A DNA stretch of 43,651 nt from assembly GCA_000517565.1 (NCBI GenBank), contig CP007051.1, forward strand, positions 1,488,850 to 1,532,500, given 5' to 3'. Of the stretch, positions 1 through 43,651 are shown one piece after another. Every line of letters starts with the position of its first letter. The stretch's first letter is position 1. The translations under genes were made by a program, and so were the position numbers. The DNA is from Desulfurella acetivorans A63 (GTDB lineage Bacteria > Campylobacterota_A > Desulfurellia > Desulfurellales > Desulfurellaceae). The notes below the pieces were generated by a model. It was not told where the DNA came from and did no database searches. It worked only from the letters and a program-made list of their open reading frames with translations.

Positions 1-70
1 CACAAAATTTGAAGTGGTAAAGATTGAGGGAGGCAGGGAACTAAGAGACTATCTTGAGCAAGAGGGCATA
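1..70. repeat. 70-bp direct repeat of part of the FeoA-like gene
   Basis: Bases 1-70 are identical to bases 158-227, which encode part of the first FeoA-like repeat of the gene starting at 114. Identity stops exactly after position 70/227. The copy keeps the reading frame of the gene and runs on without a stop until the TGA at 119-121. It may be the remnant of a tandem duplication whose upstream part lies outside the window, or an assembly artefact at a contig end. The window begins inside the repeat, so its true left end is unknown. Confidence 0.9.
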
Positions 71-113
71 TTAATTTACCAAATAGGATCAATTTTATTT
101 ATAGGAGGTTTTT

Positions 114-845
114 ATGTCTGAAGTAAAAGCTTTAAGCGAATTTTTGCAAAATGGTCACACAAAATTTGAAGTGGTAAAGATTGAGGGAGGCAGGGAACTA
201 AGAGACTATCTTGAGCAAGAGGGCATAAAAGAAGGTAAAATATTGGTTTTAGAACCAACTATAGTTCATCAACATCACGGACCGTTAGCAGTAGAGTTTG
301 ATTCTAAGGAGGTTATTTTAAGTCAGGGTATTGCAGAAAAGATAATTGTCGAAGCATATGGCGCTAAAAAAAATCTCCTGGAGCTTGAAACAAACGACAC
401 AGGTATTATTAAAAGTTTTGAGTGCGGCAAAAAGATAAAAGAAGGCTTAGACAAAATCGGCTTAAAAGAAAATATAAACATAAAGGTAAAAGGACACCTA
501 ACAGATGAAACATACAATATAGAGTGCAATGGACAATCGGCTGAGCTTTGCACAGGAGAAGCCTCAATGCTTTTGATAAAAACAGGCGAAAAAATCCTGC
601 AACTACCACAACTCAAAACAGGCGACGAAGGCAAACTCGAATACATAATAAGTGGGATTGCACTGGAAGAAAGACTAAAAGATGCAGGCATACAGGTAGG
701 CAAAACCATAAAACTTGTCTCAAAAACATCCGTTTCTGGTCCAGCAAAACACATAGGTTGCAATTTTCACTTTTTAGTAGATGGAAAGAAAGTTTCAATT
801 GGTCATGGTATAACTCAAAAAATTAAAGTCAAACCTGTTGAATAG
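114..845 (+). CDS. protein with three FeoA-like domains
   Basis: Predicted cytoplasmic protein of 243 residues built from three repeats of the FeoA/SH3-like fold at about residues 17-80, 95-160 and 167-241. Each repeat shows the family pattern: a basic or Gly-rich turn, a helix of the form LxxxLxxxGI (RDYLEQEGI, KEGLDKIGL, EERLKDAGI), then a strand pair and a closing segment such as SQGIAEKIIVE or GHGITQKIKVK. FeoA proteins normally have one such domain and assist the ferrous iron permease FeoB; similar domains end DtxR-type regulators. No FeoB and no DNA-binding domain is visible here. There is no signal peptide. The start is supported by AGGAGG eight bases upstream. The next gene starts nine bases downstream with its own AGGAGG, so the two are probably co-transcribed. 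The function is unknown; a metal link is inferred from the fold only. Confidence 0.75.
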   Translation: MSEVKALSEFLQNGHTKFEVVKIEGGRELRDYLEQEGIKEGKILVLEPTIVHQHHGPLAVEFDSKEVILSQGIAEKIIVEAYGAKKNLLELETNDTGIIKSFECGKKIKEGLDKIGLKENINIKVKGHLTDETYNIECNGQSAELCTGEASMLLIKTGEKILQLPQLKTGDEGKLEYIISGIALEERLKDAGIQVGKTIKLVSKTSVSGPAKHIGCNFHFLVDGKKVSIGHGITQKIKVKPVE

Positions 846-854
846 GAGGAATAA

Positions 855-2066
855 ATGGACTGCAAAATATTTGGCTCAAAGGTTTTAAAAGGAAACCTGT
901 TAGTGTATATAAAAAGTTGCAATACTTGTGTATTAAAAGTTTTATCATTCATTCTATTTTTCTTTTTACCTGTAATGTCTTTTGCAGGTAGTGTTACCTC
1001 AAGCGATGATACAAAATTATCTCTTTATGGCTCAATAAAGCAATATTTTGTTTGGGGAAATGGCAACTACGCAGAAGGTTATCCAGCCAATACTGCAATT
1101 AGAAAATCCGATCTAACAACATTTAACTCCTATATGGGCTCTACAAAACTTGGTCTTGATATAGAATCTGATAAAATATCTGCAAATATTGAATCAGACT
1201 TTGAAGGCGACAAAAATACTCTTATCTTGCTAAAAGCATACTTTGCATACAAATTATCCGATAACCTAAAACTTTTAATTGGACAGGATGAACCACTAGG
1301 GGAGTTAAATACATTTTCAGATAACTACTATGCAATGCCTGGATTTGATAAAACAAGACCAGAAGGCGTAAGCCAAATCAGGCTTGAAGGCAACTTTGAC
1401 CTTGGATCAATAAGTCTAACACCTGCCATTGCAATTGAAAATGTTTACCCGTATATGTTTAGAGACGAAGAACAAGAAGAAAAAAATATCTCTGTAAAAA
1501 TGCCAGGAATTGGAGCAAAATTAGCTTTAGAATTTCCTTTTTTGCAGCAAAAAGCAAGAATTTACGGATTTTTTGAAACACAAAAAGTCTACTTCCAAAA
1601 CAGCGAATCTCACTGGCCTTACATTTACGGGATAGGCGTGCAGCTTCCAATAAAGATGGTTACTTTGCAATCAGAATTCCTATACGGCAAAGGTTCAACA
1701 CACTATGTTGGCTTAATTGAAGCAATAAATAAGTTAGGTATTGAAACAGAAGTGCCACGTGGATATACAGACAATTTAAACGCCAGAAGACTTAGGGCAT
1801 ACAACATAGAAGCTAATATTGCCCTAAATGATGCATGGGGCATATATGGAGGCTTTGATAAGGTAAACTTAATGAATGAATTACACAACGCCAACATACA
1901 ATCTGCAGATGGCAAGTTTGTTGGCATCTCTTTCAATTTAACAAAATCAACCACGCTAAAACTTGAATATGATAATTTTAAAACACAATTTTACTGCCCA
2001 AAACATGATGAACTAAAAAGCGCAACAGCAAACCAGGTATTCTTGAGCGCTCAATACAATTTCTAA
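855..2066 (+). CDS. outer-membrane beta-barrel protein (porin-like)
   Basis: Predicted exported outer-membrane protein of 403 residues. A hydrophobic stretch at about residues 28-43 ends in SFA-G, a plausible signal peptidase I site after residue 44. The mature part alternates polar and hydrophobic residues, is rich in Asn, Tyr and Gly, and ends in AQYNF, the terminal-Phe signal read by the BAM machinery. The ATG at 855 has AGGAGG upstream but gives an unusually long 27-residue lead before the hydrophobic core. A GTG at 903, preceded by AAGGA, would give a normal signal peptide of about 28 residues and could be the real start. Pairing with the FeoA-like gene suggests a shared, perhaps metal-related, role. 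The barrel family could not be named. Confidence 0.72.
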   Translation: MDCKIFGSKVLKGNLLVYIKSCNTCVLKVLSFILFFFLPVMSFAGSVTSSDDTKLSLYGSIKQYFVWGNGNYAEGYPANTAIRKSDLTTFNSYMGSTKLGLDIESDKISANIESDFEGDKNTLILLKAYFAYKLSDNLKLLIGQDEPLGELNTFSDNYYAMPGFDKTRPEGVSQIRLEGNFDLGSISLTPAIAIENVYPYMFRDEEQEEKNISVKMPGIGAKLALEFPFLQQKARIYGFFETQKVYFQNSESHWPYIYGIGVQLPIKMVTLQSEFLYGKGSTHYVGLIEAINKLGIETEVPRGYTDNLNARRLRAYNIEANIALNDAWGIYGGFDKVNLMNELHNANIQSADGKFVGISFNLTKSTTLKLEYDNFKTQFYCPKHDELKSATANQVFLSAQYNF

Positions 2067-2083
2067 ACCAGTCATTAAGCATC

Positions 2084-2127
2084 AGCGAAGAATCTCCTAG
2101 CATTCTAAAGCTGTGGGGTTCTTCGCT
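2084..2127. terminator. hairpin between convergent genes
   Basis: A perfect 9-bp inverted repeat (AGCGAAGAA at 2084-2092, TTCTTCGCT at 2119-2127) encloses further pairing potential (TCTCC/GGGG and AGC/GCT). It lies 18 bases after the barrel gene stop and 26 bases beyond the gdhA stop, so it could end transcripts from both strands. A clear U-run does not follow on either strand, so this may be a stabilising hairpin and not a classical intrinsic terminator. Confidence 0.5.
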
Positions 2128-2152
2128 GTACTTATAATTACAAAGCCTTTTT

Positions 2153-3541
<1,389 letters not shown>

Positions 3542-3548
3542 TCATAAT

Positions 3549-3577
3549 AGTATAACTTATTATATATATTTCGTCAA
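3549..3577 (-). promoter_or_regulatory. gdhA promoter
   Basis: On the minus strand TTGACG (3572-3577) and TATACT (3549-3554) are separated by 17 bases, upstream of the gdhA Shine-Dalgarno sequence. The -35 box lies within ten bases of the stop codon of the old-yellow-enzyme pseudogene. Confidence 0.6.
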
Positions 3578-3580
3578 GTT

Positions 3581-4193
3581 TTAAATATGTTTTGCCCTTA
3601 AATACTGTTGTGGCCAATCAATATCTACATTAAGCACTTTAGCTGCATGCAAACACCAATATGGGTCAGAAAGTAACGCTCTGCCCATAACTACGATATC
3701 AGCTTGCTTACTTGAAAGTATATGCTCGGCCTGATAAGCATCTGCAATTAAACCTACAGCAGATACAAGAATATCTGCCTCATGCTTTATTTTATAGCTA
3801 AAATAAGTCTGATAGCCAAAATCTGAATCTATTTGAGCGTATGGCACAAGACCGCCACTTGATACATCCATCAAATCTACGCCTAATAGTTTTAGTTGCT
3901 TTGAAAATTCAATAGAGCTTTCTAAATCCCATCCATCTTTTGCCCAATCTGTTGCAGATATTCTTACAAATAACGGGATTTCGACAACCTCCCTAACAGA
4001 TTTTGCTATCTCTAGTGGAAAACGCATTCTATTTTCTAAACTCCCGCCATACTCATCTTCTCTTTGATTTGATAATGGTGACAAAAATTCATGCAATAAA
4101 TAACCGTGCGCCATATGAAGTTCAATAAAATCAAACCCTATTTTTAAAATTTACGTTTCCAATTGTAATAGGCGAAAATAATAAATTTTTCAT
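3581..4193 (-). pseudogene. NADH:flavin oxidoreductase (old yellow enzyme, YqjM-like) with internal deletion
   Basis: A broken gene for an FMN-dependent ene-reductase. The minus-strand ATG at 4193, preceded by AAGGGGG, encodes [19 protein letters not shown], the typical start of YqjM-like enzymes. The frame then hits a TGA. Immediately after, in another frame, comes [21 protein letters not shown], which in complete family members lies near residue 160. It carries the substrate-binding His pair (H-M-A-H), and the rest continues to the normal C-terminus. About 140 residues of the barrel are therefore missing and the join is out of frame. The open frame from 4114 lacks the N-terminal half of the FMN barrel and is unlikely to make a working enzyme. 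Upstream is the divergent FecCD gene. Confidence 0.85.
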
Positions 4194-4273
4194 AAAACCC
4201 CCTTTTTAAAGTTAGCTACAAACTATCTAAAATATATACAACATTCACCAAAAAACAACGCCAAAACTTTTTC

Positions 4274-4301
4274 TTGATAAAAATACAAATTTTAGTACAC
4301 T
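4274..4301 (+). promoter_or_regulatory. promoter of the FecCD-FecE genes
   Basis: TTGATA (4274-4279) and TACACT (4296-4301) are 16 bases apart. Transcription would start about 4308-4310, at or next to the ATG at 4310. This fits the absence of a Shine-Dalgarno sequence and suggests a leaderless mRNA. Confidence 0.5.
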
Positions 4302-4309
4302 TTGTGTGT

Positions 4310-5317
4310 ATGAAAAGAAAAGAAGTTTATTTAATAGTTTTGGTTGCACTGCTTGTAATGGCTTTTTTTTGGTCTTTGGGGTTAGGAGATGTTCATATAA
4401 GTGCAAAAAAAATTATCGAAATCTTTGAAAATCAAATGTTTAATACACACAATAAGGTAAGTTTTACAGATAAATATGTGCTCTTAAACTTAAGACTGCC
4501 AAGAATTCTAAGCGCAATGCTTGTTGGTGCAAGTTTATCACTTTGCGGTGTTATTTTTCAAGCAGTACTTTTAAATCCATTGGCTGATTCATATACATTG
4601 GGAGCAGCAAGTGGTGCCGCTTTTGGTGCTACGCTTGCTTTTATATTAAATTTATTTTATATAAGTGCATTTTCTGTTTCGTTGTTTGCATTTTTTGGGG
4701 CAGTTTTATCTCTTGTTATTGTTCTTTACGTAGCAGGCTTTAAATCAAATCTATCAAGTATCAATTTAATTATTTCTGGTATAATAGTGGCTACGATTTT
4801 TTCGTCCGCTATAGCATTACTTGATTACCTGGCATCAAAAGATGTTGCATACATTATGTTCTGGCTTATGGGTAGCTTTGATTCAAGTAACTGGCATAAT
4901 ATACGTATTTTGTTTCTTGTACTTACAATTGTATGGTTTTTTGCCTTTTTCTGGGCAGATGAGCTTGATATAATATCTCTAAATGAACTCTCGGCTCAGA
5001 GTTTAGGCGTAAATGTTGTCAAAATAAGATTTATCGCTTTGATTTTAGCTACATTACTTACCGCTGTATGCGTCAGCTCATCTGGCATTATTGGCTTTAT
5101 TGGATTAATTGTACCACATATTGTAAGATTTATAATCGGACCAAAAAACAGATTACTTTCAATTTATTCAGTTTTACTTGGTGCATTATTACTTTTAATA
5201 GCGGATACTTTTTCTAGAAGTTTTTCATTTCAAATACCTATTGGTGTTTTAACAGGTCTCATTGGTGGTCCATTTTTTTTGTACATTTACAAAATAAAGG
5301 TGAAAAAGTTTGTATAA
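4310..5317 (+). CDS. FecCD/BtuC-family ABC transporter permease
   Basis: Inner-membrane permease of 335 residues with about nine or ten hydrophobic segments. Characteristic motifs of the iron-siderophore, haem and cobalamin uptake family are present: LRLPRILSAMLVGASLSLCG near residues 50-70, GAASGAAFGA, the coupling-helix region LGVNVVKIRF, and GFIGLIVPHIVRF. I chose ATG 4310; an in-frame TTG at 4274 would sit inside the promoter. No ribosome-binding site is visible, consistent with leaderless translation. The stop overlaps the start of the ATPase gene. The substrate cannot be named, because no substrate-binding protein or outer-membrane receptor is encoded next to it. Confidence 0.9.
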   Translation: MKRKEVYLIVLVALLVMAFFWSLGLGDVHISAKKIIEIFENQMFNTHNKVSFTDKYVLLNLRLPRILSAMLVGASLSLCGVIFQAVLLNPLADSYTLGAASGAAFGATLAFILNLFYISAFSVSLFAFFGAVLSLVIVLYVAGFKSNLSSINLIISGIIVATIFSSAIALLDYLASKDVAYIMFWLMGSFDSSNWHNIRILFLVLTIVWFFAFFWADELDIISLNELSAQSLGVNVVKIRFIALILATLLTAVCVSSSGIIGFIGLIVPHIVRFIIGPKNRLLSIYSVLLGALLLLIADTFSRSFSFQIPIGVLTGLIGGPFFLYIYKIKVKKFV

Positions 5318-6041
5318 ACTTAATAATATAAGTTTTTCATATACTAAACCAATTTTAGAAAATATCACTTTAAATATACAAAAAGATAAATTTTACTCAA
5401 TAGTGGGACCAAATGGGGTCGGCAAAACTACATTATTACTGTTGCTTGCTGGCTTACTAAAACCAAAAAGCGGGAATATTTTGCTTGAAAACAAACCAAT
5501 AGACTTTTATCCAAAAAAACAATTAGCAAAAAAGATATCTTTGGTTTCCCAAGAAAGAATTTTTTTTGATTATACCGTATATGAAATAGTAAGTATGGGT
5601 AGGTATACCCACAAAAAGCGCTTTTATTTTTCTATTCAGGATTGTATAAAAATCGATCAAGCAATAGAAATTTGCGGACTTTCTCATTTTAAAAACGAAA
5701 GTATACTAAAACTTAGTAGTGGTGAATATCAACGAGTTTTAATAGCTCGCAGTCTTGCCCAGGATACACCTATTTTACTTTTAGACGAAGCCTTTTCTAA
5801 TTTGGATTTAAAGTATATTTTAACTATACTTGATGCCTTAATTTCTCTAAACAAAACAATCATAAGCGTTTTTCATGACCTTAGACTTGCACGTTTAGCT
5901 GATTATACAATATTTTTAAAAAATGCAAAAATATACAAAATAATTAGTAAATCCGAACCAATTTCTCCTGTTTTTCTTGAACAATTTTACGAAATAGAAA
6001 CTTCTCAATTTTATAATATTAAAAATTTTACATTAATATAA
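5310..6041 (+). CDS. ABC transporter ATPase, FecE/BtuD family
   Basis: Cytoplasmic ATPase of 243 residues powering the preceding permease. Walker A GPNGVGKT is at 33-40, the ABC signature LSSGEYQ at 135-141, Walker B ILLLDE at 155-160, and the switch His at about 189 in VFHD. The start is a TTG overlapping the permease stop by eight bases, which implies translational coupling. The C-terminal part beyond residue 200 is short and Lys/Ile-rich. Together the two genes form the membrane core of a metal-chelate or cobalamin importer; the periplasmic binding protein must be encoded elsewhere. Confidence 0.9.
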   Translation: MYKLNNISFSYTKPILENITLNIQKDKFYSIVGPNGVGKTTLLLLLAGLLKPKSGNILLENKPIDFYPKKQLAKKISLVSQERIFFDYTVYEIVSMGRYTHKKRFYFSIQDCIKIDQAIEICGLSHFKNESILKLSSGEYQRVLIARSLAQDTPILLLDEAFSNLDLKYILTILDALISLNKTIISVFHDLRLARLADYTIFLKNAKIYKIISKSEPISPVFLEQFYEIETSQFYNIKNFTLI

Positions 6042-6067
6042 AATAAATAAAATAAATTATTTTCATT

Positions 6068-6094
6068 AAAAAAGGGAGGCAAATAAAACCTCCC
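6068..6094 (-). terminator. groL intrinsic terminator, possibly bidirectional
   Basis: GGGAGG (6074-6079) and CCTCCC (6089-6094) form a 6-bp GC stem with a 9-base loop. On the minus strand the hairpin is followed by six U, a standard intrinsic terminator just after the groL stop. On the plus strand TATTTTAATT follows, so it may also end the ABC transporter transcript. Confidence 0.8.
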
Positions 6095-6102
6095 TATTTT
6101 AA

Positions 6103-7746
<1,644 letters not shown>

Positions 7747-7754
7747 TTAATAAA

Positions 7755-8015
7755 TTACTCAAAAATACCTAAAACTTCGTCTTCTTTTAAAATAATGTAA
7801 TCTTGATCATTGAGCTTTAGTTCTGTGCCAGAATATTTGGCAAACAATACAAGATCTCCTACTTTAACATGCTCAACATCGCTACCTACAGCTTCAACTC
7901 TTGCTTTTTGTGGTTTTTCTTTTGCAGTGTCTGGTATAATGATCCCAGACTCAGTTTTTTGTTCTTCTTCCTCAATTTTACCTAAAATCCTTTCAGCTAA
8001 TGGCTTAAACTTCAT
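7755..8015 (-). CDS. groS: co-chaperonin GroES
   Basis: The lid of the GroEL chamber, 86 residues. MKFKPLAERILGK starts the Cpn10 fold, SGIIIPDTAKEKPQ is the mobile loop that docks on GroEL, and VGDLVLFAKYSGTEL is the conserved barrel segment. The ATG at 8015 follows GGAGGTGAG. A longer open frame continues upstream to 8105 but runs through the operator and promoter, so I reject it. The protein is slightly shorter than the common 94-97 residues. Confidence 0.96.
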   Translation of the reverse strand: MKFKPLAERILGKIEEEEQKTESGIIIPDTAKEKPQKARVEAVGSDVEHVKVGDLVLFAKYSGTELKLNDQDYIILKEDEVLGIFE

Positions 8016-8035
8016 AAACTCACCTCCCGTTTTTA

Positions 8036-8062
8036 TTAGCAGTAAACTAACACTGTTGCTAA
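8036..8062. promoter_or_regulatory. degenerate CIRCE operator (HrcA site)
   Basis: The inverted repeat TTAGCA (8036-8041) and TGCTAA (8057-8062) is separated by exactly 15 bases. That is the spacing of the six outer bases in the CIRCE consensus TTAGCACTC-N9-GAGTGCTAA. The inner three bases of each arm are poorly conserved. Its place between the groS promoter -10 box and the ribosome-binding site is typical of CIRCE. No hrcA gene is in the window. Confidence 0.7.
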
Positions 8063-8089
8063 TAATACACTTAATATTCAAATTTTCAA
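8062..8089 (-). promoter_or_regulatory. groS-groL promoter
   Basis: On the minus strand TTGAAA (8084-8089) and TATTAT (8062-8067) are 16 bases apart. The -10 box abuts the CIRCE-like repeat, so transcription would begin inside the operator and a bound repressor would block the polymerase. Confidence 0.6.
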
Positions 8090-8222
8090 GTCTAATTATA
8101 AGCATTTACAAGAAATTATAAAAATTTATATCAAATTATGTTAAAATAATTTTGTTTTTTGATAAAAAAATTGCTTGCTTTTTTTGTTGATTTAGTCTAA
8201 ATTATAGAAAGAGAGTATTTAT

Positions 8223-9068
8223 ATGTATAAAAGCGAAAAGGGTCAATATTTAGTAGAGTTTTTGCCATATATTAAAGAATTTTATGGTAATACTTTTGTT
8301 ATAAAATACGGCGGAAGCGCTATGATCAACGATGAACTTAAAATGGCTTTTTCAAAAGACATAGCGCTACTTAAACTTGTAGGAATAAACCCTATTATTG
8401 TCCATGGTGGTGGTAATGAAATTGGCGATACATTAAAAAAACTTGACATAACAACAAAATTCCATAAAGGTTTGCGTATAACCGATGAAAAAACGATGGA
8501 AGTCGTTGTAATGGTCCTAGCTGGCAAAGTCAACAAAGAAATTGTTTTAAATATAAACCGCTTTGGTGGGAAAGCTGTAGGCTTAAGCGGTGTAGATGCT
8601 AACATTATAAAAGCCAAAAAATTGCTTTTAGAAGATGTAGATTTAGGTCTTGTTGGAGATGTTGAAGAAGTAAACCCAGATATATTAGTTAATTTATCTA
8701 AAAATGGCTACATTCCTGTAGTATCACCAATTGGCTTTGACGATGCAGGATCAAGATACAATATTAATGCAGATACAGTAGCTTCAAGCATAGCACAGGC
8801 TCTGCAAGCAGAAAAATTAATATACATATCAGATGTTGATGGCGTTTTGGATACAGAAAATAAACTAATTAGCGAAATAAAAATCAAAGACATAGATAAA
8901 ATGATAGGAAGTGTATTAACGGGCGGCATGATACCAAAAGTTATATCAGCCAAAGAAGCTATAGAAAATGGTGTAAAAAAAGTCCACATTATAAATGGTA
9001 AAAAACAACATGCAATTCTAGAAGAAATATTTACAGATGCCGGTATAGGCACTCAAATAGTGAGGTAG
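8223..9068 (+). CDS. argB: acetylglutamate kinase
   Basis: Phosphorylates N-acetylglutamate in the second step of ornithine/arginine synthesis; cytoplasmic, 281 residues. KYGGSAM (28-34) and HGGGNEI (61-67) are the phosphate-binding and substrate-binding loops of the amino acid kinase fold, and GLRITD follows near 79. The N-terminal helix, EKGQYLVEFLPYIKEFYG, resembles the extra helix of arginine-inhibited hexameric ArgB, so feedback inhibition by arginine is likely (inferred). GAAAGAGAG precedes the ATG. The gene heads a plus-strand run into a galT-like gene two bases downstream; no other arginine gene is present. Confidence 0.96.
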   Translation: MYKSEKGQYLVEFLPYIKEFYGNTFVIKYGGSAMINDELKMAFSKDIALLKLVGINPIIVHGGGNEIGDTLKKLDITTKFHKGLRITDEKTMEVVVMVLAGKVNKEIVLNINRFGGKAVGLSGVDANIIKAKKLLLEDVDLGLVGDVEEVNPDILVNLSKNGYIPVVSPIGFDDAGSRYNINADTVASSIAQALQAEKLIYISDVDGVLDTENKLISEIKIKDIDKMIGSVLTGGMIPKVISAKEAIENGVKKVHIINGKKQHAILEEIFTDAGIGTQIVR

Positions 9069-9070
9069 AC

Positions 9071-10072
9071 ATGAGTGAACTAAGAAAAGACCCTATCGTA
9101 GAAAGGTGGGTTATAATATCAACCGAGCGTGGCAAAAGGCCACATGATTTCAAACAAGAAGAGCAGATTAAAATAACCGGTGGTTTTTGCCCTTTTGACC
9201 CTGGAAACGAAAAGTACGTGCCACCTGAGATTTATGCTGTTAGGGCACCAGGCAGTCAGCCAAATGATCCGCACTGGACATTGCGTGTTGTGCCAAATAA
9301 ATTTCCCGCTTTAGGTATAGAAGGTGATTTAGATAAACATGCTGTAGGCTTATACGACGCTATGAATGGAATTGGAGCACATGAAGTTATAATAGAAACA
9401 CCAAATCATTCTGAAACACTTGATATTATGCCACTTGATAGAATGAAAGATGTTGTATTTGCATATAAAGCGCGCATTGAGGATTTAAAAAAAGATAAGC
9501 GCATGAAGTATGTGCTTGTCTTTAAAAATTACGGGGCAGTAGCAGGTGCAAGCTTAGAACACTCTCACTCACAGCTTATTGCATTGCCTATCATACCAAA
9601 AAGGCCACTCGAGTTATTTTCGGGAGCAAAAACATACTTTTCATATAAAGATAGATGCCCATTTTGTGACATTATAAGACAAGAATTAAATGATAAGGTA
9701 CGATTAATCGAAGAAACAAAACATTTTGTATCAATTACACCATTTGCATCAAGATCTCCTTTTGAAGTGTCCATTTTTCCAAAAAAACACAGTGCACATT
9801 TTGAGTTTGAAGACGTTGAAATTTTGTACGATTTTACATATATCTTACAAAATACGCTAAAAAGACTAAAAATTGCCTTAGATAACCCTCCGTATAATTT
9901 TGTTTTATTAAATGGAGCATTTATATTTGATCATGATGATTATTTCCACTGGCATTTAGAGATTACGCCCAGATTAACAAAAATAGCTGGATTTGAGTGG
10001 GGCAGTGGCTTTTATATTAATCCAACACCACCAGAAGATGCAGCAAAATACTTAAGAGAAATTACATTGTAG
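9071..10072 (+). CDS. galT: galactose-1-phosphate uridylyltransferase family protein
   Basis: HIT-superfamily nucleotidyltransferase of 333 residues. HSHSQ at 164-168 contains the nucleophilic His (166) that carries the nucleotide. FCPFDPGNE near 39-47 and CPFC at 196-199 supply likely zinc ligands. In the classical reaction UMP is moved between UDP-glucose and galactose-1-phosphate. The active-site HSHSQ differs from the HPHGQ of enterobacterial GalT, and homologues of this broader family include ADP-glucose phosphorylases. With glgA directly downstream, a role in ADP-glucose or glycogen metabolism is possible, and no other galactose gene is present. The family is certain; the exact substrate is not. 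Confidence 0.85.
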   Translation: MSELRKDPIVERWVIISTERGKRPHDFKQEEQIKITGGFCPFDPGNEKYVPPEIYAVRAPGSQPNDPHWTLRVVPNKFPALGIEGDLDKHAVGLYDAMNGIGAHEVIIETPNHSETLDIMPLDRMKDVVFAYKARIEDLKKDKRMKYVLVFKNYGAVAGASLEHSHSQLIALPIIPKRPLELFSGAKTYFSYKDRCPFCDIIRQELNDKVRLIEETKHFVSITPFASRSPFEVSIFPKKHSAHFEFEDVEILYDFTYILQNTLKRLKIALDNPPYNFVLLNGAFIFDHDDYFHWHLEITPRLTKIAGFEWGSGFYINPTPPEDAAKYLREITL

Positions 10073-10080
10073 GAGGTACA

Positions 10081-11508
10081 ATGAATGTAGTTATAGCTTC
10101 AAGCGAAGTTTTTCCTTTTTCAAAAACAGGAGGATTAGCCGACGTTGCGGGTGCATTACCAAAAGCTCTTGCACAAAATGGACTAAATATTAGTGTTTTT
10201 AGCCCTTTATACAAAACAGTAGATAGATCTTCTTTAACAATTGTTTCAAATGTCGAGGTGGATTTTAACCATACAAAAACCAGTATTAATTTATACGAAA
10301 CACAACAAAATAATTGCACTTTTTACTTTATTGAAAATCAAAATTATTACAACAGAGACTACCTTTATGGTATTGGTGCACAAGATTATGAAGATAATGC
10401 TTTAAGATTTGGTTTTTTTTCAAAAGCTGTATTAGACAGCTTAAAAACTCTTAATATAATACCAGATATTTTGCATACAAACGATTGGCAATCAGCGCTT
10501 ATTAATGTTTACTTAAAAGTATTTTATAAAAACATATTTACTAAAACCAAAACTGTTTTTACTATACACAATTTAGGCTATCAAGGTATTTTTGATAAAA
10601 ATTACATGAATAATTTAGAACTTCCGTGGGAATTATTTACTATTGATGGTCTTGAGTATTATGATAAAATTAATTTTCTAAAAGGTGGCATTGTATTTGC
10701 TGATGCGGTAACTACCGTTAGCAAAACATACGCTTTGGAAATTCAAACGCCAGAATTTGGTTTTGGTCTTGATGGATTATTAAAAAAATTCTCATACAAG
10801 TTAAGTGGTATCGTAAACGGAATAGATGTAGATGTTTGGGATCCAAAATCAGATAAATTTATTGATTACAATTTTAATAATCCAAAAGATAAAATAAAAA
10901 ACAAAAATGCCCTTCAAAAACTACTTGGTTTACCAATCAAAGAAGTACCGGTTTTTGGTGTTGTGTCAAGACTTGCAGCGCAAAAAGGCATGGATATTTT
11001 CTCAAGTAGTGTCAAAGAATTATTGGAATCAAATACTAACGTACAATTTATTATTTTAGGCAGTGGTGAAAAAGATATAGAAGATCAATTATCCCAGCTA
11101 GCCAGCCAGTACAAAGACAAAATATCTTTAAACTTAAAATTTGATGAGCCATTAGCACACAAAATTTATGCTTCTAGTGATTTCTTTGTAATGCCATCAA
11201 AATACGAACCATGCGGTTTAGGTCAGATGATAGCTTATCGTTATGGAACACTACCAATTGTGAGGGCAACAGGTGGTCTAAAAGATACAGTCAAAAATTA
11301 TTCCAATCGTTCTAAAAACCCAACAGGCTTTGTGTTTGAAAAATATGATTCTAAAGAACTAACAAAAACAATAAAAAAAGCAATTGAGTTGTTTAACAAA
11401 AAAGATGAACTATTAAAAATCGCACAATATGTTATGAGCCTTGATTACTCGTGGAAAAATCAGGCAAAAGAATATATAAAACTTTACAAAAAAAATTTAT
11501 GGATATAG
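10081..11508 (+). CDS. glgA: glycogen synthase (ADP-glucose type)
   Basis: GT5 glycosyltransferase of 475 residues that extends alpha-1,4-glucan from ADP-glucose in the cytoplasm. KTGGLAD at 15-21 is the N-terminal glucosyl-nucleotide loop. LHTNDWQSAL and VSRLAAQKGMDI are the standard middle motifs, and PSKYEPCGLGQMIAYRYG carries the C-terminal catalytic Glu region. GGAGG lies upstream of the ATG, nine bases after galT. The 3' end overlaps the histidine kinase gene by ten bases. glgC and glgB are not in the window. Confidence 0.95.
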   Translation: MNVVIASSEVFPFSKTGGLADVAGALPKALAQNGLNISVFSPLYKTVDRSSLTIVSNVEVDFNHTKTSINLYETQQNNCTFYFIENQNYYNRDYLYGIGAQDYEDNALRFGFFSKAVLDSLKTLNIIPDILHTNDWQSALINVYLKVFYKNIFTKTKTVFTIHNLGYQGIFDKNYMNNLELPWELFTIDGLEYYDKINFLKGGIVFADAVTTVSKTYALEIQTPEFGFGLDGLLKKFSYKLSGIVNGIDVDVWDPKSDKFIDYNFNNPKDKIKNKNALQKLLGLPIKEVPVFGVVSRLAAQKGMDIFSSSVKELLESNTNVQFIILGSGEKDIEDQLSQLASQYKDKISLNLKFDEPLAHKIYASSDFFVMPSKYEPCGLGQMIAYRYGTLPIVRATGGLKDTVKNYSNRSKNPTGFVFEKYDSKELTKTIKKAIELFNKKDELLKIAQYVMSLDYSWKNQAKEYIKLYKKNLWI

Positions 11509-12887
11509 ATAGAATTGTAGAAGAGTGGAAATTATTATACGAACTTGGCATAGCAATAAGTTTAACAACTGATTTAAAAAAATTGCTTCACGTTGTTTTA
11601 ACTGCTGTAACTATAGGTGATGGTTTAGGATTTAACAGGGCCGCTATATTTTTGTACAATAGGCCAAACAATACAATGGATGGAGTTTTAGGTGTAGCAC
11701 CAGATTCCATACAAGAAGCTACAACTATCTGGAATAGCTTAAGAAATCTTGATATAAGAGGTAGAATGGCTTCCTGGCTATTAAATGAAATAAACATTGA
11801 AGCCCAGCTAAATTCAAACTTTAACAAAACTATAAGCAAATCCAGAATAAGTCTTCAAAAAGATACTATTTTTAAAAACATCAATCAAAAACAAGCCTTT
11901 GTGTTTGATGCAAGTAACTTAGGCGGAGATGATCAAATTCTTAGAGAACTCAATTTTGAACAATTTGCATTCGCTCCACTAATTTCTAGAGAACAGCCCA
12001 TTGGTGCTATTGTTGCCGATAATTTCTATAATAAACGTCCAATCGAACAAGATGATATTACTACATTATTTTTATTTGCTAATCAATCTGCCATTGCCAT
12101 AGAAAATCTTATGAGTATCGAAACATACAAAAATATGAGTAAGCGCCTAATTGAAGAACAACAAAATCTCATTCATCAAAAGCATATATTTAATTTAGGT
12201 AGAGCTGTAGCAGATATCACACATGAAATAAAAAATGCACTCATCGGCGCTATAGGATTTCTTGATAGGGCAAGAAAAATTTCTGCTGATAGTAACCCTC
12301 AAGTTTATCAATACCTTGAAATTGTAAAAAAAGAATTAGATAGAGTATACAATTTAACACTTGATATTAACAGATATGCCAAAGGACAAAATAGAAGCGT
12401 TAAAAAATTATTCGATCTAGAAAAGCTTATTCTCGATACCATAGAAGCTATAAAAAATATTAATTCTTCAAACATACAATTTATAACAGACCTTTCTGAA
12501 TTTGCAAAGTATCTTTATGGTGACCCAGATCAGATTAAACAGGTTTTAATTAATCTTATAAAAAATTCTACAGAAGCAATAGCAAATAAAAAAGATGGGC
12601 TTATTAAAATCTCTACTTATAAAGAAGATAAGTTTATTGTTATTACAGTGGAAGATAATGGTGGAGGTATTGATATAAAGTTTCTGCCATATGTATTTAA
12701 GCCATTCTATTCTACAAAAACTCATGGTACTGGACTTGGCTTATCGATTGTAAGAGAAATAGTTCAAGAACATAACGGCGTAATCAGTTTGGATAATTTT
12801 GTTGGAAAAGGAGCAAAATTTATCATTAAAATTCCAAATTTAGTTGAGGAGGAAAAGAATGAAAAAAAAGATAATGGTAGTGGATGA
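11499..12887 (+). CDS. soluble GAF-domain sensor histidine kinase
   Basis: Sensor kinase of 462 residues with no transmembrane segment, so it senses a cytoplasmic signal. A GAF-like domain spans about residues 10-205. The dimerisation/phosphoacceptor helix has H242 in VADITHEIKN. The ATPase domain has an N-box at 348-358 (VLINLIKNSTE), DNGGGI at 386-391 and GTGLGLS at 410-416. All catalytic motifs are intact. I chose ATG 11499, which overlaps the glgA stop; an upstream in-frame start would lie inside glgA. The 3' end overlaps the receiver gene, its probable partner. The signal is unknown; linkage to glgA hints at carbon or energy status (inference). Confidence 0.92.
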   Translation: MDIDRIVEEWKLLYELGIAISLTTDLKKLLHVVLTAVTIGDGLGFNRAAIFLYNRPNNTMDGVLGVAPDSIQEATTIWNSLRNLDIRGRMASWLLNEINIEAQLNSNFNKTISKSRISLQKDTIFKNINQKQAFVFDASNLGGDDQILRELNFEQFAFAPLISREQPIGAIVADNFYNKRPIEQDDITTLFLFANQSAIAIENLMSIETYKNMSKRLIEEQQNLIHQKHIFNLGRAVADITHEIKNALIGAIGFLDRARKISADSNPQVYQYLEIVKKELDRVYNLTLDINRYAKGQNRSVKKLFDLEKLILDTIEAIKNINSSNIQFITDLSEFAKYLYGDPDQIKQVLINLIKNSTEAIANKKDGLIKISTYKEDKFIVITVEDNGGGIDIKFLPYVFKPFYSTKTHGTGLGLSIVREIVQEHNGVISLDNFVGKGAKFIIKIPNLVEEEKNEKKDNGSG

Positions 12888-13221
12888 TGAAGAATCCATA
12901 AGGTTTTTATACGAAGAAGAGCTAAAAGATGAAGGCTATGATGTAGTGTCTTACCCTGATGCACTATCTGCTATTGATGATTTTGATAACCAAAAACCCG
13001 ATTTAGTTTTATTAGATATTGCAATGCCAAAGATGAGCGGCCTTGATGCGCTAAGAATATTAAAAGAAAAATCACCAGACACACCAATTATTATGTCGAC
13101 AGCCTACTCTCATTATAAGCAAGATTTTTCCACATGGATAGCAGATGCATACATTGTAAAATCGCCTGATTTAACTGAACTAAAAGAAAAGATAAAAGAA
13201 TTATTGAAACTTAACAATTAA
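12859..13221 (+). CDS. single-domain response regulator (CheY-like receiver)
   Basis: A stand-alone receiver of 120 residues. The acidic pair D9-D10, phosphoacceptor D53 in LLDIAMP, switch residues S80/T81 in IIMSTAYS and K101 in VKSPDL are all in place. There is no output domain, so phosphorylation must act through another protein or a phosphorelay. GAGGAGG at 12845-12851 fixes the ATG at 12859, inside the end of the kinase gene. It ends four bases into the convergent thioesterase gene. Confidence 0.92.
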   Translation: MKKKIMVVDDEESIRFLYEEELKDEGYDVVSYPDALSAIDDFDNQKPDLVLLDIAMPKMSGLDALRILKEKSPDTPIIMSTAYSHYKQDFSTWIADAYIVKSPDLTELKEKIKELLKLNN

Positions 13222-13688
13222 TAGTCTCTAATGAGTAATTTTTCTACACTATCTTGGTCTTTCAAATCAAGCGGATAATATTTACCTTTGGCTGTAGCTA
13301 TAATTTGTTTGTCATCAGTTATTGTAGCTTGCGTAAAAGCTATCTTTCCTTTATTGGTTAAAAATTGAGCTTTTGTAAAAAATTCCGTATTAGGCTTTGC
13401 GATATTCCTGTATTTGACGCAAAGCTCTATGGTATAATAGAAAAGCTTCGTCTTAACGGTGGTTGCCCAGCCCATTGCTTCATCTAAAATAGCTGAGATT
13501 ATGCCACCATGAATCCTATCTGGATAACCAATATAATGTTCATCTAACACGCAATTATTATAAACAAACTCAAAATCTGTAAAAAACCAAGTTTTTAAAC
13601 CAAAATCATTTTCATTACCGCATACTATGCAATTTTTATATCGAGGTAACTTTTTATGCAAAGTTTGGTCAAATTCTACCAATGCCAT
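13218..13688 (-). CDS. PaaI-like hotdog thioesterase
   Basis: Probable acyl-CoA thioesterase of 156 residues. IHGGIISAILDEAMGWA near residues 65-82 is the signature of the hotdog fold in the PaaI/YbgC group, with the His-Gly-Gly loop and a downstream acidic residue used in catalysis. CIVCGNEND near 20-28 is a short Cys pair seen in some members. AAAAGGG precedes the ATG, which overlaps the stop of the His-rich gene upstream. The substrate is unknown. Confidence 0.82.
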   Translation of the reverse strand: MALVEFDQTLHKKLPRYKNCIVCGNENDFGLKTWFFTDFEFVYNNCVLDEHYIGYPDRIHGGIISAILDEAMGWATTVKTKLFYYTIELCVKYRNIAKPNTEFFTKAQFLTNKGKIAFTQATITDDKQIIATAKGKYYPLDLKDQDSVEKLLIRDY

Positions 13689-13957
13689 CCCTTTTCAAGC
13701 AATGTACGCATAATAGGCAAAACTCTATCGTATGTACCTTCAAAATAACCTTTTATTATACCTTTTTTTGTTAAATCATAATTAATACCTAAATCTTCGA
13801 GCTCTTTTCTTACTTGAGCTTCATTTTTGTCGTCTACTTCAGCATAAACATCTAAAGTACAAACACCATCCATAGCCCATTTTGCAGCATTGTAAAACCC
13901 TAGTAATTTCTTTTTTGAGTCTTCGTGACCATGATCGTGCCCATGTTGTGTACTCAT
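13676..13957 (-). CDS. small protein with His-rich N-terminus, function unknown
   Basis: A cytoplasmic protein of 93 residues that I do not recognise. The N-terminus STQHGHDHGHED has four His in seven positions, the kind of segment that binds Ni, Co or Zn in metallochaperones. The rest looks like a small alpha/beta domain (VCTLDVYAEVDDKNEAQVRKELEDLGI) with a C-terminal helix ending in WHW. It overlaps its neighbours at both ends, by four bases upstream and 13 downstream, so it is translated with them. GGAGG precedes the ATG. A metal role is inferred from composition alone. Confidence 0.7.
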   Translation of the reverse strand: MSTQHGHDHGHEDSKKKLLGFYNAAKWAMDGVCTLDVYAEVDDKNEAQVRKELEDLGINYDLTKKGIIKGYFEGTYDRVLPIMRTLLEKGWHW

Positions 13958-14322
13958 TTATTACCTCCTTTTAATTCTAAATATTTCTGAATATCTTTTT
14001 CAACTAAGTAAATACAAAAACCAATCAATAAATCACTATCAATGTTTTCTTTTAAAATGCTTAATCTTTTAATTTTTTTGCCTATAGCAAAAGTTAAAAG
14101 TAATAAAAGTGCAATAAAGGTATTTTTTGGTACAAAGCTTTTTTGCTTTAAAAAATCTTTAAGCAACTCAAACATAATTGTTATATCATTTTTAGATGCA
14201 ATAACAAAATCAATTGGCTGTTTTTTTATATAGGCAGTTTTTTCTTTCAATAAAGACATAAACTCTTCAATATCGCTTGTTTTTATCAAACCTTCCACGA
14301 TACTCAATATTTTCTCTTTCAT
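13954..14322 (-). CDS. hypothetical protein
   Basis: Predicted protein of 122 residues, Lys/Ile/Leu-rich, with no recognised family. It is mostly helical. One hydrophobic stretch at about 68-80 (FIALLLLLTFAIG) could be a membrane segment or a buried helix. It starts a three-gene minus-strand unit with the His-rich protein and the thioesterase, and has a good promoter upstream. AAGGAAAAAG precedes the ATG. Confidence 0.6.
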   Translation of the reverse strand: MKEKILSIVEGLIKTSDIEEFMSLLKEKTAYIKKQPIDFVIASKNDITIMFELLKDFLKQKSFVPKNTFIALLLLLTFAIGKKIKRLSILKENIDSDLLIGFCIYLVEKDIQKYLELKGGNK

Positions 14323-14354
14323 AAGTCTTTTTCCTTTTTTTAAATTCTAAGTTT

Positions 14355-14382
14355 ATGATAGCTAATTTTTTACTTTTGTCAA
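14355..14382 (-). promoter_or_regulatory. promoter of the hypothetical/His-rich/thioesterase unit
   Basis: On the minus strand TTGACA (14377-14382) and TATCAT (14355-14360) are 16 bases apart, about 30 bases upstream of the first ATG. It diverges from the helicase promoter only 20 bases away. Confidence 0.6.
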
Positions 14383-14402
14383 TTATTGTAAAAACAAATT
14401 TA

Positions 14403-14430
14403 TTGCAAAATAAAAAAAAGCTGGTATAAT
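14403..14430 (+). promoter_or_regulatory. DEAD-box helicase promoter
   Basis: TTGCAA (14403-14408) and TATAAT (14425-14430) are 16 bases apart, and TGG directly before TATAAT makes an extended -10. The predicted start at about 14437 leaves a leader of roughly 174 bases before the helicase ATG. Confidence 0.65.
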
Positions 14431-14610
14431 GAGTCCCGTGAATTTTAAATGCGCTTTTAAAAAGCTCATTTGTCTTAAGAAAAATACGGGGCTTATTTGT
14501 ACGTCTTGTCTTGTTATCCAATGACATTTGTGCTTTCCAGCGCAAAGTTAAAAACTCGCTTTTTAGCTAAATAAAAGTTTTTAAACTGTTTAAAATTACA
14601 AGGAAGTAGT
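14431..14610 (+). other. long structured 5' leader of the helicase mRNA
   Basis: Several local hairpins can be drawn. An outer stem joins AGTCCCGT (14432-14439) to ACGGGGCT (14486-14493, one G-U pair) and encloses GCTTTT/AAAAGC (14453-14465). TTGTGC/GCGCAA spans 14528-14545. TTAAAAACT/AGTTTTTAA spans 14548-14584. Long leaders are common on cold-induced RNA helicase genes and can mediate temperature or auto-regulation. I do not recognise a named RNA family, and the pairing was judged by eye. Confidence 0.4.
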
Positions 14611-16194
14611 ATGCAAAGGTTAGAAAAGTTTGCAAATTTGGGAATTTCGGAAAATATTTTAAAATCACTTCTAAAAAAAGGCTATGAAGAACCAACGCCA
14701 ATACAAGAGCAAGTAATACCATTAATGCTAAAAACAAACATAGACTTAATAGCCCAAGCTCAAACAGGTACAGGCAAAACGGCAAGTTTTGGTGTACCAA
14801 TTATAGAAAAAGCCCAAGAAAAATTAGATCACATACAATGTTTGATACTTACACCAACAAGAGAACTTGCTATTCAAATATCTCAAGAACTTAACTCTTT
14901 AAAAGGCACAAAAAAACTCAAAATTTTACCAATCTATGGTGGTCAATCAATAGATTTGCAAGTTTCAAGACTCAAAAGCGGCATTGATATAATTGTTGGA
15001 ACACCTGGGAGAATATTAGATCATATAAACCGAAAAACAATTGATCTTTCGTTAATCAGCGATATGGTTTTAGATGAAGCCGATGAAATGCTAAATATGG
15101 GTTTTATAGACGATGTGGAAGAAATCTTAAAACACACAAACGATACCAAAAGGTTGTTAATGTTTTCTGCTACTATACCTACACAAATTGTGTCAATAGC
15201 CAAAAGACACATGAAAAACTATGAAATCATAAAAACAAAAAAAGACGACACAACATCAAACCTTACCCAACAAATCTACTTTGAAGTAAACTACGAAGAT
15301 AAATTTCAAGCATTGTGCCGCATAATTGATATGCAAAAAGAATTTTATGCACTAGTTTTTTGCAAAACAAAAATTGAAACAGATGAACTTGCAAATAAAT
15401 TGCAAGACGCAGGTTACAATGCGCTTGCACTTCATGGTGATATGACACAAAAATCGAGGGAAATTGTTTTAAATAAATTTAAAAGAAAAAGTGCGCAAAT
15501 ACTAATTGCAACAGATGTAGCAGCACGAGGCATAGACATTGAAAATCTTACTCATGTGATAAATTATTCCATACCTGAAAATGTCGAATCCTATATTCAT
15601 AGAATCGGTAGGACAGGAAGAGCTGGTAAAAGCGGCATAGCTATAACTTTCGTCACACCAAATGAGTATAATAGGCTCATTTACATGTTAAAAACCGCTA
15701 AACTTAATATAAAAAAACAAGGTTTACCTACTGTTGAAGAAATTATAAGTTTTAAAATAAATAAAATTCAAACTGAGATAGAAAATCTAATTCAAGATAA
15801 CCATGAAGAAAAATATACAAATTTAGCAAACAAATTGCTAGAACAATACAAACCCACAGAAGTTGTTGCAGCATTGCTAAAGTATAATTTTAAAGAAGAA
15901 CTTGACGAAAAAAACTATCATGAAATCAAAGAAGTTAAACCCCTTGAAACTTACTCAAAAACACGCCTTTTTGTGGCACTTGGAAGACAAGATTCTATGA
16001 CACCAAAAAAATTAATAGATTTTATAAAACAACAAATTGAAATCAATGAAAGGGACATAAAAGATATAAGAATATTTGATAAATTTTCGTTTGTAAGTGT
16101 TCCATTTGAAGAAGCTCAGGTTTTGCTTCAAATTTTTAAAAAGAAATCAAATACAAAAAGTTTAATTACAAAGGCAAGGGAAAAAAATGACTAA
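14611..16194 (+). CDS. DEAD-box ATP-dependent RNA helicase with DbpA-type RNA-binding domain
   Basis: Cytoplasmic RNA helicase of 527 residues, CsdA/DeaD-like. The Q motif is EPTPIQEQ (27-34), motif I AQTGTGKT (50-57), motif II DEAD (155-158), motif III SAT (186-188) and motif VI HRIGRTGRAG (330-339). The C-terminal 70 residues (TRLFVALGRQD onward, about 454-515) fit the DbpA RNA-binding domain, found in helicases acting on rRNA and cold-shock mRNAs. AAGGAAG precedes the ATG. It overlaps typA by eight bases; both act on ribosome assembly or translation under stress. Confidence 0.95.
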   Translation: MQRLEKFANLGISENILKSLLKKGYEEPTPIQEQVIPLMLKTNIDLIAQAQTGTGKTASFGVPIIEKAQEKLDHIQCLILTPTRELAIQISQELNSLKGTKKLKILPIYGGQSIDLQVSRLKSGIDIIVGTPGRILDHINRKTIDLSLISDMVLDEADEMLNMGFIDDVEEILKHTNDTKRLLMFSATIPTQIVSIAKRHMKNYEIIKTKKDDTTSNLTQQIYFEVNYEDKFQALCRIIDMQKEFYALVFCKTKIETDELANKLQDAGYNALALHGDMTQKSREIVLNKFKRKSAQILIATDVAARGIDIENLTHVINYSIPENVESYIHRIGRTGRAGKSGIAITFVTPNEYNRLIYMLKTAKLNIKKQGLPTVEEIISFKINKIQTEIENLIQDNHEEKYTNLANKLLEQYKPTEVVAALLKYNFKEELDEKNYHEIKEVKPLETYSKTRLFVALGRQDSMTPKKLIDFIKQQIEINERDIKDIRIFDKFSFVSVPFEEAQVLLQIFKKKSNTKSLITKAREKND

Positions 16195-18025
16195 AAATTT
16201 TAATGACAATATTAGAAATATTGCAATAATTGCACATGTAGATCACGGCAAAACAACTCTTGTTGATGCTATGTTTAAACAGTGTGGAACATTCAGGCAA
16301 AATCAAAACATACAAGAGCGAATACTTGATAGTATGGAGTTAGAAAAAGAAAGAGGTATTACTATTGCAGCTAAAAACTCGTGTGTTTTTTGGAATGGCG
16401 TTAAAATAAACATTTTAGATACACCCGGACACTCTGATTTTGGAGGGGAAGTTGAGCGCGCTTTATCAATGGTTGATGGTGCTATATTGCTTGTTGATGC
16501 AGCAGAAGGTCCACTACCACAAACGCGATTTGTGTTAAAAAAAGCATTGGAATCAAAATTAAAGATAATTGTAGTAATAAATAAAATTGATAGACAAGAC
16601 GCAAGAATTAATAAAGTATTGGATGAAATATACGATTTATTTATTGACCTTGATGCAAACGATGAACAATTGGAATTTAGCGTTCTTTATGCTATAGGAA
16701 AACAAGGTATAGCCAAAAAAAACCCGGATAGTAATGAAAATGATCTATCAGTACTTTTTGAAGAAATAATAAATCAAATACCGCCACCAATATACACAAG
16801 CAAAGAAAGTTTTTCAATGCTTGTAAGCGATCTTGGTTACTCTGATTACTTAGGAAAACTGGCTATTGGCAAAGTTTTTAACGGCTTTTTAGATAGTGTA
16901 AAAGGTAGAGCTTTTTCTTATTTTAACTCAAACAACACTAAAAAAACTGCTTCAATTAGTAAAATACAAACCTACGATGGCATAATTTTAAAACCCATTG
17001 AGTCAATTCAAGCTGGCGACATAATCGTGGTATCTGGTATTGAGGATATAGCAATAGGAGATACAATATGTACAAGTGATGTGGAAAAACCTCTAAAACG
17101 CATTGTAATCGATGAACCTGTTGTTTCAATGGTTTTTAGCGTAAACGATTCACCTTTTGCCGGCAAAGATGGCAAAATCGTTCAATCTCGAAATATAAAA
17201 GAACGACTGATTAAAGAAACGCTTAAGAATGTATCAATAAAATTTGAAGAGACAGAAGATACAGATAAGTTCATTGTAAAAGGACGAGGCGAATTTCAAA
17301 TGGTCATACTAATTGAGCAATTAAGAAGAGAAGGTTTTGAGTTTTGTGTGAGCAGACCACAAATCATTTACAAATTTGAAAATGGTAAAAAATTAGAGCC
17401 TTATGAACATTTATTTATTGACTGTGCAGAAGAATTTATGGGTATTATTACACAAAAAATACAAACTAGAAAAGGCAAAATGATAAATCTTTCAAATAAC
17501 TTTAAAGGACGTATAAGAATTGAGTTTCTTGTGCCATCTAGATCGCTAATAGGTTTTAGAGATGAATTTTTGACCGATACAAAAGGCACTGGTATTATGA
17601 ATTCATATCTAGAAAAATACGATATTTACGCAGGCGATATCGCAACGCGCTACAGTGGATCATTAGTAAGCGATAGGCAGGGTATTTCAATTGCATATGC
17701 ATTGTTTAATTTACAACCAAGAGGTCAATTATTTATTGGACCAAATGAGCCTGTTTATGAAGGTATGATAATTGGAGAACACAATAAAGAAGTAGATTTG
17801 AATGTAAACCCATGCAAAGAAAAAAAGCTTTCAAATATGAGGGCTGCTGGAAAAGATGATAATATTATACTTTCAAGCCCAAATGTTATGACACTAGAGA
17901 AAGCTATAAATTTTATAAAAGATGATGAAATGGTTGAAGTTACGCCGCTTTCTATTAGATTGAGAAAAACAGAACTTAGCGCCCAAAAACGAAAAGTTTT
18001 AAGCCATACACATGAGCAAGACTAG
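16187..18025 (+). CDS. typA: ribosome-associated GTPase TypA/BipA
   Basis: Translational GTPase of 612 residues that binds ribosomes and supports assembly and stress growth. HVDHGKTT at 17-24 is the P-loop, RGITI near 63 is switch [17 protein letters not shown] is G3 with the TypA-specific continuation, and NKIDR is G4. Domain V-like segments and the unique C-terminal domain (FGIGPNEP-like [17 protein letters not shown]) are complete. It follows the helicase with an eight-base overlap and AAGG upstream. The end overlaps the convergent aroQ stop by four bases. Confidence 0.97.
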
Positions 18026-18456
18026 CTATTTTGGAAATTTATTAAAAAGTTTAGTGCACAAATGTATGAATATTGACCAAGCCCACTTACTACACCTTGT
18101 GCAATATCACTTAGGTAGCTTTTGTGTCTAAATGATTCTCTGCTAAACACATTTGATAAGTGGACTTCTACAAATGGTATATTAACGCTTAAAAAAGCAT
18201 CTCTTATGGCAATGCTTGTGTGTGTATAGGCACCTGGATTTATAATTATGCCATCAGCATTACCGAAAGCTTGATGAATCTTTTCAACAATGGCACCTTC
18301 GTAATTTGATTGAAAAAACTCAACTTCTACACCTAAACTTTTTGCATGGTTTTTAATTGTTTCTTCTATGTCAGACAAAGAGAGCTTTCCATAAATATGG
18401 GGCTCTCTTTTGCCAAGCATATTTAGATTTGGCCCATTTAAAATTAAGATTTTCAT
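18022..18456 (-). CDS. aroQ: type II 3-dehydroquinate dehydratase
   Basis: Third enzyme of the shikimate pathway, 144 residues, normally dodecameric. [19 protein letters not shown] near 4-22 holds the active-site Asn, Arg and Tyr of the flexible lid. [17 protein letters not shown] and [16 protein letters not shown] supply the catalytic His. The gene is last in the long minus-strand run, with an ATGA-type overlap to the HIT gene. It links to the window's trp operon only by pathway, since chorismate feeds trpE. Confidence 0.96.
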
Positions 18457-18800
18457 ATTTTAGCAAATAATTTGGAACCTAAAAAATTACCGCCTAATAA
18501 ATGCATATGTATGTGATATACTTCTTGACCGGAATCTGGGCCATTGTTTATCACAATTCTGTAGCCTGATTTATCAATACCCAGTTTTTTTGCTAAGTTT
18601 TTTGCAAGTAAAGCCATATCTGAAATCATACTAATATCTGACTCATCCATATCATTTAGATTTTCAACATGCTTTTTTGGTATAATTAATAGGTGTATTG
18701 GTGCTTTAGGGTTAATATCATAAAAAGCCATATATTTTTCATCTTCGTACTCAATTTTCGATGGTAATTCTTTATTAACTATCTTGCAAAATACACACAT
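18453..18800 (-). CDS. HIT-family hydrolase (HinT-like)
   Basis: Histidine-triad protein of 115 residues. CVFCKIV at the N-terminus and HIHMH at 96-100 are the hallmarks of HinT, a purine nucleoside phosphoramidase. In complete family members the first Cys pair may bind zinc. It sits 11 bases after purA with GGAGGTGG upstream and overlaps aroQ. It is normal in length. Confidence 0.93.
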
Positions 18801-18811
18801 TTAACCACCTC

Positions 18812-21003
<2,192 letters not shown>

Positions 21004-21017
<14 letters not shown>

Positions 21018-22125
21018 ATATCTCCAAAGCTTTTTTTGTACCTACGCCAAGTTTATCTATACCGAGTTTTTTAAGAGCTATTTCAAGTGTCCCTATCGTT
21101 AATATAACATCTGGAGGGTAAAAATAACCCAGATGCGCTATCCTAAATATCTTGCCCTTCATAGAACCCTGCCCATTTGATATAGAAACTCCAAATTTAT
21201 TCATGATATCTATAATTTGCTTCGAATCAATTGATTGAGGGGCTTTAACGGCAGTCAAAGAATTGGATGGCCTTTTTGCAAAAAGCTCTAAATCCATAGC
21301 TAAAATAGCTGCTTTAACTGCTTTGGCTAAAAACTCGTGCCTTTTAAAAACATTACCTAAACCTTCTTCAAGCATCATATCAACTGCAGCGTTTAAACCT
21401 AAAACAAGCGTAACAGCAGGTGTAAAGTGACCCGCTTGAGCATTAAGCTCGCCTAAAATGTCAAAGTAATACCTTTTGTTTTTATTTTGAGCTGCTATTT
21501 TTTTTGCCTTTTCGCTTATAGATAACATTGCAAGGCCAGGTGGCAACATAAAAGCTTTTTGAGAACCAGTCAAAAGTATATCAATACCCCATTCATCTGT
21601 TTTTATATCAATACAGCCTACAGCAGTAATTCCATCGACAACAAAAACAACTTCAGGATATTTTTCTTTTAGCATTTTGCCGATCTCATCAATTGGATGA
21701 AATACGCCTGTGGAGGTTTCGCATGCTTGCATATAAACAGCTTTAGGAGAGTATTTTTTAACATAATCTTCAATCTCTTGAGCGTTTGCAAAATCTCCGT
21801 ATTCTTTTTTCAATATTATCGCTTGAGCCCCAAAACTACTAACAAGTTGGCTAAAGCGCTCACCAAATTTACCAGCTTCAACAACAAGTGCTTTATCATT
21901 TTCTGATAGGATATTAGAAACTGAAGCTTCCATTGCACCAGTTCCACTTGATGCAAAAATTACTATGTCGTTTTGCGTTTGAAATATTTTCTTTAATTTT
22001 TCTCTAACTTTTTCATGTAAATCTATATATTCTTTAGTCCTATGATGAATAATAGGCGCTGCCATAGCTAATGCAATTTTTTCTGGCACTGGTGTTGGTC
22101 CTGGTGTCATGAGGTATCTTTTCAT
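21004..22125 (-). CDS. class V aminotransferase (serine-pyruvate/alanine-glyoxylate type)
   Basis: PLP-dependent aminotransferase of 373 residues. TPGPTPVP opens the family; D164 in FVVDGITAVG holds the pyridine nitrogen and K190 in TGSQKAFMLPPG forms the Schiff base. SSGTGAMEAS near 59-68 binds the phosphate. Members act on serine, alanine, aspartate or phosphonate-derived amines; the substrate cannot be fixed from sequence. GGAG precedes the ATG, 16 bases after the peptidase stop. Confidence 0.92.
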
Positions 22126-22141
22126 GATTTTTCTCCTTTAA

Positions 22142-23338
22142 TTAAAAAGAAATGTCGTTAATATTACCCAAACATGTTAAATGCATTTTTTCTGTGTTCA
22201 TTAGATTCAATACTTCCATAATATCATTTAAAGTTACTCTGTCTACATTTAAAAAAATATCCTTTGGATCCTGGTATGCATTGTAAGTTAAATAATCACT
22301 ACCAAGTTTTATCATCAAACTATTTGTACTCTCAAGAGATAAACCATATTGACCTTTAAAATTTGTTTTTATATCCTCAAGCTCACTCTTTGTCATGCCA
22401 TTTTTTTTAAATTTATTAAATTCTTCAATGCAGGCATCTATTAAATTTTGTGTTTTTTCATTGGATGTTGAACTTGATATATAAAAAATACCACCCTTTT
22501 TGAAAAACATAATACTTGAGTAAATACTGTAACATAGAGATTTTTCTTCTCTGATTGACTGAAAAAGCCTAGAACTCATATTGCCACCAAAAAAATTATT
22601 AGCCAAAAAAGCAGCGTATTTTCTTTTGTCATAAATACTAAATAACTCACAACCTAAAATTATGTTGGTTTGTTCAAGTTGTCTCTTTATTATGTCTTTG
22701 CCGGGTATAAATTTAAATTCATAATCACTTATAAAACTCGATTTTTCAAAATAATCTTTATAATAAAATTCTTGCTTATCTTTTACCTCAATTTTTGCTC
22801 CTTCCCCAACATAAGCAACAATCATATTTTCTGGTTTGTAAAACTTTCCTAAAAAGTTAAGTAAATCCTCCCTCGTGTAAGATGCAATTTGCTCTTTTTT
22901 ACCAAGTATAGGCTTTCCTAAACTCGTAGGAATTGCATTTTCAAAAAATGCATCAAATACAGCTGATTGCGGATCATCATTTGATGCATTAATTTCTTCA
23001 ATAATTACATCTTTTTCTTTTTCCAGCTCGACATTATTTAAAGTAGGATTTGTAATAATATCAATTAATACATCCCATGCTTTTTCAATATAATCATTTA
23101 AAACTTTTACATAAAAACATGTATACTCTTTTGATGTAAAAGCATTTATAATACCACCAAGCCTATCAATTTCTTTTGCAATATCAAAATAAGAGCGCTT
23201 ATTAGTCCCTTTAAATACCATATGTTCAAGCATATGGGACAAGCCTCTTTCATTATCATTTTCATAAGCGCTACCTACTTTAACGAAAATACCAACACTG
23301 CCAACAACACCGGATTTTTTAAGTGTCTGAAGCTTCAT
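22142..23338 (-). CDS. M16-family zinc metallopeptidase
   Basis: Probable processing peptidase of 398 residues. The inverted zinc motif HMLEH at 35-39 and the distal Glu at about 115 in KEKDVIIEEI complete the metal site. A second, non-catalytic M16 domain fills the C-terminal half. The N-terminus is short: the usual opening of roughly 15-20 extra residues (TLxNGL plus variable loop) seems absent, and only KLQTLKKSG precedes the first core strand. The ATG overlaps the end of pnp by 20 bases with only a weak AGAAGAAG upstream. The pnp-M16 pairing is common in bacteria. Confidence 0.9.
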   Translation of the reverse strand: MKLQTLKKSGVVGSVGIFVKVGSAYENDNERGLSHMLEHMVFKGTNKRSYFDIAKEIDRLGGIINAFTSKEYTCFYVKVLNDYIEKAWDVLIDIITNPTLNNVELEKEKDVIIEEINASNDDPQSAVFDAFFENAIPTSLGKPILGKKEQIASYTREDLLNFLGKFYKPENMIVAYVGEGAKIEVKDKQEFYYKDYFEKSSFISDYEFKFIPGKDIIKRQLEQTNIILGCELFSIYDKRKYAAFLANNFFGGNMSSRLFQSIREEKSLCYSIYSSIMFFKKGGIFYISSSTSNEKTQNLIDACIEEFNKFKKNGMTKSELEDIKTNFKGQYGLSLESTNSLMIKLGSDYLTYNAYQDPKDIFLNVDRVTLNDIMEVLNLMNTEKMHLTCLGNINDISF

Positions 23339-25457
23339 TTTTATTGTCTTCTTCTTGATTTTCTTGATTTTCTAATTTTAGAGCTTTAAGGGATAAAGAA
23401 ATTCTTCCAAATTTATCTATGCCTATAATCTTTGTTGTAACTCTATCACCAACACTCAACACATCAGAGACACTTTTGACTCTTTTTGTGTCAATCTGAG
23501 ATATATGCATCAAGCCTTCTTGATTTGGAGAAAACTTTACAAAAGCACCATAATCTTCAATACGACTTACTACACCCTCAACAATTTGGCCTTCTTCAAG
23601 CTCGCCTATGGATATTTTTATAAGCTGAATTGCTCTTTCTAAATCTTTTGTATTGCTTGCAAAAATATTTACTCTTCCATCTTGTTCTATGTCAATTTTT
23701 GTATTTGTCTCTTCTATTATAGACTTAATTACTTTACCACCTGGACCAATTAAATCCTTTATTTTATCAGCACTTATGTTTATAACTGTAACCTTTGGAG
23801 CATACTCAGAAAGCTGCGATCTGTATGTAGGCAAAGTTTCAAGCATTTTATCAAGTATAAAAAGCCTTGCTTTTTCTGCTTTTTCTAAAGCATACATTAA
23901 AAGCTGTTCATTAACACCTTCTATTTTTATATCCATCTGGAGTGCATTTATTCCGTCTTTTGTGCCTGCAACTTTAAAATCCATATCGCCATAATGATCT
24001 TCATCGCCCATTATATCAGTTAAAATATAATAGTTATCTTCCGATTTTATAAGGCCCATAGCCACGCCACTAACAGGCTTTTTTATAGGCACTCCCGCGT
24101 CCATTAAAGACAATGTAGCACCGCACACAGTAGCCATAGAACTCGACCCGTTTGACTCTAAAATATCAGAAACTATACGTATAGCATATGGAAAATCAGC
24201 TTCATCTGGTATTACTGGCTCGATTGCACGCTTAGCCAAAGCCCCGTGACCTATTTCCCTTCTTCCTGGCGCCCCAAGACGTCTTACTTCTCCAACACAA
24301 AATGGTGGAAAATTATAATGCAACATAAATCGTTCAAATGTTTCACCACCAATATTATCAATAATTTGCATATCGGATTTTGATCCAAGTGTAGTAACAA
24401 CTAAAGCCTGTGTTTCTCCCCTTGTAAAAACAGCAGAACCATGAGTTCTTGGTAAAATACCCACTTCACAGGTAATCGGCCTTATGTCATCAAGCCCTCT
24501 GCCGTCAATTCTTATACCTGTTGAAATAATTTTATCTCTGACTAAATTTTTAATTGTTCCTTCAAATGCTGCTTTTAACTTTGCTTCAAAATTTTCTTCT
24601 TCGCTGAATTCTTCACTTAGCTTTTCTAAAGCTGCTTTAAAGATAGAATCTATCTTTTCATGCCTTGTTTTTTTGTCTATTATATTAAGAGCCTGTTGTA
24701 ATTCATCTATACATAAAGCTTCCATTGCAGTCATAATTTTATCACTAACACTCATAGGCTCATATTGTCTTTTTGGTTTTGCTGCATCTTTGATTATTTT
24801 TTCTTGCAAGTCAATAAGTTTATTAATAACTTTTTGAGCGTAGGAAATAGATTCTACCATTGTTTGAGTTGTTATTTCATTTGAACCAGATTCTATCATG
24901 TTTATAGCATTTTTAGTGCCTGCTACTATCAAATTTAATGGAGAATCTTTAAGCTCAGACTGCGTAGGCAGTGGTATAAACTCTTTGCCTCTAAGCCCTA
25001 TCCTGCAAGCTGCGCAAGGTCCAAAAAACGGTATATCAGAAATATTTATAGCACAAGACGCTGCCAATACTGAAGCAACAACGATATCGTTTTCTTGATC
25101 TGCAGAGATTGTAGTAACTATTACTTGCGTTTCTTGCTTATAATCCGATGGAAAAAGTGGCCTAATTGACCTATCTATAAGTCTTGAGACAAGTGTTTCA
25201 TAATCACTTGGTTTACCTTCGCGTTTTACAAACCCACCTGGAATCTTACCTATTGCGTAAAATTTTTCCTGATAATTAACAGTTAATGGAAAAAAATCCA
25301 AAAATTCTTTTGGTGGTTCTTTGGTTGAAACTACAGTAGCTAAAACTACAGTATCACCAATTGATACCACGCAAGCACCATCAGCCTGCTTTGCCCACTT
25401 CCCAGTTTGGATAGAAATCTTTTTTCCATATATGTTGTCTTGTACTTCGAAAATCAT
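23319..25457 (-). CDS. pnp: polynucleotide phosphorylase
   Basis: Exoribonuclease of 712 residues that phosphorolyses RNA 3' to 5' and works in mRNA decay. Two RNase PH domains (about 10-230 and 310-540) flank an all-helical linker. GTKDGINALQMDIKIEG is the catalytic region of the second domain. The KH motif LIGPGGKVIKSI is at about 568-579 and the S1 domain GQIVEGVVSRIEDYGAFVKF follows. The acidic tail contains an ENQENQEED repeat. It overlaps rpsO by four bases. The rpsO-pnp order is widely conserved. Confidence 0.97.
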   Translation of the reverse strand: MIFEVQDNIYGKKISIQTGKWAKQADGACVVSIGDTVVLATVVSTKEPPKEFLDFFPLTVNYQEKFYAIGKIPGGFVKREGKPSDYETLVSRLIDRSIRPLFPSDYKQETQVIVTTISADQENDIVVASVLAASCAINISDIPFFGPCAACRIGLRGKEFIPLPTQSELKDSPLNLIVAGTKNAINMIESGSNEITTQTMVESISYAQKVINKLIDLQEKIIKDAAKPKRQYEPMSVSDKIMTAMEALCIDELQQALNIIDKKTRHEKIDSIFKAALEKLSEEFSEEENFEAKLKAAFEGTIKNLVRDKIISTGIRIDGRGLDDIRPITCEVGILPRTHGSAVFTRGETQALVVTTLGSKSDMQIIDNIGGETFERFMLHYNFPPFCVGEVRRLGAPGRREIGHGALAKRAIEPVIPDEADFPYAIRIVSDILESNGSSSMATVCGATLSLMDAGVPIKKPVSGVAMGLIKSEDNYYILTDIMGDEDHYGDMDFKVAGTKDGINALQMDIKIEGVNEQLLMYALEKAEKARLFILDKMLETLPTYRSQLSEYAPKVTVINISADKIKDLIGPGGKVIKSIIEETNTKIDIEQDGRVNIFASNTKDLERAIQLIKISIGELEEGQIVEGVVSRIEDYGAFVKFSPNQEGLMHISQIDTKRVKSVSDVLSVGDRVTTKIIGIDKFGRISLSLKALKLENQENQEEDNKNEASDT

Positions 25458-25732
25458 ATTTGACCTTTAACTCTTAAACCTAACTCTTTAACCACTTTTT
25501 TAAATTCAGAAAAATTGTGCTTTTCTAGGTATTTTAACAACCTCCTTCTCTGGTTAACCAGTCTTAGTAAACCTCTGCGTGTTTGAAAATCCTTTTTATA
25601 GTTTTTAAGATGCTCTGTTAAATAATTAATACGTTCTGTTAAAAGAGCAATTTGTACTACAACCGAACCGCTATCTTTCTCATTAGCACCAAATCTTTTA
25701 ATTATTTCCTGTTTTTGTTCCTTGGTTAACAT
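25454..25732 (-). CDS. rpsO: 30S ribosomal protein S15
   Basis: Small-subunit protein of 92 residues that binds the three-way junction of 16S rRNA. LTEQKxxII-type helix 1, DSGSVVVQIALLTERI, LTEHLKNYKKDFQTRRGL and RRRLLKYL are the canonical helices. I placed the start at the ATG at 25732, which follows GAAGGAG at proper spacing; an in-frame TTG two codons upstream is too close to that site. A strong promoter lies upstream. Confidence 0.97.
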   Translation of the reverse strand: MLTKEQKQEIIKRFGANEKDSGSVVVQIALLTERINYLTEHLKNYKKDFQTRRGLLRLVNQRRRLLKYLEKHNFSEFKKVVKELGLRVKGQI

Positions 25733-25761
25733 ACACAACTCCTTCTCTTCATCTTATTGTT

Positions 25762-25790
25762 ATTATACTCGATAAAAGATGCTTTGTAAA
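25762..25790 (-). promoter_or_regulatory. rpsO-pnp promoter
   Basis: On the minus strand TTTACA (25785-25790) and TATAAT (25762-25767) are 17 bases apart, immediately after the trmFO stop. It allows rpsO and the downstream genes to be transcribed independently of trmFO. Confidence 0.65.
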
Positions 25791-25796
25791 GAATTA

Positions 25797-27074
25797 TTAA
25801 AACAAACCGTTATTTTTGCAAAAATCAAACAAACTTTTTAATGCTTGCTTTGCTTTATCTAATTTTGGTTTAGAATTTTCAATTAAACCAAAATTAGGTC
25901 CCATAGGCTGTAGGTAATCTTTGGGTTGTGTAATATAGTTTATTAAGCCGCCAAGCATGGTGTCTTTTGGTAATTCTAACAAGTCTTTCTTCTCAAGAAG
26001 CCTTGAAACATTAATACCAACAAACATACCACTTGCGGCACTTGCAATATAGCCTTCAACACCTGTAATTTGACCGGCAAAAAAAATATCTGGCATATCT
26101 TTCAAGTTTAAATATTTGGTAAGCAAATGCTGAGATTGCAAGTAGGTATTTTTGTGCATAGAACCTAGTTTTGCAAATTCAGCATTTTTTAGAGCAGGTA
26201 TGAGCCTAAATACCCTTAATTGCTCTTTATAGGTGAGTTTCGTTTGAAAGCCAACCAATGATAAAATAGTGCCTGATTGATTTTCTTTTCTAAGTTGAAC
26301 TACAGCATAAGGCCTTTTATTGTCTTTTAGTAAACCAACTGGCTTCATAGCCCCAAAACGCAGCGTTTCAAAGCCTCGCTTTGCAAGCTCTTCTACTGGC
26401 ATACAACCTTCAAAAAAGTGCGGTTTTTCAAAATCTTTATATTCAACACATTCAGCATTAACTAAGGCGTTATAGAACTCTTTATATTCATCTTTAGATA
26501 ATACACAGTTAAAGTAATCTTTACCACTTTCGTACCTGTTTGCCCAAAAACCTTTTGAAAAATCTACACTTGAAGCTAAAACATGTGGAGCTATGGCATC
26601 GTAAAAATACAGATTTTTTCTCCCTGTTATTTTTATTATTTCGTTTTCCAAATCTGCTGAAGTTAAAGGACCACTTGCAATAATGACTATATCATACTCA
26701 ATAGGTATTTTCTTTACTTCTTGTCTTACAATTGTAATATTTGGGTGTGCTTCTATTATTTGCGTTATGGTTTGAGAAAATATGTTTCTATCTACAGCTA
26801 AAGCCCTTCCTGCTGGCACCTGAGAAAGCCTTGCAACAGACATCGTCAAAGAACCTAATAGACTCATTTCTTTTTTTAGCAAGCCTGCGGCTGTTTTTAT
26901 AGATATTGAACCCAAAGAATTAGAACATACAAGCTCGCATAAATTACCTGTCGTATGAGCTGGTGTTTGCTTTAGGGGGCGCATCTCATACAAATCAACT
27001 CTAAAACCATTTTGAGCTATTTTATATGCTGCCTCGCAGCCAGCAAGTCCGCCACCAATAACACACACTCTCAC
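25797..27074 (-). CDS. trmFO: folate/FAD-dependent tRNA uracil-54 C5-methyltransferase
   Basis: Makes ribothymidine at position 54 of tRNA using methylenetetrahydrofolate and FADH2; 425 residues, cytoplasmic. GGGLAGCEAA at 7-16 is the FAD-binding loop. YEMRPLKQTPAHTTG, CSNSLGSISIKTAAGLLKKE and FAGQITGVEGYIASAASG are hallmarks separating it from GidA/MnmG. The start is GTG with GAGAG-type sequence upstream. It heads the minus-strand run, but rpsO has its own promoter just after it. Confidence 0.96.
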   Translation of the reverse strand: MRVCVIGGGLAGCEAAYKIAQNGFRVDLYEMRPLKQTPAHTTGNLCELVCSNSLGSISIKTAAGLLKKEMSLLGSLTMSVARLSQVPAGRALAVDRNIFSQTITQIIEAHPNITIVRQEVKKIPIEYDIVIIASGPLTSADLENEIIKITGRKNLYFYDAIAPHVLASSVDFSKGFWANRYESGKDYFNCVLSKDEYKEFYNALVNAECVEYKDFEKPHFFEGCMPVEELAKRGFETLRFGAMKPVGLLKDNKRPYAVVQLRKENQSGTILSLVGFQTKLTYKEQLRVFRLIPALKNAEFAKLGSMHKNTYLQSQHLLTKYLNLKDMPDIFFAGQITGVEGYIASAASGMFVGINVSRLLEKKDLLELPKDTMLGGLINYITQPKDYLQPMGPNFGLIENSKPKLDKAKQALKSLFDFCKNNGLF

Positions 27075-27083
27075 AATTGATTA

Positions 27084-27112
27084 ATCCTACATAAATTTTT
27101 GTGTTTTTTCAA
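27084..27112 (-). promoter_or_regulatory. possible trmFO promoter
   Basis: TTGAAA (27107-27112) and TAGGAT (27084-27089) on the minus strand are 17 bases apart, ten bases from the GTG start. The -10 box is a weak match. Confidence 0.35.
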
Positions 27113-27119
27113 GGCAAGA

Positions 27120-27137
27120 GGGGTCTTTGCAGACCCC
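27120..27137 (-). terminator. GC-rich hairpin after the aldo/keto reductase gene
   Basis: GGGGTCT (27120-27126) and AGACCCC (27131-27137) form a perfect 7-bp stem with a TTGC loop, 17 bases past the reductase stop. On the minus strand TCTTGCCTTG follows, only moderately U-rich. It is the most GC-rich element nearby and a likely transcription end between the reductase and trmFO. Confidence 0.55.
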
Positions 27138-27153
27138 CGTTTAGATGGGTCGA

Positions 27154-28131
27154 TTACGGCGGCGCCATAAATTCTGGGCCGATAGGATCTTTGATGAAGG
27201 TATTTAATATAAGATCGATTTGGTGGCTATCTTGGGGTGATACTTTAAAATCAAACAGTTCCTTTATATAAGACAGTTGAGAAGGTTTTCTTGCTCCAAT
27301 TAATGCTATATCAGCTCCTTTTTGATCTAAAATCCATCTAATTGCCAAATGTATAACACTTTTATTGTACTTTTCTTTTGCAAATTTATCCAACTCTTGC
27401 GTAGCTTTTAAGTATTGCTCATATCTTGGAGGCTGAAATTTTGGGTCAATTTTTCTTAAGTCATCACCACTAAACTGTGTATCTTTTGTCATTCTTCCGC
27501 TTAATAAACCCCTACATAAAGACCCATAAAGTAACGTTTTTATATTATTTTCGTAGCAGTACGGTAAAATTTTTTCTTTTGCGCTTTGTTCGTATAAATT
27601 AAATGGCGGTTGAGAAGTATGAATTGGCGCATATTTTCTAAAAATTTCCATCTGTTCTACAGAATAATTGCTTACACCAATTGCTCTTATTTTTCCTTCT
27701 TTATATAAATTAAGTAATGTTTCTGCAGTTTCTTGAAAATTTACAGTTTCATCTGGCCAGTGTACTTGATATATATCAATGTAATCTGTTTGCAATCTTT
27801 TAAGTGAATCCTCAATTTCTTTTTGAATACGATCTTTACTTGAATTTCTAAAAACTTTACCGTCTTTCCATTCAAGCCCAACCTTTGTAGCAATGACTAC
27901 TTCATGTCGTTTGCCAAAAAGTTTTACTGCTTTACCAACAATCTCTTCAGATAAACCAAAACCATAAACGGGCGCCGTATCAATTAAATTTATGCCTATA
28001 TTTAAAGCTTCCAAAATTGTTTCAATAGATTGCTTTTCATCGCTTCCACCCCACATCCAACCGCCAATTGCCCATGTCCCAAGTCCAATTCTGGAAGCTT
28101 TAATTGTATTGTTAATATATGTAAACTCCAT
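27154..28131 (-). CDS. aldo/keto reductase
   Basis: NADPH-dependent oxidoreductase of 325 residues with a TIM-barrel fold. NLIDTAPVYGFGLSE near 49-63 contributes the catalytic Asp and Tyr, VIATKVGLEW the Lys, and IYQVHWPD the His. IGARKPSQL near the C-terminus binds the NADPH phosphate. The substrate is unknown. GAGGAGG precedes the ATG, and a promoter lies about 45 bases upstream, so it is probably a single-gene unit. Confidence 0.93.
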   Translation of the reverse strand: MEFTYINNTIKASRIGLGTWAIGGWMWGGSDEKQSIETILEALNIGINLIDTAPVYGFGLSEEIVGKAVKLFGKRHEVVIATKVGLEWKDGKVFRNSSKDRIQKEIEDSLKRLQTDYIDIYQVHWPDETVNFQETAETLLNLYKEGKIRAIGVSNYSVEQMEIFRKYAPIHTSQPPFNLYEQSAKEKILPYCYENNIKTLLYGSLCRGLLSGRMTKDTQFSGDDLRKIDPKFQPPRYEQYLKATQELDKFAKEKYNKSVIHLAIRWILDQKGADIALIGARKPSQLSYIKELFDFKVSPQDSHQIDLILNTFIKDPIGPEFMAPP

Positions 28132-28172
28132 TTTACCTCCTCATAGAAAATTTTCTAATTGCTTATATAAAT

Positions 28173-28200
28173 ATAATAAACATAATTTATAGTTTGTCAA
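28173..28200 (-). promoter_or_regulatory. aldo/keto reductase promoter
   Basis: On the minus strand TTGACA (28195-28200) and TATTAT (28173-28178) are 16 bases apart. It is divergent from, and close to, the promoter at 28228-28255. Confidence 0.62.
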
Positions 28201-28227
28201 GTTACAGGCTTGCTGGATTTTGTTAGC

Positions 28228-28255
28228 TTGACAAAACCATGTCATTTGGTATTAT
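28228..28255 (+). promoter_or_regulatory. promoter of the GGDEF/EAL pseudogene
   Basis: TTGACA (28228-28233) and TATTAT (28250-28255) are 16 bases apart with TGG before the -10, an extended -10 element. The ATG at 28284 would lie about 20 bases from the transcript start. A near-consensus promoter on a broken gene suggests recent inactivation. Confidence 0.6.
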
Positions 28256-28283
28256 TAATGTAGATTAATTCAGTAAACTTCTA

Positions 28284-30789
28284 ATGAGAAATAGGATTAT
28301 TTTTGTGGATACAACAAAGCAAGAGATTTTTGAAAAACTTTTTTTAGCTTTAAAAAATATAAACCAGTTAATCATAAGAGAGGACGACCAAAACAGCTTA
28401 TTTGAAAAATGTGCGAAAACCTGATAAAAGATTTAGGTTTCAGCATTGTTGTTGTAGGAGAAATAGATAATACAAACCATCTTAAAAATAATACACAAAA
28501 AAGGAGAAAATTCACAATTATTTGATGATATTCCAATTTCAATTAATGGCAAAAACGAGTATGGCAAAGGTACGGCTTATTTAGCTTACAAGACAAATAC
28601 GGTTATTATAAATCAAAATACACTTACAACACCCTATCAAAAGTAAATCATTTGCTTATAAAATCAACATCTAAAAACGAACTAATTGAAAAAATTTGCG
28701 ATGTTTTTGTAAATTATGGCGAGTTTGATTTAGCTGGATTATTCATTTTAGATGATAAAAACAAACTTAAACTTACAAAATATTCAGGTAAAAATAAACA
28801 AGATATTGAGTATTTGTTTTTTGCAAATGATAAATTTCAAAACCCTAATGAATCCTGGCCCACAATTAAATCATTTAACAAAAAAAGTATTTTTATAAAT
28901 AATGATACGCTGCAAAATAAAAATCTCGCTGTTTTTAAACAAAAAATGCTTGAATATGGTTTTCAATCATCATGCGCTTTGCCTATTATACAAAATGGAA
29001 AAACCATTGGCGTTATTAATCTATATTCAAAAAAACCTCACATATTTGATAAAAAAACTTATGAACTTTTGAAAGAAATTGTAGATGACATAAATTATGC
29101 ATTGGATAAATTCGAAAATCAAAAATGGATGCAGATGTTTTCTGTTGCTTTAAATAGTGGTTTTGATTTTGTAGTAATTACTGATTTCAAATTTGATATT
29201 GTATATGTAAACGAAACCACATTACTTGCAAGCGGTTATAAAAAAGAAGAATTACTTGGCAAAAACCACAGGATATTTTCATCAGAGCTTCATTCTAAAG
29301 AATTTGCCAAAAATTTTTATACAACGTTAAAAAATAAAAAAGTGTTTGCTGATATTATTTTGTATAGAACTAAAAACGGCCACATAATCCAATCTTACAC
29401 TACCGTTGTACCATATGAATTTAGTAATGAAATATACTACATTGCAATCGGAAAAGATTTGTCAAAAGACAAGGGTCTTCAATTTAAGCTGGATTACTAC
29501 ATAAACCACGATCCAGTAACGAGTTTATATAATCAAAAATATTTTTTAGAAAATATTGACATATACCTTAAAGAAATCAATGAAAAAAAAATTAAATACG
29601 CATTAGTCATACTTGATCCAAAAGATTTTACAAATATAAATACTTACTATGGTTTTAGTGTTGGTAATGATGTATTAAGAGAAATTGTAAGAAAACTACA
29701 AAATATCATTAAACCAGGTGATATTATTGCAAGACTTTCTGAAAATAAATTTGGTTTATTTGTTAAAAACCTTTATGCAAAAGAGCAAATACTTGATTAT
29801 ATCGAAATTTTAAAAGATACATTAAGCAAACCAATTACTGTCTCTTATGGTAACATAAATATTGAATTTAATATCGGCGTGAGTTTTTTTCCGGATAATG
29901 CCAAAAATGCCCAAGATTTGCTTGCTAAAGCGTATGTTGCCCTAAAACATGCAAAAGAAGGTAACTATCCTTATAAATTCTACCAAAAAGAAGACGAAGA
30001 ACAGTTAATTAAACAAATTCAATTAAAAAAAGACCTCGAAAAAGCTGTAAAAGAAAATGAATTTACCTTATATTACCAACCTTATGTTAAAAACGCTTCA
30101 AGTGAAATTTGTGGCGCTGAATGTTTACTTAGGTGGAATCACAATGGAAAAATTATTGCGCCTGGTGTATTTATAGAAACACTTGAAGCTACAGGCTTAA
30201 TAGAATATGTTGAAGATTTTATTATTGACAAAGTAGCATATTTTCAAAAAACAATTCTTACGCAATATAAAAAAACTATCCCCATATCTATAAATATTGC
30301 ACCAAATAGCTTTAAAAGTAAAAGTATAATTAGAAAATTAACAAATGCTATTACAAAGTACGGTCTTGATCCAAAATATCTATCTATTGAAATTTTAGAG
30401 AGACTTTTTATTGAAAACTTCGATTACATAAAACAGATACTACATACAATAAAAGGACTTGGAGTATCTATTGCTTTAGATGATTTTGGTACAGGATACT
30501 CTTCTTTGTCTTACCTTTGTCTTACCTTTCTCAATTACCTATAAATACCATAAAAATTGATATTTCTTTTATAAAAACATTGGAAACCAATCAAACTTCA
30601 TACCAGCTTGTCAAAGCCATTGCATCAATATCAAAAAATTTAAATTTAAAAACTATTGCAGAAGGAGTTGAAAATTCTAATCAACAAAAGATTTTAAAAG
30701 ATTTGGAAATTGATTGCCTACAAGGTTACTTATTTTATAAACCAATGGACGAAGAAAATTTCAAACAATTGCTTAACTCAACAATTTAA
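28284..30789 (+). pseudogene. decayed GAF-GAF-PAS-GGDEF-EAL c-di-GMP signalling protein
   Basis: Reading across frames gives one cytoplasmic signalling protein. A first GAF-like domain (28284 to about 28630) is broken near 28415 (extra TG, CENLIKDLGF resumes), near 28500 at a poly-A run, and near 28630. A second GAF follows (about 28640-29120), then PAS (about 29130-29470), GGDEF (about 29480-29990) and EAL (30040-30789). The GGDEF motif is degenerate (SENKF). The EAL domain keeps its metal and catalytic residues: E in GAECLLRW, N in SINIAP, E in IEILE, DDFGTGYSS, K in TIKID, E in AEGVEN and QGY. A perfect 11-bp tandem duplication at 30505-30526 (TTTGTCTTACC twice) shifts the frame inside it; removing one copy restores SSLSYLSQLP. 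Two open pieces (28652-30544 and 30517-30789) remain, and neither holds a full EAL domain. Confidence 0.85.
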
Positions 30790-31737
30790 ACAATTTAGGG
30801 GCTTTTTTCCTTCAAATACCCTTTTTATATTTTCACAAACATAAAAAGCTATTGCTTTATAAGAAACATCTGTAACACCTGCAATATGAGGAGTTACAAT
30901 AACATTTTTCATATCAAAAAAATCTTCTTTATCTGGTGGCTCTTTCCAAAAAACATCCAAAGCAACTCCGCCTAAATGATTCTTATTGAGTGCATCAATT
31001 AATGCCTGCTTTTCAACAATATCCCCTCTTGAAGGATTAATTAAAAACGCTCCTTTTTTGAACTTGAATATATTGTTAGAGTTTATAAGGTTTTGTGTTT
31101 CTTTGTTTAATGGTAAAGCCAAAAATACATAATCAACCAATGGTAAATATTTTTCAAGATTATCTGGCCTGCCTATTGCTTCAAGTTTATATTGCTCGAC
31201 TAATTTATTGTCTAAATTTTGCTTAATAGCCCATATATGAACACCAAAAGACTTGAGCCTTTGAGCAATCGCTCTTCCTATACCACCAAAACCTATAATC
31301 AAAGCTTTTTTCCCAATCAAACTAATACCAACGGGACATCCCCACCCAACTGCATTATAAACATTATTTTGAATATACGGAAAACCCCTTGCGAGCGCGA
31401 TTGCAGCCATTATAGACCATTCAGCCACCGATTCGGCATTACCTGTATTTGCTGTAGGTACGTTTGCTACGTATATACCTTTTTTTGTTGCAGCAACAAT
31501 ATCAACACCATCCAGACCAGCACCCCACTGATGTATAAGTTTTAAGTTTTGTGCCTTTTCAATTAAATTTGCATCAATTTTTGACATGGCAGGTATTAAC
31601 ACATCACACTCGTGTATCCTATATTCAAGCGCGCTTTCTGGTATAAACTCAAATTCTAGTACATCAAGACATTCATTAATATAATTTTGAATACCAACAA
31701 AATGTATACCTGCTACAAAAACTTTAATTTTTTTCAT
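30778..31737 (-). CDS. D-isomer 2-hydroxyacid dehydrogenase family protein
   Basis: NAD(P)-dependent dehydrogenase of 319 residues. GFGGIGRAIAQRL near 148-160 is the Rossmann nucleotide loop. The catalytic Arg lies in NPSRGDIV, the Glu in WKEPPD and the His in TPHIAG, as in phosphoglycerate and glyoxylate reductases. No ACT domain follows, so it is not a full-length SerA. The substrate is unknown. It starts with a four-base overlap to the kinase-like gene and is last in the pal-pump operon. Its end overlaps the convergent EAL pseudogene by 12 bases. Confidence 0.9.
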   Translation of the reverse strand: MKKIKVFVAGIHFVGIQNYINECLDVLEFEFIPESALEYRIHECDVLIPAMSKIDANLIEKAQNLKLIHQWGAGLDGVDIVAATKKGIYVANVPTANTGNAESVAEWSIMAAIALARGFPYIQNNVYNAVGWGCPVGISLIGKKALIIGFGGIGRAIAQRLKSFGVHIWAIKQNLDNKLVEQYKLEAIGRPDNLEKYLPLVDYVFLALPLNKETQNLINSNNIFKFKKGAFLINPSRGDIVEKQALIDALNKNHLGGVALDVFWKEPPDKEDFFDMKNVIVTPHIAGVTDVSYKAIAFYVCENIKRVFEGKKPLNCLNC

Positions 31738-32375
31738 CTACCACCACCATTTTTGAAAAATTTATGCTTTATTACATCAATAACAAAATTTTTTGTTAAC
31801 TCAAAACCTATACAAGAAACATCAAGAACAATATCATAATTTCGCAAATCACACCTGTTTAAACCTGTCATCTTTTTTATATACTCATTTCTATTTTTAT
31901 CCGTTTGGTTTATGAGTTCTATTGCTTCTTTATCGCTTATATTGAATTCTTTTGAAACATTTTTTACTCTATAATCCAAACCTGCTTTTAAAAAAACTGA
32001 TAAATGTTTTGGATGGTCTTTAAATACAAAAAAAGAAGCCCTACCTAAGGCAACAATGTCATGATTTTGCGCAAAGTTCTCAAGCACTGTTTTTTGTACA
32101 TCAAATATCTCTGCGTCAGTTGGGTAAAAAGAACCTGCCAATGATCCAATTTCGGGTGTACCAATAGAAAAAACACTTAAAATTTTTTCAAGCAAACTTG
32201 AGGTTCTTTCTTCTTTTTTATCTAAATAGGCTACATCTGTTTTTAAAATTTTTGCAGCATGCACAACTAACTCTCTATCAATTAATTTAAAACCAAACTC
32301 TTCTGAAATAGCTCTTGCAAGATCATAACCACCGGATCCTATTTGTCTTGTGATTGTAATTACAATATTTTCCAT
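31734..32375 (-). CDS. cytidylate-kinase-like protein
   Basis: P-loop protein of 213 residues. ITRQIGSGGYDLARAISEEF near 8-27 is the nucleotide-binding loop of the cytidylate-kinase-like family, a group separate from Cmk and of unsettled substrate. The middle part contains DIVALGRASFFV and the Arg-rich lid. The start overlaps the end of the pump gene by one base. Its role in an efflux operon is not obvious. Confidence 0.85.
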   Translation of the reverse strand: MENIVITITRQIGSGGYDLARAISEEFGFKLIDRELVVHAAKILKTDVAYLDKKEERTSSLLEKILSVFSIGTPEIGSLAGSFYPTDAEIFDVQKTVLENFAQNHDIVALGRASFFVFKDHPKHLSVFLKAGLDYRVKNVSKEFNISDKEAIELINQTDKNRNEYIKKMTGLNRCDLRNYDIVLDVSCIGFELTKNFVIDVIKHKFFKNGGGR

Positions 32376-33886
32376 TAATCCCTCTTGATATCTTTAAAAC
32401 CTTTTAAGAAAAAAGCAAGTGGCAAGGACAAAACAAATATAAACATGATAAGCAAATATACATGATTGTACGAAAGCATCATAGCCTGTTGCATAATTGT
32501 TTCATTTAACATTTCTTTTATCTTTAAGTCTGGCAGTTGAAATGGTATGCCAAGAACCTGGTCTAATCTTGCTATATATTCTAAAGTATTTCTACTGAAT
32601 ATAGAAACATTTTGAGTTAAAACCGAGTAATAGGCATTTGTTCCTCTATCAACATATGTAGCAGCAAGTGCAACACCAATACTACCAGTAATAAGCCTAA
32701 ACACATTGTAAATACTTGTGGCAAATGTTAAATCACTTTTTTCAATTGTAATTAATGCAGAAGTGCTAACAGATACGAATATAAAACCAAAACCGCTGCC
32801 CTGTAAAAATTGTGGTATAAATATATCCCAAAAGCTTGCATTTAAATTGAGGTTTGCAAATTTAAAAAAGGAAATAATAACAAGTATTAAACCAAAACTA
32901 ACAAGGATTTTTGGTCCAAATTTATTGAACAATTTACCCCCAATTGGCATCATTAAAGCCATTGCCAGACTTCTTGGAACCATTGCAACTCCAGCATCAA
33001 ATGCAGTATATCCAAGCAAATTTTGCAAAAAAACCGGCAAAACAAACAAACTTGCAAAAAGCCCCATACCAAGAACACCACCAAGCAATGTGCCTAGGGT
33101 AAAGTTTATATTTTTTAAAATACGCAAATCAACAGCAGGTTTTTTTATTGTTAACTCTCTTATTACAAAAAATATTATACCTGCGCCTGCAATAATTGCA
33201 AGATGTGTGATATACTGAGATGTAAACCAGTCTTTATTTTCACCGTCTGCAAGAAATATCTGCAAAGTACCAAACCCAATAGCCATAAAAATCAAACCTA
33301 AAAAATCTATCTTGCTTTTTTCTCTTATTAAAAATTCTGGATCTTCTATAAAAATATTTACCATAATTAAAGCCACTATACCTATAGGTAAGTTTATGTA
33401 AAATATCCATGGCCAGCTATACCTATCTATTAGCCATCCACCAAGAGTAGGTCCAATAGCTGGGCCCATAACAACACCCATACCATATATGCCCATTGCC
33501 ATACCTTGCTCTTCTTTTGGGAAGACTTCCCTTAAAATTGCCTGAGCAATTGGTATTAAAACGCCTCCACCTATTCCTTGTATTATTCTAAAAACAACAA
33601 TGGCATACAAATTCCATGCAATACCGCAAAGCGCAGAACCCAATGTAAACAAAGCTATACCAAACATATAAAAATTCTTTCTGCCAAAGCGAGAGCTTAA
33701 TAGTGCAATTATTGGCATAATTATAGTATTTGAAAGCAAATATCCGGTAGAAACCCATGTGATTTGTTCAAGGGATGCACCCATTGAACCCTGAATATAT
33801 GGAATTGCAACATTTACTATACTGGTATCAAGCGAGCTCATTATTGTGCCTATCATTACAGTAATAGTAACAATCCACTTATTCAT
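32375..33886 (-). CDS. DHA2-family multidrug MFS transporter (EmrB/QacA-like)
   Basis: Inner-membrane drug/proton antiporter of 503 residues with about 14 hydrophobic segments. SSLDTSIVNVAIPYIQ in TM1 carries the charged residue typical of DHA2 pumps, RFGRKNFYMFG is the loop 2-3 motif A, and GYGMGVVMGPAIGPTLGG-like sequence (IYGMGVVMGPAIGP) is the antiporter motif C in TM5. It overlaps the adaptor gene by four bases. Together they should form an EmrAB-type pump crossing both membranes with an outer-membrane channel, which is not encoded here. Confidence 0.93.
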   Translation of the reverse strand: MNKWIVTITVMIGTIMSSLDTSIVNVAIPYIQGSMGASLEQITWVSTGYLLSNTIIMPIIALLSSRFGRKNFYMFGIALFTLGSALCGIAWNLYAIVVFRIIQGIGGGVLIPIAQAILREVFPKEEQGMAMGIYGMGVVMGPAIGPTLGGWLIDRYSWPWIFYINLPIGIVALIMVNIFIEDPEFLIREKSKIDFLGLIFMAIGFGTLQIFLADGENKDWFTSQYITHLAIIAGAGIIFFVIRELTIKKPAVDLRILKNINFTLGTLLGGVLGMGLFASLFVLPVFLQNLLGYTAFDAGVAMVPRSLAMALMMPIGGKLFNKFGPKILVSFGLILVIISFFKFANLNLNASFWDIFIPQFLQGSGFGFIFVSVSTSALITIEKSDLTFATSIYNVFRLITGSIGVALAATYVDRGTNAYYSVLTQNVSIFSRNTLEYIARLDQVLGIPFQLPDLKIKEMLNETIMQQAMMLSYNHVYLLIMFIFVLSLPLAFFLKGFKDIKRD

Positions 33887-34914
33887 TTTATACTAACATA
33901 AGGCTCAACAGATAAACCAGGATAAAGGGGTGTTTTGGGGTTATAGGGTGTTGTAATATTAATTTTTACAGGTATTCTTTGAACTATCTTGATGAAATTT
34001 CCAACAGCATTTTGGGGAGGAAGCAAACTGAATACCGCCCCGCTGCCTGTTTGGAAGCTTTCTACGTAACCATAGAAGGTTTTTCCAGGATAAGCATCAA
34101 CTTTGATAGCTACTTTTGCACCAATATGTATATTGTGTATTGCAGTTTCTTTGAAATTTGCCACAACCCATACATGGTGGAGATTCACAATATTTAATAA
34201 AGGCAAACCTACCTGTGCATATTGGCCTATCTCTACATTGCGCTTTGTAACATAACCATCTATTGGTGCAATTACTTTTGTTCTTGATAAGTTTATGCTT
34301 GCTATATCAAGCTGGGCTTTTGATTGCTTTAATAAATGCTCTTGTTTTAAAAGCTGGGTTTTTAAGTCAGCAATTTCTATTTCAAGTTGCTTTATTGCAG
34401 CAAGCCTGGCATTAAAATCAGCTAAAGCTACGCTATAGTTCATCTTAACACTATCGTATTCCTGAGGGCTTATTACTTTTTCTTTAAGCAAATTATAATA
34501 GCGCATATTTTGTTTTTGAGCATATGTGAGCTTTGCGTCGCTTGCCTTTAGATCTTGTTGCGCTTTTTGTATTTCAGCTTGTTTTTCCAATATGGATAAT
34601 TTGAGATTTTCCATCTGAATCACATTTGACTGGTAAACATTTTGCGCATTTTTAACCTGTTGAATATAGTCAGTTGGGTCAATTTCAAATAGTATCTGAC
34701 CTTTTTTAACAAACTGGTTTCTTTTTACATATACCTTAATGACCTTACCAGCAACCTGTGGCGAAATAGGCACAATGGTACCATCAATGTATGCATCATC
34801 CGTAGAAACATGATTTAAATCATAAATAAGCTTTGGTATAAAATAGATAGCTAACCCGGCTAATATTAACAAAATAACTAAAAGCTGTATGAATTTTTTG
34901 GTTTTTTTGGTCAT
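33883..34914 (-). CDS. HlyD/EmrA-family membrane fusion protein
   Basis: Periplasmic adaptor of 343 residues. One N-terminal membrane helix (about 9-29) is followed by a lipoyl half-motif (PISPQVAGKVIKVYVKRNQ), a long coiled coil (about 85-205), the second lipoyl half (VIAPIDGYVTKRNVEIGQ) and a beta-barrel domain. It joins the MFS pump to an outer-membrane factor. It overlaps the lipoprotein gene by four bases and the pump gene by four bases, so expression is coupled. Confidence 0.92.
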   Translation of the reverse strand: MTKKTKKFIQLLVILLILAGLAIYFIPKLIYDLNHVSTDDAYIDGTIVPISPQVAGKVIKVYVKRNQFVKKGQILFEIDPTDYIQQVKNAQNVYQSNVIQMENLKLSILEKQAEIQKAQQDLKASDAKLTYAQKQNMRYYNLLKEKVISPQEYDSVKMNYSVALADFNARLAAIKQLEIEIADLKTQLLKQEHLLKQSKAQLDIASINLSRTKVIAPIDGYVTKRNVEIGQYAQVGLPLLNIVNLHHVWVVANFKETAIHNIHIGAKVAIKVDAYPGKTFYGYVESFQTGSGAVFSLLPPQNAVGNFIKIVQRIPVKINITTPYNPKTPLYPGLSVEPYVSIK

Positions 34915-35489
34915 TTTACTATAGAAACAACAAACTCATCATTTCTATTTTTAGCCCAGGCATACTCATTGTTTTGTGGATCGATAGGCTTTGACTTTCC
35001 ATTACTTATAGTCTCTATTCTATTAGAGGCAACACCTTTTAGCACGAGGTAGTTTTTTGCTGCATCGGCTCTTTGTTGACCAAGTGCTAAATTGTATGCA
35101 TCCGTTCCTCTTTCATCACAATTTCCTTCAATAACAACATTAACTTGAGGATGTTGAATTAAAAATTCAGCTATTTTGTTTAGAACTTCAGACGGATCTT
35201 GGTTTATGCCCCACTCATCAATCTTTGTAATTGCAGCGCTATTTACCTTAAAATAAATTCTTTGCATTACCTCTTTTGCCTGTTTTTCCAGCTCGCTTTC
35301 AAGCTCGTTTTGATTTTGTATGTTGCTTAAACTTGAAGACGGCATGTTAATAATTGAACTGGATGTTTGATTTGCAGATGTTTGTGGAACACTTGACTCA
35401 ATTGGGGCTTTTGTACCTGGCACACTAGAACAACTATTAATTAAAAATGCAAAACCTGCTAAAAATAAAAACAATAATAACTTATTCAT
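34911..35489 (-). CDS. pal: OmpA-domain peptidoglycan-associated lipoprotein
   Basis: Lipoprotein of 192 residues. The signal peptide ends in the lipobox LINSC with Cys20. A Ser/Gln-rich linker of about 60 residues leads to the OmpA domain; VVIEGNCDERGTDAYNLALG near 115-135 contains the Asp and Arg that hold diaminopimelate of peptidoglycan. This is Pal-like, but no tolB, tolA or ybgF is next to it; it leads a drug-efflux operon instead. It may brace the pump to the cell wall (inference) or be a second, non-Tol Pal. GGAGG precedes the ATG. Confidence 0.82.
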   Translation of the reverse strand: MNKLLLFLFLAGFAFLINSCSSVPGTKAPIESSVPQTSANQTSSSIINMPSSSLSNIQNQNELESELEKQAKEVMQRIYFKVNSAAITKIDEWGINQDPSEVLNKIAEFLIQHPQVNVVIEGNCDERGTDAYNLALGQQRADAAKNYLVLKGVASNRIETISNGKSKPIDPQNNEYAWAKNRNDEFVVSIVK

Positions 35490-35510
35490 AACTTAAACCT
35501 CCGTTTAATT

Positions 35511-35538
35511 TTTATAATCCTTTTTGTTATAATGTCAA
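35511..35538 (-). promoter_or_regulatory. promoter of the pal-efflux operon
   Basis: On the minus strand TTGACA (35533-35538) and TATAAA (35511-35516) are 16 bases apart, about 22 bases from the pal ATG, between the trpA stop and pal. No terminator is visible after trpA, so trp read-through into this operon is possible. Confidence 0.62.
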
Positions 35539-35556
35539 TATAAATGCAAAATATAA

Positions 35557-36249
35557 CTATTTTGTAATGCTTTTTATAAATTTTTCAAAATCACTTATAC
35601 CTTTTTGAATTTCTATGGCTGCTTGAGTACCTATTATGACACCATCTGCAATTTTAGAAGCTTCTTTTATATCATTTGCGTTTCTTATACCAAAACCTAA
35701 ATACACTTTAGCCTGTTTCCTGCAATAGTTAATTTTTTCAATAGTTTGACTCTCAAGTGAGAAACTACCGCCTGTTATACCTCTTTTTGAAATAAAATAA
35801 ATAAAATCCTTAGTATTTTTAAAAGCCAAATCTAGATCTTTTTTTCTGCTTTCTGGTGTTGCAAATTTTATAATATTACAATCAAGCTGTTTTTCGAAAT
35901 TAATAGCTTCTCTAACAGGCAAATCAGCTAAAATAATTCCATTTAAAATTTTATTATAGTTTTTGAGTTCATCTTTTAAGCTATAGGCTATATTTGCATA
36001 AGTCATCATATATAGCCTTTTCTTAAAAAGCTTTTTTGCCTCAAAGAGACTTTCAAAAAAGTCTTGCGTGTCGTATTTTGAGAGACATTCGAATGCAGCT
36101 TTTTCCAAAATTTCACCATCTGCTATTGGATCAGAAAATGGTATACCTATTTCTAAAAAATCAACATCCAGATTATTACAAATTTCAACTGCTTCCAAAA
36201 ACATACTTTTTTTTGGATAATTAGAAACCAAATATATACCTACATTCAT
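35557..36249 (-). CDS. trpA: tryptophan synthase alpha chain
   Basis: Cleaves indole-3-glycerol phosphate to indole, passed through a tunnel to TrpB; 230 residues. [14 protein letters not shown] near 37-50 holds the catalytic Glu, ILADLP near 105-110 the catalytic Asp, and [10 protein letters not shown] the phosphate loop. At 230 residues it is shorter than the common 250-270, mainly at the N-terminus. It is the last gene of the trp operon and overlaps trpB by four bases. It contains no Trp. Confidence 0.94.
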
Positions 36250-37406
36250 TGTTGTACCGCCTTTATAATATCTAAATCTTTATCTCCCCTTCCAGAAAGG
36301 TTTATTATAATTATTTTGTTTTTAAATTTTTCCTTATTTGCCAAAACGTAACCCAAAGCATGTGAACTCTCAAGCGCAGGTATAATACCTTCAAGTTTTG
36401 ATAAAGCAAAAAAACCTTCCAGTGCCTGATTGTCAAACACATAATCGTAAATTACACGTTTTGTGTCTTTTAGATAACTATGCATAGGTCCAACGCCTGG
36501 ATAATCCAGACCTGCAGATATTGAGTGTACTGAAGCAACATTTGCATTTTTTTGAAGTAAATAACTTAATGCACCATGCAAAATCCCTTTTGTACCTAAA
36601 CTTAAAGTTGCAGAGTGATCACCCAAATTTACCGATCTGCCACCTGCTTCAATACCATATAATTCTACATTATCTTTTAAAAAAGCGCTAAAAATACCGT
36701 ATGCATTGCTGCCACCCCCTACGCATGCAACTATAACATCGCAAAGTCTATTTTCATATTGTTTTATCTGTCTTTTTGCTTCTTTACCGATAATTGACTG
36801 AAAATCACCTACAATTGTTGGAAAAGGATGTGGTCCAACCACGCTTCCAAGTAAATAATGTGTGGTTTTAACATTTGTAACCCAATCCCTCAAAGCTTCG
36901 TTTATAGCGCTTTTTAATGTTCCTCCAGATTTCTCCACACTAATCACGCTAGCACCTAAGATTTTCATCTTATCTACATTAATGCTTTGGCGCTCAACAT
37001 CTGTCTTTCCCATATATACAACACATTCTAAGCCCAATAAAGCACATACTGTAGCTGTAGCCACACCATGCTGACCTGCACCTGTTTCTGCTATGATTCT
37101 GTTTTTGCCCATAAACTTTGCCAAAAAACCTTGAGCTAAAGTATTGTTTATCTTGTGAGCTCCTGTGTGTGCCAAATCTTCCCTTTTTAGATAAACTTTA
37201 GCACCTACATAATCGCTAAAATTTTTTGCAAAATACAGTGGTGTAGGTCTTCCAACATAAGTTTTCAGCATATCATTTAGCTGTTTTTGAGCTTTTTTGT
37301 CTTTTTTAAAGGCAATATAGCCTTCTTCTAACTCATCTAAAGCCGGAATAAGCGTCTCTGGCACAAATTGCCCGCCAAACTCGCCAAAATAGCGTTTTAG
37401 TTTCAT
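36246..37406 (-). CDS. trpB: tryptophan synthase beta chain
   Basis: PLP enzyme of 386 residues that joins indole and serine to make tryptophan. [17 protein letters not shown] near 76-92 contains the PLP lysine, the TrpB1 signature. [13 protein letters not shown] and [10 protein letters not shown] bind substrate and phosphate. The length is normal, and the start overlaps trpF by four bases. Only one Trp is present. Confidence 0.97.
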
Positions 37407-37975
37407 TTTATTCTCCTTAAGTTTTCCATAAAGTTTTTCATTTTGCCATGATCTTTTTTGCCAGGGTAAGCTTCGATTGAGCTTACCAAATCAACGCCGT
37501 AGGGTTTATAGCGTGCTATCTCAAATATATTATCTTCGCTTATACCACCTGCTACAAAAGCCCTGCTTAAATCATTGCAATCTTCGAGAATCTTCCAGTT
37601 AAACCTTTGAGCACTACCGCCAATCTGTGGGGTTTTGCTATCAAGCAAGATAAGACCATCGCTTAATTTTTGTGGCAATACATCATCAATTCTATAGACC
37701 CTGATGGTATTTTGAATATTAAAGTCATTGTAGACTTGAGCGTATCTTAATCCGCAATAGTTCATTATTGATACAATTTCTTCTTCACTTTCTTCTACAA
37801 ATACACCAACACTGTTTGTCTGTTTTGGTATTTTCTGGATTATTTCTTTTACATCCTGAGCTTTTATATAACGCGGGCTTTTTTTATAAAACACAAAACC
37901 TATAAAATCTACACCTAAATCTAAACTGGCTAACACATCTTCTAAATTTGTCATGCCGCAAAATTTTACATGCAT
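37403..37975 (-). CDS. trpF: phosphoribosylanthranilate isomerase
   Basis: TIM-barrel isomerase of 190 residues acting between TrpD and Trp[12 protein letters not shown] at 4-14 carries the catalytic Cys, and the catalytic Asp is in [28 protein letters not shown] binds the phosphate. It is a free-standing gene, not fused to trpC, and overlaps trpC by ten bases. Confidence 0.95.
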
Positions 37976-38682
37976 AAAAGCTCCTTAAAAGTAGATTCAA
38001 CATCATTTGATTTTAAAAGTGCCTCACCTATTAAAAATACATTAGTGTATGGTAAAAACTCCTCTATATCATTTCTATTTCTTACACCACTTTCTGCTAT
38101 TTTAATTTTAGCATCAATTTTACTTATAAGCTTTTTGGCTAAATTTTTATCTATCTTTAGCGTATCAAGGTCTCTTGTATTTACGCCTACAATTGTTGCA
38201 TCGAAATCTATTTTATCTAGATCATTTTCTGTATGAAGCTCAATTAAAGCACTTAAGCCCAAAAAGCATGCATAATCATAGAGCTTTCTTAGTTTGTCTT
38301 TTTCGAGTGCTCTTACAATAAGCAAGATAATATCTGCACCGCTATTGTATGCCCAATCAATTTGTTTTTTGTCAATTATAAAATCTTTACACAAAATTGG
38401 CAGGTTTGTCTTTCTTGATATTTCATGCAAAAACTCAAAGCTACCCCCAAAATATTTATTATCTGTAAGCACACTTATTGCTTTTGCATACTTTGAATAA
38501 ATTTCAACGATATTTTTTTGTAAGATAAAATTACCATAAGAAGGAGATTTTGACTTGATTTCTGCAATGATATTTATTTTATCATTAAAATTTGGTTTCA
38601 AAACAGGCTTTGTCCTCTTATAAGGGCAGACTTTCATAGATTGAACTTCAAGGACTTTATCAGCTAAAATCTGCTCAATCAT
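37966..38682 (-). CDS. trpC: indole-3-glycerol-phosphate synthase
   Basis: TIM-barrel enzyme of 238 residues closing the indole ring. EIKSKSPSYG near 41-50 holds the catalytic Lys, CKDFIID a second Lys, and LIELHTENDL and VGVNTRDLDT are later motifs. It lacks part of the N-terminal extension of longer homologues (about 255). It overlaps trpD by eight bases and trpF by ten. Confidence 0.95.
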   Translation of the reverse strand: MIEQILADKVLEVQSMKVCPYKRTKPVLKPNFNDKINIIAEIKSKSPSYGNFILQKNIVEIYSKYAKAISVLTDNKYFGGSFEFLHEISRKTNLPILCKDFIIDKKQIDWAYNSGADIILLIVRALEKDKLRKLYDYACFLGLSALIELHTENDLDKIDFDATIVGVNTRDLDTLKIDKNLAKKLISKIDAKIKIAESGVRNRNDIEEFLPYTNVFLIGEALLKSNDVESTFKELLCM

Positions 38683-39622
38683 TTGTTATCTCCATCAGTT
38701 TATCGTAAGCCTTTCTATTTTTAATCGCTTCTTTTGCAAGCAAAAAGCCCTGTTTTAAATTATCTTCAACACCAGCTACAAGATATGCAAAAGCACAATT
38801 TATTGCTATGGCATCTGATAAAACATCGTGTTCTCCCAAAAAAACCTCTTTGAGAATTTTTGCATTTGTTTTTGCATCAAACCCTTTAACTGAATCTTTT
38901 GGTGCATATATTGAAAACTCTCTTGGGTCAAATTCAAATTTTTTAATATATGGGCCTTTCTTTTGATAACACAATGTAACATCCGAAAGGCTCACTTCAT
39001 CCATATCGGAAGCTACAAGAACTACATTTTGAAAATCCAAAATATCAACAGCCTCCAGGTATACCGGTAAATATTCTTTACTAAAAACACCTATCATTTT
39101 GTAAGCAGGGTTTATTGGGTTGCACAAAGGACCTACAAGGTTAAAAATCGTTCGCTTTCCGATCTTTTTTCTAATGGGCATAATTGGTTTTAACTTTGGA
39201 TGCCAATGCGGAGCAAACAAAAAGGCAAAATTTTTCTTTTCAAGGTTTTCAATTATTTCTTCCTTTTCTTGCTCAATCTTTACCCCAAGCGCTTCAAGAA
39301 TATCTGCTGCACCAGATAAAGATGACACGGCTTTATTACCATGTTTTGCAACTTTTACATGTAAACTGCAGACAATAGAAGCTGCTGTGGAAATATTAAA
39401 ACTATTTGAATTATCTCCACCTGTTCCAACAATATCTATGCAATTACCACTGTAGTCGATCAACCGAGCATTTTTTAACATAGCTTTTGCAAGCGCAGCA
39501 ACACAAGCTGGATCTTCTTTTTGCTGGCTCATTTCAATAAGTGAGTTTTCAATGTCTTGTTCGCTTAACTTACCAGAAAGCATTGCATCAAAAAAATCTA
39601 AAGATTCGCTAAAACTTTTCAT
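38675..39622 (-). CDS. trpD: anthranilate phosphoribosyltransferase
   Basis: Transfers phosphoribose from PRPP to anthranilate; 315 residues. GTGGDNSNSFNIST near 66-79 is the PRPP loop, KHGNKAVSS near 93-101 binds substrate, and ASDMDEVSLSD coordinates magnesium. It is not fused to trpG, which precedes it with a 14-base overlap. Confidence 0.96.
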   Translation of the reverse strand: MKSFSESLDFFDAMLSGKLSEQDIENSLIEMSQQKEDPACVAALAKAMLKNARLIDYSGNCIDIVGTGGDNSNSFNISTAASIVCSLHVKVAKHGNKAVSSLSGAADILEALGVKIEQEKEEIIENLEKKNFAFLFAPHWHPKLKPIMPIRKKIGKRTIFNLVGPLCNPINPAYKMIGVFSKEYLPVYLEAVDILDFQNVVLVASDMDEVSLSDVTLCYQKKGPYIKKFEFDPREFSIYAPKDSVKGFDAKTNAKILKEVFLGEHDVLSDAIAINCAFAYLVAGVEDNLKQGFLLAKEAIKNRKAYDKLMEITND

Positions 39623-40184
39623 GGCACAACCTCACAAAATTTTCTATAAAAGTCAATCCATCTTTTGTTTGATAGGATTCTGGGTGAAACTGCAAGCCAT
39701 AAAGCCCAATATCTTTGTTTTCAATTGCCATAATCTCATTATCACTTGAAGATACAGCGCAAACTTCAAAATCATTGTATACATTATCAACAACTAAAGA
39801 ATGGTATCTCACCCCCAAAAAAGGTTGACTGATGTTTTTAAACAAAATACTATCACTAATGGGAATTATCCTATCTACTTTGCCATGCATGATTGTTTTT
39901 GCTTTTCTTATTGTTTTTCCATATACATAGCAAATAGACTGCATACCAAGACATATACCTAAAATTGGCAACTTTGATCTAAAATATTCTATAGCATCAA
40001 GACTTAATAAGGCGTTTTTTGGATGAGAAGGACCAGGGGAAATCACTATGCCTTTTAGATTTTTAACATTTTTTATGTTATCAATTTTGGCATTGTTTAA
40101 AATAACTTCAACATCATCAAAATGCTTAAGGTAATCGTACAAATTGTATGTAAATGAATCAAAATTATCAATCAAAACTATCAT
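39609..40184 (-). CDS. trpG: anthranilate synthase glutamine amidotransferase subunit
   Basis: Class I amidotransferase of 191 residues supplying ammonia to TrpE. IDNFDSFTYNL opens the fold. Catalytic Cys lies in LGICLGMQS near 76-84, and His and Glu in QFHPES near 168-173. It could also serve para-aminobenzoate synthase, as in some bacteria. The start overlaps trpE by 17 bases. It contains no Trp. Confidence 0.95.
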   Translation of the reverse strand: MIVLIDNFDSFTYNLYDYLKHFDDVEVILNNAKIDNIKNVKNLKGIVISPGPSHPKNALLSLDAIEYFRSKLPILGICLGMQSICYVYGKTIRKAKTIMHGKVDRIIPISDSILFKNISQPFLGVRYHSLVVDNVYNDFEVCAVSSSDNEIMAIENKDIGLYGLQFHPESYQTKDGLTFIENFVRLCHEKF

Positions 40185-41577
40185 TTATACCTCCTGCTTG
40201 AAGCATGGCACCCAGTTTTGATAAAACCTCTTTATACTCATTTTCTGCAATACTATCATACACAATCCCAGCACCTGCTTGAAATCTTGCCTTATCATTT
40301 TCAAAAAATGCAGTTCTTATGGTTATTGCCATATCCATATTACCACTTAGACCTATATATCCAACGCATCCTGCATAAAATCCTCTGCATTGCTTTTCTG
40401 TTTCTTCAATCAATTCTATTGCTCTAACTTTTGGAGCACCACTTACAGTGCCAGCTGGAAATGTATTTGTAAGGCAGTCAATTAAATCAAATGAATCATC
40501 TATTTGTCCTTCAACTTCAGAAACAAGATGCATGACATGAGAATAATGCTCTATTTGTCTAAATGACTTGACTTTAACACTTAACGGCTTGCATACGCGC
40601 GAGAGATCGTTTCTAGCAAGATCAAGTAGCATTAAATGCTCTGCATTTTCTTTTTCATCTTTTAATAAATCTTCTTCAAGCATGCGCGTTTCTTCTAAAG
40701 TTTTTGCAATTGGTCTTGTACCTGCAATGGGTTTAATTGTAGCTATATTTTTTCTAACGCTAATGTGTACTTCTGGACTTGAGCCTACAACATAGTTTGA
40801 AGCATCTTTTATAAAAAACATATATGGTGATGGGTTAAATTTTCTTAGGTTTCTATAAAACTCAAATGGATTTAAGCCAGCCACTTCAATATAGTCACTT
40901 AATACCACCTGAATTACTTCACCTTCTTCAATCTGTTTTTTCAAAAAGTTCACCTTTTCTATAAAATCTTTCTTTGGTATTTTTCTTATTATTTTTGGAC
41001 TGGATAAGTTATTTTTACTTTCGCAACTTAATAGCTCTTCTTTGAATAACAAAAGATCCTGATGTGCTTTTTGATATGCATCAGGATCTTTTGTTGTTTG
41101 CGATTTTGCAAGGTAGAGTTTATTTGTATAGTTATCGTAAACCAAAAACTTATCCACAAAATAAAATACCCCAAGGACATCTGGTAGATATTTAAGTTTT
41201 TCTCGTAAAATTCCGCATTCATTCACAAACTCAAAGCTTAAAAGTGCTATAAACCCACCAGAAAAATTACCATATTCTTCAAAGGATGCCGATTGATTTT
41301 TCTTTAAAAATTCTTTAATAAAGCCCAAATCTTGTCGCGTGCCTTCTAATTGGCCGTTTTTGTCTAAAACAAACTTTTTTACATTAAAAGCCAAAAAGGA
41401 AAACCTACTGTAAATCTTTTTTTGATTGGCACTTTCAAGCAACAAACAATTTTCTTTATCCAGTAAGCTTCTAAGTAAACTAACGGGTGTGTCTAAATCA
41501 CCATCAATTTCCATATACACTGGTATTCTATCGTAGACTTTTGACAAATCTACAAACTCACTGTAAGTTGGATACAT
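40168..41577 (-). CDS. trpE: anthranilate synthase component I
   Basis: Converts chorismate to anthranilate with TrpG; 469 residues. LLLESANQKKIYSRFSF near 46-62 is the LLES...S tryptophan feedback site, so the enzyme is likely inhibited by Trp. GSSPEVHISV, PIAGTRPIAKT, LVSEVEGQI and FPAGTVSGAPK are chorismate-binding motifs. AAGGAGGT (41581-41588) fixes the ATG. It lies directly after two terminators, which control the whole seven-gene operon. It contains no Trp, so its own synthesis does not depend on charged tRNA-Trp. Confidence 0.97.
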   Translation of the reverse strand: MYPTYSEFVDLSKVYDRIPVYMEIDGDLDTPVSLLRSLLDKENCLLLESANQKKIYSRFSFLAFNVKKFVLDKNGQLEGTRQDLGFIKEFLKKNQSASFEEYGNFSGGFIALLSFEFVNECGILREKLKYLPDVLGVFYFVDKFLVYDNYTNKLYLAKSQTTKDPDAYQKAHQDLLLFKEELLSCESKNNLSSPKIIRKIPKKDFIEKVNFLKKQIEEGEVIQVVLSDYIEVAGLNPFEFYRNLRKFNPSPYMFFIKDASNYVVGSSPEVHISVRKNIATIKPIAGTRPIAKTLEETRMLEEDLLKDEKENAEHLMLLDLARNDLSRVCKPLSVKVKSFRQIEHYSHVMHLVSEVEGQIDDSFDLIDCLTNTFPAGTVSGAPKVRAIELIEETEKQCRGFYAGCVGYIGLSGNMDMAITIRTAFFENDKARFQAGAGIVYDSIAENEYKEVLSKLGAMLQAGGINDSFD

Positions 41578-41593
41578 TTAACCTCCTTAAAAC

Positions 41594-41631
41594 AAAAAAG
41601 CCGCTTAAACCATCTAAGGCTTAAGCGGCTT
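41594..41631 (-). terminator. second trp leader terminator (arms 5 and 6)
   Basis: On the minus strand a perfect 11-bp stem AAGCCGCTTAA / TTAAGCGGCTT with a 12-base loop is followed by a U-run interrupted once by G. It ends six bases before the trpE ribosome-binding site. Its 5' arm can instead pair with the 3' arm of the first terminator (arm 4): 41638-41648 with 41621-41631, 11 bp, loop of six U. Confidence 0.85.
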
Positions 41632-41688
41632 AAAAAAAAGCCGCTTAAAGCACTTACTTGGGCTATCCCCAAGTGCGCTTTAAGCGGC
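41632..41688 (-). terminator. first trp attenuator terminator (arms 3 and 4)
   Basis: On the minus strand the arms GCCGCTTAAAGC (41677-41688) and GCTTTAAGCGGC (41640-41651) form a perfect 12-bp stem with further inner pairing (ACTTGGG/CCCAAGT), followed by eight U at 41632-41639. It is an intrinsic terminator in the position expected for trp attenuation. The inner sequence GGGATAGCC (41661-41669) is shared with the antiterminator. Confidence 0.92.
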
Positions 41689-41723
41689 ACTAAAATTTAA
41701 AGGGATAGCCTTTTAGCTACCCC
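41661..41723 (-). promoter_or_regulatory. trp attenuator switch: 1:2 pause hairpin versus 2:3 antiterminator
   Basis: On the minus strand segment 1 GGGGTAGC (41716-41723) overlaps the end of the leader peptide codons and pairs with segment 2 GGCTATCCC (41702-41710), with one G-U. Segment 2 also pairs perfectly (9 bp) with segment 3 GGGATAGCC (41661-41669) inside the terminator. A ribosome stalled at the Trp codons would mask segment 1, allow 2:3 and prevent the 3:4 terminator. A ribosome reaching the stop codon (41713-41715) would cover segment 2 and allow termination. Confidence 0.85.
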
Positions 41724-41769
41724 ACCACCATATATTTTTTAATGTTGAAATCTTAGCCAATACTTTCAT
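41713..41769 (-). CDS. trpL: trp operon leader peptide
   Basis: An 18-residue open frame reads MKVLAKISTLKNIWWWGS, with three consecutive TGG codons (41722-41730) just before the stop. Its size, position and Trp run fit the ribosome-sensing peptides of attenuated trp operons. No Shine-Dalgarno sequence is visible; the predicted transcript starts within a few bases of the ATG, so translation is probably leaderless. The codons for the last residues form segment 1 of the RNA switch. It has no expected function other than ribosome stalling when charged tRNA-Trp is scarce. Confidence 0.88.
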   Translation of the reverse strand: MKVLAKISTLKNIWWWGS

Positions 41770-41777
41770 ACATTTGT

Positions 41778-41805
41778 AATGTATCATAAATATTTCAAAA
41801 GTCAA
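41778..41805 (-). promoter_or_regulatory. trp operon promoter
   Basis: On the minus strand TTGACT (41800-41805) and TACATT (41778-41783) are 16 bases apart, with TGA before the -10 as an extended element. The -35 box overlaps the end of the AI-2E-family gene. The start would be at about 41770-41772, one to three bases before the trpL ATG. Confidence 0.65.
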
Positions 41806-42773
41806 GAAATTTTTTCTTTTTTATAAACGTTCAGTACAGCATCAGCTAAACTTACAATTATAGGACCCACAAAAATACCGATTAAACCAAAAAAAACTAT
41901 GCCACCCATTATACTAAAAAATAAAACCAAAGGATGAATACTCATATATGAGCCAATTAATAACGGTCTTATGTAATTATCAACGCTACCTACAAAAACT
42001 CCACCCCATACAAGCAAAAACAAACCTTTTATATATGAGCCAGTAATTAAAAAATACAAACTTGCTGGAGCCCATAAAAGCGCTGTACCAACAACCGGTA
42101 CAAATGAAACTATTGCACCAAGCCCAATCCATATAAAAAAGCCACTAATGCCTACAATTAAAAAACCCACGGCACACAAAATACCCTGTATCAATGCTAT
42201 AATAACGCCACCAATAAGTGTAGCTTTAAGGCTTAACTTTATTGTTTGCTTTAATTTTTCAAATGTCTTTTTATCTTGTATGAAACTTTCTATGTAGTTC
42301 AAAAATTTATCTTTGTCTTTAATAATGTAAAATGAAACCAATAAAGCAAAAATTAAATCTGTAATAGTTTTGTAAGTGTAAGAAAATATACTTATTGCAT
42401 TTTTTGTCAAAAAATCCATAATTTGCGCATTGATATTAGCTGTATAATCTTTTACAAAACCAAAAAATGGTAAATTAAAATTAGAATACTCTGCAATAGC
42501 TTTTTTTGAAAATTCTAAAATAGAATTTATCTGTGAAGAAGATATGCCAATCAAAAAAACAAATGGCAACAAAATCAAAATAAGCATTATAAAAAGCACA
42601 ATTAGGCTAGCCCAAAGGTCACTTTTAACAAATTTTTGCGTATAAACCTTAACTGGCATAAATACAATAGCAAGGACAATCCCCCACAAAATAGGCTTCC
42701 AAAACGGTATAATTATAAGTACACTTAATATAATTGTTGCAACAAGAGAAAAACTCAAGAAATTAAGCTTCAT
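41802..42773 (-). CDS. AI-2E/PerM-family membrane transporter
   Basis: Inner-membrane protein of 323 residues with about seven or eight hydrophobic segments and the family pattern: paired N-terminal helices, a soluble stretch near 85-125, then ALIQGILCAVGFLIVGISG, IVSFVPVVGTALLW and HPLVLFFSIMGG. Members export AI-2 or act as Na+/H+ antiporters or permeases; the substrate cannot be told from sequence. It overlaps the deacetylase by four bases. Its stop codon lies inside the trp promoter. Confidence 0.9.
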   Translation of the reverse strand: MKLNFLSFSLVATIILSVLIIIPFWKPILWGIVLAIVFMPVKVYTQKFVKSDLWASLIVLFIMLILILLPFVFLIGISSSQINSILEFSKKAIAEYSNFNLPFFGFVKDYTANINAQIMDFLTKNAISIFSYTYKTITDLIFALLVSFYIIKDKDKFLNYIESFIQDKKTFEKLKQTIKLSLKATLIGGVIIALIQGILCAVGFLIVGISGFFIWIGLGAIVSFVPVVGTALLWAPASLYFLITGSYIKGLFLLVWGGVFVGSVDNYIRPLLIGSYMSIHPLVLFFSIMGGIVFFGLIGIFVGPIIVSLADAVLNVYKKEKIS

Positions 42774-43651
42774 ATTTTCCTGTATATTTTAGCATAAACT
42801 CTACTAAGAAAAGGGCTTTTGTAAATTTTAAGTCTTTTATCCAGCCAATCACCACCCCTTACTTCTATGCGTTTTAGCTCAAACAAATCGTCATCAGGCA
42901 TATTCTGACCAATTTTAAGTGTAAAAGCAGCTTTATAGGCCCTTTTGACATACTCTTTTGATACTTCATCATAACTACCAAATGGATAGCAAAAAAAATC
43001 AACGCTTTTGTTAAGTTGTTCTTCTAAAATGCGCTTTGATTCAAAAACTTCTATCTCAAGCCTCTTTATTCGCTCATATCTGGGTTCTATTTGCATATTT
43101 AGAGTATTTTTTTTTAAATATTTTTTATATTGCCTGTAGAGGATTTTTTGCGCATTTTTCTTTTTAAAAAACAATATACCATTGTGTTTTGCCACAAAAT
43201 CGTGCATATAGTCTCTAAGCTTTAAATCATCAATAATGCATTCACATGCACAATCCCATTTTTTTTCATACACAGGTATACCAAGTCTTTTATCGTGAGT
43301 ATACTCAAAAAACCACTCACCAAGTCTTGAATCATTAAATTTAAACACTTTGTTTGAACAAAAGCATGCTTTATGATTTAAAGAGTGGGACTGTATATCA
43401 ATCAATTTTGAATCTTGCAAAAACCTAAGTTCCTCAAAACTCAAATAGTGTGATTTTTCTAAAAACTCATTGACAGAATTTGCCATATTTAATTTTTTAA
43501 GCTCTTCAATATCCATTCTTTTAATATTTTTTGCAAGTTTGTTCACTATTACAAATATGGTAGCAAAAAACTCGTATTTTTTAAGAATAGGATATGCGTA
43601 TACAAGGTTATCTGCATATCCATCATCAAATGTTATTGCAACAGCTTTTTT
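42770..43651 (-). CDS. polysaccharide deacetylase (NodB family), N-terminus outside the window
   Basis: Carbohydrate esterase 4-type protein, open to the window edge. The frame runs upstream of a GTG at 43546 through ITFDDGYADN (about 43607-43636 on the minus strand), the NodB motif 1 with the catalytic Asp pair, so that GTG is not the start. HSLNH is the zinc His pair and CYPFGSYD matches motif 3. An unusual Lys-rich insert of about 90 residues, with Cys-rich CACECI, lies between motifs 2 and 3. It likely removes acetyl groups from a cell-wall or surface glycan. At least 293 residues are visible. Confidence 0.9.
   Translation of the reverse strand, partial: KKAVAITFDDGYADNLVYAYPILKKYEFFATIFVIVNKLAKNIKRMDIEELKKLNMANSVNEFLEKSHYLSFEELRFLQDSKLIDIQSHSLNHKACFCSNKVFKFNDSRLGEWFFEYTHDKRLGIPVYEKKWDCACECIIDDLKLRDYMHDFVAKHNGILFFKKKNAQKILYRQYKKYLKKNTLNMQIEPRYERIKRLEIEVFESKRILEEQLNKSVDFFCYPFGSYDEVSKEYVKRAYKAAFTLKIGQNMPDDDLFELKRIEVRGGDWLDKRLKIYKSPFLSRVYAKIYRKI

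Follow-up and report, generated by a model that had tools for sequence, protein, structure and literature searches.

The window analysed here, a stretch of 43,651 nucleotides from Desulfurella acetivorans A63, contains the tryptophan operon from trpE to trpA, encoded on the minus strand from 41577 to 35557 and recognised with Pfam. The genome is 1.82 Mb in size and consists of two contigs; its chromosome of 1,816,487 bases has 31.7% G+C. Upstream of trpE lies a leader with six pairing arms, whose features are listed below in the direction of transcription.

41778..41805, minus strand: sigma-70-like promoter, TTGACT-16-TACATT, with an extended -10 (TG); box and spacing are kept in relatives
41713..41769, minus strand: leader peptide ORF, MKVLAKISTLKNIWWWGS and stop, predicted to be near-leaderless, without Shine-Dalgarno
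41722..41730, minus strand: three tandem Trp codons (the sensor); WWW is conserved in 18/18 relatives
41716..41723, minus strand: segment 1, GGGGUAGC, which pairs with segment 2
41702..41710, minus strand: segment 2, GGCUAUCCC, whose partner is either segment 1 or a part of the T1 loop
41673..41690, minus strand: GUGCCGCUUAAAGCGCAC, hairpin that arm 3 forms with itself within the 2:3 antiterminator
41661..41670, minus strand: GGGGAUAGCC, partner of segment 2 within the T1 loop
41640..41688, minus strand: terminator T1 (3:4), -35.1 kcal/mol, with a U8 tract at 41639-41632
41638..41656, minus strand: arm 4 (extended), whose partner is either arm 3 or arm 5
41615..41656, minus strand: alternative hairpin 4:5, the predicted T2 antiterminator, 17 bp with two bulged U's and a 6-nt U loop, -22.2 kcal/mol
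41598..41631, minus strand: terminator T2 (5:6), 14 bp with a 6-nt loop, -23.3 kcal/mol, with a U-rich tail at 41597-41589
41582..41588, minus strand: Shine-Dalgarno AAGGAGG of trpE
35557..41577, minus strand: putatively leader-controlled trpE-trpG-trpD-trpC-trpF-trpB-trpA operon (Pfam)

Taken by itself, the match of the window promoter to the consensus is no better than in shuffled sequences. A TTGAC(A/T) box together with a distance of 6-10 nt between the -10 element and the leader ATG is present in all 18 relatives whose leaders carry both terminators. The leader ORF lacks a Shine-Dalgarno sequence in the window and in most of these relatives. Because of this mostly absent Shine-Dalgarno and the short distance from the predicted -10 box, the trp mRNA probably begins at the leader AUG or a few bases from it, which would make trpL leaderless. 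A second ATG is located 4 bases 5' of the leader start and opens a small frame (MYESIG and stop, 41753-41773, minus strand) that runs across the leader ORF in a different reading frame; it has a counterpart in G002 and is absent from G001, the two being sister species of the window organism.

The arms of the leader permit a chain of mutually exclusive pairings. Six arms forming 1:2, 2:3, 3:4 and 5:6 had been described in an earlier note on this DNA, and every coordinate given there proved correct. In the 2:3 antiterminator, segment 2 pairs with a part of the T1 loop, and arm 3 is enclosed and folds upon itself (41690-41673). The T2 stem (41631-41598) is followed by UUUUGUUUU. The two terminators are connected through arm 4: positions 41648-41638 (UUAAGCGGCUU) are perfectly complementary to 41631-41621 (AAGCCGCUUAA), with six U's in the loop between them. 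The note had taken this for the whole 4:5 hairpin of 11 bp; the match stands as its core, and the true extent is 17 bp with two bulged U's (UAAG-U-GCUU-U-AAGCGGCUU with AAGCCGCUUAAGCCUUA, 41656-41615). Hairpin 5:6, given as 11 bp with a 12-base loop, had to be revised to 14 bp with a 6-nt loop, as GCC/GGU also pair. Nor is 4:5 clearly the tighter of the two hairpins, as had been stated: at 37 C the best structures containing 4:5 and 5:6 are near-isoenergetic, with -28.0 and -28.6 kcal/mol, respectively, and at 55 C the 4:5 structure is ahead by 0.9 kcal/mol. Since the two are nearly equal in energy, the switch would have to rest on the order of synthesis and not on stability. That the arms exist, pair exclusively and are conserved can be read from the sequences themselves; the order of folding, the energies and the barriers are what we infer from model calculations.

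Such pairing is rarely matched by chance. The minimum free energy of the leader has a z-score of -7.8 against shuffles. The 4:5 duplex (-19.6 kcal/mol) was equalled by 82 of 20,000 pairs drawn at random from the arms of terminators in this genome (12 of 3906 when the test was made on 400 kb) and by one of 1000 shuffles of arm 5. A scan of the 1,816,487-base chromosome, with 12,512 bases masked, for strong hairpins with U-tracts yielded 88 terminators outside long ORFs, among which the trp leader is the sole tandem pair; four other tandem hits are all located inside ORFs. An origin of T1 and T2 as repeats or uptake sequences was rejected, there being no further intergenic tandem terminator on the chromosome.

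For comparison, 25 genomes of the phylum were searched; a trpE match was present in 20 and the leader was readable in 19. The WWW leader ORF, 2:3, T1, T2 and 4:5 precede trpE in 18 of the 19 readable leaders, distributed over families f1, f2 and f3. The complementarity of arms 4 and 5 that the earlier note had reported for the window thus recurs in every double-terminator leader, including genera with T2 unlike T1, and the hairpin has predicted energies from -14.6 to -32 kcal/mol. In each of the 18, a strong T2 stem runs straight into a U-tract of 5-7. One of these genomes, G005, from a sister family in the same order as the window genome, was identified as Hippea maritima (PMC3156395), a thermophile with best growth at 52-54 C. 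The remaining readable leader, that of G024 (L032, family f4, same class), encodes a Trp leader peptide FGWWFSIMS and has a single terminator; either T2 arose after the f4 split or G024 has lost it.

Upstream of distant TrpE genes, no clear second Trp-codon leader with two coupled terminators was seen among the matches listed, and a search of viral contigs gave no match. In an unrelated bacterium, the Spirochaetes MAG ADurb.Bin218 (L037, around 1355-1460), a leader peptide, MRNMILNKFWWWQALYF and stop, with strong hairpins lies ahead of trpE, a possible independent WWW attenuator. Near trp loci of relatives, Rfam detects a Moco riboswitch (L017, 3307-3427, 81.6 bits) and a fluoride riboswitch (L027, 1090-1153, 46.2 bits).

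We consider it quite likely that the window leader is a ribosome-mediated trp attenuator in which two tandem intrinsic terminators are coupled by a shared arm. Under Trp starvation, the ribosome would stall on UGG-UGG-UGG and cover segment 1, so that 2:3 would form, keeping arm 3 in a closed loop and arm 4 free. Free arm 4 would take arm 5 as soon as it emerges, ahead of the synthesis of arm 6; both T1 and T2 would fail and trpEGDCFBA would be transcribed. With charged tRNA-Trp, the ribosome would reach the stop codon and cover segment 2, and 3:4 would form; if the leader is not translated at all, 1:2 would lead to 3:4 as well. Once 3:4 is formed, arm 4 would be consumed and arm 5 left with arm 6 only, and polymerases that have escaped T1 would meet T2. 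The proposal that leak-through meets 5:6 thus appears sound where T1 is folded. As an independent safety net T2 would not serve, as a misfolded T1 that frees arm 4 should let the transcript pass T2 too; T2 would multiply termination solely in transcripts in which T1 has folded and the polymerase has slipped past. Its expected effect would be to lower the repressed level and to leave the induced level unchanged. Termination at T1 and T2 in vivo, the response to Trp and the gain in repression are, like this scheme, what we infer from the leader and its models. It also seems probable that the leaders of the clade share a coupled double attenuator, in which one Trp-sensing ribosome acts through the chain 1:2, 2:3, 3:4, 4:5, 5:6 and repression is multiplied without loss of induction.

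Stalled and stop-codon ribosomes were placed on the assumption that the edge of the ribosome footprint lies 13 nt from the A site. Segment 1 is then hidden under the stalled ribosome and segment 2 stays accessible, whereas a ribosome that has reached the stop codon hides segment 2. When arm 1 is masked, 2:3 is predicted to precede arm 4 in 18/18 leaders, and the barrier from it to 3:4 amounts to 11-30 kcal/mol. For a ribosome at the stop codon, 3:4 is reached at a cost of 2-12 kcal/mol, the upper values being those of the G012/G017/G010 and G011/G014 groups. The relay that the earlier note had proposed for starvation gains support as a prediction, since 4:5 is calculated to form ahead of arm 6 once arm 4 is free, and in most species kinetics would then protect it. 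Under an assumed rate constant of 2e5 per s, 5:6 is predicted to need at least 3 s to displace 4:5 at 37 C in 15 of the 18 species. The note had named a 5:6 that stays stable when 3:4 is prevented as evidence against its model; these 15 species speak for the model, and the other three against it. The predicted lifetime at 37 C is 0.07-0.14 s in the two sister species of the window organism (G001, G002) and 3 ms in G008, where it rises to 1.7 s at 55 C. In these species, T2 may escape the control by 4:5, and in the window's own genus 4:5 would be only marginally long-lived. In a coarse co-transcriptional simulation, trustworthy for the window leader alone and erratic in other species (for example, T2 on in starved G005, G003, G011 and G010), whose results were set aside, the starved window leader terminated at T1 in 0-4% and at T2 in 0% of cases, and the leader with no ribosome at both in 100%; this held at 37 C as well as at 55 C and across several speeds. 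A simulated chimera with an unrelated T2 left T2 unfolded even without a ribosome and thus provided no usable control.

The coupling by 4:5 has to be weighed against a simpler origin: T2 might be a tandem duplicate of T1 that acts as a plain back-up terminator, the 4:5 match being a by-product kept by gene conversion. Had T2 been copied from T1, with arm 5 resembling arm 3 and arm 6 resembling arm 4, then 4:5 and 3:6 would be expected to be equally complementary. This is what the window shows (3:6 -18.7, 4:5 -19.6), and there, as in both sister species, the arms GCCGCUUAA/UUAAGCGGC are common to T1 and T2. Throughout family f1, the two pairings differ little in strength, with 3:6 somewhat stronger in G002 and G001. 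The arms of T1 and T2 are also similar in G004, G006, G007, G011 and G014; in G006, G014, G011 and G007, 3:6 at least equals 4:5, and duplication or gene conversion could account for 4:5 there. In contrast, five Hippea-group species (G012, G017, G010, G005, G003), G015, G008 and family f3 have a T2 that is no simple copy of T1, with a strong 4:5 and a weak 3:6: -26.3 versus -16.9 in G005, -23.2 versus -9.6 in G021, and just -9.6 to -14.3 for 3:6 across f3. When the arm pairings of eight lineage representatives were permuted in all 40,320 assignments, the true assignment was the best for 4:5 (1/40,320; own-lineage mean -22.4, cross -15.5), whereas the 3:6 control ranked at 957/40,320 (own -19.0, cross -16.2). 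As the specificity of 4:5 far exceeds that of the control, 4:5 appears to be kept beyond the shared ancestry of both hairpins. The covariation of arms that the earlier note had looked to is equivocal: in the five closest Hippea-group species, formal covariation is based on few counts and shows no excess over shuffles (159/500), and yet a single position varies jointly in arms 4/5/6 (U/A/U, U/G/U, C/G/C). Moreover, induction would be blocked by a plain second terminator placed behind a regulated one; such a case is reported in the Bc1 riboswitch, whose T2 masks T1 (PMC11218506). Pure duplication as the full explanation was rejected where T2 differs from T1 and could still apply to the window's genus; as an account of the arrangement as a whole we regard it as rather unlikely.

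Two further readings deny T2 its place in the relay. Hairpin 5:6 could mainly stabilise the 5' end of the mRNA, or be a processing site or a spacer, with no regulatory role for 4:5. T2 ends about 10 bases 5' of the trpE Shine-Dalgarno, which is left unpaired; the strong stem and U-tract in 18/18 leaders are, however, the hallmark of an intrinsic terminator, and the conservation of 4:5 would be left unexplained, so we give this reading little credence. Alternatively, T2 could respond to a second signal (a protein, the Rho/NusA context, temperature or another ligand) and not to the Trp sensor. Tandem attenuators with separate sensors are reported from Salmonella mgtCBR (PMC3641672), and a zinc regulator binds the DNA of the Bc1 dual terminator (PMC11218506). 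Against this, neither an aptamer nor a second leader ORF is seen between T1 and T2, just 8-17 nt separate the first U-tract and arm 5 in all species, and no Rfam family scores above threshold in the window. A second signal is therefore highly improbable, and the shared-arm relay is the reading that we carry forward.

Two Rfam families were compared with the leader. In the window, Trp_leader (RF00513) reaches 16.4 bits, under its gathering cut-off of 41 bits, and the trpB motif (RF04312) 42.7 bits, under its cut-off of 59 bits; the latter, reported from Firmicutes and Fusobacteria (PMC11109978), gave a weak match in two of the 25 genomes and none above cut-off. The leaders have the attributes of trp attenuators, i.e. 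a short ORF with consecutive Trp codons before trpE (18/18), mutually exclusive 1:2, 2:3 and 3:4, and an intrinsic terminator at 3:4.

Classical attenuation leaks, and an extra terminator normally comes at the cost of induction. If the relay is real, the conflict would be resolved with no new sensor, as the shared arm would open T2 each time T1 is open. The relay would represent a natural chained RNA switch conserved in thermophilic sulfur reducers that form a group of phylum rank, and would offer a simple design rule for synthetic attenuators with low leak. The earlier note knew of no trp leader with such a relay, and we found none in the open-access literature, older subscription papers lying outside the search.

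A similar known system is the trpL of E. coli type, which shares the short ORF with tandem Trp codons, 1:2, 2:3, 3:4 and an intrinsic terminator before trpE. It differs from the present leader, which has a second terminator coupled via 4:5, a 2:3 that uses the T1 loop while arm 3 refolds locally, and an mRNA predicted to be near-leaderless. Leaderless transcription from the leader AUG and Trp-codon attenuation of trpE are found in Sinorhizobium meliloti trpL, for which a single terminator is depicted (PMC7298713). Campylobacter jejuni, by its NCBI lineage a distant campylobacterotal relative, has a TrpL leader peptide 5' of trpE with one Trp codon, and a double terminator is not reported for it; among the epsilonproteobacteria studied, TrpL was reported solely in C. 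jejuni, C. coli and C. doylei (PMC3847290). Some gammaproteobacterial rimP leaders combine two tandem terminators with a predicted antiterminator, but they belong to another operon, the proposed sensor is NusA and the terminator for which an antiterminator is described is the upstream one (PMC2965389). In the c-di-GMP riboswitch Bc1, one sensor lies 5' of two intrinsic terminators 28 bp apart; opening of its T1 leaves T2 folded, and the response is masked by T2, whereas the 4:5 predicted here would unfold T2 whenever T1 is open (PMC11218506). A similar layout is cited for the ermK attenuator of Bacillus, where a single leader peptide that stalls the ribosome precedes two adjacent Rho-independent terminators (Kwak et al. 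1991, cited in PMC4335068). On that layout the resemblance is mechanistic and not one of homology; ermK relies on drug-induced stalling and encodes a resistance methylase, whereas the signal here would be amino-acid starvation. Given this precedent of one sensor with two terminators, the trp relay would be a variant of ribosome-mediated attenuation and not a new kind.
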